From Tateyamaria pelophila (GTDB lineage: Bacteria; Pseudomonadota; Alphaproteobacteria; Rhodobacterales; Rhodobacteraceae): a stretch of DNA of 64,000 bases. The notes under the pieces were generated by a model that worked only from the letters and a program-made list of their open reading frames with translations, did no database searches and had not been told where the DNA came from. A program made the position numbers and the translations under genes. Positions 1 to 64,000 of the stretch are shown here, one piece after another; the stretch's first letter is position 1, and the number at the start of each line of letters is the position of its first letter. The stretch covers positions 1 through 64,000 of the forward strand of contig NZ_JAIMIA010000009.1 of assembly GCF_019966495.1 (NCBI RefSeq). Reading direction: 5' to 3'.

Positions 1-195
1 GCCGCCGAACAAGCAAAGGGGCCTGGGCGCCCAGCTCAAAGAGCGACACCGGCTAACATCCAAGCTGATTGACGCGCCGCGACAATCAAAAACACAAAAC
101 CCTTGATCGCGATAGAAAACGACGGCATCGTCTCAAGTGTCGCGACCAAGGATTCTCATCCTGATTGATGCGCTCCTCGCATCCAGATTGTCGCG
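1..195. other. window edge, no gene assigned
   Basis: This stretch lies beyond the stop codon of the truncated glycosyltransferase gene. On the minus strand none of the three frames shows the QxxRW motif or the hydrophobic helices that should follow in a full-length GT2 protein. A short minus-strand frame open to the window edge starts with GTG at position 49 (MSLFELGAQAPLLV), which could be the start of another gene, but 16 codons are too few to judge. Confidence 0.3.
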
Positions 196-1548
196 CTACA
201 CCAGCCGCAATCCCAGATCGGCATCTTCCGTGACGTTATGCGCGTCCCAGCCGCCCAATTCCTCAAGGATGTCCCGCCGGAAAAACAACGTGGTTCCACC
301 GAGTGGCAAGACGAGATTCAAACGCTCCACCCCCGGCAAGACCAATCGCCACCAGGTTGCATATTCAATGGAAAAACAACGCGACAGCCAGTTCTGGGTG
401 CAATTGTAGTAGTCCAGAATGCCCTGGACACAGGCCACATCAGGGGCGGCCTGCCCGAACCGCGCCACAACTTTTTCGATCTGATCGGTTTCAGGCGCGT
501 CTTCTGCATCCCAAACCCCGATGATCGAACCATGACAGAAATCGAGCGCATAGTTCAACGCGCGGGGTTTGGTGGTGATGGTGCCATCATCCGGCACTTC
601 GATGACCCGCATCCATTGCGGCAATGTCGTCTCCTTGAGCGTTGCGTGCGTGATGCTGTCCTTGGCTTCGAGCACCAGCACCACTTCGAGCAGCGCCTTG
701 GGGTAGGTCAGCCGCGATAGCCGTTTGATCAGCGCTTGGGCAATCCGCTCTTCGTGAAACAAGGGGACAAGGACAGAGACGCGGGGCAATCGTTGCATGC
801 GCAGATCGTGCAGTGGTTCGGTGTTGGTCGGGATCCGGTGAGTGATCTGGGTCAGCAACGCTGCCGCCTTGAGGCTGGTCGTCATCAACAATGTGATCAG
901 CCCGCACAGGATCAGGAACGTGGCCACCCATGTCGGCACCAAAGCGATACTGAGCGTTGCGATCCCGAGGATGCCGACCACGCCAAAGACGCCAAGTGTG
1001 GCGAGCGGAGACCACGACCGGCAGCTCAGGTGTTCGGGTACGCGCGACAGCGCACGATGTGCAAGTTCAGCGCCATACAAGCGTCCAATCTGAACATTGA
1101 TCAAATCTGCATCGGCGATGACCGTCAAAATTTTTGGCGCGGTGGCAGGCAAAGCCGCGCGCAGGGCCTCCATACGATCAGGGCGTGTTGTCGCAACCAG
1201 AAGTGTGCCGCCCAGCCAGCGCCAAGGGACCGCCCCAAAGGCTTGGCACAAGGCCGCCGGTAAGGCGGCAGCCATCGCCGGGGCTGGCGGATCTCGCTCC
1301 AGGTCAATTCGGTCCGTATCGTGTTGAATAGCCAGTGCAGACAACACATCCGACCGGCTGACATGCCCTTCGGCCACGAGGATTTCGCCCAGAGGCGCAT
1401 CAATATAACGTTGAAGTTCCAGCGCATTGAGCAGTGTCGATGTCGAGATCAGACCAGCTTCCACCAGCTGGCGACCGACCGGAACGGACGGTTTTCCCCG
1501 CCGCTTGACCGGGCGGGGATCTTGCAATCTGAGTAACGGGTCGCTCAT
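196..1548 (-). CDS. MshEN-domain GT2 glycosyltransferase, C-terminally truncated
   Basis: A 450-residue membrane glycosyltransferase-like protein. Residues 20-155 resemble the MshEN/GspE N-terminal domain, which in other proteins binds nucleotides such as cyclic di-GMP. Residues 180-232 form two hydrophobic segments. A GT-A domain of family GT2 starts near residue 254 (PRVSVLVPLFHE), with the acidic motif DAED at 347-350 and TEDADLG close to the end. The protein stops directly after DLGLRLV. Family members normally continue with a QxxRW motif that binds the acceptor or product and with C-terminal membrane helices, giving well over 600 residues. Both are absent, so it is probably inactive as a synthase or is the remnant of a longer gene. 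The ATG start at 1548 is clear. Role, if any, would be synthesis of an extracellular polysaccharide. Confidence 0.75.
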   Translation of the reverse strand: MSDPLLRLQDPRPVKRRGKPSVPVGRQLVEAGLISTSTLLNALELQRYIDAPLGEILVAEGHVSRSDVLSALAIQHDTDRIDLERDPPAPAMAAALPAALCQAFGAVPWRWLGGTLLVATTRPDRMEALRAALPATAPKILTVIADADLINVQIGRLYGAELAHRALSRVPEHLSCRSWSPLATLGVFGVVGILGIATLSIALVPTWVATFLILCGLITLLMTTSLKAAALLTQITHRIPTNTEPLHDLRMQRLPRVSVLVPLFHEERIAQALIKRLSRLTYPKALLEVVLVLEAKDSITHATLKETTLPQWMRVIEVPDDGTITTKPRALNYALDFCHGSIIGVWDAEDAPETDQIEKVVARFGQAAPDVACVQGILDYYNCTQNWLSRCFSIEYATWWRLVLPGVERLNLVLPLGGTTLFFRRDILEELGGWDAHNVTEDADLGLRLV

Positions 1549-1615
1549 CGGGTGTCCGCTGTTGGAACGCCCGACTTTGAGTTGAGTAAGTTAATGTTGC
1601 GTTAAGATCGGCAGA

Positions 1616-2773
1616 TCAGGCAGCACGATCCTGCATCGCCTGCGCAAACCGCTCAAACAGGTAATAGCTGTCCTGCGGGCCGGGGCTGGCTTCGGGGTGA
1701 TACTGGACCGAATAAACCGCACGGCCCTCAAGTTTGATACCACAATTGGACCCATCGAAAAGCGATGTGTGGGTTTCCACCACGCCTGCCGGAAGGGTTT
1801 GAGCATCCACCGCAAATCCGTGATTCATAGACGTGATCTCGACCTTGCCGGTTTCGAGATCCTTGACCGGGTGGTTCGCCCCGTGGTGCCCGTGATTCAT
1901 CTTGATCGTCTTTGCGCCGAGGGCCAGGGCGAGCATCTGGTGGCCCAGACAGATCCCAAAGACCGGTACGTCCTGGGTCAGTATCTTTTGGATCGTGGGC
2001 ACGGCATAGACCCCTGTCGCCGCCGGATCGCCGGGACCATTGGACAGAAACACACCATCCGGGGCATAGGCCATCACGTCTTCTGCGGTGGCGGTTGCCG
2101 GCAAAACGGTCACATCGCAGCCGGCCGAGGCCAGACAACGCAGGATGTTGCGCTTGGCGCCATAGTCAATTGCGACCACTTTGAATTTCGGATCGTTCTG
2201 GGGCGTGTAGCCCTGAGGCCAGGCCCAGCGCATTTCGTTCCAGCGATAAGACTGGGCGCACGTCACTTCCTTGGCCAGATCCATTCCTTCGAGACCGGCA
2301 AAGCCTCGGGCGGCCGCCAGCAGTGCCTCGATATCGAAATTCCCGTCGGGATCATGGGACAATGCGACATGCGGCGCGCCGGCGTGCCGGATGGCGCGGG
2401 TCAGGCGGCGTGTATCGATACCGCCAATGGCGATGCGGCCACGCGCCGCCAGCCAATCGGACAAGCCTTGCGCAGACCGCCAATTCGACGGCTCCGTCGG
2501 CATCCATTTGACGACCATCCCGGAAGCCACCGGATCGCCCGACTCGTCATCGTCTGGATTCACGCCGACATTACCAATATGTGGGAAGGTAAAGGTCACG
2601 ATCTGACCCGCATAAGACGGGTCTGTCATGATCTCTTGGTAGCCGGTCATGGCGGTGTTGAAACACAGCTCTGCCTGAGTCTGTCCGGTCGCGCCGAAGC
2701 CTGTGCCGTAAAACAAGGTTCCGTCGGCCAACGCGAGGCAAGCGGTGGGTTTGGTGGGGGCATGAGCAGTCAT
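1616..2773 (-). CDS. carA: carbamoyl-phosphate synthase small subunit
   Basis: Glutamine amidotransferase subunit of carbamoyl-phosphate synthase. It hydrolyses glutamine and passes ammonia to the large subunit CarB for arginine and pyrimidine synthesis in the cytoplasm. The 385 residues match the usual CarA length. The N-terminal CPSase small-chain domain covers about residues 8-145 (LADGTLFYGTGFGA, TGYQEIMTDPSYAGQ). The class I amidotransferase domain follows, with the oxyanion loop LSNGPGDP and the nucleophile elbow VFGICLGHQ, in which Cys275 is the catalytic residue. The triad continues with His and Glu in YHPEASPGP near the C-terminus. carB is not adjacent, so the two subunits are encoded apart here. 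It is divergent from the YqeY-type gene and has a plausible sigma70 promoter at 2828-2856. Confidence 0.97.
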   Translation of the reverse strand: MTAHAPTKPTACLALADGTLFYGTGFGATGQTQAELCFNTAMTGYQEIMTDPSYAGQIVTFTFPHIGNVGVNPDDDESGDPVASGMVVKWMPTEPSNWRSAQGLSDWLAARGRIAIGGIDTRRLTRAIRHAGAPHVALSHDPDGNFDIEALLAAARGFAGLEGMDLAKEVTCAQSYRWNEMRWAWPQGYTPQNDPKFKVVAIDYGAKRNILRCLASAGCDVTVLPATATAEDVMAYAPDGVFLSNGPGDPAATGVYAVPTIQKILTQDVPVFGICLGHQMLALALGAKTIKMNHGHHGANHPVKDLETGKVEITSMNHGFAVDAQTLPAGVVETHTSLFDGSNCGIKLEGRAVYSVQYHPEASPGPQDSYYLFERFAQAMQDRAA

Positions 2774-2827
2774 GGCGGACCTTTCTCGCAGTGTGGCAGG
2801 GCGATGGGAGGCAGCAAATTGTGGCGG

Positions 2828-2856
2828 AAACTATGCCTCATGCAATGCGGGGTCAA
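2828..2856 (-). promoter_or_regulatory. putative carA promoter
   Basis: On the minus strand there is a TTGACC box (2851-2856) and a TAGTTT box (2828-2833) separated by 17 bases, about 55 bases before the carA start. TTGAC-type -35 boxes are usual for the housekeeping sigma factor in alphaproteobacteria. The -10 match is moderate. Confidence 0.45.
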
Positions 2857-2873
2857 GGACGTTTAGTAATTTA

Positions 2874-2891
2874 TGAAATCACATGATTTCA
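2874..2891. promoter_or_regulatory. palindrome between carA and yqeY
   Basis: TGAAATCA and TGATTTCA flank the two bases CA, giving a perfect 8-base inverted repeat. It lies about 20 bases upstream of the proposed carA -35 box and between two divergent genes, so it could be an operator. No regulator can be named from the sequence. Confidence 0.3.
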
Positions 2892-2981
2892 ATGCCTTAG
2901 TACAATTGCCTCCTCTTGCCTCGCCTTTTGGGTTGGCCTATTGTGGCAAGCTTACAAATTGCCCATGGGGATGGACATAAG

Positions 2982-3443
2982 ATGGAATTGCGCAACAGGA
3001 TTTCGGCTGCTCTGAAGCAGGCGATGAAAGACAAGGATGCAGCCCGTTTGTCGACGCTGCGTCTGATCAATGCCGCGATCAAGGACAAGGACATCGATGC
3101 ACGCGCAGCTGGCCAGGACGACGGCGTTGACGAGGGCGAAGTGCTTGGGATCCTTGGAAAAATGTCAAAACAGCGCAGCGAGAGTGCGCGAACCTATGAA
3201 GAAGGCGGTCGGCTTGACCTTGCTGAACGCGAATTGGCGGAGATCGGTGTGATCGAAGAGTTTCTGCCCAAACAACTGGATGAAGCAGCCTCTGCGAAAG
3301 CCGTCGACACCGCAATTGCCGAGGTTGGAGCCGACAATATCCGGGATATGGGCAAGGTGATGGGCGTGCTGAAGGCAAAGTATACCGGCCAGATGGACTT
3401 CGGCAGTGTGGGTCCGATGGTCAAGGACCGGCTTTGCTCCTGA
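2982..3443 (+). CDS. GatB/YqeY domain-containing protein
   Basis: A 153-residue protein of the YqeY family, which resembles the C-terminal tRNA-binding tail domain of the GatB amidotransferase subunit. The exact cellular role of stand-alone YqeY proteins is not settled, though a link to tRNA-dependent amidation is often proposed. Sequence signs are the opening MELRNRISAALKQAMK, the segment RLSTLRLINAAIKDKDI, a helical middle (ILGKMSKQRSESARTYEEGG) and the C-terminal GKVMGVLKAKYTGQMDFG. The start at 2982 is chosen because the family begins at this MELR; an upstream in-frame ATG at 2916 would add an unrelated 22-residue tail. Position next to and divergent from carA is common in this bacterial group. 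Confidence 0.92.
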   Translation: MELRNRISAALKQAMKDKDAARLSTLRLINAAIKDKDIDARAAGQDDGVDEGEVLGILGKMSKQRSESARTYEEGGRLDLAERELAEIGVIEEFLPKQLDEAASAKAVDTAIAEVGADNIRDMGKVMGVLKAKYTGQMDFGSVGPMVKDRLCS

Positions 3444-3809
3444 GGTCAACGCCTCAGTGCGGCGCGAGGAGGCGCTTCCGTGCAGTATTTGACGACATGA
3501 CACGCCCTTACGACATGATACGCCCTGACCATTGACCGGTCCGTAACCTATCAGACCTGTTTTGTATCGGTGACAACCAGTTCTGTTTCAGGATGTGTTG
3601 GAAATGGCGGACGATGCGTCCGCCTTACGGGCACGCCGGGAGGTCGCGGCCGTCAGAGCAGCCTTGCGCGACTCTTGTGGCTGATCGGCTTGCCAGTGGC
3701 ATGCCGCTACCGCGAGGCTTTTCAATCATAACCCGATCTCGTTTCAGCACCGTCCCGTAAGGCGGACCCATGGTCCGCCACACAGGCAGATTTATGTAGT
3801 GTCACAAGA
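3444..3809. other. 366-base convergent intergenic region
   Basis: No coding sequence is supported between the convergent yqeY-type and aminotransferase genes. It holds the paired hairpin repeat at 3606-3779, described separately. The rest shows no other clear structure. Confidence 0.6.
3606..3779. repeat. REP-like inverted hairpin pair, copy 1
   Basis: The left unit is a hairpin at 3606-3624 (GGCGGACG, loop ATG, CGTCCGCC) followed by TTACGGG at 3625-3631. The right unit is the mirror image: CCCGTAA at 3754-3760 and then a hairpin at 3761-3779 (GGCGGACC, loop CAT, GGTCCGCC). Both units have 8-base stems and 3-base loops, and their TTACGGG tails point at each other. The same layout occurs at 24110-24217. 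This matches the general form of REP/BIME elements: short palindromic units in inverted pairs at extragenic positions. Confidence 0.7.
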
Positions 3810-4937
3810 TTACAGCACCCGGTCCACGACACGGCGCAATCGCGCCAACGTACCCGGCACATCGTAGAGCTTGTCGAGACCAAAAAGCCCGATTCGGAAG
3901 GTCCGGAAATCAGCAGGCTCATCGCATTGCAGAGGCACGCCGGCCGCGATTTGCATCCCTTCTGCCGCAAACCGTTTGCCCGTTTGAACCTCGGGATCTG
4001 CGGTATAGCAGACGACTACCCCTGGCGCGCCAAAACCTTCCGCTGCGACCGATGTGATGCCCTTCTCCGCAAACATTTGCCGAACCGCGTCGCCCAATGC
4101 CCATTGCGCTTCTTTCAACCGGGCAAACCCATATTCTTTCGTCTCGATCATCGTATCGCGGAAATCGCGCAGCGCGTCGGTCGGCATGGTTGCGTGATAG
4201 GCATGGCCGCCATTCTCGTAGGCCATCATGATCTGATGCCACTTCTTGAGATCAGCGGCAAAGCTGTCGGAAGTCGTTTCCTCCATCCGGGCCACGGCGC
4301 GATCGGACAGCATGACAAGACCGGCACAGGGTGACGCACTCCACCCCTTTTGAGGCGCAGAAATCAACACATCGACACCCAGACCCCGCATATCCACCCA
4401 AGCGCAGCCCGAAGCGATACAATCCAGCACCACCAACGCGCCGACATCATGTGCCGCCGCCGCCATGCTCGCAATGTAATCATCGGGCAGGATCACACCT
4501 GCACTGGTTTCCACATGCGGGGCAAAGACGATGTCTGGTTTGTTCGTCCGGATCGCCTCGACAACTTCTTCGATCGGCGCGGGCGCAAAGGGCGACGGGG
4601 CGGAATTCCCGGTTTGACGCGCCTTCAGAACTGTTGTGCTGGCGGTAAAATCACCCAATTCGAAAATCTGACTCCAGCGATAGCTGAACCACCCATTGCG
4701 CACGACCAGCACATTGGCGCCGCGCCCGAACTGGCGCGCAACGGCCTCCATGCCAAAGGTGCCGCCCCCCGGTACAATAACCACTGCATCGGCAGCATAA
4801 ACTTCCTTGAGCATGGATGAGATGTCATTCATCACGCCCTGAAACACGCCGCTCATATGGTTGAGAGAGCGGTCCGTGAAAACAACGGAGAATTCCTCGA
4901 GCCCTTGCGGGTCAACAGTATCAAGCAGTGCGGGCAT
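3810..4937 (-). CDS. class V aminotransferase (alanine/serine-glyoxylate type)
   Basis: A PLP-dependent enzyme of fold type I, aminotransferase class V, 375 residues. Relatives include alanine-glyoxylate and serine-glyoxylate aminotransferases. Visible features are the glycine-rich cofactor loop VIVPGGGTFGMEAVARQF, the segment APHVETSAGVILP, the aspartate region VVLDCIASG that contacts the PLP ring, and the Schiff-base lysine in SAPQKGWSASPCAG. The exact amino donor and acceptor cannot be told from the sequence. The start at 4937 is chosen for its RBS (GGAG about 8 bases upstream) and because it begins at the conserved region; an upstream ATG at 5009 would add 24 unrelated residues. It is convergent with the yqeY-type gene and divergent from the Hint-domain gene. 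Confidence 0.88.
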   Translation of the reverse strand: MPALLDTVDPQGLEEFSVVFTDRSLNHMSGVFQGVMNDISSMLKEVYAADAVVIVPGGGTFGMEAVARQFGRGANVLVVRNGWFSYRWSQIFELGDFTASTTVLKARQTGNSAPSPFAPAPIEEVVEAIRTNKPDIVFAPHVETSAGVILPDDYIASMAAAAHDVGALVVLDCIASGCAWVDMRGLGVDVLISAPQKGWSASPCAGLVMLSDRAVARMEETTSDSFAADLKKWHQIMMAYENGGHAYHATMPTDALRDFRDTMIETKEYGFARLKEAQWALGDAVRQMFAEKGITSVAAEGFGAPGVVVCYTADPEVQTGKRFAAEGMQIAAGVPLQCDEPADFRTFRIGLFGLDKLYDVPGTLARLRRVVDRVL

Positions 4938-5152
4938 GGTTTTTTCTCCAACGTTTCCACCCTGTTTAGGGGGATGCATCGCAAACGGCAAATATGCCTT
5001 TGCATACAAGCGCGGATTGCGCCGGGCAACCCTGTTCGGAGTGCGTTGAAATTTTCATTAAAAACTGTTTTCCGAGATGTTTCAACTCGAAGCAGACTGC
5101 ATTATGTCGAACGCAAACCTGCAACACCGCATATTCTGAACAGGAGTTTCCG

Positions 5153-6265
5153 ATGCCCGATTTTGCCGTGTATGGCATCGATGTCTTGGACAATGCCAAC
5201 GTTGGGACCACGAGCGGCGCAGGCAATGACGGGCAAGGAACAATCAACGTGACAGGCGGCAACCAGCCCTTTGAGGATGACGACATCGTCGTGGTCACGG
5301 CCGAAAACCTGTCCAGCGGCAACGAGATCACCACCGGCAGTGTGATCTCTGACATTACAGTCTATGACTCCCTTGCCGATTTTCAGGCAGGCATCGTCAA
5401 GTTCAACTATGCGCCTCAAAACCCCGGACAGACGGCCACCGTCCAAAGCGATCTGAGTGGTCTGGGCGATGGGTATGTCCGGTTCAACGCAAACGTGCTC
5501 AAGCCGGAGGATGGGGGACCGTCGTTCAACCAATTGCTGATTGCGCCAGGCAAGGATCTGGCAGTTGCGGCACAAGAGCCCGGCGGCCTTACCATCGACC
5601 GCAACGAGGACTTCGATTTCAACGATGATGGGGATCTCGATGACCCGCTGGAGGAAGGCAACAACCAGTTCCTTGTCGGCGACTATGTGACTGCGCCGAT
5701 CTGTTTTGCAAAGGGCACGCTGATCCGCACCCCCGCAGGCGAATGCGCGGTCGAGGATCTCAGGCCGGGCGACCGGGTCATCACGCTCCATCACGGAACG
5801 CAGCAGTTGGTCAGCAGCATGCGGAACGCCGTCGCCGGCTTTGGCAAGATGGCCCCGGTGCGTATCGCGGCAGGGCATTTCGGGGCGACCCGTGATCTGA
5901 TGGTGTCGCAAAACCATCGCATTTTGTGCCAGGGACCGGACATAGAGTTGATGTTTGAAACGCCAAAAGTCCTCGTGGCGGCCAAACATCTTGTCGGGCA
6001 CCGAGGAGTATCGCTCGTGCCGTGCGCACGCATAACTTACGTGCATCTGCAGTTTTCCCGTCATGAGGTGATCTGGGCAAATGGGTGCGCTTCCGAAAGC
6101 CTGTTTGCCGCACCCAAGACCAACGCCATGCGCAACACTGAAACTGATCAACAAGATGAGCTTTTATCGATTTTTCCCGAGCTGGTTGAGGTCGGACAGT
6201 TCAAAGGGCTGCAACCTGCGCAGCGCTGCTTAACAAAGTCCGAAGCGGCGGCGTTACAGTGCTAG
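5153..6265 (+). CDS. Hint-domain protein
   Basis: A 370-residue protein. The first 180 residues are acidic and rich in Asp, Asn and Gly (for example DFDFNDDGDLDDPLEEGN), as in calcium-binding secreted proteins of this bacterial group. From about residue 183 a Hint (Hedgehog/intein) domain begins with CFAKGTLIRTPAGE, followed by VEDLRPGDRVITL and the HRIL motif (VSQNHRILCQG). Hint domains can catalyse autoproteolysis starting from the first cysteine. A C-terminal HEVIWANGCASES segment is present, but no extein-like passenger follows. No classical N-terminal signal peptide is visible, so export by a type I system is possible but not shown. The start at 5153 has a good RBS (AGGAG); 53 extra upstream codons look non-coding. 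It ends 2 bases before the convergent Lrp gene. Confidence 0.85.
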   Translation: MPDFAVYGIDVLDNANVGTTSGAGNDGQGTINVTGGNQPFEDDDIVVVTAENLSSGNEITTGSVISDITVYDSLADFQAGIVKFNYAPQNPGQTATVQSDLSGLGDGYVRFNANVLKPEDGGPSFNQLLIAPGKDLAVAAQEPGGLTIDRNEDFDFNDDGDLDDPLEEGNNQFLVGDYVTAPICFAKGTLIRTPAGECAVEDLRPGDRVITLHHGTQQLVSSMRNAVAGFGKMAPVRIAAGHFGATRDLMVSQNHRILCQGPDIELMFETPKVLVAAKHLVGHRGVSLVPCARITYVHLQFSRHEVIWANGCASESLFAAPKTNAMRNTETDQQDELLSIFPELVEVGQFKGLQPAQRCLTKSEAAALQC

Positions 6266-6267
6266 CC

Positions 6268-6732
6268 CTACCCTGCTGACCCAAGCGGACCTGGTCTGCG
6301 CTCTTCGCTCAGCAACACATTCGCCTCAACTTCTCCCGCCCCCGGCAAGGTCATGATGCGTCGGCGCAAGACCCGTTCAAAATCGGGCAAGTCGCGGGCC
6401 ACCACGCGCAACCTGTAATCATAAAGGCCTAGCACGTGCTCGACTGTTTGCACTTCCGGGATGGCACTGACAGCACGCTCGAAGTCTTCCAGGCTCACAC
6501 GCCCCTTCGTCGCCAGCTTTACCCCCAGAAACACCGTCACACCGAACCCAAGCTGTTCCGCATCCAGACACAACCGCAGGCCAAGGATCGCACCACTGTC
6601 GCGCAACCGCTTGATCCGTCGCCATGCAGCAGGCTGGGACAGACCGCATGCGCGCCCAACGGCCCCTGCCCCTTGCGTCCCATCCTCTGACAGCAGCCGC
6701 AGGATGGTCAGATCAATATCATCGAGATCCAT
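6268..6732 (-). CDS. Lrp/AsnC family regulator, second of pair
   Basis: A 154-residue transcription factor of the Lrp/AsnC family. An N-terminal winged helix-turn-helix (about residues 3-50, with DIDLTILRLLSEDG and LSQPAAWRRIKRLRDSG) is followed by the RAM effector-binding domain (VFLGVKLATKGRVSLEDFE, VQTVEHVLGLYDYRLRVVA). Such proteins respond to amino acids. Its ATG overlaps the stop of the upstream Lrp gene in TGATG, so the two are translationally coupled. A GTG start one codon earlier is also possible. Because the pair faces ilvC, control of branched-chain amino acid synthesis is likely, as an inference from context. Confidence 0.92.
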   Translation of the reverse strand: MDLDDIDLTILRLLSEDGTQGAGAVGRACGLSQPAAWRRIKRLRDSGAILGLRLCLDAEQLGFGVTVFLGVKLATKGRVSLEDFERAVSAIPEVQTVEHVLGLYDYRLRVVARDLPDFERVLRRRIMTLPGAGEVEANVLLSEERRPGPLGSAG

Positions 6733-7187
6733 CACAGCGGCAATGCCTCATCGCTTTTGATCCGCGCCACATGCATCAGTGCCTCGATATCGGCAATATG
6801 CGGCAGGTTCAGAATGCGGCTGCGGTAAAGGTGTTGGTAATGCCCCATGTCCCGCGCGATCACCGACAGCCGGACATCAACACGTCCAAGAAATGTCTGG
6901 ATCTCGATGACTTCGGGCACCTCCCGCGCCGCGACGATAAAATCATCAAAGGCACGGGGCTGTGTCTTGTCCAATGTCACGCGCAAGGACACCTCGACCG
7001 CATAGCCCAGGGCCGCCCAATCCACGACGGCCTGAACCCCCTGGACCACACCTGCATCCCGCAATCGCGCTTGCCTGCGCGCCAATTGCCCCGGGCTCAC
7101 CCGCGCGCGCGCGGCAAGTTCTGCCGGGGACAGGGTTGGGTCAGACTGCCACTGACGCAATATGCGCCGATCGACGTCATCCAGCAT
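6732..7187 (-). CDS. Lrp/AsnC family regulator, first of pair
   Basis: A 151-residue Lrp/AsnC regulator. The helix-turn-helix is in residues 2-50 (LDDVDRRILRQWQSDP, LAARARVSPGQLARRQARLR) and the RAM domain follows (VEVSLRVTLDKTQPRAFDDF, IEIQTFLGRVDVRLSVIARD). It is similar in layout but clearly different in sequence from the second Lrp gene, so the pair is an old duplication that may form hetero-oligomers. Its start is 131 bases from the ilvC start on the other strand. The palindrome at 7198-7210 overlaps the region just upstream of its start codon, which suggests autoregulation. Confidence 0.92.
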   Translation of the reverse strand: MLDDVDRRILRQWQSDPTLSPAELAARARVSPGQLARRQARLRDAGVVQGVQAVVDWAALGYAVEVSLRVTLDKTQPRAFDDFIVAAREVPEVIEIQTFLGRVDVRLSVIARDMGHYQHLYRSRILNLPHIADIEALMHVARIKSDEALPL

Positions 7188-7189
7188 GA

Positions 7190-8341
<1,152 letters not shown>

Positions 8342-8350
8342 CCCAAAACT

Positions 8351-8381
8351 CGCGCGGCATCCACTTTGAGGATGCCGCGCG
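8351..8381 (+). terminator. ilvC terminator hairpin
   Basis: Perfect 12-base stem (CGCGCGGCATCC and GGATGCCGCGCG) with a 7-base loop, starting 10 bases after the ilvC stop. No T-run follows, so termination may rely on the hairpin alone or on Rho. Confidence 0.7.
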
Positions 8382-8677
8382 AATACGCGTTGCAAAACTG
8401 AAAATCACATGCGGGCAGGTTTGCCATTGCGTCACACTCACTGTGACCACGGCTGAACTCTTGCCATTTGCAAGATCCATCCAACCATGTCTACACCTCG
8501 CGCCGAACCCGATTGAGCGCAGCGGCAAACATTTTTCCTAGCGCCGGACTGGGACCTATACATGGATGGTCGACAGGCGCTGTTGTCATTGCGCCTCAAT
8601 CAGAAGCGACTCTCGCGTGAAAACTGCCGCATGACGACGCCGGTCAGGATCATTCCGCCGCACCGAACTGGCCCGGC
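8382..8677. other. intergenic region without gene
   Basis: Between the ilvC hairpin and the end of glmM. Short open frames occur here but none has an RBS or recognisable motif. Nothing else was seen. Confidence 0.5.
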
Positions 8678-10024
8678 CTAGCCGGAAACTTCAGCCTCGA
8701 CGGCCTTGACCACGTGATCGACGCTGGCGCTCAAAATACCCTCGTCTTCACTTTCGGCCATCACCCGGATCAGCGGTTCGGTCCCCGATTTTCGGATCAA
8801 AAGGCGGCCATTTCCTGACAGTTGGGCCTCGGCCTCGCTAATCGCAGTTTGAACGCTCTTGGCTTCAAGCGGTGCCTGCCCCGTTGCAAAGCGCACGTTC
8901 TTAAGCATTTGCGGCACCGGGTCAAAGACATGCAGCACGTCGCTGGCCTGCTTTCCCGATTGCACCAGCTCCGCCAGAAACTGCAGCCCCGCCATCAGAC
9001 CATCGCCGGTGGTGGCATAGTCGGTCATCACGATGTGGCCCGATTGTTCACCACCCAGGTTAAATCCCCCCTGCCGCATCCGTTCTACCACATAGCGATC
9101 TCCGACGCTGGTGCGCTCAAGGCCCACGCCGTGCCCCTGCAAGAATCGCTCCAACCCGAGGTTCGACATCACCGTCGTCACCAGCGCTCCACCCCGCAGC
9201 CGATCATCCGCGGCCCAGCGGGCGGCCATCAGCCCCATGAACTGATCGCCATCGCCGATCTGGCCGTTTTCGTCCAGCAAGATCACCCGGTCGGCATCCC
9301 CATCCAGACAGATACCGACATCTGCACCATGGGCCACAACGGCTTCGGCGGCGGCTTGGGGATGCGTTGATCCGCAGGCATCGTTGATGTTTTGGCCGTT
9401 CGGCGTGACGCCAACGGGGATCACCGTCGCACCCAATTCCCACAACGCCTCGGGGGCCACCTTGTACGCAGCACCATTGGCGCAATCCACAACGACCTTC
9501 AGCCCGTCCAGCCGCATGTGACGCGGAAACGTGGATTTCACCCGTTCAACATAGCGAAACCGGCCATCGTCAATCCGCTTGGCCCGGCCAATCCTTGGGG
9601 CCGCGACAGGGTCCACGCCCGCTTCAACCAGATCTTCGATTTCGGCCTCGACCGCATCACTCAACTTGAACCCATCGGGGCCGAAGAACTTGATGCCGTT
9701 GTCGGAGGCCGGGTTATGGCTGGCCGAGATCATCACGCCCAGATCCGCCCGCATGGACCGCGTCAAAAGACCGACCGCAGGCGTTGGGACAGGCCCCAAC
9801 AACAGCACGTTCATCCCCGTCGAAGTCAATCCCGCCGTCAGCGCGTTCTCGAACATATATCCGGACAGGCGCGTATCCTTGCCGATCACGACACGGTGCT
9901 CGCCCGCGTCTTCGCGTTGAAAATAGCGGCCCACAGCCGCGCCAATCCGCAAAGCCATTTCCGCGGTCATCGGATGTGCATTGGCGATGCCACGCACGCC
10001 GTCGGTACCAAAAAGCTTACTCAT
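8678..10024 (-). CDS. glmM: phosphoglucosamine mutase
   Basis: Converts glucosamine-6-phosphate to glucosamine-1-phosphate for UDP-GlcNAc, and so for peptidoglycan and lipid A. The 448 residues match GlmM. It opens with the typical [12 protein letters not shown]. The active-site serine is Ser102 in the loop ISASHNP, which must be phosphorylated. The metal-binding loop is DGDADRVI, the sugar-binding loop is GGEQSGHI, and the phosphate-binding loop near the end is [12 protein letters not shown]. The start at 10024 overlaps the end of folP by 8 bases (GATGAGTAA region), so the two are coupled. It is the last gene of the folB-folP-glmM operon. Confidence 0.98.
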
Positions 10025-11006
10025 CCTGCCGATGTGCCACAGAGGCACGCCAAAGCGCAATGGCCTGCGCGTGATCGGCCACATCATGCACACGGATGAT
10101 CTGTACACCCTGGTTGAGTGCTGCCAGCGCGACCCCGATGGAGCCCGGCCCCCGCGCGGTAGCCTGTGGCGCGTTGCCAAGCGTGCCGATGAACCGTTTG
10201 CGCGAAGCGCCCAGCAGGATCGGCACGCCCAGAGCATGAAACAGGCTAATCCGGGTCAGCAGCGCCAGATTGTGATCCAGCGTTTTTCCAAACCCGATCC
10301 CCGGATCGGCAATGATGTTCTCCCTGGCAATCCCTTGTGCCGTCAGGTCCGAAATGCGCTGCGCCAGAAAGTCATACACGTCGAGCAATACGTCGTCATA
10401 GGTCGGGTTCTTCTGCATCACCTGCGGATCGCCTTGCGCATGCATCACACAGACCGGTACACCGCGTTCGGCACAAAGCGGAGCAAGATCGGCATCATAG
10501 GTAAAACCGGAGACGTCGTTGACCATCGTCGCCCCGGCATCAAGGGCTGCTTCGGCCACGGCCGCCTTGCGCGTATCAATGGAGATCGGCGCCGTGAGAC
10601 CACCGGACCGCAGGGCCGCAATCGTGGGGGCCGTGCGCGCAATCTCTTCCTTTACGCCCACCGGACTTGCCCCCGGTCGGGTAGACTCGCCACCGATGTC
10701 CAGAATCCCTGCCCCCGCCGTGACCAACGCGTGCCCGTGTTCGACCGCCGCCTCAGGGGACACATGCTGCCCGCCATCCGAAAAACTGTCCGGCGTCGTG
10801 TTGAGAATACCCATCAGTGTTGGATAATGGGTCCGCGCGCCAAATCGCGCCCGCTCTTCGCCACTCATTTCAGACACGGGTATGACCGTCGATGCACGCC
10901 CACGCGACAATATCTCGACATGCGTGAACCAGCACGCCCCAAAATTCAGCGCATCCGCGGGTCGCGCAAGGCCAACCTGCAAGAGTGGTCGAAGATAATG
11001 TCGCAT
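10017..11006 (-). CDS. folP: dihydropteroate synthase
   Basis: Joins p-aminobenzoate to dihydropterin pyrophosphate in folate synthesis. The protein is 329 residues, longer than the roughly 280 of E. coli because of an N-terminal extension of about 60 residues ([20 protein letters not shown]), which I recall from other Rhodobacteraceae FolP proteins. The TIM-barrel domain starts at [16 protein letters not shown] and contains GGESTRPGA, the aspartate region [32 protein letters not shown] and GASRKRFIG, all standard pterin and sulfonamide-site motifs. It lies between folB and glmM in one operon. Confidence 0.97.
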
Positions 11007-11014
11007 ATTGCGGC

Positions 11015-11938
11015 TCAGAGTGTGACCTGACTAACGGGCACGCTCCGCAAGTTTACCGATGCATCGATCGGTATCTCTTCGCCGATCACCAGCATTTCGC
11101 GGGCGCCGAACGTGGCGGCAAACCAGGACGCAAGTGCGACAGCGTCCGCCCCCTTGGCAGATGGTCCATCAACCGCGTCCAGCACGATCTTGGACGGTGC
11201 CCAGACGCAAATCTGGCCATTGCGCATCGCCCAGTCCAGCTCGGTCCGGGTCTCGACCACTTTGCAGCGCGCATCGCGGGCAGCCAGCACCCAGGCGTTC
11301 TGTTCTATGGCCAACAAATCGATCCGGCGTTGCGCCAAGGGATGGCTCGCCTGAGGCGCGACCACCGGCGCCGGGCCAACGCAGAAAATCAACGGCTGGC
11401 CTGTCAATTCCAACTGGTCAATCCAGCCACTCAGATGTGGTGCCGTGATGGCGGCGTTGGACAGATAGACGAGCTCGGGTTGAAATACGTCCTCTTCCAG
11501 CGCTGCGGTCGGCCGCACGGTCCCACGGCTGCGCACGATCTCGACACCCAAGGCGCCCGGTCCACGATCCAGCTTTTCAACACGCACGAAAACACGCATC
11601 GCCTGCGGTTCAAGCAGAATGCGGTCTGCGACGCGCTCTGCGACGGTTTCCAACAGGTTGAGACGCTCTGCCGCCAGCTCATAAGCGATCGCCTCGCTGA
11701 CTTTGTCATAGCTCAGTATGCGATCCACATCATCATCGATCGGCCCCGTCAACGGCCGCACTTCGACGACGATATTGAAACAGATCCGCTGCGTGACACC
11801 GCGTTCCGCCTGAAACGCCCCGATCTCGACCTCGACAATATGGTCGCGCACCGAAATACGATCCAGCGGGGCGGACGTGGCAGTAGCTTCGGACCGCTCG
11901 GACGGGTGCGAAAATGCGAGACGGATTTCAGACGCCAT
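11015..11938 (-). CDS. folB: dihydroneopterin aldolase with extra C-terminal domain
   Basis: Cleaves dihydroneopterin to 6-hydroxymethyl-dihydropterin in folate synthesis. FolB proteins are normally about 120 residues; this one has 307. The FolB domain covers about residues 24-140 (LDRISVRDHIVEVEIGAF, ILSYDKVSEAIAYELA, NLLETVAERVADRIL, and RVEKLDRGPGAL with the likely catalytic lysine). The remaining 155 residues are a second domain that is not a FolB repeat. It ends in ICVWAPSKIVLDAVDG and DAVALASWFAATFGAREMLV, which recalls the substrate-side end of amino-acid-kinase-fold proteins, as an inference only. It starts the folB-folP-glmM operon, 8 bases before folP. Confidence 0.88.
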   Translation of the reverse strand: MASEIRLAFSHPSERSEATATSAPLDRISVRDHIVEVEIGAFQAERGVTQRICFNIVVEVRPLTGPIDDDVDRILSYDKVSEAIAYELAAERLNLLETVAERVADRILLEPQAMRVFVRVEKLDRGPGALGVEIVRSRGTVRPTAALEEDVFQPELVYLSNAAITAPHLSGWIDQLELTGQPLIFCVGPAPVVAPQASHPLAQRRIDLLAIEQNAWVLAARDARCKVVETRTELDWAMRNGQICVWAPSKIVLDAVDGPSAKGADAVALASWFAATFGAREMLVIGEEIPIDASVNLRSVPVSQVTL

Positions 11939-12048
11939 AAGATCGGGCCTTGTGCAATGGGCAGGTCGCGGCCCTTCTACGCCCCGTCACACCAAAGCAA
12001 AAGTGGCAAAGGCGCCGACACAGTGCCCGAAAACGTCAATCGCGTCGC

Positions 12049-12678
12049 TTAGTTCGACGCTGTGCGGAACGTGTGGCGGTAAAAGAGATGCACCCCGATG
12101 GATGCTGTCTTGGTGTAGACACGGCTCCACTTTGGACGCACGGCGGTGGTGTGGTAATGGGTGGCGCCTTTGGTCAGATCGGGCGCGCGCTCATCCAGAA
12201 CCGCACGGGCCACTTTGCTGACACGCTCATATGCGCGAGGCTCGGCAATCCTCTCGGGATGGCCGTCACAGGTGTAGGTGAACTGGCACTGATATTTGCG
12301 GCCGGTGCCCTGCTTGATGACACCGCAGACAGAGTCAGGAAAGCGCGCGCTGTCGACACGATTCATGATCACTTCGGCGACTGCAAACTGGCCTTTGACG
12401 GTTTCGCCTCTGGCTTCGAAATAGAGGGCTTCGGAAAGACATTTCCAATGCTCGTCGCCGCTTGGTTTCGGTTGACTGTCGATCCAGCTTTTGACAAACT
12501 CAACCTCACCGTGTGGAGTTTCGTCAGACAACCGATGCTTCGCGGGAATACCGAGAAAATTCAGAAAGGCGTTTTGTGTGACCTGAGTTGTCGTATCAGG
12601 TGCATCCTTGTCGGATGCCAAAACCGGACTCGCCGCTAAACATAGTACCGCGAGCGCTGCTTTTATCGTGCTGCGCAT
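12049..12678 (-). CDS. cell wall hydrolase, SleB family
   Basis: A 209-residue exported peptidoglycan hydrolase of the SleB/CwlJ family (hydrolase_2). A signal peptide occupies the first 22 residues (hydrophobic AALAVLCLAASPVLA). The catalytic region starts at CLSEALYFEARGE, whose glutamate is the family's proposed catalytic acid, and continues with GQFAVAEVIMNRV, FPDSVCGVIKQG and CQFTYTCDG. The C-terminal part has GATHYHTTAVRPKW, also typical. In non-spore-forming bacteria such proteins act on the cell wall during growth or remodelling. It stands alone between folB and ppdK on the same strand. Confidence 0.92.
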   Translation of the reverse strand: MRSTIKAALAVLCLAASPVLASDKDAPDTTTQVTQNAFLNFLGIPAKHRLSDETPHGEVEFVKSWIDSQPKPSGDEHWKCLSEALYFEARGETVKGQFAVAEVIMNRVDSARFPDSVCGVIKQGTGRKYQCQFTYTCDGHPERIAEPRAYERVSKVARAVLDERAPDLTKGATHYHTTAVRPKWSRVYTKTASIGVHLFYRHTFRTASN

Positions 12679-12828
12679 AGATAACCCCAGATCGTTTCGA
12701 TGCGAGGCGTTTAGACAAATTTTCCCGAAAGGTCTAGTTTAGGGGCGAAAAGGTCGCAGGTACAGGGCGAAACACCGCCGAACGAAGGTTTCAGCCCTCC
12801 CAAATATGGCGGGGATCGAATCCCGTTT

Positions 12829-15363
12829 CTACTTTATTTTGTGGCTGATCGCCAACTGAGCAGCCGCCAGCCGCGCGACCGGAACCCGGAACGGAGAACA
12901 TGACACATAGTCGAATCCAGCGGTTCGACAAAAGGCAATCGATTCGGGATTGCCACCATGTTCGCCGCACATGCTGAGGGTGATTCCCGGCCGCGCTGCG
13001 CGCCCACGCTGGGCACCGAGCGTCAGTAACTCGCCCACCCCGTCGATATCCAACGAATGAAACGGATCTTCGTCGAACACTTCCTGACGGACGTAATCCG
13101 ACATGAAGCGACCGGCATCATCGCGGCTCAGACCATAGGTCATCTGCGTCAGGTCATTGGTGCCGAAACTCAGAAAGCTGCAATGCTGGGCAATATCGCC
13201 CGCCCGCAAGGCTGCGCGTGGCGTTTCGACCATCACGCCAAGACGATAGGTGAAATCGGCCCCCAATTCGGTGCGCACTGCGGCGGCAATGGCATCTACA
13301 CGGGTCTTGACCAATTCAACCTCGCGCCGGGCGCTGACCAGAGGAATCATGATCTCCGGCACCACCGGATCACCATCTTTGCTGGCCTCGATGGTCGCTT
13401 CGAAGATCGCGCGCGCCTGCATGTCGTATATCTCGGGGACCGTGATGCCCAGACGCACACCGCGCAAGCCCAACATCGGGTTGTATTCCGCCATCGCCTC
13501 GACGCGGCGCACGACGTCGGACAGGGGCAAACCCAGTGCATCCGCCAGCTCATGCTGGCCGGTTCGGTCGGTCGGCAGAAATTCGTGCAGGGGCGGATCA
13601 AACAGGCGGATGCAGACCGGCTGACCCTGCATGATGCGAAAAAGTTGTGTAAAGTCAGTTCTTTGCATGGGCAATAGGCGAGCAAGGACCGCGCGGCGGT
13701 CATCGCTTGTTTCAGCAAAGATCATCTCGCGCATGACCGTCAGGCGGCCGGGCTCAAAAAACATGTGCTCGGTCCGGCAAAGGCCAATGCCTTGCGCGGC
13801 AAAGTTGCGCGCGGTTTGCGCATCCGCGGGTGTGTCGGCGTTGGCGCGAATGTCGATGTCACGCTCTGCATCGGCCCATTCCATCAGCGTTTGAAAGGCG
13901 TCGTCCAGTGCCGCTTCCTGCATTTCGGGCGCCCCCAACAGCACAACGCCATTGGTCCCATCCACGGTGACGATTTCACCTGCCGGTATCACACGCCCGT
14001 CTTTGGTCAAAAGCTGGCTTTTGCGCGTCTGGAACCGAATGTCACTGACACCGACCACGCATGGCAGGCCGATACCCCGCCCGATCACGGCCGCGTGGCT
14101 GGTTACGCCGCCCCGTTCCGTCACGATGGCCTTGGCCGCGTGCATGCCCCGGATGTCTTCGGGGGAGGTTTCGCGGCGTACCAGAATGCAATCTTCGCCG
14201 CGCGCGGCACTGGCTTGTGCTTCGTTGGCGGAAAACACCAGACGCCCCGTCGCAGCGCCGGGGCTGGCCGCGATGCCCGAGCCCAGGATGTCGCGCTTTG
14301 CATGACGATCGACCTGACGGTGCAGCAATTCGCTGAGCGTACCCGGCTCGACCCGCATCAGCGCCTCTTGCCGCGTGATGACCTCGTCGCTGGCCAGTTG
14401 GACGGCAATCCGCACGGCTGCGCGGGAGGATCGGGCAACGCGTACCCCGTCCAGAATATGCAACTGTCCGTTTTCAATGGTAAATTCAAGCTGCATCTCT
14501 TCGCGCAGGTTTTTGCGCATCAGATTGGCGTGCTCGACCAGGCTGGCAAAACACTCGGGCACCAACTCTTCGAGCGACGGGCCGCGCGCGTCGCGGGTGA
14601 TGTAGAGGCTGGCATCGCCCAGCAGGGCGTCACGCCCCTGGCTTTGGCGCAAATAGCGCCCGGTAATTTGCGGCAATCCCGTCTTGGATGACACCAGTTG
14701 CAGAACGCCGGAGCCGCTCTCCCCCTGCCCGATTCCGAAGGCCATTTGCTGGACAATGAGGCCAAGGCCCGCATCTGCCGGCGCGCCTTTTGCCTGGCGC
14801 AGCAACCGTGCGGAGGTCCCCTCCCAAGCGCGGGCCATGGATTTCAGAACGCCGGCCAATTGCGCGGAGCGCGTTTCGGGAAATGGGGTTTCTGTTTCAT
14901 TTTCATAGGCCTGAAGGACCTGACGCAACGCCTCCACCCCTTCGCCCCTGATATCGTCGAACATATCCGGATCAAGCCGGTCGACGTGGATCGCATAGCT
15001 TTGGGCGAAACGGGTGAACAGGGTCGCCGCCGCGTCCGTGCCGAGCGTGTCGGACATCGCTTTGAACCGTGCGTGGTTCATCCCGATGTTGAGGATTGCG
15101 GAGGGGCCGCCCCAATCGGGATCCTCGGAGGACGGCCGCACACAGAGCAGCGCATCGTCAGGGAATTGTCGCAAAATCGCTTGAATATCAGGGAGATGCC
15201 CGTTGGCTATGTCGTGCACGGAGGCAAAGGACAGCGCCACGGTCGTTGGCACGGGCAGCGCCAGACGTGCCAGCCGTTGGAGACATTTTGCGCGGCCTCC
15301 ATGGGTGTGTGTTGCGATGGGCGCGTCCGCGGTAACGAGCGTGGTGTTTGGATTGTTCTGCAC
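12829..15363 (-). CDS. ppdK: pyruvate phosphate dikinase-like protein
   Basis: Related to pyruvate, phosphate dikinase, which interconverts pyruvate, ATP and phosphate with PEP, AMP and pyrophosphate. It has 844 residues, slightly short for PPDK. The phosphohistidine domain is intact (GGVTSHAAVIGRGIGLPCVV; His423), and so is the PEP-binding barrel (GIGLCRTEHMFFE, the segment with MLGLRGVRLG, FLSFGTNDLTQMTYG, and LSMCGEHGG with Cys799). The N-terminal ATP-grasp part is divergent: where PPDKs have the SGVxFTRxP motif this protein has SGVLQLVSSKTG (218-229), and the QTR-type motif at its end reads LDGVRVARSS. Whether it still uses ATP is therefore uncertain. It lies downstream of glyS on the same strand. 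Confidence 0.85.
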   Translation of the reverse strand: MQNNPNTTLVTADAPIATHTHGGRAKCLQRLARLALPVPTTVALSFASVHDIANGHLPDIQAILRQFPDDALLCVRPSSEDPDWGGPSAILNIGMNHARFKAMSDTLGTDAAATLFTRFAQSYAIHVDRLDPDMFDDIRGEGVEALRQVLQAYENETETPFPETRSAQLAGVLKSMARAWEGTSARLLRQAKGAPADAGLGLIVQQMAFGIGQGESGSGVLQLVSSKTGLPQITGRYLRQSQGRDALLGDASLYITRDARGPSLEELVPECFASLVEHANLMRKNLREEMQLEFTIENGQLHILDGVRVARSSRAAVRIAVQLASDEVITRQEALMRVEPGTLSELLHRQVDRHAKRDILGSGIAASPGAATGRLVFSANEAQASAARGEDCILVRRETSPEDIRGMHAAKAIVTERGGVTSHAAVIGRGIGLPCVVGVSDIRFQTRKSQLLTKDGRVIPAGEIVTVDGTNGVVLLGAPEMQEAALDDAFQTLMEWADAERDIDIRANADTPADAQTARNFAAQGIGLCRTEHMFFEPGRLTVMREMIFAETSDDRRAVLARLLPMQRTDFTQLFRIMQGQPVCIRLFDPPLHEFLPTDRTGQHELADALGLPLSDVVRRVEAMAEYNPMLGLRGVRLGITVPEIYDMQARAIFEATIEASKDGDPVVPEIMIPLVSARREVELVKTRVDAIAAAVRTELGADFTYRLGVMVETPRAALRAGDIAQHCSFLSFGTNDLTQMTYGLSRDDAGRFMSDYVRQEVFDEDPFHSLDIDGVGELLTLGAQRGRAARPGITLSMCGEHGGNPESIAFCRTAGFDYVSCSPFRVPVARLAAAQLAISHKIK

Positions 15364-15553
15364 TGCAGCACCTTTGTGTTGGCCGCAGCATAGGGACTAC
15401 GCATTGCGTGACAAGGCGTTTTGAGGTGAGAAAGGGGGCCTGTGACAGGGGGGCACCAAGCGTGCACCGGGCGTGCACCCCCTGTGCACCGGACGCGCGC
15501 GCAGCATTGGCAAGATGTGCAACACCGCACAGCCTTGGTTGCGTCGTGCCGAA

Positions 15554-15590
15554 GGGGGGCCGGCCCCCCCGGCCTGCGGCCTCCCCCCGG
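15554..15590 (-). terminator. GC-rich palindrome after glyS
   Basis: A perfect 16-base palindrome GGGGGGCCGGCCCCCC (15554-15569) followed by GGCC-TGC-GGCC and a further C-run. It lies 28 bases past the glyS stop in the direction of glyS transcription, so it may end or attenuate that operon. No T-run is present. Confidence 0.45.
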
Positions 15591-15617
15591 AGTTTATCCG
15601 GCAAGATGAAATCCGGA

Positions 15618-17876
15618 TCAGCCTTCGATTTTAGTGAGGTCTGCGACGCTCAGGCACAGGCTGCGGATGCGGCTGAGCAAGTTGAGCCGGTTGCGCCGTA
15701 CCGTGGCGTTGTCGGTATTGATCTGGGTGGCGTCGAAAAACGCGTCGATGGGCCTGCGCAGGGTGGCCATGGCGGACATGGCCGTGGTGAAGTCTTGGGC
15801 TTGCATCGCCGGTTTGATAATTGCCTCGGCAGCGTCGAGGGCAGCGAAGAGCGCGCGCTCTTCGTCCGTTTCAGCGAATTTGACGTCGGCGCCGTAGGAA
15901 TATTCGACGCCGTCGGCCGTTTCGGCCTGGCTGAGGATATTATTGGCGCGTTTGAACCCCTGAATGAGGTTTTCGCCGTCATCGGTTTTGAGGGTTTCGG
16001 AGAGCGCTTTGGCGCGGTTGACCAGAAGGGTGAGGTCGTCGTTGTTGGGCGTCGCACCTGCGGGTGCGCCATCGGAAATACTGATACAAGCGTCGATGAT
16101 GTCGTGACGGATGCCTTGATCGCGCAGATAGACCTTAAGGCGGTCATGGGCGAAGGCGAGCAAATCGGACGATACGCTCGGAACTGACTTTTGGACCAAT
16201 TCGGTCACTTTGCCCGTCGTCACTTCGGCCCGGTCGACGACAGCGCGGTACGCTGCACCGAATACGCCACGGCTGGCGATTTCGGCCAGAATGTCCTTGA
16301 GCGTACCGATCTCTCCTTCCGCCGCTTCGGCGCGATAGATCCCAATTTTTTGACGTACAAGTTGAGCGTCGAGAAATCTGTCCAAGTGAACAGACAGATC
16401 ATTGTCCAGGATCAGTCGGATCACACCAAGTGCTGCCCGCCGGAGCGCAAACGGGTCTTTGCTTCCGGTGGGTTTTTCATCAATCGCCCAGAAGCCCGTC
16501 AGCGTGTCGAGTTTGTCTGCCAGCGCCAACGCCACCGAAATCGGTGCGGTCGGTACATCGTCGGACGGGCCAAGCGGCGAATAGTGTTCCTGTGCGGCGG
16601 CGGCCACGGCGGCGTCGCGGCCTGAGGCCTCGATGTAATACCGCCCCATAAGCCCTTGAAGTTCGGGGAATTCATAGACCATTTCGGAGCTGAGATCGGC
16701 CTTGGCCAGACGGGCGGCCTCTTCGGCCATGTCCGGGTCTGCGCCCACCACCGGTGCCAGTTCGCGTGCCAAGGCCGCGATCCGGTTGATGCGGTCGGCC
16801 TGTGAGCCCAGCTTGTTATGGAAAGTCACGTTTTCAAGGGCTTGCGTCCAGACACTCATGTCTGATTTCGCAACGCGCAGATCGTTTTCCCAGAAGAATT
16901 TGGCGTCGGCCAGCCGTGCGCTCAGCACCTTTTCGTTGCCTGCAAGGATCGTGGCCCCGTTATCGGCGGTTTCGCGGTTGGCGACCGTTATGAACCGTTC
17001 GATCCGGCCCGTATCCGGCTTGCGCACCGAGAAGAACTTCTGGTGCTCCTTCATCGAGGTTTGCAGCACTTCGGGCGGCAAGCCGAGGAAATCGGCGCCG
17101 ATCTGACCCATCAGCGTGACCGGCCATTCCACGAGGCCTGCGACCTCGGACAGGAGCCCTGCATCCTCGACCACTTCCAGGCCGGAGGCGAAGGCAAGGT
17201 TGGTCGCGTCATGCCAGATGGCTTGCGCGCGCTCGGATGGGTCCAGCATCACATAGGCGCGTTTGAGCTTGGCGCTGTAGTCGTCGAAGGAGGACACGGA
17301 AAACGAATCCGGTGCCATGAAACGGTGCCCTTGCGTCCGGTCGCCCGAGACGATGCCGTCGACCGTCAGGGGGACGACATCGGTGCCTGCCTCATCCGAC
17401 AGGATGCACAGGATGGAATGCAACGGGCGCACCCATTTGAGCGTGCCTGTGCCCCAGCGCATCGACTTGGGCCATGGGAAGGTGCGGATCGTATGCTCCA
17501 GCACCTCTGCGATGATCTCCGCCGCGGGCCGTCCCGGTTTTTCGATGACGGCAAAGAGCACGGCGCCTTTGGGGGTTTCGCGCGTCTCGATCTGATCGCG
17601 GGTCAGCCCTGCGCCGCGCAAGAACCCTTCGATGGCCTTCTCGGGCGCGTCGGCCTTGGGGCCTTTGCGCTCTTCGCGGGTGGTCGGGCTGCCCGCAAGC
17701 AGCCCCTCCACCGTCAGCGTCAGGCGGCGCGGCGTGCAGAAGGCCGCCGCCGAAGCATAGGTCAGCCCCGCCTCGACCAGACCGTTTGTGACCATTTTTT
17801 GCAGGTCTTCGCCTGCGCGCTTTTGCATGCGGGCCGGGATTTCTTCGGAGAAGAGTTCGATCAGGAGGTCTGGCAT
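15618..17876 (-). CDS. glyS: glycyl-tRNA synthetase beta subunit
   Basis: Beta subunit of the alpha2beta2 glycyl-tRNA synthetase; it binds tRNA-Gly while the alpha subunit GlyQ holds the catalytic site. It is longer than 750 residues, as expected. It begins DLLIELFSEEIPARMQK, the family hallmark, and contains GPKADAPEKAIEGFLRG, FPWPKSMRWGTGTLKWVRPL, the segment MKEHQKFFSVRKPDTG and SDDVPTAPISVALALADKLD (an HD-like region). A DALR-type anticodon-binding region is in the C-terminal third (LLAFAHDRLKVYLRDQGI). The start is 9 bases after the stop of the gltS remnant. glyQ lies four genes upstream in the same coupled series. Confidence 0.97.
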   Translation of the reverse strand: MPDLLIELFSEEIPARMQKRAGEDLQKMVTNGLVEAGLTYASAAAFCTPRRLTLTVEGLLAGSPTTREERKGPKADAPEKAIEGFLRGAGLTRDQIETRETPKGAVLFAVIEKPGRPAAEIIAEVLEHTIRTFPWPKSMRWGTGTLKWVRPLHSILCILSDEAGTDVVPLTVDGIVSGDRTQGHRFMAPDSFSVSSFDDYSAKLKRAYVMLDPSERAQAIWHDATNLAFASGLEVVEDAGLLSEVAGLVEWPVTLMGQIGADFLGLPPEVLQTSMKEHQKFFSVRKPDTGRIERFITVANRETADNGATILAGNEKVLSARLADAKFFWENDLRVAKSDMSVWTQALENVTFHNKLGSQADRINRIAALARELAPVVGADPDMAEEAARLAKADLSSEMVYEFPELQGLMGRYYIEASGRDAAVAAAAQEHYSPLGPSDDVPTAPISVALALADKLDTLTGFWAIDEKPTGSKDPFALRRAALGVIRLILDNDLSVHLDRFLDAQLVRQKIGIYRAEAAEGEIGTLKDILAEIASRGVFGAAYRAVVDRAEVTTGKVTELVQKSVPSVSSDLLAFAHDRLKVYLRDQGIRHDIIDACISISDGAPAGATPNNDDLTLLVNRAKALSETLKTDDGENLIQGFKRANNILSQAETADGVEYSYGADVKFAETDEERALFAALDAAEAIIKPAMQAQDFTTAMSAMATLRRPIDAFFDATQINTDNATVRRNRLNLLSRIRSLCLSVADLTKIEG

Positions 17877-17885
17877 TTGGGTGCT

Positions 17886-19083
17886 CTAGAAATTTAGAAA
17901 AAACTGGATGGCGATGGCGTTGGCAATATCGACAAAGAAGGCCGAGACCAAGGGCAAGATCACAAAGGCCATCGGCGAGGGCCCGTAGCGTTTGGTCACG
18001 GCCGTCATATTGGCGATGGCGGTGGGCGTGGCCCCGAGCGCAAAACCGCCAAACCCGGCCCCGAGTACAGCGGCCCGGTAACCCCCCGCCCATGACCGGA
18101 AAGAGCACGAAGATGATAAACACCAGTGCAATCACGGTTTGTGTGGCAAGGATGGCGCCTATGGCGGGGCCCAGTTCGACCAATGTCCAGAGTTGCAGCG
18201 ACATCAGCGACATGGCCAGAAAGGTCCCGAGCGAGATTTCCGAGATCAACGCCAGGGCGGCGGTCCGTGCCACCGGTGCGGCCTTGGGAAACAGCACGCT
18301 GCGCAGGTTGGCGATGATGATCGCCATGATCAGGCACGGCACGAAGAGGGGCAGCTTGACCCCCGCCTCGGTCAGGCCCCTGTTCACCGTGTAGCCCAGA
18401 ATGATTGCGACGTTCAGATACAACAGGACGCGCGACACGCTGATCGGTGTGATGGCTGTGTCTGTATCATCCTCAAGGCCGATGATCGGCCCTGCATCCG
18501 GCCGATCCGGTTCGAGGTTGCGCCCTTCGACCAGATAGCGGGCGATTGGCCCGCCGATCAGGGCAGCGACCACAAGCCCCAGCGTGGCAACCGCGATCCC
18601 CAGTTCTTGCGCGTTGGGCAGATTTGCGGCGCGGGCCACTTCGGGCGCCCAGGCGATGGCGGTGCCGTGCCCTCCGATCAGGGCGGCAGAGCCAAACAGC
18701 ACGCCTGCGGAGGGGTCATAGCCAAAGAGCACAGCCCCGACGACACCGACCACGTTTTGCAGCACAATCATCACAATGGTCAGCGCCAGCAGGATCAACA
18801 GCGGTTTGCCCCCTGTGATCAGATCACCGAGGCGCGCATTCAGCCCGATGCCTGCGAAGAACAGGACGAGAAACAGATCGCGCGCCTGCAGTTCAAAGCT
18901 GAATTCGACCCCGGCAATGATATAGAGCACCAGCGCACAAACGGCAGCCACCAAGCCTCCGGATACTGCATCTGGAATGTTGAAGTTGCTCAGCAGGGTG
19001 CTGCGGTTGTTCAAGGCTGTGCCAAGAATGAAAATCGCGAGCCCCAGCGTGGCCGTGATAAAGGCGGGGACGACCAGCGTCAT
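17886..19083 (-). pseudogene. gltS: sodium/glutamate symporter, frameshifted
   Basis: GltS imports glutamate with sodium across the inner membrane. About 330 N-terminal residues read in one frame (LVVPAFITATLGLAIFILG; GGHGTAIAWAPEVARA) and the last 65 or so in another (VLGAGFGGFALGATPTAIAN, FVDIANAIAIQFFLNF). Together they make a normal protein of about 398 residues with some ten membrane helices. The break is at a run of six G on the coding strand (18082-18087); five G would restore the frame. As read, translation misses its stop and runs on to 17392, well inside glyS. It may be a true inactivating mutation or a sequence error. Its ATG overlaps the stop of the DUF6446-like gene (ATGA). Confidence 0.85.
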
Positions 19084-19601
19084 TGCGTGATGTCGGGCCG
19101 CCGTGGGCATTCTTCGCCCACGATGGTTCCGTCATAGGCCTTTTCGCCGCAATCGTTCAGCTCGTGCCAGGCATAGCCGCGCCCGTCCGCGGTGATGGCG
19201 ACGATCCGGTCGACGCCGAATTCCACGTTTTTCTGACTGAGGAAGGGCAAGGCCGTGCCTGCGGCCAGTTCCGCGCCGATGGCTTCGGCGTCAAAGCATT
19301 CAAACCAGCCCGGTGCGTTGCGCGGTGTTGCGTTTTCCAATCCCACATAGGTTTCGCTGAGCAATGCCAGCGACAGGTCTGTGGTGAAGCAGGCGCGGTA
19401 CCGGATGGGCGAGCTATCGGCGTCGATCGCTTCAAAATTGGCAAAAGGGATCGGTTCGGGCAGGTCCGACACCACGGAGACCAGTTGGACGTCTTCGATG
19501 GCCACGTCTTCGTAGAAGCCGTAGATTTGCAGATAATACAGGGAAATGCCGCCGATTAGTGCGCTGAGCATGATTGCGACCCCGATGATTTTGCCGTTCA
19601 T
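19080..19601 (-). CDS. DUF6446-like membrane-anchored protein
   Basis: A 173-residue protein of unknown function. One N-terminal membrane helix or uncleaved signal anchor is present (IIGVAIMLSALIGGISLYYL), followed by a domain of about 145 residues probably in the periplasm. It contains cysteines in IRYRACFTTDLSL, PGWFECFDAEA, HELNDCGEKAYDG and VGEECPRRP, which could form disulfides. I recall this as the DUF6446 family, seen between glyQ and glyS in Rhodobacteraceae. It overlaps both neighbours by 4 bases (ATGA), so it belongs to the glyQ-glyS operon. No enzymatic motif is visible. Confidence 0.8.
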   Translation of the reverse strand: MNGKIIGVAIMLSALIGGISLYYLQIYGFYEDVAIEDVQLVSVVSDLPEPIPFANFEAIDADSSPIRYRACFTTDLSLALLSETYVGLENATPRNAPGWFECFDAEAIGAELAAGTALPFLSQKNVEFGVDRIVAITADGRGYAWHELNDCGEKAYDGTIVGEECPRRPDITQ

Positions 19602-19789
19602 GATGCGTTTTGTCCAAGGCGAAGCGCGGTGCCGTTCAGATCGGTCATGTCAGTCTCGCGCATGGTACAGAATGTGATTTCGGGGGCCATGACCGGGTGC
19701 CAGCCGGTCTTGAGATCGGCAATCCGCTCATCAAGGTTCGCCCGATCGCGAGCCCCCCGCAGCAGCGGCGCGCCATTTTGGTCAGTCAC
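19598..19789 (-). CDS. 63-residue protein in the glyQ-glyS operon
   Basis: A small protein starting with GTG that overlaps the glyQ stop (GTGA) and whose own stop overlaps the ATG of the next gene (ATGA). This double overlap is the main evidence that it is real. It begins [20 protein letters not shown] and carries a middle with [14 protein letters not shown] and [14 protein letters not shown]. It is soluble by composition, with a single cysteine and no signal peptide. No family is recognised. It may serve mainly for translational coupling, or have a role linked to the neighbouring genes. Confidence 0.65.
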
Positions 19790-20727
19790 GCCGCATCCTC
19801 TGGCTGCCAGCCGCCTGCGCGGGTTTGCACAAAAGCGTCGGCACAGGCCTTGGCCAGCGTGCGGACGCGTCCGATATAGGCTTGCCGTTCGGTGACGGAG
19901 ATCACGCCGCGCGCGTCCAGCAGGTTGAAGATGTGGCTGGCCTTGATGCATTGATCATAGGCCGGGTGCGCCATCACGATCCGCTTGCCGGTTTTCGGGT
20001 CGGTATGCTCGGCCGCAAGAATGGTGTTGCACTCGACCTCGGCCTCCTCAAAGTGGCGCAGCAAAACGTCGGTGTTGGCCACGTCAAAATTCCACCGGGC
20101 GTATTCCTCTTCGGTCTGTTTGAAGATGTCGCCATAGGACAGCGCAATCGCCGTTTGCGGATCGTTGAAGGGCATGTCCATGACGTGATCGACGCCCAGA
20201 ATGTACATCGCCAGCCGTTCCAGTCCATAGGTCAGTTCGCCCGAGACAGGATGGCAATCATGGCCGCCGACCTGTTGGAAATAGGTGAATTGCGACACTT
20301 CCATACCGTCACACCACACTTCCCAGCCCAGCCCCCAGGCGCCCAGCGTCGGGCTTTCCCAGTCGTCTTCGACAAAGCGGATATCGTGCAGGGCCATGTC
20401 CACGCCGATAGCGCGCAAGCTGCCAAGATAAAGGTCCTGCAGGTCGGGCGGCGAGGGTTTGACCAGCACCTGATACTGGTAATAGTGCTGCAAGCGGTTC
20501 GGGTTTTCGCCGTAACGCCCGTCCGTCGGCCGACGCGACGGTTGCACATAGGCAGCCGCCCAGGGCTGCGTGCCCAAGCTGCGCAGGGTCGTGGCCGGGT
20601 GAAACGTCCCTGCCCCCACTTCCATGTCATAAGGTTGCAGGATCGCACAGCCCTGTGCGGCCCAGTAGGTCTGGAGCCTCAGGATGATGTCCTGAAATGA
20701 ACGGGGCGCGTCTGGGGTCTGCGACAT
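19786..20727 (-). CDS. glyQ: glycyl-tRNA synthetase alpha subunit
   Basis: Catalytic subunit of the tetrameric glycyl-tRNA synthetase. The 313 residues match the class II GlyQ family. Typical motifs are [17 protein letters not shown] near the start, then [17 protein letters not shown], the [20 protein letters not shown] stretch that includes class II motif 2, and [20 protein letters not shown]. It starts the five-gene coupled series glyQ - 63-residue protein - DUF6446-like - gltS - glyS. A good sigma70-type promoter lies at 20758-20786. Confidence 0.98.
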
Positions 20728-20757
20728 GAGCGTAAGCCTGCGTTTGGATGCGCACCT

Positions 20758-20786
20758 TACCTACGGCCCGGCCATAAGATGGTCAA
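20758..20786 (-). promoter_or_regulatory. putative glyQ operon promoter
   Basis: On the minus strand TTGACC (20781-20786) and TAGGTA (20758-20763) are separated by 17 bases. The -10 box is about 30 bases from the glyQ start. Matches the usual alphaproteobacterial housekeeping pattern. Confidence 0.45.
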
Positions 20787-20888
20787 TTGCGCGTGACGTC
20801 CCAATTTCAGGGTTTTCACCCATTTTCAATGCGACCAATTCCTGCTTATCATCGCGGCAAAGAAAATGGTCTACGGGGTTTACGGGTA

Positions 20889-22622
20889 ATGATGAAGCGT
20901 TTCATGCTGGTTTGGGTCGTCATACTGGGCTCTGCGGCCCGGGTTCTGGCGCAAGACGACGTTGTCTGGGTCCAAATCGAAGCGCAGCCAACCCTGAACA
21001 GCGCCCTTGAAAGAGCGCGGGATTATTCGGGCGACCTGCCGGATGTGAACGCATTCTCGCTTGGCAACGGCTGGTACGGCATTGCCCTCGGCCCCTACAA
21101 CCGCTCCGACGCGGATCAGGTCTTGCGCGTCTACCGATCCGAAGGCGTCATCCCGCGCGACAGCTATATCGCACTGGCATCCAGCTTCCGCCAACAGATC
21201 TGGCCGGTGGGCGCCAATGTGTTGGGGCGCGGTGTCATCGAAGCGCCGGTGACCACCGAACAGGCACCGGCCGTCATCGGCAACGTCCCTGCCCCCCCAC
21301 CGGCGGATGAAACGCCCGCACAGGCACAGCGCAGCGAGCGGGCATTGCTGCGCAGCGAACGCGAGACCCTGCAGACCGCCCTGAAATGGGCCGGCGTCTA
21401 TGTCGGTGCCATCGACGGTGCCTTTGGCCGCGGCACCCGCAACGCCATGGCTGCATGGCAGGACCAAAAGGGGTTTGACGTCACCGGCATTCTGACGACG
21501 GAGCAGCGCGTGGCTTTGCTCAAGGATTACAACTCCGTGCTTGATGATCTGGGCTTGCGGACGGTGCGCGACGAAGAGGCCGGTATCGAAATGCTGATGC
21601 CCATGGACGTCGTCGCCTTCGAGAAATACGAATATCCCTTTGTGCATTACACCAGTACGGGCGACATTCCTGCCAAGGTCCTGATGATCAGCCAGGAGGG
21701 CGATCAGGATACCCTGTTCGGGCTTTATGACATCATGCAGACGCTGGACATTGTTCCGGTCGACGGCCCGCGCGAACGCAAGGACACGTCTTTCATTCTG
21801 ATCGGCGAGGATGCCATGCGCATTTCCGAAACCCGCGTGTCGCTGGAAGACGGTCAGATCAAAGGCTTCACCCTTGTCTGGCCCGCCGGAGATGAAGAAC
21901 GGCGTCGCCGCCTGATCACGGAGATGGAGACCAGCTTTAGCCGACAGCCGGGTGTGATCCCGCTCGGTGCAGGGTCGGACGAACAGGCCATCGATCTGGT
22001 CGCAGGCCTCAAGATCCGCACTCCGCGCTTGTCGCGGTCGGGCTTCTTCGTGGATTCGCGCGGCACCGTCATCACCACGTCCGAAGCGGTCGAAAACTGC
22101 GGCCGCATCACGTTGGACGGCGAGATCGATGCGGAACTGACCGTTCTGAACACCGACAAGGGCGTTGCGATCGTCAGGCCCTCAGTCGCGCTGTCGCCGC
22201 TGGGCATCGCCCGTTTCAGCGCGGCACAACCGCGGTTGAATTCCGAGGTGGCCGCGTCCGGATACAGTTTTGAAGGCGTGCTGGGTGCACCGACGATGAC
22301 CTTTGGCAGTTTGAGTGATGTCCGTGGGCTGGCCGGAGAGCCGGACGTGAAACGGCTCGCGCTCAACACGCTGCCCGGCGATGCGGGCGGACCGGTGCTG
22401 GATGACGGGGGTGGCGTGTTCGGCATGTTGCTGCCAAACCCGGACACGGGGCGCGCCTTGCCGGATGGCGTCAGCTTTGCGCTGGACCGCGAAACCTTGC
22501 AGGCCGTGCTGGCCGAAGCGGGCATGGCGGGTGCAAGCACCAACAGCGAGACACCGATCGATCCCTTTGATCTGTCCACCGCCGCCACAGGTATGACCGT
22601 CCTGGTCAGTTGCTGGAAATGA
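20889..22622 (+). CDS. peptidoglycan-binding protein with degenerate trypsin-like domain
   Basis: A 577-residue exported protein. A signal peptide covers the first 22 or so residues (FMLVWVVILGSAARVLA). Residues 25-100 look like a SPOR-type repeat region (NGWYGIALGPYNRSDADQVL). A PG_binding_1 domain follows at about 150-215 (LQTALKWAGVYVGAIDGAFG, TRNAMAAWQ). The C-terminal third, from about residue 375, has the fold signature of trypsin-like proteases but not the catalytic residues: the serine motif reads GDAGGP (Ala499 in place of Ser), and the usual TNAHV motif reads TSEAV. It is therefore probably a binding protein, not a protease. The start has no strong RBS; a second ATG follows at once. 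It is divergent from glyQ and convergent with cfa. Confidence 0.85.
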   Translation: MMKRFMLVWVVILGSAARVLAQDDVVWVQIEAQPTLNSALERARDYSGDLPDVNAFSLGNGWYGIALGPYNRSDADQVLRVYRSEGVIPRDSYIALASSFRQQIWPVGANVLGRGVIEAPVTTEQAPAVIGNVPAPPPADETPAQAQRSERALLRSERETLQTALKWAGVYVGAIDGAFGRGTRNAMAAWQDQKGFDVTGILTTEQRVALLKDYNSVLDDLGLRTVRDEEAGIEMLMPMDVVAFEKYEYPFVHYTSTGDIPAKVLMISQEGDQDTLFGLYDIMQTLDIVPVDGPRERKDTSFILIGEDAMRISETRVSLEDGQIKGFTLVWPAGDEERRRRLITEMETSFSRQPGVIPLGAGSDEQAIDLVAGLKIRTPRLSRSGFFVDSRGTVITTSEAVENCGRITLDGEIDAELTVLNTDKGVAIVRPSVALSPLGIARFSAAQPRLNSEVAASGYSFEGVLGAPTMTFGSLSDVRGLAGEPDVKRLALNTLPGDAGGPVLDDGGGVFGMLLPNPDTGRALPDGVSFALDRETLQAVLAEAGMAGASTNSETPIDPFDLSTAATGMTVLVSCWK

Positions 22623-22708
22623 CCACAGCGGTTGCCGCGGCCATCTGCCCGTCGCAGTAAATCAGCCTTGCGGTGGCACGGTGCGGACCCGGCAGGGCCC
22701 GCTCCACC

Positions 22709-23989
22709 TCACTCTTTCTCTTTGAGAGCCAGTTCATTCTCGGCGATGTAATTCCGGTTGCGCGGCCCTTCGGAGTTGCGCTTGGTGAACTGGATCTGGA
22801 AATTGCACAGCCGCCCGTGGCGATAGTGGATTTCGGAAGATGTCAGATAGATGTTCCACATCCGGTAGAACGTCTCGTCGTAGAATTCGAGCACCTTGTC
22901 CTTGTTGGCTCGGAACCGTTCGCGCCATTCAAGGATCGTATCCGCATAGTGATAGGTCAGGATTTCGATATCCTTGACCATCAACGGCACCTTTTCGACG
23001 GCCTCCAGGGTTTCGGCCAGTGACGGGATCTGCCCCTGTGGAAAGATATATTTTTCGATGAAGGGCGCATTGTAGCGGTTTGGTTTGACCCGCACGATCG
23101 AGTGCAGCAGGAAGATGCCATCCGGGGCCATCAGCTTTTTGACGGTGCGGAAAAACTCTTCGTAGTGGCGCAGGCCGACATGTTCGAACATGCCCACGGA
23201 GACGACGCGGTCAAACTCGCCGGTGACTTTGCGATAGTCCATCAGCTTGAATTCCACCCGGTCGGAGAGGCCCGCGGCGGCGGCACGTTCATTGGCCACG
23301 CGCACCTGCTCTTCGGACAGGCTGACGCCGGTGACGTGGGCCCCCGTCGTCTTGGCAAGGTAAAGGCCCATGCCGCCCCAGCCGCAACCGATGTCGAGCA
23401 CGCGCATGCCTTCCTTGAGGCGCATCTTGGCCGCGAGGTGACGTTTTTTCTTGAGCTGCGCCTCTTCCAGCGTCTCATCGCCGTTTTCGAAATAGGCGCA
23501 GGAATATTGCATGTCCTCGTCGAGAAAGAGCCGAAAGAGCTTTTCGTCGAGGTCATAGTGATGCGCCACATTGCGCTGTGCGGCATCCGGCAGGATGCTG
23601 CGTTTTAGTCTGCGGTCCAGAATACGCTTGGCCGTACGCGCAGCCGCAGGTGGCGTGACAAAATTCTTTTTGCTGCGATTGAGCTTGGAGATCATCAAAA
23701 GGTCGTAAATATCACCTTCCTCGATCACCAGCTTGCCATGCATGTACAGTTCCGGGAATTGCAATTCCGGATCCGAATACAGTTTTCTCATGGCATCATC
23801 GTCGACGAATCGGATGCGCAGAGGCGCACGCGTTCCATCGCCGTAGGTCACGACTTTGCCCGACGGATAGGCGACTTCCAGATTTCCGGTTTGCACCGTG
23901 CGGTCAAATATCTTGGAGAGCTTGTCTTCCATCATCCCTGGGAATTCCTTTTGTCGGATCAATGTCGCCAACTTACTCCACTCGATCAC
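22709..23989 (-). CDS. cfa: cyclopropane-fatty-acyl-phospholipid synthase
   Basis: Adds a methylene group from S-adenosylmethionine to cis double bonds of membrane phospholipid acyl chains. It has 426 residues. The N-terminal lipid-binding part contains FPELYMHGKLVIEEGDIYDL. The methyltransferase domain starts near residue 140 (NVAHHYDLDEKLFRLFLDED, YSCAYF) with the SAM loop VLDIGCGWGGMGLYLAK and the active-site segment SVGMFEHVG. The C-terminal segment IFPQGQIPSLAETLEAV is also typical. Related methyltransferases that make methylated lipids cannot be fully excluded. It stands alone on its strand, upstream of a REP-like element. Confidence 0.93.
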   Translation of the reverse strand: MIEWSKLATLIRQKEFPGMMEDKLSKIFDRTVQTGNLEVAYPSGKVVTYGDGTRAPLRIRFVDDDAMRKLYSDPELQFPELYMHGKLVIEEGDIYDLLMISKLNRSKKNFVTPPAAARTAKRILDRRLKRSILPDAAQRNVAHHYDLDEKLFRLFLDEDMQYSCAYFENGDETLEEAQLKKKRHLAAKMRLKEGMRVLDIGCGWGGMGLYLAKTTGAHVTGVSLSEEQVRVANERAAAAGLSDRVEFKLMDYRKVTGEFDRVVSVGMFEHVGLRHYEEFFRTVKKLMAPDGIFLLHSIVRVKPNRYNAPFIEKYIFPQGQIPSLAETLEAVEKVPLMVKDIEILTYHYADTILEWRERFRANKDKVLEFYDETFYRMWNIYLTSSEIHYRHGRLCNFQIQFTKRNSEGPRNRNYIAENELALKEKE

Positions 23990-24109
23990 AAGGGCAAGCG
24001 CGCCTGATTGCCTAAATGTCGAATTCGGAGCGATTGGCGCTTTCTTGCGCGTATCGCGTGTTCATCCGGTCCGCCCCGCGTGATGGCGTTGCCTTGTTGT
24101 GAGGGGCGG

Positions 24110-24217
24110 GGCGCACCATGGGTGCGCCTTACGGGCCTCCTGATTCCGCATGTGCTCGAATTGATCTGCTCGGACGCCCTTTGCAACCTCGCCCGTAAGG
24201 CGGTCGCTTCGCCCGCC
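24110..24217. repeat. REP-like inverted hairpin pair, copy 2
   Basis: The left unit is a hairpin at 24110-24128 (GGCGCACC, loop ATG, GGTGCGCC) followed by TTACGGG (24129-24135). The right unit is CCCGTAA (24192-24198) followed by a hairpin at 24199-24217 (GGCGGTCG, loop CTT, CGCCCGCC; one mismatch). The layout is the same as at 3606-3779 with a shorter spacer. The right hairpin ends directly at the stop codon of the ThDP enzyme gene, so it may also act in termination. Confidence 0.7.
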
Positions 24218-25801
24218 TCACCGGCTGATGTCGGGCGTAACGTAGATGAGCGTCGGACCGTCGGCGTCAAACGCCGTCCTGACTGCCGCCTGCATGTCAT
24301 GCAAGGATTGCGGGGCCGCAGACTGCGCCCCGAATGCTTCGGCCAGTTTGCAAAAATCCGGGTTGTGCGCGATCACGGCATTCGGCGCGATCTGCGCACG
24401 GACCATACTGTCCTCGATCTCTCCAAGTTTGCCGTTGTCCCACAACAGGATCGGGAGCGGCAGACCAAGCTCCACCGCGACGCCGAGTTCCTGCATCGTG
24501 TAATGGAATCCATAATCACCAATGATCGCCATCGTCGGCAGACCCTTGCGCGCCACGCCCCCCCCAATGGCCGCCGGTATGGCGTAGCCAAGCGTGCCGA
24601 ACCCATAAGGATGGTGCCAGTGACCGGGTTGGTCCATATCCCAGACTTCTTTCGCGGCGTAGGCCAACTGGGTCATATCCGAATAGATCATGGTGCCGTC
24701 CGGCAGACACGCGCGCAACGCGTCGCAGACAGGCACGATGCCGGTCCGTTCCGCGTCGATCTCGGACCGCCAGCGGGCCCGCCGCGCGGCAACGGCCGCC
24801 GGATCCCACACCGTCTGCGCTCCGTTGATCTTTGCCGTCACCGCTTCAAAAAATCGCGCTGCATCACACTGAATGCGCAGATGCGCATCGCTGGAGTTGG
24901 ACAGGACTTCCGTATCAATATCGACGCGAATGAGCGGGGCCGTGTGCCCCAACCTGTCCCGCCACAGATCGACTTGTGCCAGTTCCGTGCCAACGGCGAT
25001 CACCAGATCCGCCTCGGCCAGTACATTTGCACTGTCGGGCCGCGCCAGCGTGCTGCCAAACAACAAGCCGTAGGACGGCGCCACAACCCCCCGACCTGCG
25101 TAGCTGGTAAACACCGCTGCCGGGCACTTTCCCAGAAACGCGCGGACCTGATCACTGGCCTGTGTCGTCCCCCCGCCAAGGACGAGAAGAGGACGCTTTG
25201 ACGTCGCCAGAAGTGCCGCGACCTCACGCATCTGTGCCTCTGGAGCGGCGCTGTTTCCTGCGATCAGACCACCGGCGACAAAGGGTGGCGCGGCGGCTTC
25301 CAGCTGCGCGATCGGGACCTGAATGTGCTTGGGGCGGGGGCGATCCGTGTCCATCTCGCGCAAAGCGCGATCGACCAGCGCATAGGCGGCCTCTGCCGTG
25401 CGCGCCTCTTCGGACCAGTCGCAGACGGTCGCAGCTGCCGCGCGCTGGTCTTTCATCTGGTGCAATTGTCCGCGTTTTGCCGCCGTTTCATCCAGGCAAG
25501 AGGATATCACCAGCATCGGCACGGAATCGGAATAGGCCTGGCCCATCGGCGTCATGATGTTGCACAGCCCCGGTCCCGTGATCACATAGGCCACACCCGG
25601 CCTGCCCGACGCGCGGGCATAACCGTCCGCCATGAAGCCCGCACCCTGTTCGTGCCGGGCCAGCACATGGGTGATCCCGGCCTCTTCGATACCGCGGTAC
25701 ATTTCCTGATTGTGCACGCCTGGAATGCCAAAAATGACGTCGACGCCGCGATCCTTCAGCATATGGGAAATTTGCGCACCGAGGGGGCGGGTGTGGGGCA
25801 T
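24218..25801 (-). CDS. ThDP-dependent decarboxylase (5-guanidino-2-oxopentanoate decarboxylase-like)
   Basis: A thiamine diphosphate enzyme of the acetolactate synthase superfamily, 527 residues. The N-terminal PYR domain has VIFGIPGVHNQEMYRGIEEA and the catalytic glutamate in RHEQGAGFMADGYARASG. The central domain contains RPLLVLGGGTTQA. The C-terminal PP domain holds the cofactor motif starting GDYGFHYTMQEL and ending WDNGKLGEI. The GIPGVHxxE(M/L)YRG pattern is what I know from AruI-type 5-guanidino-2-oxopentanoate decarboxylases of arginine breakdown, but no other arginine-transaminase-pathway gene is nearby, so the substrate is uncertain. Its start overlaps the trkH stop by one base (TAATG), indicating coupling. 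Confidence 0.82.
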   Translation of the reverse strand: MPHTRPLGAQISHMLKDRGVDVIFGIPGVHNQEMYRGIEEAGITHVLARHEQGAGFMADGYARASGRPGVAYVITGPGLCNIMTPMGQAYSDSVPMLVISSCLDETAAKRGQLHQMKDQRAAAATVCDWSEEARTAEAAYALVDRALREMDTDRPRPKHIQVPIAQLEAAAPPFVAGGLIAGNSAAPEAQMREVAALLATSKRPLLVLGGGTTQASDQVRAFLGKCPAAVFTSYAGRGVVAPSYGLLFGSTLARPDSANVLAEADLVIAVGTELAQVDLWRDRLGHTAPLIRVDIDTEVLSNSSDAHLRIQCDAARFFEAVTAKINGAQTVWDPAAVAARRARWRSEIDAERTGIVPVCDALRACLPDGTMIYSDMTQLAYAAKEVWDMDQPGHWHHPYGFGTLGYAIPAAIGGGVARKGLPTMAIIGDYGFHYTMQELGVAVELGLPLPILLWDNGKLGEIEDSMVRAQIAPNAVIAHNPDFCKLAEAFGAQSAAPQSLHDMQAAVRTAFDADGPTLIYVTPDISR

Positions 25802-27249
25802 TACGCTCTCCAGAATTGAACTGTGAAAATGACATAGACAACCATCAGTTCCAGCCGTCCGATCAGCATTGCAGCGGCCAGCAGCCATTTGGCGGTGTCA
25901 TTGATACTGGCAAAATTGCCTGCGGGGCCGATCTGATCGCCAAAGCCGGGGCCGATATTGCCCAGCGCCGTGGCCGCGCCGGACACCGACGTGATGAAAT
26001 CAAGACCCGTCATGGCCAGGCCGACGGACAAGAGCCCCAGCGTGACCGTGAAGAACACGAAGAACGACATGACAGAGCTCAGTACATCATCACTGACGGG
26101 CCGACCGGCATAGCGGGGCGTAAAGATGCCGTGCGGGCTGCGGGTTTTTTGCAGCTGGGACCGGATCGATGCAAAGAGGAGCTGATAGCGGAACACCTTG
26201 ATCGAGCAGGCGGTCGAGCCCGCGCACCCGCCGATCAGCCCGGTAAAGAACAGAACGGCGATCGCAAAACTGCCCCATTGCATGTAATCTGCGCTGGCAT
26301 ATCCCGTGCCCGTCATCAGCGACACGGCGTTGAACAAGGCGACCCGTACCGCCGCTTCGTCGATCACGCGTTGCTTTGACAGGTTCCAGCCCGCGATCAG
26401 CAACACGATGATCAGAGCGGTGATCAGAAAGGCGTGTATCTGTGTGTCCTGAAGCAGCGGACGGGCGGTACCAGCGCTCAGTTGAACGAAACGCACAAAG
26501 GGCAGAGCGGCCAACAGCATGAACAGCGTGGCCACATAGGACGCCGCCGGGCCAAACGCCGCAAAGGACGCGTCATAATTCGCAAATCCACCCGTTGCGA
26601 TGGTTGTCATCGCGTGGACCGTGGCATCGAACGCGTTCATCCCGGCGGCCACGTAAGACAGCGCGCAAATCATCGTCAGCGATACGTAGATCACGGAAAT
26701 CCGACTGGCGATTTCGGTCGCGCGCGGCAGGATCTTGCCAAAGGTGTCAAAGGATTCGGTCCGAAATATCTGCATCCCGCCGACGCGCAACTCGGGCAGG
26801 AACACCATCGCCACAACGATGATCCCGATCCCGCCCAGCCATTGCAGAATGCCGCGCCAGAGCAACAGCCCCTTGGGCATCGTATCCAGCCCGGAGAAAA
26901 CGGTGGACCCGGTGGTGGTCAGCCCCGACATCGCCTCGAAGAACGCGTCTACGAAGCGGGCCTCTGTTGCGCCGAGCATGAAGGGCAGCGCACCGAAGAC
27001 CGGCAGTGCCAGCCAAACCCCGGTTGTCAGCAGAAAGGTTTGCTGGATCGTCAACCCTTCGCGCACGCCGTTGGCGCAGCTCAGCGCGATCAAACCGCCG
27101 GTCAGGATTGTAATAACCGCGCTTTCGGCAAAGACAGGCCAGTGTTCCCGGCCCTCGGCCAAGTCGATCAGCATCGGCAAAACCATGGTTGCACCAAGCA
27201 CCGCAACCAAGAGGCCAATCACATATCCGACGGGGCGCAAATCCAACAT
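25801..27249 (-). CDS. trkH: TrkH-family potassium transporter subunit
   Basis: Membrane subunit of a Trk/Ktr-type potassium uptake system, 482 residues with about ten or more helices. The four pore-loop repeats can be seen: SGLTTTGSTVFSGLD, TTIATGGFANYDASF, GGCAGSTACSIKVFRYQL and ATALGNIGPGFGDQIGP, each with the filter glycine. Such proteins work with a cytoplasmic TrkA-type regulator, which is not in this window. The start at 27249 (MLDLRPVGYVIGLL) is preferred over an ATG 12 codons earlier because the conserved protein begins there; the RBS is weak at both. It is translationally coupled to the ThDP enzyme, an unexpected partner. Confidence 0.9.
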   Translation of the reverse strand: MLDLRPVGYVIGLLVAVLGATMVLPMLIDLAEGREHWPVFAESAVITILTGGLIALSCANGVREGLTIQQTFLLTTGVWLALPVFGALPFMLGATEARFVDAFFEAMSGLTTTGSTVFSGLDTMPKGLLLWRGILQWLGGIGIIVVAMVFLPELRVGGMQIFRTESFDTFGKILPRATEIASRISVIYVSLTMICALSYVAAGMNAFDATVHAMTTIATGGFANYDASFAAFGPAASYVATLFMLLAALPFVRFVQLSAGTARPLLQDTQIHAFLITALIIVLLIAGWNLSKQRVIDEAAVRVALFNAVSLMTGTGYASADYMQWGSFAIAVLFFTGLIGGCAGSTACSIKVFRYQLLFASIRSQLQKTRSPHGIFTPRYAGRPVSDDVLSSVMSFFVFFTVTLGLLSVGLAMTGLDFITSVSGAATALGNIGPGFGDQIGPAGNFASINDTAKWLLAAAMLIGRLELMVVYVIFTVQFWRA

Positions 27250-27352
27250 GGCGCCAGCGTTGAAGCCCTGCGCGCGGCGTGTCAAGCATGTGGCGCAACG
27301 CGCCCCCGCGTCAGGTGCATCAGACAGGGCCGCATTCGACCCTGCGATCCGC

Positions 27353-27580
27353 TTAGAGGTGCATCAGATCGCGAAACACGTAGGCTGTGATATCTTCGCG
27401 GCGCAGGTTCATTTCGGCCAGCTCTGCGTCTGTTTTCGAATTCAGCGCTTCGACGCGCTGCATTCGTGCATCCATGGCCGAAGACATGGTCATGGCGCGA
27501 CCGACCATTGCGAAAAAGGAGGAAACTCGGTTCCAGACAGTGGGGTGATCGGCAGCGTGGGCTTGTGTAATATAGGCCAT
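27353..27580 (-). CDS. DUF1127 domain-containing small protein
   Basis: A 75-residue protein. The C-terminal half carries the DUF1127 pattern (VEALNSKTDAELAEMNLRRE, then DITAYVFRDLM), a short helical domain rich in Leu and Arg found in many alphaproteobacterial small proteins. Work on relatives links some of them to RNA turnover and phosphate or carbon metabolism, but no role can be set for this one. The start has an RBS (GAGG) 8 bases upstream and gives a protein of the usual size for the family. It stands alone between trkH and the galactoside operon. Confidence 0.85.
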   Translation of the reverse strand: MAYITQAHAADHPTVWNRVSSFFAMVGRAMTMSSAMDARMQRVEALNSKTDAELAEMNLRREDITAYVFRDLMHL

Positions 27581-27869
27581 TTTATACCTCGTATCGATTA
27601 GTTCATGGTTTCTCTTGTTGATCAGGACATAAGATGCTGCACTGCAGTATACCAATGCCGATCCTGCATGGCCGGGTTGCGGCAGACGCGCGGAGCGCTT
27701 GGATTCCATGCTAAAGAGAGGACCCAAGATATTGCTTTGTATTAATTTTTCGCGCAGGCACACACCGTTCTGATGACGCAATGCGCGGTCCGGCACATCG
27801 CGCCGACCCCCTTGAACCGGCGGTTTGCGCTGCCAAGGCCGCCTATATTTTGAGCAGACTCGCGGCCCG

Positions 27870-29816
27870 TCAGGCCCGCGGGCGCCGCAGGACTCCGGCT
27901 GCCGGCAGATGCGTCCCGGCCACATCCACCCCATGCGCCGCATAGTTGAACCAGAACGTCTCGCCCCTCGTTTCGCGGCAGCGGACCCCCTCCGGCATCT
28001 CTTCCATCGGCAGAGCGGGCGCAACGGAGCGGATCAGCTGCATGTGGGCTGCATCATCGCCCCATCCGGCCATGTAGGTCACATTCGAACCGCACCGCAC
28101 TGCGACGGCTGTGCCCTCCTGCGTGGCCAACACGACCGCACCGCCCCCTTCGATCTGCTCGAAGTAGCTGTGCACAGCGCCTGCCCCCTCCAGAGGGACC
28201 GGCATATCCGGGCGCAATGACTGCACACGCGATACGGTCAGGTCACTGCCGGGCCATGCGGGTGGAAGTGGTATGGGAATGTTGAAATGCGCATCACGCG
28301 CAGCAGTGCGAGGCCCCAGAATGACCTGCGCGGTGGTTTCGGCAAGCGCTGCTTTGAGCGCGTCGGGCATATGCATCATGCCCGGTGCCAGAACGAGTTG
28401 GTATCCATCGAAATCGCGACAGGTGGCAGGCAGGATATCCACCGACAGCCCAAGCTTGCGCAAGCTGCGATACCAGTCAAACACCAGCGCAAAATAGCTG
28501 AGCCCCGCGCCATGAGGCTGCACCGCCCAGGCCGCATCGGCGTCATAATCAAACACGATCGCAACCGGGGCCTGTGCCACAGTGACGTCAGGCGCTTCGG
28601 CCAATTCGGCCATTACGGTTTCGGCCTCGGCAAAGGCTTCGGCGGCCACGCTGTCCGGGCGCAGAAGGCCCGCATGCATCTGTTCCTGGGCAAAGGGCGC
28701 CTGTCGCCAGCGGAAATAGCAGACCGCTTCGGCCCCGTGGGCGAAGGCTTCCCATGTCCAGAGCCGCACCATGCCATCCAGAGGGGACGGATTGTGTGGC
28801 GCCCAGTTCACCGGACCGGGTTGTTGTTCCATCACCCACCAGCGCCCGCCGCCCTTGGGATGGCTGCCCCGCGCGGCCCCGACCGCCCTATAGAGGTCGT
28901 GGTGAAAGGCCTGAAAGTCGGGATCGCCCTGCTGCGCGTAAGCGCGTTGATGAGCGGCATTGGCCCCTGCCCGGTCTTCGAGAAAGCCGAGCGGATAACT
29001 GTCCCAGCTTGCGATATCGAGGTCCGCGCCCACCTTGAAGTGGTCGAAATCGGTGATCCGTCCCATGTAGTTATGCGCAATGGGGGCTTGCGAATGCGCG
29101 CGGATGATATCGGTCTGTACCCGGTTGAAGGCCACCACCTGATCGGAGGTAAAGCGGCGAAAGGCCAGAACATGGGCTGGGTTTGGTTCGGTCACGGTCA
29201 GGTTCGGCAGGCCGATCTGATCGAAATCGTCGTAGTCCATGGACCAGAATACGTTGCCCCAGGCCGTATTGAGCGCGTCGATGTCGCCATCATTGCCCTG
29301 CCCCGGAAACTGGCCGCGCAGCCAGTCGCGGAACGCGGATCGCGCCGCCTTCGAATAACTGAGCGTCGTGTCATGGCAGCCATATTCGTTATCCGTCTGC
29401 CAAGCGGCCACATGCGGGTTGTCACTGTAGCGCTTGGCCATAGCTGTCACGATCCGGCGGCATTCTCCGATAAACCCCGGATGGGAAAAACAGTAGTGCC
29501 TGCGCGAGCCATAGCCGCGCGTGCGTCCTTCGGCATCCACGGCCAGCATATCGGGGTGTTTTTGCACGACCCATGCCGGGGGTGTTGCGGTGGGCGTGCC
29601 CAGAACGACGCGCAGGCCCGCCGCGCCGAGGGTTTCAATCGCGCGATCCAGCCAGTCCCACTCATAGGCGCCCTCGCACGGCTCCATCCGTTTCCACGCA
29701 AACTCGCCGATCCGCACCCATGTGAGGCCCAGCGCGGCCATGCGCGCGGCATCCTCGGCCCATTGCGCCTCGGGCCAGTGTTCGGGATAGTAGCAGACGC
29801 CCAACGTGCGTTTCAC
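27870..29816 (-). CDS. beta-galactosidase, GH42
   Basis: Hydrolyses terminal beta-D-galactosides. The 648 residues fit glycoside hydrolase family 42. The TIM-barrel domain begins LGVCYYPEHWPEAQWAEDA, a signature of the family. The acid/base glutamate is in AAWQTDNEYGCHDT, and the nucleophile glutamate is in WWVMEQQPGPVNW. A trimerisation domain and a small beta domain follow (VAIVFDYDADAAWAVQ and beyond). No signal peptide, so it acts in the cytoplasm on imported sugar. It starts with GTG overlapping the lactonase stop (GTGA) and is the last gene of the galactoside operon. Confidence 0.95.
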   Translation of the reverse strand: MKRTLGVCYYPEHWPEAQWAEDAARMAALGLTWVRIGEFAWKRMEPCEGAYEWDWLDRAIETLGAAGLRVVLGTPTATPPAWVVQKHPDMLAVDAEGRTRGYGSRRHYCFSHPGFIGECRRIVTAMAKRYSDNPHVAAWQTDNEYGCHDTTLSYSKAARSAFRDWLRGQFPGQGNDGDIDALNTAWGNVFWSMDYDDFDQIGLPNLTVTEPNPAHVLAFRRFTSDQVVAFNRVQTDIIRAHSQAPIAHNYMGRITDFDHFKVGADLDIASWDSYPLGFLEDRAGANAAHQRAYAQQGDPDFQAFHHDLYRAVGAARGSHPKGGGRWWVMEQQPGPVNWAPHNPSPLDGMVRLWTWEAFAHGAEAVCYFRWRQAPFAQEQMHAGLLRPDSVAAEAFAEAETVMAELAEAPDVTVAQAPVAIVFDYDADAAWAVQPHGAGLSYFALVFDWYRSLRKLGLSVDILPATCRDFDGYQLVLAPGMMHMPDALKAALAETTAQVILGPRTAARDAHFNIPIPLPPAWPGSDLTVSRVQSLRPDMPVPLEGAGAVHSYFEQIEGGGAVVLATQEGTAVAVRCGSNVTYMAGWGDDAAHMQLIRSVAPALPMEEMPEGVRCRETRGETFWFNYAAHGVDVAGTHLPAAGVLRRPRA

Positions 29817-30649
29817 AAGATCACCTGATATTCGCGTTGCCCGGTCACACCGATGTCGGTGACAAATGTCATCCCGCCTTGCTGTTCATCCAGGCCCTTG
29901 GCCGCAGATGTCACCAGAAGCGTTTGCAGGTCCGGGCCGCCAAAGGCGGGGCACGTGGACTGGCTGGCGGGCACTGCGATGGCGCGCAGGAAGTCTCCGT
30001 TGGGTGCATAAACGGCGACGCGCGACGCGCCCCACTGGGCATTCCAGAGGTTACCCGCGGCATCCACGACCGATCCGTCCGGGTTCAGGTTTTCGGACCA
30101 CAGGTCCAGAAATACCTCCGCCTTGCCCTTGGGCCAGCCGTCTGCGTCCAGCGCAACCCGCTGCACCTTGCGCGAGCGGGTATCGGTGAAATAAGCGGTG
30201 CTGCCGTCCGGCGCAAAGCAGATCGAATTGGAGACGGTGATCTTGTCAAAGAGCTTGCGCAGTTCGCCCCGGTAATAGCGATAAATCGCACCTGCATGCG
30301 GTTCGGCGTTGTGGCCCATCGTTCCGATCCAGAACCCGCCTTGCGGGTCGGCCCGCCCGTCATTGGAGCGGGTGGTCTCATTGTCACTTTCGAGGCCAGC
30401 GACGAATTCCTGCTCACCGGTCGGGATGTCAAAGCGCCAGAGCGCTGTCTGGGATGCAATCAAAAGCGTGTCGTGATCCACCCAGCCTGCCGCAGAGACG
30501 TTTTCGTCAAACTCCCACATGGTTTCTGTTTCTGCTTTGCAGAACAGCTTGTTGGACAAGATATCGAACCAGAAGAACGCGTTTCGTTCAGGATGCCAGA
30601 GGGGTCCCTCGCCAAGGGTGCAAATCGTATCGCTAAAGACGTCCATCAT
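29813..30649 (-). CDS. SMP-30/gluconolactonase family sugar lactonase
   Basis: A six-bladed beta-propeller lactonase of 278 residues. It probably opens the galactonolactone formed by the dehydrogenase of this operon. The metal-binding glutamate is in LGEGPLWHPERNAFFW; other typical motifs are SNDGRADPQGGFWIGTMG, SNSICFAPDGSTAYFTDT and NPDGSVVDAAGNLWNAQWG. The start (ATGATG) overlaps the stop of the KDPGal aldolase gene; the open frame continues further upstream but that part belongs to the other gene. Its stop overlaps the GH42 start. Substrate is inferred from the operon. Confidence 0.93.
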   Translation of the reverse strand: MMDVFSDTICTLGEGPLWHPERNAFFWFDILSNKLFCKAETETMWEFDENVSAAGWVDHDTLLIASQTALWRFDIPTGEQEFVAGLESDNETTRSNDGRADPQGGFWIGTMGHNAEPHAGAIYRYYRGELRKLFDKITVSNSICFAPDGSTAYFTDTRSRKVQRVALDADGWPKGKAEVFLDLWSENLNPDGSVVDAAGNLWNAQWGASRVAVYAPNGDFLRAIAVPASQSTCPAFGGPDLQTLLVTSAAKGLDEQQGGMTFVTDIGVTGQREYQVIL

Positions 30650-31248
30650 TTTGCCCCGTCGTAAGCTGCAACCATCTGGGCCGCCCGCGCGCCTACATCC
30701 TGTGCCGACATCCCCGGTGCATAGAGGGCCGAACCGATGCCGAAGCCGGTTACTCCGGCGGCGCGCCAATCGGCGAAATCGTCCGGACCGACGCCGCCCA
30801 CGGCGTAGGTTTTGGTGCCCTTGGGCAGAACCGCCCCGATCGCCTTCAACCCGCCGATCCCAAGCAAGGACGCGGGGAACAGTTTCAGGCCGTCCGCCCC
30901 GGCTTGCAAAGCGGCAAAGCATTCGGATGGCGTCATGATCCCCGGATAGGACAGCATGCCCGCCTGTTTGGTCGCCACGATCACGGAGGCATTTGTGTCG
31001 GGCGAGACGACCATGTGGGCGCCCATGTCTGCCAGCCGTTCGACCGACGGAACATCGAGCACCGTGCCGGCCCCGATCTGCGCCCGGTCCCCGACTGCGT
31101 CGAGCATCTTGCCGATACTGTCAAAGGGCTGGGGCGAGTTGAGCGGCACTTCGATCCGGTCGATCCCTGTCTCGATCAGTGTCGTGGCAATCTCGACGGC
31201 CTCTGCCGGGGTAACTCCGCGCAGGATGGCAATGATTTCGCGGCTCAT
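30646..31248 (-). CDS. dgoA: 2-dehydro-3-deoxy-6-phosphogalactonate aldolase
   Basis: Splits KDPGal to pyruvate and glyceraldehyde-3-phosphate, the last step of the De Ley-Doudoroff galactose pathway. It is a class I aldolase of the KDPG/KHG family, 200 residues. Motifs are IIAILRGVTPAEAVEIATTL, IEVPLNSPQPFDSI, IGAGTVLDVPSVERLADMGA, PDTNASV, PGIMTPSECFAALQAGADGL and the Schiff-base lysine in LKLFPAS. The segment TYAVGGVGPDDFADW binds phosphate. The start overlaps the dgoK stop (ATGA). Confidence 0.96.
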   Translation of the reverse strand: MSREIIAILRGVTPAEAVEIATTLIETGIDRIEVPLNSPQPFDSIGKMLDAVGDRAQIGAGTVLDVPSVERLADMGAHMVVSPDTNASVIVATKQAGMLSYPGIMTPSECFAALQAGADGLKLFPASLLGIGGLKAIGAVLPKGTKTYAVGGVGPDDFADWRAAGVTGFGIGSALYAPGMSAQDVGARAAQMVAAYDGAK

Positions 31249-32147
31249 TCGGCTCCTCCATATATTTGAGTGTAGGCGGCCGTGAGGCCTGCCAATGTCA
31301 TGTCTTCGGCGCTTGGTGTCTGATGCACCGGCACGCCTTGGGTTGCCAATGCCGAGGTATAGGCCCGAGCGAGGCTTTGCGCGCCGATCATGGCGACCTG
31401 CTGGCCCAGCCAATAGGGACGCATGGCGGCAAGCTCCGCTCCGATCAGGAGACCAGACAGGCGCGCGCGGGCCGCATTCGGGTCGAGCCCGTCCAGGAGC
31501 CCCTCGGCGCGCAGCGAAAACAACGACGCCGCAAGGCTTTCGGGTCGGGAAATGGCTTGGTCCACCCCCGCGGCAAAGGCCGCGTCATCCCAACCGTCGC
31601 CCATGGAGTGGCGCAAGACGGAGTGCGCCGACAAAAGCGCGAACATCTCGCCGGTCATCGCCGTGCGGAAACTGACGATCTCGCCCGCACTGATATGCGC
31701 CCATTTGGTATGGGTGCCGGGCAGGCAGATAACACCGTCAAAGCCGGGATTGGTGGCAAGGTAGCCTGCGATCTGGGTTTCCTCCCCACGCATCACATCT
31801 GCGGGCCTGGCCTGTTTGACGCCGGGCAGGATGCGCACACTGAGCCCCTCCAGCGTCGTCTTTGCAGTCGTGGCGGCGTCCGCGCCGGGGGGCGCGCAGG
31901 GCACGGAGGCATAAGGCGCTTCGGCCCAGCCTTGCCGCGAGCCGACCATGCCGCAGGCCAGAACAGGCACCGGCAGCACATCGCCGCAGAGCTTTTGCAA
32001 GGCGGGTTCGAACCCAGTTGGATCAAGCGTGCCCATGCCGTCAGTCGATTGCCGACGTTCGATGACCGATCCGTCACTGCGCATCACCCACGCCCGCAGA
32101 TGCGACGTGCCCCAATCCACTGCAATCCACGCCACATCCTGCATCAC
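31245..32147 (-). CDS. dgoK: 2-dehydro-3-deoxygalactonokinase
   Basis: Phosphorylates 2-keto-3-deoxygalactonate with ATP. The 300 residues fit the DgoK family, which belongs to the ASKHA/hexokinase-like fold. Signs are IAVDWGTSHLRAWVM at the N-terminus (phosphate-1 loop), CGMVGSRQGWAEAPY, GEETQIAGYL and ICLPGTHTKWAHISAGEIVS. Two start codons stand in tandem, GTG at 32147 and ATG at 32144, both overlapping the stop of the SDR gene; the choice does not change the product much. Coupled to dgoA downstream. Confidence 0.95.
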   Translation of the reverse strand: MMQDVAWIAVDWGTSHLRAWVMRSDGSVIERRQSTDGMGTLDPTGFEPALQKLCGDVLPVPVLACGMVGSRQGWAEAPYASVPCAPPGADAATTAKTTLEGLSVRILPGVKQARPADVMRGEETQIAGYLATNPGFDGVICLPGTHTKWAHISAGEIVSFRTAMTGEMFALLSAHSVLRHSMGDGWDDAAFAAGVDQAISRPESLAASLFSLRAEGLLDGLDPNAARARLSGLLIGAELAAMRPYWLGQQVAMIGAQSLARAYTSALATQGVPVHQTPSAEDMTLAGLTAAYTQIYGGAE

Positions 32148-32914
32148 CCGGACACCACCACGCCGCCATCAATCGCCATGGACTGGCCCGTCATCATGCG
32201 GCTGACATCGGAGGCCAGAAACAGCGTCGCCCCGACGATATCGCGCGGTTCGAGATGCTCCTTGAGGCACTGACGTTCCATATGCGCGGCAAGCCCGTCG
32301 GGCGTCGCCCATTTGTCCAGTTGCTTTTGCGTCAGCACCCAGCCCGGCGCAATCACGTTGACCCGGATCTTGTCGGGACCGAACTCGCGCGCAAGGCTGC
32401 GCGACATGCCGTTGATGCCCGAATTGGCGCCGGTGTAGATCGGATAGCCCGCATTCCCCATCATGTAGCTGATGGAGGAGAAGTTGATGATTGATCCGCC
32501 CCCTGCCGCCTGCATGCCCGGAATGACCGCCTGACAGGCAAAGAAATAGGCTTTGAAGTTGATCGCGATCATCCAGTCCCAAAAGTCGCTGTCGACTTCG
32601 GCGGTGCTGTGGCGTTTGTCATTGGCGGCATTGTTGACCAGCGTGCTGATCGGCCCGTGGGCTGCCGCCGCCTGATCGATGCACGCCTTGAGCGCGTCCA
32701 CATCCGTGATGTCGCAGGGCATGAACAGCGGACGGGTGCCATGCTTGGCCTCCACTTCGTCGCAAAAGGCCGAGGCGTCGGAGCGTTGGACAAAGGCGAC
32801 CTTGGCCCCCTGTTCGAGAAACCCTTCGGTCAGGGACGCGCCGATGCCTGACCCACCGCCGGTGATGAACACGGACGTGTCTTTGAGGTCGTGAAATGTC
32901 GCAGTCTCTTTCAT
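32144..32914 (-). CDS. SDR-family sugar dehydrogenase, YxxxN variant
   Basis: A short-chain dehydrogenase of 256 residues, probably oxidising galactose to galactonolactone in this operon. The cofactor loop is ITGGGSGIGASL, followed by the LVNNAANDK motif. The catalytic serine is Ser147 and the tyrosine is Tyr160 in the segment GYPIYTGANSG. At the position of the usual catalytic lysine (YxxxK) stands Asn164; the codon is AAT. I recall relatives with the same YTxAN pattern, so it may be a subfamily trait. The end AIDGGVVVSG is typical. Its stop overlaps the dgoK start and it begins 23 bases after the GH36 gene. The substrate is an inference. Confidence 0.9.
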   Translation of the reverse strand: MKETATFHDLKDTSVFITGGGSGIGASLTEGFLEQGAKVAFVQRSDASAFCDEVEAKHGTRPLFMPCDITDVDALKACIDQAAAAHGPISTLVNNAANDKRHSTAEVDSDFWDWMIAINFKAYFFACQAVIPGMQAAGGGSIINFSSISYMMGNAGYPIYTGANSGINGMSRSLAREFGPDKIRVNVIAPGWVLTQKQLDKWATPDGLAAHMERQCLKEHLEPRDIVGATLFLASDVSRMMTGQSMAIDGGVVVSG

Positions 32915-32937
32915 GGTTCAACTCTTTCTGGCGCGGA

Positions 32938-35022
32938 TCAGGCAAGGTCGCCCTTGATGACCCACATCCGTTCGGGAAAACTCCATGGCAGCGTCAGGCC
33001 ATGATACATCAGATAGGCACCGCTCACCACGATCGGGCCGGATTTCAGCGCGTTGGCTCCGCGCGAGAGATGCCCCACATCCTCCCGGTTGACCAGTTCG
33101 ATGCGGTATTTTGCATTCGGCGTCAGCCGTGTCAGGCGCAAGGGGCGCGGGGCGATCTGGTCGCTTGTCGCGGCCTTGCCTGCAAAGACGACGAATTGCG
33201 CCCCGCCCTGCTCCAGATGTTGTTCAGCGATGACTGCCGGGTCGGCACTGTCGAGGCGCAGGATATCCGCGCCCGTCATCCACGACCGGTTGTGTTTCCA
33301 CCAACTGGTGACGTCGGTCAGAACCTGCGTTTCGTCTTCGGTCAATTCGCGCGGGTCCATCTCGAACCCCATATGGCGCTGTGCGGCGACCCAAGCGCGG
33401 AACCGGATATCAAGCGTGCGCCCGGACGTATGGCAAACGCGGGGACCAACATGGCTGCCGGTGACGGCCATCGGCAGGAAGATCGACGCGTTATGCTGCA
33501 TCCGCAGACGTTCTACAGCGTCGTTGCTGTCACTCAGCCACACGCGTTGGGTCCGCTCCATGATCCCGAAATCGATACGACCGCCACCTGAGGCGCAGCT
33601 TTCGATCTCCACATGGGGAAATTCGCGACGCAACCGATCCAGCAACGCATAGGATCCCCGCGTCTGCGCCGCATCCGGCATCGGCAACACGCGATTGTGG
33701 TCCCATTTGACATATTCGATGTCATGGCGGCTCAGAATGTCGCTGATCCGGGCAAAAAGGAAGGACTGCACGGCAGGCAGCGCCATGTTGAGCGCCATTT
33801 GCTGACGGCCCATGATCTGATCCTCGCCGCCCAGCGCCCAGTCGGGATGGGCGCGGAAGATGTCGGAATTCGGGTTGATCATCTCGGGCTCGAACCAGAT
33901 CCCGAACGTCATGCCGAGGCTCTTGACGTGGTCGATCAGCGGGGTGAGACCATCGGGATACTTGCGCGGATCGACTTCCCAATCGCTCAGCGCCTGGGTG
34001 TCGTCATCGCGGTTGCCGAACCAGCCATCGTCCAGCACGAACCGCTCGGCCCCCAGCTTGGCAGCGCGTTCGGCGATGTCTTTCAATTCGTCCAGATTGT
34101 GGTTGAAATAGACAGCTTCCCAGCAGTTGTAATGCACCGGGCGTGGCGCGTCGGGACGCGGAAAGGTCACGACCCGGTCGCGCAAATGCCGTTGAAACGC
34201 AACGGCACAGCCGTTCAGCCCATCGTCGGAGAACACGGCGTAGAGCTTGCCGGTGGAAAAGCGGGTCTGCGCGCTGCTCTCGACGCGGGACGCATGTCCG
34301 AACTGGATTTGACGGCGCCCATCGGGCAGTTCTTCGGCGACCATGCGGTGCCCGCCGGACCAGCCATAGTGGAATGCGTAGGTGTGGCCCGAAGCGTTGG
34401 AGGCCCCGCGCACCGGCACGATCAGGCCGGGAAAATGCTCATGCCCGGTTCGCCCGGTCCGGTTCTCGCGGTAGCGCATGCCGGCAGACCACGGGGTCCG
34501 GTTCATCTGAAATTCACCACACCAGCGCCCGGCGAAATCGATCATCTCGTCGCTGAGTTGCGGCGCAGGGAAGACCGGTGCGCTGAGCCAGTGCAGGTGC
34601 ATCGGTTGTTCGGCCTCAACCTCTGCGCTGGCTTCGATGATGTGGGTTTCCACATCAATGGCAAAGCGCGCCCGGTAGGTCAGCGTACGGTCCTGATCCA
34701 GATAGGTCAGCACCAGTACGCCGTCGCCCAGATCCGCCTGCTCCAAACGGAACTTGGGCAAGAACGGCGCGCCGTCCCCGGTGCGAATGATCAACCCCGG
34801 TTGGCCGGGAAACGACCGCGTCGCTTCGGGACAGATGCTCAACTCGGGGTTTGCATCCAGCATGCCCCCGGTCACATCCAGCGCATAGGCTTGGTAAAGG
34901 GTCGTCAGATCTTCTTGGTCCGGCAGCGAGGGTCCCCAATAGACGACCTCGGCCAATCGACCCTTGTCAGAGCCCAGAACCAGAGTCTGACGCCCGTCAT
35001 CCAGACGCCAACATCGTATCAC
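32938..35022 (-). CDS. alpha-galactosidase, GH36
   Basis: Releases galactose from alpha-galactosides such as melibiose or raffinose. It has 694 residues, typical of clan GH-D family 36. The N-terminal beta-sandwich domain comes first; the catalytic barrel has RFVLDDGWFGNRDDD, WFEPEMINPNSD, the nucleophile aspartate in VKWDHNRVL, and the acid/base aspartate in VWLSDSNDAVER after SCASGGGRIDFGIM. No signal peptide, so it acts in the cytoplasm. The GTG start at 35022 overlaps the permease stop (GTGA); a longer open frame upstream lies inside the permease gene and is not used. Confidence 0.95.
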   Translation of the reverse strand: MIRCWRLDDGRQTLVLGSDKGRLAEVVYWGPSLPDQEDLTTLYQAYALDVTGGMLDANPELSICPEATRSFPGQPGLIIRTGDGAPFLPKFRLEQADLGDGVLVLTYLDQDRTLTYRARFAIDVETHIIEASAEVEAEQPMHLHWLSAPVFPAPQLSDEMIDFAGRWCGEFQMNRTPWSAGMRYRENRTGRTGHEHFPGLIVPVRGASNASGHTYAFHYGWSGGHRMVAEELPDGRRQIQFGHASRVESSAQTRFSTGKLYAVFSDDGLNGCAVAFQRHLRDRVVTFPRPDAPRPVHYNCWEAVYFNHNLDELKDIAERAAKLGAERFVLDDGWFGNRDDDTQALSDWEVDPRKYPDGLTPLIDHVKSLGMTFGIWFEPEMINPNSDIFRAHPDWALGGEDQIMGRQQMALNMALPAVQSFLFARISDILSRHDIEYVKWDHNRVLPMPDAAQTRGSYALLDRLRREFPHVEIESCASGGGRIDFGIMERTQRVWLSDSNDAVERLRMQHNASIFLPMAVTGSHVGPRVCHTSGRTLDIRFRAWVAAQRHMGFEMDPRELTEDETQVLTDVTSWWKHNRSWMTGADILRLDSADPAVIAEQHLEQGGAQFVVFAGKAATSDQIAPRPLRLTRLTPNAKYRIELVNREDVGHLSRGANALKSGPIVVSGAYLMYHGLTLPWSFPERMWVIKGDLA

Positions 35023-35867
35023 TTTACAGCCCCCAACGTCAGACCAGATATGAAATGCCGCTGCATCAGGAAGAACATCACCACAGGCGGAACCGCCGCC
35101 AGCAAGGACGCAGCCGAAACCAGATGCCAGTTGTTGACGAACTGACCATTGAGGGCACGCACGCCAGCGGTGATCGGCTTGGCGGCCTCGCCTTGCGTCA
35201 GCACGTTGGCCCAGAAGAAATCGTTCCACACGAAGGTGAAAATCAACACGGCCAGTGCCGCGATCGCGGGCCGCACCAGAGGCAGGATCACGTACCAGAA
35301 AATCTTCCACTCCGCGACGCCTTCGATGCGGGCGGATTCCACCAGATCGAAGGGCAGTGCCTTGATGAAGTTGCGCATGAAGAGGGTACAGAACCCGGTC
35401 TGGAAGGCTGCGTGGAACAGGAATTGCCCTGCGATGGTGTCATAGAGCCCCGTTTGCACCGACATGTCGCGCACTGGCACCATGAGGATCTGAAACGGGA
35501 TGAAGTTGCCTGCCACGAACAAGAAAAACAGCGGCAGTGCCACCCGGAACCGGTAGATCGCCAGCGCATAGCCCGCAAGGCAAGCCAATGCGACCGAGAT
35601 CATGACCGTGGGCACCGTGATGAGCACCGAGTTCAACATGTACTGCGCCGCCGCCGATTGGGTAAACACGGCGGTGTAATTGTCGATCAGCGCGAATTCC
35701 GACGGCCAGCCAAACACGTTGCCCGAGTTGATATCCTTGGCCGACCGGATCGACGTCAGAAAAATCGCGATCAGCGGCAACAGCCACAGGATCAGCGCAA
35801 AGGGCAGAAAGGTCTGGTAAGCAAGACGCGCTATCTGGGTGGATTTTTCGATTGGACGTGGAAACAT
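35019..35867 (-). CDS. sugar ABC transporter permease, MalG type
   Basis: Second inner-membrane permease of a CUT1 carbohydrate importer, 282 residues with six predicted helices (for example FLPFALILWLLPLIAIFLTS near the N-terminus). The EAA loop that contacts the ATPase reads ESARIEGVAEWKIFWYVILP. It lies one base after the MalF-type permease and overlaps the alpha-galactosidase start by 4 bases. Sugar specificity comes from the binding protein and is inferred to be galactosides from the operon. Confidence 0.95.
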   Translation of the reverse strand: MFPRPIEKSTQIARLAYQTFLPFALILWLLPLIAIFLTSIRSAKDINSGNVFGWPSEFALIDNYTAVFTQSAAAQYMLNSVLITVPTVMISVALACLAGYALAIYRFRVALPLFFLFVAGNFIPFQILMVPVRDMSVQTGLYDTIAGQFLFHAAFQTGFCTLFMRNFIKALPFDLVESARIEGVAEWKIFWYVILPLVRPAIAALAVLIFTFVWNDFFWANVLTQGEAAKPITAGVRALNGQFVNNWHLVSAASLLAAVPPVVMFFLMQRHFISGLTLGAVK

Positions 35868-35868
35868 A

Positions 35869-36855
35869 TCAACGACCTCCCTTTTCGTCCTGGTACATGC
35901 GCCACAAGAAGTAACTTATGAAAATCAACATGATACCGAACAGAACTGTTGCAACGGATGACCCGTATCCATAGCGCTCGCCATATTCCGAAATCGCGAC
36001 TTCGTACATGTAATGCGACAGCACGTTGGTGGACCCGAATGGCCCGCCCTGCGTCATGATCGCAATCATGTCGAAAGAGCGCAAAGCGCCGATGACGGTC
36101 ACGACAATAGCGATGAAGGTCGCGGGCTTGAGCTGTGGAACGACGACATACCACAGCATCTTCCAGCCCTTGGCCCCGTCCAAACGGGCCGCTTCGATCT
36201 GGTCGGCGGCCACGTTGTTGAGGCCGGTGAGATAAAGGATCATGCAATAGGCGATCTGTGGCCAGAGGCCCGCCGCAATGATGCCGTAGGTGGCCCATTC
36301 CGGGCTCGACAGGATATCGGGCGCGGGGCGCGAGCAGGTGAAGGTGACGTTGCCCACGATGTTGATCGTCTCTTCGCAGAAGAGCGCTTTCCAAACCGTG
36401 CCGACGACACCGAAATCCGGGTTGTAGAACCAGCCAAAGATCAGACCGACAACGACCTGAGAGATCACGAAGGGAAAGAAGAACATCGACTTGTAAAACC
36501 GCATGCCCGTCACCGTCTGGTTCAGGTAGAGCGCGATGAACAGGCCCAGCGGCACTGCGAGCATATACAGAACCAGCCAGGCGATGTTGTTGCGCAGCGA
36601 GGTCCAGAAGTTCGGATCATCCCAGAGTTTGACGTAGTTGCCGAAACCCACCCAGGTGGCCGTGCTTTCGCCGTCGGCCGTGTAAAGTCCGTTCCATTCA
36701 TAGAGGCTCAGCCAGAGGCTCTCGAAGATCGGGATGACGACGTAGATGGCGAAAAAGATCAGGGCGGGGATCAGGAATATCCACGGAGCGACGGCCAGTT
36801 TGTTGCGACTGAGCCAGTTTGGCTTGGCCTGCGGTTGATGCGCGGCATCAGACAT
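35869..36855 (-). CDS. sugar ABC transporter permease, MalF type
   Basis: First inner-membrane permease of the CUT1 importer, 328 residues. The first helix is VAPWIFLIPALIFFAIYVVI. The EAA loop is EAARLDGAKGWKMLWYVVVP. A periplasmic insertion with two cysteines (KALFCEETINIVGN, FTCSRPAPD) is present, as in many MalF-like proteins. The start at 36855 has an RBS (AGGAG); an upstream ATG at 36924 would add 23 unrelated residues. A hairpin separates it from the binding-protein gene. Confidence 0.95.
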   Translation of the reverse strand: MSDAAHQPQAKPNWLSRNKLAVAPWIFLIPALIFFAIYVVIPIFESLWLSLYEWNGLYTADGESTATWVGFGNYVKLWDDPNFWTSLRNNIAWLVLYMLAVPLGLFIALYLNQTVTGMRFYKSMFFFPFVISQVVVGLIFGWFYNPDFGVVGTVWKALFCEETINIVGNVTFTCSRPAPDILSSPEWATYGIIAAGLWPQIAYCMILYLTGLNNVAADQIEAARLDGAKGWKMLWYVVVPQLKPATFIAIVVTVIGALRSFDMIAIMTQGGPFGSTNVLSHYMYEVAISEYGERYGYGSSVATVLFGIMLIFISYFLWRMYQDEKGGR

Positions 36856-36958
36856 GGGGCATGCTCCTGATCTGGTGTGTGAGGTGCCTTGGTGCCGACA
36901 CCCAGTAACCTCGTGAAAACGCAAGATGGGCGCGCTTTCAAAGGGTTAATGATAGGAA

Positions 36959-36984
36959 CGGGGTGGACATAAATGCCCACCCCG
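36959..36984 (-). promoter_or_regulatory. hairpin between binding protein and permease genes
   Basis: CGGGGTGG and CCACCCCG form an 8-base stem around a 10-base loop, 8 bases after the stop of the binding-protein gene. Such hairpins in ABC operons often protect the upstream mRNA or cause partial termination, so that more binding protein than permease is made. This role is inferred. Confidence 0.6.
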
Positions 36985-36992
36985 AAGGTCGC

Positions 36993-38225
36993 TTAGTTGT
37001 AGACTTCTTCCTGAACCGTATCGAGGCGCTCAAGGATGGCGTCGACCTTGGAGGGGTCCAGCATGAATTCCTGGAAGCCTTCCATACCTGCCTTGGCCAT
37101 CGCTGCAGGCGCGTCACGGTCATAGAACTGGGCCAGGCCTTGGGCGCTGTTCAACAGGGCAAAGCCTTCCTGAATGAACTTGTCATCCGAGATGTCCGCC
37201 TTGGAGTTGATGGGCAGCTGACCGATGGTCATGTTCCACTGGGTCTGCACATCGGGGCGCGCGACGAAGGCCAGGAATTTCTTGGCATCTTCGACGTTCT
37301 TGGCGTTGGTCGGAATAAAAAACGCGTCCGCCGGCGCTTCTTCGGCAGGGGCGATCGCTGGATCGATGGTCGGGAACGGCATGAAGTCGATCTGCTCTTC
37401 GGTCAGACCGGCGTTCTTGAACCCGTCTACCGCAAAGTTGCCCATCACGTACATCGCGGCGTCACCGTTGGCGAAGGGTGCGATGGCATCCTGCCAGGAC
37501 ATGCTGGCATGGTTGTCGATAAAACCACATTCGTTGATCAGCGTTTCCCAGTTCGCAAAGGTCGCGCGGATGCGGGGATCGGTGTACTTGATCTCGCCCG
37601 CGGTCAGCGCGTTGTGGACGTCATAGCCGTTGGTGCGCAGGTTGATGTAGTCAAACACGCCCGCAGCCGTCCAAAGGAATTTCGTGCCGATCGCAAAGGG
37701 GGTGACCCCGTTTTCCTTCATCTTGGCACAGGCGCCCAGCAGTTCGTCCCATGTCTGGGGCTCTTCCAGCTCCAGCAGGTCGAAGATGTCTTTGCGATAA
37801 TAGATGCCCCACTGGTAATAGCTGTAAGGCACACCCCAGATTTTGCCGTCACGCGACATGGTGGGCATGATCGCGGCCAGATCTTCCTTGAAGCCGTTTT
37901 CTTCCCAGACGTCATCCACCGGCTGGAACAGGCCCGCATCGACGAAGGGCGCCATGCGGTTGCCGGGGTACCAACTGGTCACGTCTGGCGCATCGGCGGT
38001 CAGGAAATTCCGAATCGCTGTCTTGTGCGCTTCGCGGTCGTTGTTGTTGACGATCACGTTGATGTCGGGGTTTTCCTCTTGGAAAAGTGCAACAGCGTCG
38101 TCAAAGCCCTTCTTGGGGCCGGGGTTCAGGTCGTCAAAGTTGATGACCAGATCGCGCGCAAAGGCGCTGCCTGCCATAGCCGACAGGGCAATCGCCGCCA
38201 CGGCGGTTTTAACATTCAGGAACAT
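36993..38225 (-). CDS. sugar ABC transporter substrate-binding protein
   Basis: Periplasmic binding protein of the CUT1 importer (solute-binding family 1, MalE-like), 410 residues. A signal peptide with AVAAIALSAMAGSAFA ends near residue 23. The mature part has typical features: DAVALFQEENPDINVIVNNN, DAPDVTSWYPGNRMAPFVDA, IWGVPYSYYQWGIYYRKDI and WDELLGACAKMKENGVTPFA. Ligand is probably an alpha- or beta-galactoside, inferred from the two galactosidases in the operon. It is the first gene of the operon, with a strong RBS (GGGAGG) and a structured leader at 38241-38290. Confidence 0.95.
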   Translation of the reverse strand: MFLNVKTAVAAIALSAMAGSAFARDLVINFDDLNPGPKKGFDDAVALFQEENPDINVIVNNNDREAHKTAIRNFLTADAPDVTSWYPGNRMAPFVDAGLFQPVDDVWEENGFKEDLAAIMPTMSRDGKIWGVPYSYYQWGIYYRKDIFDLLELEEPQTWDELLGACAKMKENGVTPFAIGTKFLWTAAGVFDYINLRTNGYDVHNALTAGEIKYTDPRIRATFANWETLINECGFIDNHASMSWQDAIAPFANGDAAMYVMGNFAVDGFKNAGLTEEQIDFMPFPTIDPAIAPAEEAPADAFFIPTNAKNVEDAKKFLAFVARPDVQTQWNMTIGQLPINSKADISDDKFIQEGFALLNSAQGLAQFYDRDAPAAMAKAGMEGFQEFMLDPSKVDAILERLDTVQEEVYN

Positions 38226-38240
38226 GGTTTCCTCCCTTAG

Positions 38241-38290
38241 TTCCGTTTTCTCCCAGATCCGGAGCTTGTCTCATTGCTCCGGAAACGGAA
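38241..38290 (-). promoter_or_regulatory. structured 5' leader of the galactoside operon
   Basis: Two nested inverted repeats: outer TTCCGTTT (38241-38248) with AAACGGAA (38283-38290), inner CCGGAGC (38259-38265) with GCTCCGG (38276-38282). Together they fold into one bulged stem 16 bases before the binding-protein start. It could stabilise the message or mask the RBS. Function not shown. Confidence 0.45.
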
Positions 38291-38323
38291 AGTCAGATTT
38301 CTTTTGACTTACAGTCTCTCTTC

Positions 38324-38365
38324 GTGGAAGTTCCACATAGTGAAACTGAATTCCAACTATTGGAA
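38324..38365. promoter_or_regulatory. candidate IclR operators
   Basis: Two palindromes in the divergent region: GTGGAAGTTCCAC at 38324-38336 (single central base) and TTCCAACTATTGGAA at 38351-38365 (3-base centre). Their centres are 28 bases apart, nearly three helical turns. TGGAA/TTCCA half-sites are typical of IclR-family operators, and the iclR-type gene starts 60 bases away. Confidence 0.6.
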
Positions 38366-38425
38366 CTATGCGGTGGAGCGCGGGTCAGGTCAACACTTTC
38401 CTGCATCAGGCTCGGGAGGAGCAAG

Positions 38426-39214
38426 ATGAACACGCAAACGCCCCGGCAAGGGGATGGAACCATTGGCAAGGCACTGGATGTGCTTGACCTCGTTGCGGGG
38501 TTTGAACGGCCTGTGCGGTTCTCGGAAATTCTGGCGCAATCGACCCACCCCAAGGCCACGCTATACCGTTTGATCCAGACGCTCACGAACCTTGGCATGC
38601 TGCGCTATGACGTCGATCGCCAGACCTATGCGCCGGGCCTGCGTCTGGTGCGTCTGGCCCATGCGGCATGGCGTCAGAGCAGTCTTGCCCCCATTGCGCG
38701 GCCGCATATCGATGCCCTGTCCGAAGCCATGGGCGAGACGGTTCATCTGGCGCAACTCGACGGTGGTCAAGTGCTTTATGTGGACAAACGCAACGCCGCT
38801 GAACCGCTGGAAATGTTCAGCCAGGCAGGCAAGGTCGGGCCCGGATATTGCACGGGCGTCGGCAAGGCGATGATGGCCTTTCTGAGCGATGAGGCGCGCG
38901 CATCGGCCCTCGCCCAGCAGGCTTATTTTGCCCACACGGCCCATACGCACACGAGCGCCGAATCACTGGCGGCCGAACTTGACGAAATCAGGGCCGGTGG
39001 CATCGCCTTCGACCGCGAAGAGCATGAGCCCGGCATTATCTGCGTGGCAGCACCAATTCTGTCCGACGCCGGGCGGGCCATCGGCGCGCTCAGCATCACC
39101 ACATCCACGGCGCGCAAGTCGCTGACAGACCTGTCCGCGCTGGCACCACATCTGCGATCCACCGCGCACGACATCGCGCAAGCGGCAGCGAATTGGCAGT
39201 TTCCAAGCCAATGA
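38426..39214 (+). CDS. IclR-family transcriptional regulator
   Basis: A 262-residue regulator. The N-terminal winged helix-turn-helix is in residues 12-75 (GKALDVLDLVAGFERPVRFS, STHPKATLYRLIQTLTNLGM). The IclR effector domain follows (IARPHIDALSEAMGETVHLA, GYCTGVGKAMMAFL, EHEPGIICVAAPI). It most likely senses galactose or a pathway intermediate and controls the divergent galactoside operon and the downstream ATPase gene. The start has a strong RBS (GGGAGGAG). The upstream in-frame ATG at 38324 lies inside a proposed operator and is not used. Confidence 0.93.
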   Translation: MNTQTPRQGDGTIGKALDVLDLVAGFERPVRFSEILAQSTHPKATLYRLIQTLTNLGMLRYDVDRQTYAPGLRLVRLAHAAWRQSSLAPIARPHIDALSEAMGETVHLAQLDGGQVLYVDKRNAAEPLEMFSQAGKVGPGYCTGVGKAMMAFLSDEARASALAQQAYFAHTAHTHTSAESLAAELDEIRAGGIAFDREEHEPGIICVAAPILSDAGRAIGALSITTSTARKSLTDLSALAPHLRSTAHDIAQAAANWQFPSQ

Positions 39215-39242
39215 AGTCCAATTTTTCGAGGAGGGGAGAACC

Positions 39243-40304
39243 ATGACAGGCGTTACACTGCAAAAGGCGGTCAAGAAATACGGAGCCACCCAGGTCATCT
39301 TTGACGTGGACCTGACGATTGAAGACGGCGAATTCTGCGTCTTTGTCGGGCCATCGGGCTGTGGCAAATCCACCTTGCTCCGGATGATCGCGGGGCTCGA
39401 AGAAACCAGTGGCGGCCAAATCTATATCGGCAGCCGGGACGTGACACACATGGACCCGGCCCAGCGCGGCATTGCGATGGTGTTTCAGACCTACGCACTT
39501 TATCCGCACATGACGGTCGAGCAAAACATGGGCTTTGGCCTGAAGATGAACAACGTCCCCAAGGACGAGATCAACCGAAAGGTCAGCGCGGCCAGCAAGA
39601 TCCTCAAGCTTGATGACTACCTTGACCGCAAACCGGCCGCCTTGTCCGGAGGCCAGCGCCAACGCGTTGCCATTGGCCGGTCCATCGTGCGCGGGCCGGA
39701 GGTTTTCCTGTTCGATGAACCCCTTTCGAACCTCGATGCGGAACTGCGTGTCGACATGCGCGTCGAGATTGCCCGCCTGCACAAGGAACTGGGCACGACA
39801 ATGATCTATGTGACCCACGATCAGGTCGAGGCGATGACGCTGGCCGACAAGATTGTCGTGCTGCGGGCAGGTTATGTCGAGCAGGTCGGCAGCCCGATGC
39901 ACCTGTATCAGGACCCCGACAACAAGTTCGTGGCCGGGTTTATCGGCTCTCCCGCCATGAATTTTGTCGCAGGCGTCGCCGAGGCCGGAGGTGTGCGCGT
40001 GCCTGCCCTATCCGATATCGTCGTCCCCACTTCCGTCACCTTGCCAACCCCCGGCACGGCCGTCACAGTGGGCATCCGCCCGCAGGACATGGAACTGACG
40101 GCGGCCACGTCTCCGATCAAGCTCGACATCCGTGAACGATTGGGTGGCGTCGCCTATGACTACCTGACCACGCCGACGGGCGAGCGGCTGGTTGTGGAAT
40201 CCAAGGGCGATCTGGCGATGGAGGAAGGCACCGAAGTCACCGTGTCCTTCGACGAAAGCCGCACCATGTTCTTCGACAGTGAAAGTGAAATCCGGCTTCG
40301 GTAA
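39243..40304 (+). CDS. sugar ABC transporter ATP-binding protein, UgpC/MsmK type
   Basis: ATPase of the CUT1 importer, 353 residues. The Walker A motif is GPSGCGKST, the signature LSGGQRQRVAIGRSIV, Walker B VFLFDEPLSNLDAELR, and the switch histidine is in YVTHDQVEAMTLAD. The C-terminal regulatory OB/TOBE part follows (GIRPQDMEL and on). In this group such ATPases can serve several importers; here its position after the iclR-type gene, opposite the operon with the other subunits, points to the galactoside system. A good terminator follows at 40335. Confidence 0.95.
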   Translation: MTGVTLQKAVKKYGATQVIFDVDLTIEDGEFCVFVGPSGCGKSTLLRMIAGLEETSGGQIYIGSRDVTHMDPAQRGIAMVFQTYALYPHMTVEQNMGFGLKMNNVPKDEINRKVSAASKILKLDDYLDRKPAALSGGQRQRVAIGRSIVRGPEVFLFDEPLSNLDAELRVDMRVEIARLHKELGTTMIYVTHDQVEAMTLADKIVVLRAGYVEQVGSPMHLYQDPDNKFVAGFIGSPAMNFVAGVAEAGGVRVPALSDIVVPTSVTLPTPGTAVTVGIRPQDMELTAATSPIKLDIRERLGGVAYDYLTTPTGERLVVESKGDLAMEEGTEVTVSFDESRTMFFDSESEIRLR

Positions 40305-40334
40305 ACCAGCGCTGACTTGGCTTAAACACTGCAC

Positions 40335-40366
40335 GGTCGCCGCCACATCTTGAGCGGCGGCCTTTT
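40335..40366 (+). terminator. rho-independent terminator
   Basis: A 9-base stem GGTCGCCGC and GCGGCGGCC (one G-U pair) with a 10-base loop followed by TTTT, 30 bases after the ATPase gene. Confidence 0.75.
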
Positions 40367-40695
40367 CCGGATGAGCATTCAACGGCGGCGGCTTCACCCT
40401 GGTTAAAAATGGGGGCAAAAATCCAAAATGAGTGCAAAAGACAATCTTGGATCCATTTTTGGCAGAAAAGTATCCAGAAAGATCGCATCAGGACAATCGT
40501 ACTCGTATCAAAACTGAAGTCCCGTTGGTGACATGGTGCACAAGGACCGCATTCCGCGGCGCGCAGCATGCAAAGCGAACCACCATTTCAGCACCACATA
40601 CATAACATTTCGCGGCCGATGGTGCGCACAAGCTTTGCTGTCATCATCAAAGAGATGGAAACAATCTCAAACTTAATAGATTTCAGGCACAGCCT
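40367..40695. other. intergenic region without gene
   Basis: Lower GC than the surroundings and rich in A-runs. It lies between the ATPase terminator and the end of ptsP. No reading frame with an RBS or motif and no clear repeat was found. Confidence 0.5.
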
Positions 40696-42936
40696 TCACT
40701 TTTGCCCGCGCAGATATTCCATGACGGCAGGGCGCGCGCTCATATCGCCACGGTGACGGGAATCCATGATCACCTTGCGCACCTCTTCCAGATTGGACCG
40801 CCGCAAGAGTGATTTTACCGGCCCGATGGAAGCAGGACGCATGGACAGGCTGCGCATGCCAATGGCCGCAAAACACAACGCTTCAACGGGGCGGCCTGCA
40901 TCCTCGCCGCAGAACGACAAAGGCGTGTTGGTCTGCGCGCAGCGCTCCACGATCCGTTCGATAAAGCTCAGGAACGAGATGTTGAGCGTGTCGTAACGGC
41001 GGCGCACACGTTCGTTTTCGCGATCCGCCGCAAAGAAGAACTGTTTGAGGTCATTGCCGCCGATCGACAGAAACCCGACCTCCTCGAAAAACTTTTGCGG
41101 CGCAAAGGCGAGGCTGGGCGTTTCGAGCATGGCGCCAACCTCGATTTCAGACGGCAGCACATGCCCAAGGCGGCGTTCGCGGTCCATGGCCTTGTCCATC
41201 TCGGCCTTGGCCTGCGTGTATTCTTCGTATTGCGCCACGAAGGGGAACATGACCGTCAAGGGGCGGCCGTTCGCGGCACGGATCAATGCCTGCAACTGCA
41301 TGCGCAGGATGCCTGGCTTGTCCAGCCCCACACGAATCGCACGCCAGCCCAGGGCCGGGTTCGGTTCGTCATTGGGTTTCATGTATGGCAGAACCTTGTC
41401 AGACCCGATGTCGAGCGTCCGAAAGGCCACTCTTTTGCCATTGGCGGCCTCGAGCACACGGGCATAAAGCGCGCTCAGCTCGGACCTTTGCGGCATCTTG
41501 TTGCGCACAAGGAACTGAAGCTCGGTCCGAAACAGGCCAACGCCTTCGGCACCGGACCCCTGCAGCGATGGCAGATCAGCCATCAATCCTGCGTTCATAT
41601 GCATTCCGATCACAGTCCCGCACAGGGTTTGCGCCGGTTTGTCGCGAATCGACGCATAGCGTTCGGTGGCCGCTGCCTGCATCGCCATCTTGTCGCGAAA
41701 GGCAGACACGACGCTGTCATCGGGACGCAGATGCACGATGCCCTGTTCGCCGTCCACCATCACGTGATCGCCGTTCAAGGCTTCGAGTGTTGCGCGCTCG
41801 ACGTGCACGATCAGAGGGATCGCAAGGGCGCGCGCGACAATGGCCGCATGGCTCCCCACGGACCCGGCCTCAAGGATGATGCCCTTGAGCTTGCGGTCAT
41901 AATCAAGCAGCTCGGCCGGACCGATATTGCGGGCAACCAGGATCGGGTTTTCCGGCATTTCAGCCCCAGTGTCTGCGCCCTGCCCCGTGAGAATGCGCAA
42001 CAGGCGGTTGGACAAATCGTCAAGATCGCTCAACCGTTCGCGCAGATAATTGTCCGTCGCCTGCCCGATGCGGGCACGGGCCAGCGATTGTTCCTTTTCG
42101 ACGGCGGATTCAGCACTCAGACCGCTGCTGATGTCTTCTTCCATGCGCCGCATCCAGCCTTTGGAATTGGCGAACATGCGGTACGCTTCGAGGACTTCTT
42201 TTTGCTCCTTGTCAGCCGAGGCGTTGGTCAACATCTTGTCGACGCCCACACGCAACTCTTCCACGGCTTCGTTCAACCGCTCCAATTCCCGTTTCGGATC
42301 ATCCGCAACCGGGTTGGTCACGACGACACGCGGTTCATGCAGCCAGATGTGGCCCTCCGCAACGCCCTCTTGGGCAACCGTCCCGCGCAACATGGTCGGT
42401 TGACTGTGGCGCGCACCCATTGCGCTGCCCTCGCCCACAAAGGCGCCAAGCTCGGCCATCTCGGCCAACACCATGGCGACGACTTCGAGGGCATAGACCT
42501 CATCCGCGGAAAATTCGCGAGACTGTTTGGACTGCACGACCAAAACGCCCAGGGTTTCGCCCAAACGCAGAATCGGAATGCCCAGAAAGCTGGAAAAGAC
42601 TTCTTCGCCTGTTTCCGGCATGAACCGAAAGCCGCTTTCCTGCGGCGCATTTGCTGTATTCACAACCTGCCGTCGGCGCGCAACCCGCCCTACCAGCCCC
42701 TCTCCGAGGCGCAGTCGGGTCTGGTGTACGGCTTCGGGATTGAGCCCTTCCGTCGCACAAAGCTCCAGCGTGTCTTCGTCGCGAAACAGATAGACGGAGC
42801 ATACTTCACTGCCGATGCTGGTCGCGATCAGGCTTGTGATCTTGTCCAGCCGCATCTGGCCTGTGGCATCGCCCGCCATCTCGTCACGCAGCCGACCCAG
42901 CAACTTGCGGCTTTCGGTTTCAAAGCGTTCGGCCAT
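40696..42936 (-). CDS. ptsP: PEP-protein phosphotransferase of the nitrogen PTS (EI-Ntr)
   Basis: Enzyme I of the regulatory PTS: takes phosphate from PEP and passes it to NPr. It has 746 residues because of an N-terminal GAF domain (residues about 15-150, with GSEVCSVYLFRDEDTLELCA), the mark of EI-Ntr. The phosphohistidine is in VGSHAAIVARALAIPLIVHV. The PEP-binding barrel has GVGLFRTELQFLVRNKMPQR, VAFRTLDIGSDKVLPYM, the VMFPFVAQYEEY segment, FLSIGGNDLKQFFFAADREN and the cysteine motif LSFCGEDAGRP. It lies beside lysC on the same strand, an arrangement I know from related bacteria. The GAF domain may sense a nitrogen signal such as glutamine. Confidence 0.96.
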   Translation of the reverse strand: MAERFETESRKLLGRLRDEMAGDATGQMRLDKITSLIATSIGSEVCSVYLFRDEDTLELCATEGLNPEAVHQTRLRLGEGLVGRVARRRQVVNTANAPQESGFRFMPETGEEVFSSFLGIPILRLGETLGVLVVQSKQSREFSADEVYALEVVAMVLAEMAELGAFVGEGSAMGARHSQPTMLRGTVAQEGVAEGHIWLHEPRVVVTNPVADDPKRELERLNEAVEELRVGVDKMLTNASADKEQKEVLEAYRMFANSKGWMRRMEEDISSGLSAESAVEKEQSLARARIGQATDNYLRERLSDLDDLSNRLLRILTGQGADTGAEMPENPILVARNIGPAELLDYDRKLKGIILEAGSVGSHAAIVARALAIPLIVHVERATLEALNGDHVMVDGEQGIVHLRPDDSVVSAFRDKMAMQAAATERYASIRDKPAQTLCGTVIGMHMNAGLMADLPSLQGSGAEGVGLFRTELQFLVRNKMPQRSELSALYARVLEAANGKRVAFRTLDIGSDKVLPYMKPNDEPNPALGWRAIRVGLDKPGILRMQLQALIRAANGRPLTVMFPFVAQYEEYTQAKAEMDKAMDRERRLGHVLPSEIEVGAMLETPSLAFAPQKFFEEVGFLSIGGNDLKQFFFAADRENERVRRRYDTLNISFLSFIERIVERCAQTNTPLSFCGEDAGRPVEALCFAAIGMRSLSMRPASIGPVKSLLRRSNLEEVRKVIMDSRHRGDMSARPAVMEYLRGQK

Positions 42937-43089
42937 AGCCGTACGTCCCCCGTTTTGGTGCGCTCACAGCTAAATCACAGCACCGATCAAAGCGAAATGG
43001 CAAAGCGGCGGCGCGCCACCACTTTTGCTACTTTAAGTCGAACTAATACAGGTGCCTTGACCAATAATGCAAATTTTGCGCGCCGACGA

Positions 43090-44328
43090 TCAGGCTGCTT
43101 TTTCCAATTCGAACGCATCATGTAGCGCTTGAACGGCCAACTCCACATATTTACGGTCGATCAGCACGCTGATCTTGATCTCGGACGTGGTGATGACCCG
43201 GATGTTGATGCCTTCCGCGCTCAGGACCCGGAACATCTTCGCCGCAACGCCGGTGTGGCTGCGCATGCCGATCCCAACGACGCTGACCTTGGCCACATCG
43301 GTGTCCGCGATCAGTTCCTGATAGTTGATGACGCTGTCGACCTTGGCATCCGCCATCGCTTTTTCCGCGCGCGCCACTTCGTTGGTCGGGCAGGACCACG
43401 TCATGTCGGTGCGCCCCTCTTCGGCAATGTTCTGGACGATCATGTCGACATTCACCCCCGCATCGCTGAGAGCAGTAAAGATCGTGGCGGCAATCCCGGG
43501 GCGGTCAGCCACGCTGACCAATGTCATTTTGGCCTCGTCCCGCGAAAAGGCGACGCCTGCCACTACATTGCTTTCCATGATGTCCTCCTCGGCGCAGACC
43601 AAAGTGCCTGCCTCATCGCTTGGTTCTTCGAAACTCGACAAAACGCGCAAACGCACGTTGTAGCGCATGGCCAGCTCGACCGACCGCGTCTGGAGCACCT
43701 TGGCCCCGAGACTGGCCAGTTCCAGCATCTCTTCAAAAGCAATCCTGTCGAGTTTACGGGCCTTTGACGACACCCGCGGGTCGGTGGTATAAACACCGTC
43801 CACGTCTGTATAAATGTCGCACCGCTCCGCCTCGAAGGCCGCGGCAAAAGCCACGGCTGTGGTGTCACTGCCGCCACGGCCCAATGTGGTGATGCGTCCT
43901 TCGGGGCTGATCCCCTGAAAGCCCGCCACAACGGCAACGCGCATACCTTCGGCAAATTTCGCATTGATATTGGTTGGCGGGATGCCCTCGATGCGTGCGC
44001 TGGAATGGGCCGATGTCGTCTGCACCGGTACTTGCCACCCTTGCCAACTGCGTGCGGGCACATCCATCTCTTGCAATGTCAGGGCCATCAGACCGGCTGT
44101 GACATTTTCACCGCTGGACACAACGGCATCATATTCGCGTGCATCAAAGAGGGGCGACGTTTCGTTGACCCAGCCGACCAGTTCATTGGTCTTGCCGGAC
44201 ATTGCCGAAACGATGACGATCACGTCATAGCCCTTGGCCACCTCAACACCCACACGCTTGGCAGCGCGGCGGATCCGGTCAAGAGTGGCCACGGATGTAC
44301 CACCAAATTTCATCACAAGAACAGGCAT
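43090..44328 (-). CDS. lysC: aspartate kinase
   Basis: Phosphorylates aspartate, the first step towards lysine, threonine and methionine. It has 412 residues. The kinase domain starts VLVMKFGGTSVATLDRI and includes TLGRGGSDTTAVAFAAAFEA and CDIYTDVDGVYTTDPR. Two ACT domains at the C-terminus (MTLVSVADRPGIAATIFTAL, VSVVGIGMRSHTGVAAKMFR) bind the feedback inhibitor. The ATG at 44328 is preferred for its spacing to GAGG; a GTG one codon earlier also exists. Neighbours ptsP downstream and a promoter at 44356-44384. Confidence 0.97.
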   Translation of the reverse strand: MPVLVMKFGGTSVATLDRIRRAAKRVGVEVAKGYDVIVIVSAMSGKTNELVGWVNETSPLFDAREYDAVVSSGENVTAGLMALTLQEMDVPARSWQGWQVPVQTTSAHSSARIEGIPPTNINAKFAEGMRVAVVAGFQGISPEGRITTLGRGGSDTTAVAFAAAFEAERCDIYTDVDGVYTTDPRVSSKARKLDRIAFEEMLELASLGAKVLQTRSVELAMRYNVRLRVLSSFEEPSDEAGTLVCAEEDIMESNVVAGVAFSRDEAKMTLVSVADRPGIAATIFTALSDAGVNVDMIVQNIAEEGRTDMTWSCPTNEVARAEKAMADAKVDSVINYQELIADTDVAKVSVVGIGMRSHTGVAAKMFRVLSAEGINIRVITTSEIKISVLIDRKYVELAVQALHDAFELEKAA

Positions 44329-44355
44329 CACGGCCTCACGTCAAAATCCCGATGG

Positions 44356-44384
44356 GCCATACGCTGACCCGCCCTCAAGCGCAA
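44356..44384 (-). promoter_or_regulatory. putative lysC promoter
   Basis: On the minus strand TTGCGC (44379-44384) and TATGGC (44356-44361) with a 17-base spacer, about 28 bases before the lysC start. Confidence 0.4.
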
Positions 44385-44457
44385 GGTGCACGAACGCCCC
44401 TCTCGTTTATTCCTGAGATTTCCGCGATGACAGTGCAATCATCACCGACAGGGCCCC

Positions 44458-44483
44458 CAAGAAAATTCGTACGAATTTTCTTG
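44458..44483. terminator. 26-base perfect palindrome
   Basis: Two 13-base arms (CAAGAAAATTCGT and its complement) meet at a central GTAC. It lies 11 bases past the stop of the minus-strand SDR gene, so as RNA it can fold into a stem of 11 pairs with a T-rich 3' arm, as in a terminator for that gene. Being upstream of the lysC promoter it could also be a protein-binding site. Confidence 0.55.
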
Positions 44484-44493
44484 TCCCGCGCGG

Positions 44494-45135
44494 TCAATAC
44501 GGATGCGCTTGCCCATCCCAGGTTTCGAACACACCGCTCGTATCCAAAGACAAGGCTTCAAATCTGTCGACAAGACCTGCCACGGATTGGTCCACCGTGA
44601 TGGCGGCCGTGCGTCCGCCCATATCGGTCTGCACCCAACCTGGATGATAAATCCCGACGGCAATATCCCCCGCCAGTTCAGCCGCCAGATTGCGCCCGAC
44701 ATTCAACACCGCAGCTTTGGATGCACGGTAGATATAGCTGCCCCCCGGCGCGCGCGTATGCGACGCCATTTGCGACGAAATGATTGCTATCTTGGGTGCC
44801 GTCGCAGCCCGCAGATTCGGCAACATGGATTGGATCGTCAAAAATACACCCGTCACATTGGCTGCAAAGCTCTGCGCCCACAGATCCGGCGCATAGCCGG
44901 TTTCCAGGGACTCGCCTTTGTCCAGGTATATACCGGCATTGCACACCAAAAGGTCTACCGCTTGTCCCGCCAACGCCGCGGACATCGCCGCATGGTCCGC
45001 AGGTTGTGTCACATCAAGTGTTATATCAGCGCCCGCAGACCGGCCCGTCCCGGTCACCTTGTGGCCTTGATCACGGTAATGCGCGGCCAAGCCTGCGCCG
45101 ATGCCACGCGTGGCACCTGTAATGACGATATGCAT
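44494..45135 (-). CDS. short-chain dehydrogenase/reductase
   Basis: An NAD(P)-dependent SDR protein, 213 residues. The cofactor loop is ITGATRGIGAGLAAHY, the NAG motif is LLVCNAGIYL, the catalytic serine is in IAIISSQMAS, and the YxxxK motif is present in YIYRASKAAVLN. VGIYHPGWVQTDMGG is the usual segment after it. Substrate unknown. It lies 5 bases upstream of nothing on its own strand except the DUF1178 gene, which precedes it closely, so the two probably share a message. Confidence 0.93.
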   Translation of the reverse strand: MHIVITGATRGIGAGLAAHYRDQGHKVTGTGRSAGADITLDVTQPADHAAMSAALAGQAVDLLVCNAGIYLDKGESLETGYAPDLWAQSFAANVTGVFLTIQSMLPNLRAATAPKIAIISSQMASHTRAPGGSYIYRASKAAVLNVGRNLAAELAGDIAVGIYHPGWVQTDMGGRTAAITVDQSVAGLVDRFEALSLDTSGVFETWDGQAHPY

Positions 45136-45140
45136 GAAAT

Positions 45141-45587
45141 TCAGTTCGCTTTGCGTGTTGGAATGAAGGGCAACGGGAGCACAGGCACTCCGTCTTCGAT
45201 CAGCGCCTTTGCTTCGGTCAGGTTGGCCTCGCCCCAGATGGGTTTTTCCGGTGAATCTCCGAGGTGCATGGCGCGGGCCTGTCTGGCAAAGTTTCCGCCG
45301 ACATAGGTGGCGTTCTTTTCGACGGAATCGCGCATTTCAGACAGGGCCTTGGCCATATCGTGCGCGGGAACGTCCGGAGCGTCATGCGTTTCGGGCGTGC
45401 CCACGGACAAGGGTCGCTCGCGTGCAGTGCTGACGTTCGGAGCCATGATCGCCTTGCCAACATCGCGCGCACCACAGACCACACAACTGACATGGCCGCC
45501 CGCTTTGAGCGTGTCATAGGCATCAGCCGAGGCGAACCAACTTTCAAACACATGGCCATCGCGGCATTTCAGGGCGTATTTTATCAT
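45141..45587 (-). CDS. DUF1178 family protein
   Basis: A 148-residue protein of unknown function. The N-terminus has the family pattern MIKYALKCRDGHVFESWFAS, followed by VSCVVCGARDVGKAIMAPNV; Cys8 and the CxxC pair probably bind a metal such as zinc. The middle is charged and rich in Pro. The C-terminal part (YVGGNFARQARAMHLGDSPE, then KPIWGEANLTEAKALIEDG) is also typical of the family. It is 5 bases upstream of the SDR gene, probably in one operon. Confidence 0.93.
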   Translation of the reverse strand: MIKYALKCRDGHVFESWFASADAYDTLKAGGHVSCVVCGARDVGKAIMAPNVSTARERPLSVGTPETHDAPDVPAHDMAKALSEMRDSVEKNATYVGGNFARQARAMHLGDSPEKPIWGEANLTEAKALIEDGVPVLPLPFIPTRKAN

Positions 45588-45642
45588 TGTGACCGTAATT
45601 TAGGTGCTGCACCAGAAATAGCAATCGGTTCGCGTGCCGCGA

Positions 45643-46116
45643 TCACCACCCGATGCGTGGGTCAAAATCACGCAGGATGCGCGCCAATTCTGGTTCGCCA
45701 ACCATGTTGGCCGCCTGTTTTCGGCTGAACCACTTGCGTTTACGCTGGCCTTGTTCCGGAAAGTCTCTCGCCAGCGATTTCACCTTCACCGCATATATCA
45801 TCGCCACGCAGGGCAACATTTCGTCCTCATCCAGCATCTTGGTATAAGAAAACAACCCTAGGGGCCGCCCCTCGGCGTGTCCGACGACGCCCGCTTCTTC
45901 CCACGCCTCCTGAGCCGCACTTTTTTGCGGGGTCAGCCCGTCGATCGGCCATCCTTTGGGCACAATCCAGCGTCCGGTGCGCCGCGTGGTCACCAGGAGA
46001 ATTTGAACTTTGTTTCCTTTGAGCCTGTAACACAACGCTGCAAACTGCGTGCGGATGGACGTTTTAGGCGATTTGCCAAAATTCAAAGGCAACTGTTTAA
46101 TAATGGGGGCGGTCAC
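45643..46116 (-). CDS. NUDIX hydrolase
   Basis: A 157-residue hydrolase for a nucleoside diphosphate linked to another group. The NUDIX box is GWPIDGLTPQKSAAQEAWEE followed by AGVVG: a GX5EX7REUXEEXGU pattern in which the first E is replaced by a Thr-Pro segment and the R by Gln, while the EAWEEAG core is kept. DipP-type (diadenosine/diphosphoinositol polyphosphate) relatives start RRTGRWIVPKGWP in a similar way. The GTG start at 46116 is chosen because AGGAGG stands 9 bases upstream; an ATG further upstream (46236) would add a tail without an RBS. Confidence 0.88.
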   Translation of the reverse strand: MTAPIIKQLPLNFGKSPKTSIRTQFAALCYRLKGNKVQILLVTTRRTGRWIVPKGWPIDGLTPQKSAAQEAWEEAGVVGHAEGRPLGLFSYTKMLDEDEMLPCVAMIYAVKVKSLARDFPEQGQRKRKWFSRKQAANMVGEPELARILRDFDPRIGW

Positions 46117-46292
46117 TGCAAAGACCCTCCTCTTTTTTCGATTTGTATCGTATTTCTCAGGCGAATTCCAGAATCTTCGTTTATTCCCAGTGTACAAAGC
46201 GCCCTGAGCGGCACCTTGGTGCAGTTGAGAGCGCAATTTGCCGCCTTTCTTCTCTTGAGCCGGGACACCGCATCCCCAATAGTACGCCTGTG

Positions 46293-47027
46293 ATGAAAAC
46301 CTCCGTGTGGATCAAAGGCTTGGCGGTCGCCCTGTCTTGCGCCCTTCTGGCGCAGGCGGGGTATGCAGAACCTGTTCGGATATTCGCGGCGGCCAGCCTG
46401 CAAGGGCCACTCGATGAGATTGCACGGGACTGGGACACGGAAGTCGTCATCAGCTATGGCGGCAGCGGCACGCTGGCACGCCAGGTCAGCCTTGGCGCAC
46501 CGACAGATATCGTGATTCTCGCCAACACAGCGTGGATGGACTGGCTTTTGGAAAACGGCCACGTCACCGGTCCCGCAACAGACATCATTTCAAACCGGTT
46601 GGTTCTTATTGGGCCTTTGGGCGACACGCCCCTGCCCAATCCGACAGCATCAGAATTGCTGGACCGACTTCAGGGCGGACGTTTGGCCATGGGACAGCAC
46701 CTGTCCGTTCCCGCAGGGATCTATGCTCAGGCGTGGCTGCAAGATATCGGTGCTTGGGATACGTTGCGCTCTCACCTTGCCGAGACGGACAACGTCCGCG
46801 CTGCATTGCTGCTTGTGGCGCGCGGCGAGTTGCCGCTGGGTGTAGTCTATGCCTCTGACGCAGCCGCAAGCCCGGCCGTCTCCGCGCTCTGGTCCGTTCC
46901 ACCATCACACCACCCCCCCATCCGATACAGCGCCGCCGCATTGACCCCGACAGGGGCCGATTTTCTGACCTATCTGGGCACCCGGACAGATACATTCGTC
47001 GCCGCCGGCTTCACGGCCCTGCCATGA
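46293..47027 (+). CDS. modA: molybdate ABC transporter substrate-binding protein
   Basis: Periplasmic molybdate-binding protein, 244 residues. A signal peptide ends near residue 25 (LAVALSCALLAQAGYA). The mature protein begins VRIFAAASLQGPLDEIARDW and has the oxyanion contacts of the family in VISYGGSGTLARQVSLGAPT and DIVILANTAWMDWL. Other typical segments are GDTPLPNPTASELL and GELPLGVVYASDA. The start at 46293 follows the signal peptide logic; the upstream open frame is not coding. The stop overlaps modB (ATGA). No modE-type regulator is adjacent. Confidence 0.93.
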   Translation: MKTSVWIKGLAVALSCALLAQAGYAEPVRIFAAASLQGPLDEIARDWDTEVVISYGGSGTLARQVSLGAPTDIVILANTAWMDWLLENGHVTGPATDIISNRLVLIGPLGDTPLPNPTASELLDRLQGGRLAMGQHLSVPAGIYAQAWLQDIGAWDTLRSHLAETDNVRAALLLVARGELPLGVVYASDAAASPAVSALWSVPPSHHPPIRYSAAALTPTGADFLTYLGTRTDTFVAAGFTALP

Positions 47028-47716
47028 TGTTGGACGCCGCAGGTTGGGAGGCGCTGCGCCTGTCGCTGCTTGTCGGGGTGACGGCCACAGCATTTGCCTT
47101 ACCGCTGGCCATTTGGGTGGCATGGCTGCTGGCGCGCGGTGAATTCTGGGGCAAGGCGGCGTTGAACGCCCTTGTGCACCTGCCGCTGGTGTTGCCCCCG
47201 GTCGTCACAGGCTATTTGCTCTTGATCGCCTTCGGGCGCACTGGCCCCATCGGCATATTCCTCGAAGAAACCATCGGCCTTGTACTGGCTTTCCGGTGGA
47301 CAGGGGCGGTTCTGGCATCCATCGTCATGGGGTTCCCTCTTATGGTGCGTGCCATTCGGCTGGCGATCGAGGCGGTCGATCCCAAGCTGGAACAGGCCGC
47401 GCGCACGCTGGGCGCACCGGGGCATGCGGTGTTTCGCACCGTTACCCTGCCCCTGATTCTGCCGGGTATCCTCGCGGGCGGCGTCATGGGTTTTGCCAAA
47501 GCCATCGGTGAGTTCGGCGCGACCATTACATTCGTCGCCAACATTCCCGGAGAGACGCAAACGCTGCCCTCGGCCATCTACGCGCTGCTGCAAGTCCCGG
47601 GCGGCGAAGATACTGCGATAAGCCTCGTGATCTGGGCCTGCATCCTGGCGCTCTCGGCGGTCGTGTTGTCGGAATGGCTGGCACGCCGCGTGGCCGCGAG
47701 GATCGCGGGCGCATGA
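47024..47716 (+). CDS. modB: molybdate ABC transporter permease
   Basis: Inner-membrane permease of the molybdate importer, 230 residues, about five helices. Family signs are LVHLPLVLPPVVTGYLLLIA, the EAA loop EQAARTLGAPGHAVFRTVTL and GEFGATITFVANIPGETQTL. It overlaps modA and modC by 4 bases each (ATGA), so the three subunits are translated in a coupled way. Confidence 0.96.
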   Translation: MMLDAAGWEALRLSLLVGVTATAFALPLAIWVAWLLARGEFWGKAALNALVHLPLVLPPVVTGYLLLIAFGRTGPIGIFLEETIGLVLAFRWTGAVLASIVMGFPLMVRAIRLAIEAVDPKLEQAARTLGAPGHAVFRTVTLPLILPGILAGGVMGFAKAIGEFGATITFVANIPGETQTLPSAIYALLQVPGGEDTAISLVIWACILALSAVVLSEWLARRVAARIAGA

Positions 47717-48813
47717 CACTCAGCGTCGCACTCCAGCACAACCAGGGGGCCTTTTGCCTCGATGTGGCCTTTGACGCCGGTCCCGGTGTCACCGCCTTGT
47801 TTGGCAGGTCCGGCGCTGGCAAGACGACGATTGTGAACGCCGTTGCAGGCCTGCTCAGGCCAGATACGGCACACATCACGCTGGACGGTGTAACCTTCAA
47901 CGATACCGCCACGTTCCTGCCAGCGCACAAACGGCGCGTGGGCTATGTCTTTCAGGATGCGCGTCTGTTTCCCCACCTCACTGTCGCGCAAAATCTCGAC
48001 TATGCGCTGCGCTTCGGCGCCCGGCCCAGGGGACGCGACCGGATCATCGAAATGCTGGGCATCGGTGATCTGCTGGCACGCCGCCCCGCGACGCTGTCGG
48101 GCGGGGAAAAACAGCGGGTAGCGCTCGGTCGGGCCTTGCTGGCCGATCCGCGGTTGCTGTTGATGGACGAACCGCTCGCCGCTCTGGATGGGCCTCGCAA
48201 GGCCGAGATCCTGCCCTATCTGGATCGGCTCAAGACCGAAAGCGCGGTGCCGATCCTCTATGTCAGTCACGCCGTCGAAGAGGTCGCCCGTCTGGCGGAT
48301 CACATGGTTCTACTGACCGATGGAAAGGTTGTGCGGCACGGGCCGCTGATGGACGTGATGGCCGACCCGGCGGCAGTGCCGCTGCTGGGCGTACGCGAGG
48401 CCGGCGCCGTTTTGCGCGCGACGGTCGAGGCGCATGGCGACGACGGCCTGAGCACGTTGCGCGTCGCGGCAGGCCCCTTGCAGTTGATGGGGGTCGAGGC
48501 CCCCGTCGGCGCAGAAATACGCCTGCGTGTTCTGGCCCAGGATGTGCTGTTATCGCTTGAGCATCCCACGGGGCTCAGTGCGCAAAACATCCTGCCCGTC
48601 ACAATCCTGGCCATCAAATCGGGCGATGGTCCGGGCGCTGCGATCGCGCTGGATGCGGCAGGTGATACGCTGCTGGCGCGGGTGACCTCGCGGGCCGTGG
48701 CGTCGATGGACCTTGCCCCCGGCAAGTCCGTGTTTGCCGTCATCAAGGCCACGTCCATCGCGCAGACCGCCATTTCCGGCGGCGTTATTTCAGGTGCAAA
48801 ACCCGCGCCCTGA
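47713..48813 (+). CDS. modC: molybdate ABC transporter ATP-binding protein
   Basis: ATPase of the molybdate importer, 366 residues. Walker A is GRSGAGKTT, the signature LSGGEKQRVALGRALL, Walker B LLLMDEPLAALDG, and the switch histidine is in YVSHAVEEVARLAD. The C-terminal part, from about residue 290, is a TOBE (Mop-like) domain (LSAQNILPVTILAIKSGDGP) that can bind molybdate and regulate transport. The start at 47713 overlaps the modB stop. The last 29 bases overlap the end of the convergent EcsC gene. Confidence 0.95.
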   Translation: MTLSVALQHNQGAFCLDVAFDAGPGVTALFGRSGAGKTTIVNAVAGLLRPDTAHITLDGVTFNDTATFLPAHKRRVGYVFQDARLFPHLTVAQNLDYALRFGARPRGRDRIIEMLGIGDLLARRPATLSGGEKQRVALGRALLADPRLLLMDEPLAALDGPRKAEILPYLDRLKTESAVPILYVSHAVEEVARLADHMVLLTDGKVVRHGPLMDVMADPAAVPLLGVREAGAVLRATVEAHGDDGLSTLRVAAGPLQLMGVEAPVGAEIRLRVLAQDVLLSLEHPTGLSAQNILPVTILAIKSGDGPGAAIALDAAGDTLLARVTSRAVASMDLAPGKSVFAVIKATSIAQTAISGGVISGAKPAP

Positions 48814-49540
48814 GTTGCTCGACCACCTGTTCTTGCGGCAAGTCCGCGGCGATGGCCAACCGGCGCACCCCGAAATGCACGTGGGCCATATCGGTATAAT
48901 AGCTCGTATAGGCGTAGTTCGTCGCTGCCCCTGCCACCGCGCCCAAGACCGGCACCGTCTGGGCGGCGAGTTTCTGCCCCATCACAACGGCAAGGCGCGG
49001 GGCGACACGGGCGATGACAGCCTGCATCGCCGTGCCGGTAAAGGCCAGCCGTGCGGACAAAAAAGCGATGTCGCTGCCGTCGTCATGCTCAAGCGGACCC
49101 GCAGAGGAAAAGACCTGTACGCAATCAAAGCGCACCGACTCCGTACTTGGGTCAAAGCCGTGCTCGACAGCGACCCCTTCGATCACGCGCAACAAAAGCG
49201 TCGTGGTCACGGGCAATTCGGCAAGCGCCGTGGGCAAGCCCCCAAAGCCGCCCGCCGCCCCCATCGCGGTGCCCACGGCCGTGTTCAGCCATTCGGATTG
49301 ATCCGGAACCCACTTGCGCGACTTGCTGGCGGCGATCATGGCCTGTTCAAGGGCCGCGCGGGTTGCCGTGTTCAATTGTTGGGAGACAGGCTCGGGCAAC
49401 CGATCCAGAAGGCTTTCTGCCCGAGTGCCCAACAGGTTCAGAACCTGAATGCCCACTCCTCCTGCAGCCTTGTAGCGCTTGGCCAAGCGCTGAAGCTCTT
49501 CGTCGGGATCAATCGGGTCGGCAAGGACAATTTCGTTCAT
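48785..49540 (-). CDS. EcsC family protein
   Basis: A 251-residue protein of the EcsC family. EcsC was named for a gene beside an ABC transporter in Bacillus subtilis, and its molecular role is unknown. The sequence has a helical N-terminus (PDEELQRLAKRYKAAGG), glycine-rich hydrophobic stretches (GTAMGAAGGFGGLPTALAEL, TVPVLGAVAGAATNY) and the typical end ARLAFTGTAMQAVIARVAP to VHFGVRRLAIAADL. It probably associates with the membrane. It is convergent with modC and overlaps its 3' end by 29 bases. Confidence 0.88.
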   Translation of the reverse strand: MNEIVLADPIDPDEELQRLAKRYKAAGGVGIQVLNLLGTRAESLLDRLPEPVSQQLNTATRAALEQAMIAASKSRKWVPDQSEWLNTAVGTAMGAAGGFGGLPTALAELPVTTTLLLRVIEGVAVEHGFDPSTESVRFDCVQVFSSAGPLEHDDGSDIAFLSARLAFTGTAMQAVIARVAPRLAVVMGQKLAAQTVPVLGAVAGAATNYAYTSYYTDMAHVHFGVRRLAIAADLPQEQVVEQLRARVLHLK

Positions 49541-49572
49541 GGATCATTAAGTGGGGCATCCTGCCCCGGTTT

Positions 49573-50058
49573 TCAATCCAACCGCGTGACATCTCCGGTG
49601 ATGCCATCCCAGGCACCCGGCTGCACCGCACGGCCCAGAACCCTGTCGGGATTGGTTGGCGGCGGCATCACGACGCCGTCCAGACGGGTGAAGCCAAAGC
49701 GGTTGTAGTAGGGCGCGTCGCCCACCAGCATGACCCGCGCCCACCCCAATGGTTCCGCAGCTTCAAGCGAGGTCTCGATCAACTGCCTGCCAAGCCCTTC
49801 GCCCTGCCGCGTCGGGTGCACCGCGACAGGCCCCAACAGCAAGGCAGCATGACCGCCCACGCGGATTGGCCAATAGCGAATCGCACCTGCCAGAATACCG
49901 TCGATGTCGCGCGCCACATGGCTCAGCCCCGCTTGCGGCGGCACGCCGTCTCGCAGGCGGTACGACGACAACGCCTCGCGCCCGGGCGCAAAGCAAAGGT
50001 CATAGAGTGCCTCCACCTCCCACCAGTCCTCGGGCGTCTCGATTGTCAGGTGGTACAT
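49573..50058 (-). CDS. GNAT family N-acetyltransferase
   Basis: A 161-residue acetyltransferase of the GNAT fold. The acetyl-CoA binding segment is LLGPVAVHPTRQGEGLGRQL, with the Q/RxxGxG/A pattern, followed by ARVMLVGDAPYYNRFGFTRL, as in the group once called predicted N-acetyltransferases YhbS. Substrate unknown. The start at 50058 (MYHLTIETPEDWWEVEALYD) is preferred over an ATG 21 codons upstream because it fits the family; the RBS is weak. It is divergent from the flavin reductase gene. Confidence 0.9.
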   Translation of the reverse strand: MYHLTIETPEDWWEVEALYDLCFAPGREALSSYRLRDGVPPQAGLSHVARDIDGILAGAIRYWPIRVGGHAALLLGPVAVHPTRQGEGLGRQLIETSLEAAEPLGWARVMLVGDAPYYNRFGFTRLDGVVMPPPTNPDRVLGRAVQPGAWDGITGDVTRLD

Positions 50059-50141
50059 CTTTTGCAGGCTTTTTTCGTCTGATCTGGTGCACGGCCTATC
50101 ATGGGGGTAATCGTGAGGCAAACCACCACATTGGAGCTTTC

Positions 50142-50747
50142 ATGTTTTACCGACCCAGCGACGGACACGGCCTGCCACACAACCCCTTCAACGCCATCGT
50201 GACGCCCCGGCCCATTGGCTGGATTTCAACCCACGGCAGCGACGGCTCTGACAATCTCGCCCCCTACTCGTTTTTCAACGGCGTGGCCTATGTGCCGCCA
50301 CAAGTCATGTTTGCATCGACCGGAAGCAAGGATGACCGGGACGGCACCAAGGACAGCGTCGCCAATATCCGCGAAACAGGCGTGTTCTGCGTCAACGTGG
50401 TGGAACACGCGATGAAAGATGTGATGAACCAGACCTCTGGCCCGTGGGACGCGGAGACGGATGAATTTGATCTGGCAAAGATCGAAAAGGCCGCCTGCAG
50501 CGAGATCGATTGCGCACGCGTGGCCGCGACCCCTGCCGCGCTGGAATGCCGGATGACGCAAATCGTCCAGATCGAAGGGGCCGCAAATTTCGTGGTCTTC
50601 GGCGAAGTTGTCGGCGTACACTTGCGCGATGATTGCATCGTCGACGGTATTTTTGACGTGCTGCGTTACAATCCCCTGACCCGTCTCGGATATCGCGATT
50701 ATTCTGTCATTCGCGATAAATTCAGCCTCAATCGCCCGGGAGAATAG
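50142..50747 (+). CDS. flavin reductase family protein
   Basis: A 201-residue FMN-binding protein of the flavin reductase-like (DIM6/NTAB) family. Motifs are NAIVTPRPIGWISTHGSDGS, NLAPYSFFNGVAYVPPQVMF and GVFCVNVVEHAMKDVMNQTS. It may reduce flavin with NAD(P)H or simply bind FMN; the partner is unknown. The start at 50142 has a GGAG RBS. One base separates it from the acetyltransferase gene that follows, so they form an operon. Confidence 0.92.
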   Translation: MFYRPSDGHGLPHNPFNAIVTPRPIGWISTHGSDGSDNLAPYSFFNGVAYVPPQVMFASTGSKDDRDGTKDSVANIRETGVFCVNVVEHAMKDVMNQTSGPWDAETDEFDLAKIEKAACSEIDCARVAATPAALECRMTQIVQIEGAANFVVFGEVVGVHLRDDCIVDGIFDVLRYNPLTRLGYRDYSVIRDKFSLNRPGE

Positions 50748-50748
50748 G

Positions 50749-51384
50749 ATGCCAGGATTTCCCGATCCGGGCCGGACCTATCCAATCGAATTACCGGATG
50801 GCTCGACGCACAAGGGCACGGTGTTTTTGAACCAAGTGATTGAACATCCAAATTTCGAGATTGGCGCCTACACCTACGCGTCTGATTTCGATCCGCCTGA
50901 CGATTGGGCGACACGACTGGCCCCCTATCTGTTCGAGGGTGGACCGGACCGGCTGATCATTGGCAAGTTCTGCCAGATTGCCAGTGGGGTGCGGTTCATT
51001 ACCAGTGGCGCCAACCACGCGACCGATGGGGCGACGACCTTTCCCTTTCCGATCTTTGACCCCGCGCAGATTGGGTCCTATCGGCCAGATAGTCGCGATA
51101 CGGTTATCGGACACGACGTCTGGCTGGGATACGGCGCGACGGTTTGCCCCGGCGCAAGGATTGGGAGCGGTGTCATCGTGGGCGCAGGCGCAGTCGTCCG
51201 CGGGACTGTGCCGGATTACAGTGTGGTTGTTGGCAATCCTGCGCAAGTGGTCCGTATGCGGTTCAATGCCGATGACGTGAAACGGCTGCGGGACATCGCA
51301 TGGTGGGATTGGCCCGCCGACAAAGTGGCACGCGCCGCGCCCGCATTGCTGGCAGGAGACATTTCCGCGTTAGAAAGCTTTTAG
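50749..51384 (+). CDS. CatB-related O-acetyltransferase
   Basis: A 211-residue left-handed beta-helix acetyltransferase of the xenobiotic acetyltransferase (CatB/Vat) type. The hexapeptide repeats are visible in LIIGKFCQIASGVRFITSGA and again in VIGHDVWLGYGATVCPGARI, IGSGVIVGAGAVV. The catalytic histidine is in SGANHATDG. Members of this family acetylate streptogramins or chloramphenicol, but chromosomal relatives often have other substrates, so no resistance role can be claimed. It lies one base after the flavin reductase gene. Confidence 0.9.
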   Translation: MPGFPDPGRTYPIELPDGSTHKGTVFLNQVIEHPNFEIGAYTYASDFDPPDDWATRLAPYLFEGGPDRLIIGKFCQIASGVRFITSGANHATDGATTFPFPIFDPAQIGSYRPDSRDTVIGHDVWLGYGATVCPGARIGSGVIVGAGAVVRGTVPDYSVVVGNPAQVVRMRFNADDVKRLRDIAWWDWPADKVARAAPALLAGDISALESF

Positions 51385-51392
51385 GTCAACCG

Positions 51393-51504
51393 TTTTCCGA
51401 CACGGAAAATACAGGAAACCGATACGGTTTCCTGTACAGTTAGGAAGGTTGGGCGAGGACCATTTTCCGTGTCGGAAAATCGCCAGAAAACGCGTCGTTT
51501 TCTG
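51393..51504. repeat. cluster of four 3-base-loop hairpins
   Basis: Four perfect inverted repeats in 112 bases, each with a 3-base loop: 51393-51409 (TTTTCCG, ACA, CGGAAAA), 51411-51435 (ACAGGAAACCG, loop ATA, then the complement), 51463-51479 (TTTTCCG, TGT, CGGAAAA) and 51484-51504 (CAGAAAACG, loop CGT, then the complement). The first and third have identical arms and complementary loops. They fill the junction of two convergent genes, so at least some may work as a bidirectional terminator. Confidence 0.75.
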
Positions 51505-51510
51505 CGCCTT

Positions 51511-53142
<1,632 letters not shown>

Positions 53143-53479
53143 GGTGACTCCGTCTGCTCGTGGAATGCTGTCTTGCGGCATCTAACGGATCATGTGACGA
53201 AAGGCCATGGGCAGAGCCCAAAGAGCCGCCCAAGACAGCCTGAGCGCGCCAAAAGCAATCGAAACGGTCCCATTTCCGGGGTCGGACCCCGCGCAGCATC
53301 GCCGAATTGACTGATGTCGAACCAGTGAGCCAAGGGCACCTGAAAGATGAAATCATGCAAGCCATTGCCGTGGGCAATACCTAAAATGCGCATGCCCGCG
53401 TTAACGATGTCTTTACCAATTCATTGTGCGGCCGTTGCCGACCGCATAGATTTGCGATGTACGGTATTGAGGTGTTTTT
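53143..53479. other. 337-base divergent region
   Basis: Between the SulP and lipoprotein genes, which run apart. It must hold both promoters, but no clear -35/-10 pair was found. A short hairpin ATTGCC-GTG-GGCAAT and a GGGTC-type dyad are present but weak. No gene is supported. Confidence 0.45.
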
Positions 53480-53797
53480 ATGTCTAGGATCGCATCAGCT
53501 CTGGTTGTTTCGGCCTGTGTTTCGCTCTCCGCATGTTCGCAGCCGGATTCGAAACCAAAGTTTCGATCTTTTGACCTCGACGTCTCCCACCCGTCCCCTT
53601 ACGCCACATTCCTGGCCGTGGCCCCCGGCGCCAATGGCGCGCGACTGCCACGCATGCGGCAATTGAACAGCAAGGATTTCAACACCTATCTCAGAGACCT
53701 GACAGGATGCGCCGTCGACCAAACGCGAGAAACGCACGTCATTGGCCACAAGAAAGCCCCTGCGGGTTACATGGTTCCGATTATCTGCGTGCAGTGA
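53480..53797 (+). CDS. small predicted lipoprotein
   Basis: A 105-residue protein. The N-terminus is a lipoprotein signal peptide (ASALVVSACVSLSACSQ), with Cys19 in the lipobox LSAC. After a short linker comes a small domain with VAPGANGARLPRMRQLNSKD, then TGCAVDQTRETHVIGHKKAP and GYMVPIICVQ, containing two more cysteines that could pair. No family is recognised. An RBS (GAGG) 8 bases upstream supports the start. It stands alone before mtnP. Confidence 0.8.
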   Translation: MSRIASALVVSACVSLSACSQPDSKPKFRSFDLDVSHPSPYATFLAVAPGANGARLPRMRQLNSKDFNTYLRDLTGCAVDQTRETHVIGHKKAPAGYMVPIICVQ

Positions 53798-54057
53798 ATC
53801 GCTTCGGCCTTTGACCTCAAGGGCATCTGGCAAACCTGGCGAAAGATGGCGCTGCTTTTTCGACATCCTTTTGACGTCAATGGCTTGCCTGCTTGTTGAC
53901 CGAACACATCATGAGACAGAAAGAGGGCAAACTTTTGCGCGCTTTTTTCGACCTGCCGTGCGCTGGACACATGTTGGTACGAAAGTGATCGCATTGAGGC
54001 TTTTCCTTTGTTCCGAAAGGCGGCACGCTGTGGGCATCGTGAACCAAGGAGGCCTGC

Positions 54058-54930
54058 ATGACCCATACCAAAATCGCCGTCATTGGCGGCTCCGGCATTT
54101 ATGACATCGAGGGTCTCGAGGGGGCCGACTGGATTTCCATCGACACGCCATGGGGCGCACCGTCAGATCAACTGCTCACAGGTTCGCTGGACGGAGTCGA
54201 CATGGTGTTTTTGCCGCGCCACGGGCGCGGACACGTGCATTCCCCAACCACCGTACCCTACCGCGCCAATATCGATGCGCTCAAACGCCTGGATGTGACC
54301 GACGTCATCTCGGTTTCGGCTTGCGGGTCGTTTCGCGAAGAGATGGCACCGGGCGATTTTGTCATCGTTGATCAATTCATTGATCGCACCTTTGCACGGG
54401 AAAAGTCGTTTTTTGGGACTGGCTGCGTGGCGCACGTGTCCGTGGCACATCCCACCTGCCCCCGGCTGTCTGCCGCCTGCCTGACGGCTGCGACCGACGC
54501 AGGCATCACCGTGCATGACGGCGGCACATATCTGGCCATGGAAGGGCCGCAGTTTTCGACGCTTGCGGAATCAAAAATGTACCGCACCAGCTGGGGAGCC
54601 GACGTGATCGGCATGACCAACATGCCCGAAGCCAAACTCGCCCGCGAGGCCGAGCTTTGCTATGCGTCCGTCGCGATGATCACCGATTACGACAGCTGGC
54701 ACCCGGATCACGGAGAGGTCGACGTGACCCAGATTATCGCCACCTTGATGGGCAATGCCGACAAGGGGCGCGATCTGGTGCGTCGGCTGCCGACCCTTCT
54801 GGGAGCGGATCGCGCACCTTGCCCGCATGGCTGTGACCGGGCGCTTGAATATGCGATCCTGACGGCCCCCGAAGCCCGTGATCCAGCCATGATGGCCAAG
54901 CTCGATGCTGTGGCCGGGCGGGTGATTTAA
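54058..54930 (+). CDS. mtnP: S-methyl-5'-thioadenosine phosphorylase
   Basis: Cleaves methylthioadenosine, a by-product of polyamine and homoserine lactone synthesis, to adenine and methylthioribose-1-phosphate. The 290 residues fit MTAP of the PNP family. Motifs are IAVIGGSGIYDIEGL, FLPRHGRGHVHSPTTVPYRA, the phosphate site SVSACGSFREEMAPGDFVIV, and TYLAMEGPQFSTLAES with GMTNMPEAKLAREAELCYAS. A strong RBS (AAGGAGG) supports the start. The adenine formed can be salvaged by apt, encoded 1.6 kb downstream on the same strand. Confidence 0.97.
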   Translation: MTHTKIAVIGGSGIYDIEGLEGADWISIDTPWGAPSDQLLTGSLDGVDMVFLPRHGRGHVHSPTTVPYRANIDALKRLDVTDVISVSACGSFREEMAPGDFVIVDQFIDRTFAREKSFFGTGCVAHVSVAHPTCPRLSAACLTAATDAGITVHDGGTYLAMEGPQFSTLAESKMYRTSWGADVIGMTNMPEAKLAREAELCYASVAMITDYDSWHPDHGEVDVTQIIATLMGNADKGRDLVRRLPTLLGADRAPCPHGCDRALEYAILTAPEARDPAMMAKLDAVAGRVI

Positions 54931-55002
54931 CAAATCAGTTCGTGCGACGCGAGCAATGTGATACCTTCAGATACATTGAAATATGCTATTGGGAGGAATG
55001 AG

Positions 55003-55842
55003 ATGAAACAGGGTGCACTGCGTATTTTGCAAGAAATCCTTACGGAATCGGGCCGTTACTCTGGTCCGATCACCGGCCAGCTCACGGACGAACTGCCCGC
55101 CGCAGTCGACGGAAAAATCGAAGACTGCAAAGCCGAATTGACGGCATCACCGGAAAATTGGAGCGATAAGCGCAAGCGCGTCGCCGCCTTCCAACTGGCA
55201 TGCAAGGATGCCGAATGTGACCCCGGCCCCATCGACGGGCTGTGGGGGCAATTGACCGATTATGCCTATCTGGAGATTGAGCATCTGCGGCGCACCGGCG
55301 TGCCCCTGCTCAAGTTCCGCGACATCATACCGGGCAACGAAAACCCCAACAATTGGCCGACGGACAGGCCCGGACAGGCCGAGGTGATGGATTTCTTCGG
55401 CTACCGCCCGAAACACAGAACGGAACCGCCCACGGTGATCGTGGACTGCCCCTGGAAATTGACCCTTGATTTCAATCACTCGATCAAGACCAGCCGTATC
55501 GGCTGCCACCCCAAGGTGGCCGACAGCCTGTCGCGCATCTTGCACGCCATCCATGACCATTACGGCACGGACGCGCTGCGTGAGATGGGCATGCACATGT
55601 ATGGCGGCTGCAAGAACGTGCGGACAAAACGCGGCGGCAGCACCTGGTCGACCCATTCCTGGGCCGCCGCAATCGATTGGGACCCCAGCAACAACGACCT
55701 GGAATGGGGCTGGCAAAAGGCGCATATGGCGCGGCCCGAATTCCTGAAGTTCTGGGAGATTTGGGAGGCCGAAGGCTGGGTGTCGCTGGGCCGACAACGC
55801 AACTTTGACTGGATGCATGTCCAGGCAATCAAACTGCCCTGA
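55003..55842 (+). CDS. M15-type peptidase, endolysin-like
   Basis: A 279-residue protein. The N-terminal part (residues 1-95) contains two peptidoglycan-binding-like stretches (LRILQEILTESGRYSGPITG, VAAFQLACKDAECDPGPIDG). The C-terminal part resembles M15 zinc carboxypeptidases/endopeptidases: STHSWAAAIDWDPSNN supplies the His and Asp ligands (about residues 218 and 225) and FDWMHVQ the last His (about 271). It would cut peptide cross-links in the cell wall. No signal peptide is seen, so release would need another route, as for phage lysins. The start at 55003 has a strong RBS (GGGAGG). No other phage gene is near. Confidence 0.8.
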   Translation: MKQGALRILQEILTESGRYSGPITGQLTDELPAAVDGKIEDCKAELTASPENWSDKRKRVAAFQLACKDAECDPGPIDGLWGQLTDYAYLEIEHLRRTGVPLLKFRDIIPGNENPNNWPTDRPGQAEVMDFFGYRPKHRTEPPTVIVDCPWKLTLDFNHSIKTSRIGCHPKVADSLSRILHAIHDHYGTDALREMGMHMYGGCKNVRTKRGGSTWSTHSWAAAIDWDPSNNDLEWGWQKAHMARPEFLKFWEIWEAEGWVSLGRQRNFDWMHVQAIKLP

Positions 55843-55903
55843 TTTTCGCCTCGACGCCAAGGGGATGGTGTGTTTTCCTGACCAAAATTCAGGGAACCAC
55901 ATC

Positions 55904-56527
55904 ATGTCATTCGACCTTTGGCTCGCGTTCGTAGCGGCCTCGACAGCCCTGCTGCTGATCCCCGGCCCCACGGTGCTGCTGGTGCTCAGCTATGCGCTGT
56001 CCAAGGGGCGGTCAGTTGCCGTTGCCTCTGCCGCCGGGGTTGCCCTTGGCGATCTGATCGCGATGACGGCCTCGCTTCTGGGGCTTGGGGCCTTGGTGCT
56101 GGCCTCGGCCACACTGTTTACGGTGCTGAAGTGGGTTGGGGCTGCCTATCTGATCTGGCTGGGGGTCAAGCTGATCCGCTCCGCCCCTTCCGATGGGCTG
56201 GCCATCCCGCGGGCGGCGGTGACCGCGCGCGGTGTGTTTGGCCATGCCGCGACCGTGACAGCGCTCAACCCCAAATCTATCGCCTTTTTCATCGCCTTCG
56301 TGCCGCAATTCATCCGGCCTGACGCGCCCCTGATGCCGCAATTCGCCATTCTGATCGCCACGTTTTGCAGCCTTGCAGCGCTCAACGCGCTCGCCTATGC
56401 GCTGCTGGCCGACAAGATGCGTGGCATGATCGGCAGGCCGTCCGTCATCACATGGTTGACCCGCGCAGGCGGAACCACTCTTGTGGCGATGGGCATCCTC
56501 ACAGCCACCCTACGGAGAGCGACATGA
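55904..56527 (+). CDS. LysE family translocator
   Basis: An inner-membrane exporter of the LysE/RhtB family, 207 residues with about six helices. It opens [20 protein letters not shown], the family signature, followed by [20 protein letters not shown] and [37 protein letters not shown] is also typical. Export of an amino acid is likely, the substrate is unknown. Its stop overlaps the apt start (ATGA), an operon link with purine salvage. Confidence 0.93.
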
Positions 56528-57054
56528 AGACCGTTCAAGACTACATCCGCACCATCGTCGACTTTCCTCATGAAGGGATCATGTTTCGCGATGTCACCAC
56601 CCTTTTTGCCGATCCGCGCGGCTTTCGCATGGCCATCGACCAGATGCTGCACCCCTATGCGGGTCTCGAGATCGACAAGGTCGTGGGCCTTGAGGCGCGG
56701 GGGTTCATCCTTGGCGGCGCGATTGCGCACCAGCTTTCGGTGGGGTTCGTGCCGATCCGCAAGAAGGGCAAACTGCCCGGTGCCACCATCAGCCAAGCCT
56801 ATAAGCTCGAATACGGCGAAGCGATTGTGGAACTGCATGACGACGCCATCAAGCCGGGCGAAAAGATCCTTGTGGTCGATGACCTGCTGGCGACCGGCGG
56901 GACCGCCGAGGCCGGGATCAAGCTGATCGAACGGTTGGGCGGAGAGGTGATTTCTTGCGCGTTCATCATCGACCTGCCGGATCTGGGCGGGCGCAAACGG
57001 CTTGAGGCGATGGGCATGGAAGTGAATGCCCTTTGTGCCTTTGACGGCGATTGA
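56524..57054 (+). CDS. apt: adenine phosphoribosyltransferase
   Basis: Makes AMP from adenine and PRPP, the adenine salvage step. The 176 residues fit the family. Motifs are [20 protein letters not shown] at the N-terminus, [18 protein letters not shown], the flexible loop RKKGKLPG, and the PRPP-binding motif [15 protein letters not shown]. It is coupled to the LysE-type gene by a 4-base overlap and lies downstream of mtnP, which makes adenine. Confidence 0.97.
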
Positions 57055-57148
57055 TGCAGGCGCGCGTCGTATATGCCTACACGCTTGATCAAAAGACGGG
57101 CAAACCGAAGTGACACTGTAACTTTGCGGAATATCGCGAGAAGGTGGA

Positions 57149-57165
57149 TCAGGGTATCACCCTGA
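57149..57165. terminator. hairpin between convergent genes
   Basis: TCAGGGT and ACCCTGA around the loop ATC, a perfect 7-base stem with a 3-base loop, 95 bases after apt and 28 bases after the end of the convergent HAD gene. It could serve both as a bidirectional terminator. Same size class as the hairpins at 51393 and 51463. Confidence 0.45.
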
Positions 57166-57193
57166 CCCAATCATCGATGCGCGGGCGCTTGTC

Positions 57194-58174
57194 TTAGCGA
57201 TCTCCGGTGTAAACCGTGGACCAGTCCTGTGCCATATCGACGATCAACCAGCCCATATCGGGACCCTTCTCAAGTCCGTCACACAAACGTCCGATATGGC
57301 TGTCACAATCATAGGCAACCTCACGCTCTGCATCCGTGTGATGCACGATCAGGCCAAGGCGCGGGCCTTCCCCCGCCGTCGTCCATTCGATCATCGCAAA
57401 GTCGCCATCCGAGTTGCCCGCGGCAATCACCGGGCGTTTGCCGATGATACGGTCGATGTTGATCGGCTTGCCTTCCTTGTCATCGACAAACCCGATGCCA
57501 GCTTCCTTCATTATTGTCGGCGCGCCATCCACCATTTCAAAGGCTGAATTGCCATAGGACCCGATCACCTGCTGGTTTGGAATACCGTAGGCCTGTTCAG
57601 TAAACACGCGCATGAAATGGATACCGCCACCGGACACGATGTAGGTCTTGAAGTCTTCGTCCCGCAGATAGCTGAGCAATTCGACCATCGGCTGATAGGT
57701 CATCTGGTCATAGCCCAGACCGGTTGTCGGGTGTTTGGCGGTCGCGAGCCATTCGGCAACACTGGCCTGGAAATCCGCAACAGACCGCCCGCTATGCGAA
57801 ACATTTATCACTTCGAGAATGGCCTCTTCTCCCCCTGCGGCAAGTGCTGCATAATCGCCTGCTGCCGCGGCTTTCAAAGCATCAGAGGTCAGAATGGACG
57901 GATCATTGGCGGCCATTTTCTTCACTTCGTCCACGGCATAGATCAGCTGGAAATAGACAGGTTGTTCCCCCCAGAGCGTGCCATCATTGTCAAACACGGC
58001 AATCCGGTCAGACGGGGTCACATAATCATCGGACGTGGCGTCTGTCACGCTGTCGACAAAGGCGATGATCCGTTCTCTGGCCGCTGTATCGCTCCACGAC
58101 GGCAAAGGATCGGCCAGCACTAGTCCGGCACTGGCGAAAACAACAGTCGCGGTGAGGGTCATCAGGGGTTTCAT
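57194..58174 (-). CDS. secreted HAD-family phosphatase
   Basis: A 326-residue haloacid dehalogenase-type hydrolase with an N-terminal signal peptide (LTATVVFASAGLVLADP), so it is probably periplasmic. The catalytic motif I is VFDNDGTLWGEQP, whose first Asp is the nucleophile. Motif II is in YIVSGGGIHFMR, and the later motifs are in KPINIDRIIGKRPVIAAGNS and SDGDFAMIEW. The layout resembles phosphoserine phosphatase-like HAD proteins. Substrate unknown; a role in releasing phosphate outside the cytoplasm is possible. The start at 58174 has an AAGGA RBS. Confidence 0.88.
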   Translation of the reverse strand: MKPLMTLTATVVFASAGLVLADPLPSWSDTAARERIIAFVDSVTDATSDDYVTPSDRIAVFDNDGTLWGEQPVYFQLIYAVDEVKKMAANDPSILTSDALKAAAAGDYAALAAGGEEAILEVINVSHSGRSVADFQASVAEWLATAKHPTTGLGYDQMTYQPMVELLSYLRDEDFKTYIVSGGGIHFMRVFTEQAYGIPNQQVIGSYGNSAFEMVDGAPTIMKEAGIGFVDDKEGKPINIDRIIGKRPVIAAGNSDGDFAMIEWTTAGEGPRLGLIVHHTDAEREVAYDCDSHIGRLCDGLEKGPDMGWLIVDMAQDWSTVYTGDR

Positions 58175-58588
58175 CGATACTATCCTTGCAAGAAACACAG
58201 TTTTAGGGGCCGAGACGCATTGGGCAATGTGATCGGGCCACGTGAACGGCCCCGTGTCGGAATCGCGCGAGCGCAACAGAAGCGACAGATTGTATCGGCG
58301 ATGACGATCGTCTTTTCCCCACAAAGCCCTGACTGCATTCGACAATAGAGGAAACGGATTTGCAAGCCTACCGGGCTGAACAAAAAATGCCCCTCGCACC
58401 AATTCCGGAAAACCCAAAGATTGAAAGCCCCCTGTTGCTCTAAACTTCCGGAATTGCGCCGTGGTGCCTTGTTCCGAACCCTGCCCCGTGCGGCTTTCGG
58501 CGACACCCCAAAACGCAGATCACAAGACCATCTTCGGAGCCGATCAGGTCAAAAAACCAGATGAATCATAATAGCCAAGGCCGTCACA
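58175..58588. other. 414-base intergenic region
   Basis: No gene is supported between the start of the HAD gene and the end of the FAD oxidase gene. It includes the inverted repeat at 58400-58456 and must hold the HAD gene promoter, which was not identified. Confidence 0.5.
58400..58456. repeat. 11-base inverted repeat
   Basis: CAATTCCGGAA (58400-58410) and TTCCGGAATTG (58446-58456), perfect over 11 bases with 35 bases between. Each arm also contains the palindrome TTCCGGAA. Could be a pair of binding sites; no regulator is adjacent. Confidence 0.4.
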
Positions 58589-60001
58589 TCATGCCCGCAA
58601 CACCGCGCCCGGGTTCATGATCCCCATCGGGTCAAGGGCTGTCTTGATCGTCCGCATTGTGGCCAGTTTGGCCGGATTGCCGTAGCGTTCCAAATCGTCG
58701 ACCTTGAGCCGCCCGATCCCGTGTTCCGCACTGACGGATCCCCCCAATTCGTGGGCAAGATCATGCACGACCCGCTTGATCTCGGTGCGTTCGGTCATGT
58801 GATCGGCCCGCGTCTTTCCCGGCATTGGGAAGACATTGTAGTGCAGGTTTCCGTCGCCCATATGGCCAAAGCAATTGATCCGAAACGCGCCAATCGCCGC
58901 GATGCGCTTTCCGCCTTCGGGGATGAACTCCGCCAGCGCGCCCAACGGCACCGAGATGTCATGCGAACTGATAGACCCGATGCGGCGGTTGGCTTCGGGG
59001 ATATTTTCGCGGATCGCCCAGAACTGTGCACTTTGGGCCGCATTTTGCGCGATCAGCCCATCCTCCACCAGACCGGCCTCCACGCCCGACGTGTACAGTG
59101 TTTCGAAAGCCGTCGCTGGGTCAAGCCCGTGCGGCAATCCGAGTTCGATCAACACGCACCACTCCGGTGTTTCGCTCCAGGGGTTGCGCACCTCCGGCAT
59201 CGTTTCGGCCAGAAAATCGAAGCCTTGGCGATGGATCAGTTCAAAGGCGCTGATGGATTCGCCGACTTGGTCGCGTGCCATCGCCAACAAGCTAAGCGCG
59301 GCCGCCGGAGATGCCACCTGAAACAAGGCTGTCCCGTTTGCGGCCGGACGCGCATAAAGCTTGAGCGAGGCCGCCGTGATGATACCAAGCGTCCCTTCGG
59401 CCCCGATCAGTAAATGGCGCAGGTCATAGCCTGTGTTGTCTTTGCGCAGGCGGCTGATGCCATTGTAAATTTCTCCGCTGGGCAAAACTGCCTCGATCCC
59501 CAGAACCAGATCCCGCATGTTGCCATAGCGCAAAACGCCCGTGCCCCCTGCATTCGTGGCCAGCAGTCCACCGATCCGGGCCGAGCCTTCGGAGGCAAGC
59601 GACAAGGGGAATAAACGGTCGGCCTCTTCGGCGGCCGCCTGAACATCCGCCAGAATTACCCCTGCTTCGGCAATCATCACGTTCTCTTGGGGATAGATTG
59701 CGCGGATCGCCGACATCTTTTCCAACGATACGATCAGGGGTACGGGCCCATCCGGAGCCACCTGCCCCCCCACCAGACCGGTGCCACCGCCGTAAGGAAT
59801 GACGGCGATTTGTTCTGCTCCCGCAGCCCGGATCAGGGTGGCCACTTCGTCCGTCGAACGGGGGGTCGCGACCAATCCCGCCTGCCCGGCATAGCGCCCG
59901 CGCGGCTCTTCGAGGTGACGTGCTTCTGCACTGGCAAACCTGTCCGGCGGCAATGTGGCCCGCAGGCGCGTTTGCACGTCGGATGTCAATGAATTCAGCA
60001 T
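58589..60001 (-). CDS. FAD-linked oxidase (D-2-hydroxyacid dehydrogenase/GlcD type)
   Basis: A 470-residue flavoprotein of the GlcD/D-2-hydroxyglutarate dehydrogenase/D-lactate dehydrogenase family. The PCMH-type FAD domain includes AVIPYGGGTGLVGGQV, IGGLLATNAGGTGVLRYGNM and the LRKDNTGYDLRHLLIGAEGT segment. The C-terminal FAD-oxidase domain ends with the metal- and substrate-binding histidines in NCFGHMGDGNLHYNVF and the segment GGSVSAEHGIGRLK. The exact hydroxy acid is not known. The start at 60001 (MLNSLTSDVQ) is preferred over an ATG 10 codons upstream; no clear RBS at either. Confidence 0.93.
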   Translation of the reverse strand: MLNSLTSDVQTRLRATLPPDRFASAEARHLEEPRGRYAGQAGLVATPRSTDEVATLIRAAGAEQIAVIPYGGGTGLVGGQVAPDGPVPLIVSLEKMSAIRAIYPQENVMIAEAGVILADVQAAAEEADRLFPLSLASEGSARIGGLLATNAGGTGVLRYGNMRDLVLGIEAVLPSGEIYNGISRLRKDNTGYDLRHLLIGAEGTLGIITAASLKLYARPAANGTALFQVASPAAALSLLAMARDQVGESISAFELIHRQGFDFLAETMPEVRNPWSETPEWCVLIELGLPHGLDPATAFETLYTSGVEAGLVEDGLIAQNAAQSAQFWAIRENIPEANRRIGSISSHDISVPLGALAEFIPEGGKRIAAIGAFRINCFGHMGDGNLHYNVFPMPGKTRADHMTERTEIKRVVHDLAHELGGSVSAEHGIGRLKVDDLERYGNPAKLATMRTIKTALDPMGIMNPGAVLRA

Positions 60002-60066
60002 ACAAGCCCCCAGCGTTCCCGAAGCTTGCATGTGCCAGAAAACGCATGCACCGGCAACGCGGCGTT

Positions 60067-60897
60067 TTATTCAGGCGTGACGTTCAGCCATTCGGGGCGC
60101 AACACCATGATAGTCGGTCTGCCCGGCAACCGATCCAGCGACACATCAAGCGCTGGCCCGCCGACGTCCACGATCTGAAACTCATCCTGCATCCCCGTCA
60201 GGAACACGTCCAACGTGAAATCGCCAAACCAGTGCATCGGGATCACGATGGAGGACCGCAATCGCCCGACGATCCGCATCATAGTCGGCAAATCCAACGA
60301 CGTGCCCCCATCGACGGCGGCCATCACAACGTCCAGCCTGCCGATCGCGGCATATTGTTCGGCATTGGGTTCGTGATGCAGGTGGCCGAGGTGCCCAATG
60401 CACAGCCCCGCCACTTCAAACACAAAGATCGAGTTACCTTCGGTTTCGATGCCAGACCATTGCGACCGGATATCTGTCGAGACGTTTCGTACCAAAACCT
60501 CGCCCAGATCAAGGCGGTGGTCGATGCCTTCGCCGAACGGTCCCCACCCTTCGAGGACATGCGGAATGGCCGGGTCGGGAAAGGCTGTCCAATGGGTCTC
60601 ATGGGCGTGGTTCATGGTAACAACGTCCGGGATCATCCGGGCGTTGCCGGTAAAGCCCGTAAAATCCGTGACCATATTCAATCCACCTGCCGTCCGGATC
60701 AGGAAACTGGCATGGGAAATGTAATGGATACGGACCGTTTCAGGCGCCAGCTCCACGTCATAGCTGGCGCGTTGCACGTATTCGGCGCCCTGGATGTCCT
60801 CAGCCAGTGCGATGCAATGGCTGGGGGTGCGGGTCTGGGCCGCCACTCCAATCGAAGAGACACACACGGCTATGAATGAGATCAGGAACAAGCGCAT
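60067..60897 (-). CDS. secreted metallo-beta-lactamase-fold protein
   Basis: A 276-residue protein with a signal peptide (FLISFIAVCVSSIGVAAQ), so periplasmic or secreted. The fold signs are IHYISHASFLIRTAGG, the metal-site stretch VVTMNHAHETHW, GLCIGHLGHLHHEP and VIPMHWFGDFTLDV, resembling UlaG-like or L-ascorbate-6-phosphate lactonase-like members of the metallo-beta-lactamase superfamily. The usual HxHxDH motif reads NHAHETHW, with Thr where Asp is expected, so the metal site may be altered. No resistance function is implied. Confidence 0.88.
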   Translation of the reverse strand: MRLFLISFIAVCVSSIGVAAQTRTPSHCIALAEDIQGAEYVQRASYDVELAPETVRIHYISHASFLIRTAGGLNMVTDFTGFTGNARMIPDVVTMNHAHETHWTAFPDPAIPHVLEGWGPFGEGIDHRLDLGEVLVRNVSTDIRSQWSGIETEGNSIFVFEVAGLCIGHLGHLHHEPNAEQYAAIGRLDVVMAAVDGGTSLDLPTMMRIVGRLRSSIVIPMHWFGDFTLDVFLTGMQDEFQIVDVGGPALDVSLDRLPGRPTIMVLRPEWLNVTPE

Positions 60898-60949
60898 GAG
60901 ATAAATCTAGCGCATCGGCGGCCTTTGGCAAAAGTAACATTCAGGTGTT

Positions 60950-61534
60950 TCAGCCCGCAGTCGTCTTGCCGCGTCGATCCATGCGCAGGGCTGCATATAA
61001 AACATGCGTTCGCCAGCGCCCGTCAATCTGCAGATAGCTTTGCGCGACGCCTTCGTATTTGAACCCGCAGCTTTCCAAAAGCCCGCGAGAGGCCGTGTTT
61101 TCGGGCAAACAGGCTGCCTCGATGCGGCTGAGATCAACACGGGTGAACGCATAATGCACAACGGCCTTGATCGCTTCTTGCATATAGCCCTGGCGCGCAT
61201 GGTTCTGCCCGGTCCAATAGCCCAGCGTGCCGGCCTGCGCCGGACCACGCCGCACGTTGTCCAGCGTGATCGCCCCGAGCAGGATATCGTCGGCGCGGCG
61301 AAACATGAAAAGCGGCAGCGCCGTGCCGCTCGCCACGGAACGCTGCGCCCAGTAGACCCGATTGGTAAAGGCCTTGCGCGTCAGGTGGTCATTGGCCCAG
61401 CTTGGCTCCCACGGGGTCAGATGATCGACGCTGGCCGCGCGCAAGGCGGCCCAGGCCCGGTAATCCGAATGCGTCGGCGTGCGCAACGTCATACGCTCCG
61501 TCTCGATCCGCAATTTCCGTTTTGACAGCAGCAT
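60950..61534 (-). CDS. RimJ-type GNAT acetyltransferase
   Basis: A 194-residue N-acetyltransferase of the RimJ/RimL group, whose members acetylate the N-terminal alanine of ribosomal proteins or other targets. Features are LRTPTHSDYRAWAALRAASV, ILLGAITLDNVRRGPAQAGT, GYWTGQNHARQGYMQEAIKA (acetyl-CoA site) and EAACLPENTASRGLLESCGF. Its ATG overlaps the stop of the M16 peptidase gene (TGATG), so it is the last gene of the thrC-M16-GNAT series. Confidence 0.93.
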   Translation of the reverse strand: MLLSKRKLRIETERMTLRTPTHSDYRAWAALRAASVDHLTPWEPSWANDHLTRKAFTNRVYWAQRSVASGTALPLFMFRRADDILLGAITLDNVRRGPAQAGTLGYWTGQNHARQGYMQEAIKAVVHYAFTRVDLSRIEAACLPENTASRGLLESCGFKYEGVAQSYLQIDGRWRTHVLYAALRMDRRGKTTAG

Positions 61535-62796
61535 CAGGCGGCGCGCTGCTCCTGCAACTGCGCCAATGTGGGCGCTTTGTCCACGGGCCCATAGAGGGCC
61601 AAAGCCATCGGCGCTGTTCCCGCCATATGTTCCGCAAAACCGCGCACATCGGCGGCAGTCACCGCGTCAATGCGCGCGACCGTCTCGTCAAGGCCCGGCA
61701 CCCGGTCCCAGATCTGCACCAGTCGCGCCAGACGCTCTGCGCGGTTCGATGGACTCTCCAACCCCATCAAAAGGCCAGCCTTCATCTGGACACGCGCACG
61801 GCTCACTTCCGCCTCGCTGATATCACCGGCAGCCCGTTTCATTTCATCCATCGTGATGTTCGCCAGATCACCGACCTGATCCGCCGATGTGCCGGCGTAA
61901 ACAGTTGTCATCCCGGTGTCGGCATAGGCACCCGCCTGCGCAAAAATCGTGTAGCACAGCCCGCGATTTTCGCGGATTTCCTGAAACAGGCGGCTCGACA
62001 TGCCGCCGCCCAACGCGCTTGCGTAAGTTTGCGCGATGTAAATGTCGTCATGCCGATATCCCGGCGATTCAAAACCCAGCGCAAAATGCGCCTGTTCCAG
62101 CTTTTTGGTCTGACGTATCTCACCACCGGAAAACCTCGCCGTATCGGCAAGCAGAACGGGCCGCGACGTGAGATGCCCAAACAGGGTTTCCGCCAGCTTT
62201 ACGATCGCGTCATGGTCAATCGCGCCCGCCGCCGAGAGGATCATCTGCTCCGGTCCATAGTGCTGATTGATAAAACGGGACAGATCTTCGCGGCCAAAGG
62301 CCGACACCCGCTCGCTCGGCCCGAGAATCGTGCGGCCAAGCGGTTGTTTGGGATAGGCCTCTTCCTGCAACCAGTCGAATATCACGTCGTCAGGCGTATC
62401 CAGCGCCTGACCGATCTCTTGCAGGATGACACCCCGCTCGACCTCGATCTCCTTTTGATCCAGTGCCGGGTTCAGCAGGATATCGGCGATCACATCCATC
62501 GCCAGCGGCACATCGTTTTCCAGCACCCGCGCGTAGTAGGCCGTCACTTCGCGACTGGTATAGGCATTGATATAGCCGCCCACGTCCTCAATCGCTTCGG
62601 CGATTTGCAGCGCGCTGCGCCGTTCGGTGCCTTTGAAGGCCATATGTTCCATGAAATGCGCGATCCCGTTCTGCTCGGGTGCCTCGTGGCGCGCGCCGGC
62701 ACCCACCCAGATCCCGATCGAGGCCGAAGCCAGTCCGGGCATATGTTCTGTCACGATGCGAAAGCCGTTTTTCAGGCGATGGGTCTGCGTGGTCAC
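61534..62796 (-). CDS. M16 family zinc metallopeptidase
   Basis: A 420-residue peptidase of the M16 (pitrilysin/mitochondrial processing peptidase beta) family. The inverted zinc motif HxxEH is in GIAHFMEHMAFKGT, and the downstream glutamate ligand is in EIEVERGVILQEI. The first domain opens RLKNGFRIVTEHMPGLASAS. The second domain follows from about residue 215 (AHFALGFESPGYRHDDIYIA, LGGGMSSRLFQEIRENRGLC). Length and motifs match the single-chain bacterial form. The GTG start overlaps the thrC stop (GTGA). Confidence 0.95.
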   Translation of the reverse strand: MTTQTHRLKNGFRIVTEHMPGLASASIGIWVGAGARHEAPEQNGIAHFMEHMAFKGTERRSALQIAEAIEDVGGYINAYTSREVTAYYARVLENDVPLAMDVIADILLNPALDQKEIEVERGVILQEIGQALDTPDDVIFDWLQEEAYPKQPLGRTILGPSERVSAFGREDLSRFINQHYGPEQMILSAAGAIDHDAIVKLAETLFGHLTSRPVLLADTARFSGGEIRQTKKLEQAHFALGFESPGYRHDDIYIAQTYASALGGGMSSRLFQEIRENRGLCYTIFAQAGAYADTGMTTVYAGTSADQVGDLANITMDEMKRAAGDISEAEVSRARVQMKAGLLMGLESPSNRAERLARLVQIWDRVPGLDETVARIDAVTAADVRGFAEHMAGTAPMALALYGPVDKAPTLAQLQEQRAA

Positions 62797-64000
62797 TTGC
62801 TTCGGTTTTCCTTGATATGGGTCATGAGCGCCGCCAGATCATTGGGCACGCGCGTCAGCCGTTCAGAGCGTTCATACAGGTCCGCCATCCGGGGGGGAAG
62901 AGGGGGGCGAATGTCTGTGGCGGCCTCGACGGCGTCGGGGAATTTGGCGGGGTGAGCGGTTGCCAGCGTCACCATCGGCGTGCCTGCGACACGCTGGTCA
63001 TTTGCGACCTTCACGCCGACGGCGGAATGGGGACAGAGCAGCTCTGCGCTGTCACGCAATGTCTTCGTGATCTGTGTGCTGGTCTCGGCCTCAGACACCC
63101 GACCGGAGCTGTAGGTTTCCTGAAGGGCCTGCATCGCGCCTTGGCTGACGTCAAAGCCGCCCGATTTCAACTCATCCATCAACTGCGCCACGGCTGCGCC
63201 GTCACGGTCGTAGGCATCAAACAAAGCGCGTTCGAAATTCGAGCTGACCTGAATGTCCATCGACGGGCTGATCGACGGAATAGTGTCGCCCTTGTGATAG
63301 CCATGCCCGCTCAGACAGCGGTGCAGAATGTCGTTCTGGTTGGTGGCCACAACCAGCTTGTCGATCGGAAGGCCCATACGTTTCGCGATGTAGCCTGCGA
63401 AAATGTCGCCGAAATTGCCCGTGGGCACCGTAAAGCTGACCTTGCGTTCCGGCGCGCCCATCGCGACGGCGGCCGAGAAATAGTACACGACCTGTGCCAG
63501 CACCCGTGCCCAGTTTATCGAGTTGACCCCGGCCAGCCCGACCCCATCGCGAAACTCGAAATCGTTGAACATGTCCTTGAGGCGCGCCTGACAGTCATCG
63601 AAATCTCCGTCTACGGCCAAGGCATGGACGTTGGATTCGACGGGTGTGGTCATCTGGCGGCGTTGCACTTCGCTCACCCGGCCATGCGGATAAAGGATGA
63701 ACACATCAACGTTGTCGAGGCCCCGAAAGGCCTCGATCGCCGCCGATCCGGTGTCTCCAGAGGTGGCACCCACGATAGTCACGCGGTCGCCGCGACGGGC
63801 AAGCGCCGTTTGAAACAGTTGCCCGATCAACTGCATGGCAAAGTCCTTGAAGGCCAGCGTCGGGCCATGGAACAGTTCCAGCAGGAAATGCCCCTGATCC
63901 AGTTGCACCAAAGGTGCGCGCGCCGCGTGGCCAAAACCGGCATAGGCGCGATCGATACAGTCCCGGAACTCCGCATCCGTGAATGTGTCGCCGACGAAGG
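62793..64000 (-). CDS. thrC: threonine synthase, 5' part beyond window
   Basis: PLP enzyme that makes threonine from O-phosphohomoserine. About 400 residues are visible and the gene runs past the right edge of the window on the minus strand; the reading frame is open to 64000 (it continues with FVGDTFTDAEFRDCIDRAYA). The Schiff-base lysine is in HGPTLAFKDFAMQLIGQLF. The phosphate loop is TIVGATSGDTGSAAIEAF, followed by PTGNFGDIFAGYIAKRMGLP. It is the first visible gene of the thrC - M16 peptidase - acetyltransferase series, coupled by short overlaps. Confidence 0.97.
   Translation of the reverse strand, partial: FVGDTFTDAEFRDCIDRAYAGFGHAARAPLVQLDQGHFLLELFHGPTLAFKDFAMQLIGQLFQTALARRGDRVTIVGATSGDTGSAAIEAFRGLDNVDVFILYPHGRVSEVQRRQMTTPVESNVHALAVDGDFDDCQARLKDMFNDFEFRDGVGLAGVNSINWARVLAQVVYYFSAAVAMGAPERKVSFTVPTGNFGDIFAGYIAKRMGLPIDKLVVATNQNDILHRCLSGHGYHKGDTIPSISPSMDIQVSSNFERALFDAYDRDGAAVAQLMDELKSGGFDVSQGAMQALQETYSSGRVSEAETSTQITKTLRDSAELLCPHSAVGVKVANDQRVAGTPMVTLATAHPAKFPDAVEAATDIRPPLPPRMADLYERSERLTRVPNDLAALMTHIKENRSK

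Follow-up and report, generated by a model that had tools for sequence, protein, structure and literature searches.

The two hairpin pairs examined here are members of a REP/BIME family that extends over the whole genome and has the guide tetranucleotide GTAA; its partner is a RAYT (TnpAREP) descendant in which the residues for DNA cutting have been replaced. The pairs lie in the window, a stretch of 64,000 nucleotides of the marine bacterium Tateyamaria pelophila (positions 1 to 64,000 of contig NZ_JAIMIA010000009.1). We lean, at somewhat better than even confidence, towards a domesticated RAYT that would bind REPs without cutting them and to the advantage of the cell, with the GTAA REPs as its co-evolving sites.

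The GTAA hairpin family

Read 5' to 3', the unit consists of CCC, GTAA, an 8-nt arm, a 3-nt loop and a second 8-nt arm. The first-pass annotation had described paired, inward-facing 8+3+8 hairpins with TTACGGG at two sites, and the coordinates of both copies confirm this layout (Table 1). It had also taken the stem bases to pair, which is fully true of three of the four units; the right hairpin of copy 2 has one mismatch. The tail, not known to that annotation from described families, is the guide on the opposite strand (CCCGTAA), with GTAA instead of the canonical GT[AG]G (given as the REP guide in the accessible text of PMC6006769).

Table 1. Positions of the REP units and pairs in the window and of the RAYT gene
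Feature	Position	Strand	Description
REP copy 1, left unit	3606..3631	-	CCC + guide GTAA + 8-3-8 hairpin; hairpin 3606-3624, then TTACGGG 3625-3631; stem GGCGGACG, loop CAT (- strand)
REP copy 1, right unit	3754..3779	+	CCCGTAA 3754-3760, then hairpin 3761-3779; stem GGCGGACC, loop CAT
Inverted REP pair 1 (BIME/REPIN-like)	3606..3779	.	between convergent genes
REP copy 2, left unit	24110..24135	-	hairpin 24110-24128, then TTACGGG to 24135; stem GGCGCACC, loop CAT
REP copy 2, right unit	24192..24217	+	CCCGTAA 24192-24198, then hairpin 24199-24217; stem GGCGGTCG/CGCCCGCC, one T.C mismatch; loop CTT
Inverted REP pair 2	24110..24217	.	between TPP-enzyme and cyclopropane-synthase-like genes
RAYT (TnpAREP) descendant	C66:4356-4925		NF047646 match at C66:4365-4799

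Pair 1 is bordered by a yqeY-like gene (2916-3443, + strand) and a class V aminotransferase gene (3810-5009, - strand). Pair 2 lies between the cyclopropane-synthase-like gene (22709-23989, - strand) and the TPP-enzyme gene (24218-25888, - strand), and abuts the stop codon of the latter. The word CCCGTAAGG occurs four times in the window, where shuffles give 0.13. When pair 1 is folded as single-stranded DNA, its left and right units base-pair with one another (-50.6 kcal/mol, z -4.2), as the units of REPINs do. For pair 2, the fold as RNA does not exceed that of shuffles (z -1.15). Another REP of the family is located just beyond the end of the window, at G000:C280:64498-64520.

The genome of the window (G000; 5.65 Mb, 280 contigs) contains 75 copies of CCCGTAAGGCG, 38 on one strand and 37 on the other, versus 5 of the reversed control pattern, and 114 matches to GTAAGGCGN{8,12}CGCC versus 17 of its reversal. 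These 75 core copies, far more than a few, were picked without regard to the hairpin, the search word fixing only the 5' side of stem pairs 1-4. A perfect 8-bp stem is found in 64 of them and a stem with one mismatch in eight, where swapping of the 3' arms predicts 13.4 and 9.8, respectively; in total, 72 of the 75 form the stem. Stem pairs 5-8 occur as several pair types across the family, so the compensatory change first suspected from the window is real. Among 23 neighboring copies at most 300 bp apart, the tails face each other in 20, are turned the opposite way in 3 and point in the same direction in 0, so that all 23 are inverted and the claimed pairing is the rule.

A looser detector found 94 copies in 579 kb taken around the core copies. 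Of these, 82 lie outside the genes called by a simple hexamer gene finder and 12 were counted in genes (coding fraction 88.3%), so the copies are mostly intergenic, in line with the expectation of the first-pass annotation; because the sample was chosen around REPs, only this contrast between coding and non-coding DNA within the 579 kb is meaningful. Apart from one copy at an edge, the intergenic copies (n = 81) are placed 39 in tandem, 37 in convergent and 5 in divergent gaps, while base counts predict 17% convergent and 25% divergent. The family is therefore a many-copy short palindrome with an extragenic bias and inverted pairs, and since its guide is GTAA and not GT[AG]G, we file it as a GTAA variant of REP/BIME elements.

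The excess of copies at convergent and tandem gene ends would also arise if the hairpins were kept only as the 3' ends of transcripts, as terminators or mRNA stabilizers, independently of any RAYT. We consider this very unlikely, because the inverted-pair layout (20 of 23) is not required by such a role, GTAA is conserved although it lies outside the stem, and the counts per genome follow the RAYT, as described below. In addition, copy 1 has no T-run terminators, scans of it for terminators and promoters were empty, and an Rfam scan of the window gave no match.

The RAYT gene and its relatives

A search of the genome with the NF047646 profile gave a single RAYT match over the cut-off (148 bits; cut-off 80). 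The first-pass annotation had proposed to look for a RAYT gene with this unit at its flanks; one such gene exists, in the arrangement of a REPtron but with REPs on its 3' side only. One REP (C66:4882-4904, - strand) overlaps the 3' end of the reading frame and the other, inverted relative to it (5114-5136, + strand), lies about 190 bp downstream, and no REP was found within 500 bp upstream. Pfam Y1_Tnp (PF01797) did not match this gene and returned only two IS200-like TnpA genes (G000:C153:1463-1810 and C155:58628-58927), which were ruled out as the mobilizer of the REPs because CCCGTAAGG is absent from their loci. The C-terminal residues of the RAYT (R-T-T-R-A-P-Y type) are encoded in frame by a REP unit (L068:4882-4925 and the orthologues L086-L098), as in most members of the genus.

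In the alignment to E. coli TnpAREP (PDB 4er8), the two HUH histidines correspond to V59 and Y61, and the catalytic Y115 to M128. The residues that contact the guide in E. coli, reported as W94, Q95, E100, H101 and R104 in the accessible text of PMC6006769, align to W107, Q108, E113, H114 and R117, which are invariant in 8/8 aligned clade members. The top match of the fold predicted for the sister-species protein is 4er8 (TM 0.84 by target). By sequence family and by fold, the latter taken from the prediction for the sister protein, the gene product is a RAYT/TnpAREP by descent; the HUH histidines and catalytic Tyr of an active transposase are V, Y and M in it.

Relatives were sought in 61 genomes, and 24 had one. 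In 17 proteins from Tateyamaria (L084-L099, L101), His1 is replaced by V or T and Tyr by M or L, and two of them, our own and that of G009, have lost His2 as well. Three of the 17 are identical to proteins in named Tateyamaria records (L114-L116), on which the assignment to this genus is based. The comparison covered 110 rows, of which 77 have retained H, H and Y and 30 (27 distinct) are without His1 and Tyr; the remaining three are two fragments and one protein with W for Tyr. The tree left out the fragment or near-fragment rows L110, L147 and L187 and the duplicates L114-L116. In it the 27 disarmed proteins and L140 of Flavimaricola, which has H, H and Y, form one group (support 100/99), and L102 is a long branch. 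The disarmed label needs two changes on this tree, and the disarmed state may have a single origin.

The locus is conserved as well. A C26-peptidase gene is a neighbor at 17/17 Tateyamaria loci and an SDR gene at 15/17. Outside the genus, both are found in Roseobacter L119, L122 and L126 and the C26 gene at L127, and they are absent from all 13 other RAYT-relative loci of the 61-genome search. The six closest pairs have dN/dS ratios of 0.09-0.14, and the median over 56 pairs with dS<1.5 is 0.18. The shared synteny and the low dN/dS argue for vertical inheritance under selection and not for a decaying transposase. As far as sequences tell, the loss of the cutting residues seems to be ancient, and yet the protein has been conserved together with the hairpins.

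Flavimaricola (L140, G070) has an apparently intact RAYT and double-footed GTAA...TTAC hairpins, and is thus a ready-made active reference for the GTAA guide. Since L140 lies inside the clade and combines GTAA REPs with an intact HUH/Tyr set, the GTAA guide is not caused by the disarming.

REP abundance and sister species

Of the 20 genus members, 14 have 30-129 GTAA hairpins each, and all of these carry the gene; the other six have only 3-11. These six are G013 and G016, with a canonical RAYT only, G019, with none over the cut-off, and G006, G015 and G018, which have the gene in a diverged, shortened or locally REP-less state. Each of 41 genomes outside the genus has at most 11. The REP-rich G000, G010, G012, G014 and G017 have no other RAYT over the cut-off, and the canonical RAYTs in this sample are flanked mostly by GTAG hairpins. 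Hairpins of the GTAA-GATGGGT pattern number 74 and 60 in the disarmed-RAYT genomes of L120 and L125 (reversed controls 0). Flavimaricola gave 182 strand hits (reversed control 0), many of them from a double-footed unit that is counted once per strand, and the other seven genomes checked gave 0-16. High counts are associated with presence of the gene at Fisher p 0.018 with kinship ignored, a weak association. Thus the abundance of GTAA REPs weakly tracks the disarmed RAYT and not the canonical ones.

Our genome was compared with 1.2 Mb of the sister species G014, where both flanks could be aligned for 23 of our 70 REP clusters. For twelve REPs of these clusters, G014 has a GTAA REP at the corresponding position on the same strand, so most copies do not look recently moved. 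The first-pass annotation took the hairpins to be moved by RAYT transposases. Past movement is likely; for the present, the claim is not supported, given these 12 shared places and the loss of both HUH histidines and the catalytic Tyr from the sole RAYT over the cut-off. At L036:5004, L037:1030 and L072:5007 a GTAA hairpin here is opposite a GTAG-type hairpin in G014, so guides seem to change in place. A pair at about L055:4957-5025 and one unit of L037 are cleanly absent from the sister, and the REPs are therefore not wholly fixed. A comparison of G004 and G012 over 400 kb around the RAYT, with few sites, gave about one shared intergenic cluster, one only in G004 and one only in G012; a G012-only hit lies inside a gene and is chance-like.

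The two clean differences from the sister species G014 would be expected if the elements were ordinary REPs still moved by this RAYT through an unorthodox active site (a remaining His, another nucleophile), as would the species-specific loop types and copy numbers and the REP-rich genomes with no other RAYT over the cut-off. We nevertheless judge this improbable, because His1 and Tyr are gone in 27/27 distinct proteins of the group and His2 in two, and 12 REPs are in place in the sister too. Moreover, according to the accessible text of PMC8266576, replacing Tyr by Phe in the RAYTs of E. coli and S. maltophilia abolishes their activity in vitro.

The loops differ between the two species. At 9 of the 12 shared sites, judged by eye, the first loop base is C here and T in G014, and genome-wide the C:T ratio at this base in 8-3-8 units is 61:8 here vs 0:25 in G014. 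Other REP-rich members have 0-9 C and 36-90 T, except G010 (0 and 9). The CAT loop occurs in 39 copies here and in at most two in any other member. A simple burst of CAT-loop copies after the split is weakened as an explanation by the orthologous sites common to both species. Nine of the 12 own copies are closer to a paralogue than to the orthologue, which is weak evidence with 93 paralogues to choose from. Orthologous copies are closer to each other (0.158) than to random G014 copies (0.284), which favors evolution in place over wholesale replacement. Either per-site selection or biased conversion could produce the loop switch, and it could reflect gene conversion or the drift of a recent expansion instead of co-evolution.

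Alternatively, the REPs may be relics that spread under a canonical RAYT now lost and are being homogenized by ectopic gene conversion, with the disarmed RAYT kept for an unrelated reason. The sites common to the sister with altered loop and stem are consistent with this, as are the three with a GTAG-type hairpin there (L036, L037 at 1030, L072) and the relatives that retain the protein without REPs. We find it doubtful, though worth some weight, because genomes in which the gene is absent or changed have GTAA REPs only at background level, G013 and G016 with only canonical RAYTs have just 8 and 11, and the stems are still paired in 72/75. Repeats of 23-26 bp are also short for recombination.

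Proposed role and known systems

A domesticated RAYT that only binds REPs fits best, because the guide is altered at base 4, the protein no longer has its cutting residues but shows no variation in those for guide contact, and the loop base has shifted in concert throughout the genome. The RAYT descendant retains its fold and the residues for guide contact but has lost the metal-binding histidines and the nucleophilic tyrosine, and it would no longer cut or move REPs. It may bind the folded single-stranded hairpins, either in lagging-strand DNA or as the same hairpin at mRNA 3' ends. The REPs would persist because they are its sites, for the most part at constant positions next to gene ends and with some benefit to the cell; their stems would change by compensation and the loop base would follow the specificity of the protein. 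In S. maltophilia, the accessible text of PMC8266576 names the first loop base as the loop determinant of RAYT recognition. It also describes single guide mutations that keep binding while reducing or abolishing cutting, most at the third and fourth positions, and a Tyr mutant that does not cut. Tentatively, at slightly less than an even chance, we propose further that this catalysis-free Roseobacteraceae RAYT lineage is a sequence-specific hairpin binder with about 100 individually maintained REP sites, and that in a single species lineage the loop base has been rewritten genome-wide to match the protein.

The system resembles the GTAG REP/BIME (REPIN) elements with their RAYT (REPtrons; E. 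coli, S. maltophilia REPSm) in the guide and hairpin, the inverted intergenic pairs, the bias to gene ends and the single-copy RAYT flanked by cognate REPs. REPSm also has an 8-bp stem and a 3-nt loop, according to the accessible text of PMC8266576. It differs in the guide, GTAA instead of GT[AG]G, and in a partner without HUH and Tyr. The protein shares with TnpAREP/RAYT (NF047646; E. coli TnpAREP, PDB 4er8) a family score over the cut-off, the fold and the guide-contact residues, but its catalytic residues are replaced, its C-terminus is coded by a REP copy and it has no Pfam Y1_Tnp match. Like the domesticated RAYTs of Bertels and colleagues (PMC8049555), it is single-copy and vertically inherited. 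Those are held, in the accessible text, to replicate REPINs actively, if slowly, whereas the present one should be unable to do so. Literature searches, with most subscription papers and bioRxiv outside their coverage, returned no GTAA REP and no RAYT lacking HUH and Tyr that is accompanied by REPs. Such disarmed proteins are discarded in surveys: one retained 722 of 924 sequences and excluded proteins lacking the HuH and Y motifs, which it regarded as probably non-functional (PMC6006769, accessible text). Models of the long persistence of REPs with a single-copy RAYT assume that the RAYT copies REPs. Because a lineage without the cutting residues separates binding from transposition, the benefit of REP-RAYT pairs becomes testable without transposition.

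Roseobacter L119, L122 and L126 have the disarmed RAYT at this locus too, in inverted orientation and with no hairpins nearby. Since these bacteria keep the protein without adjacent REPs, its function may not need them.
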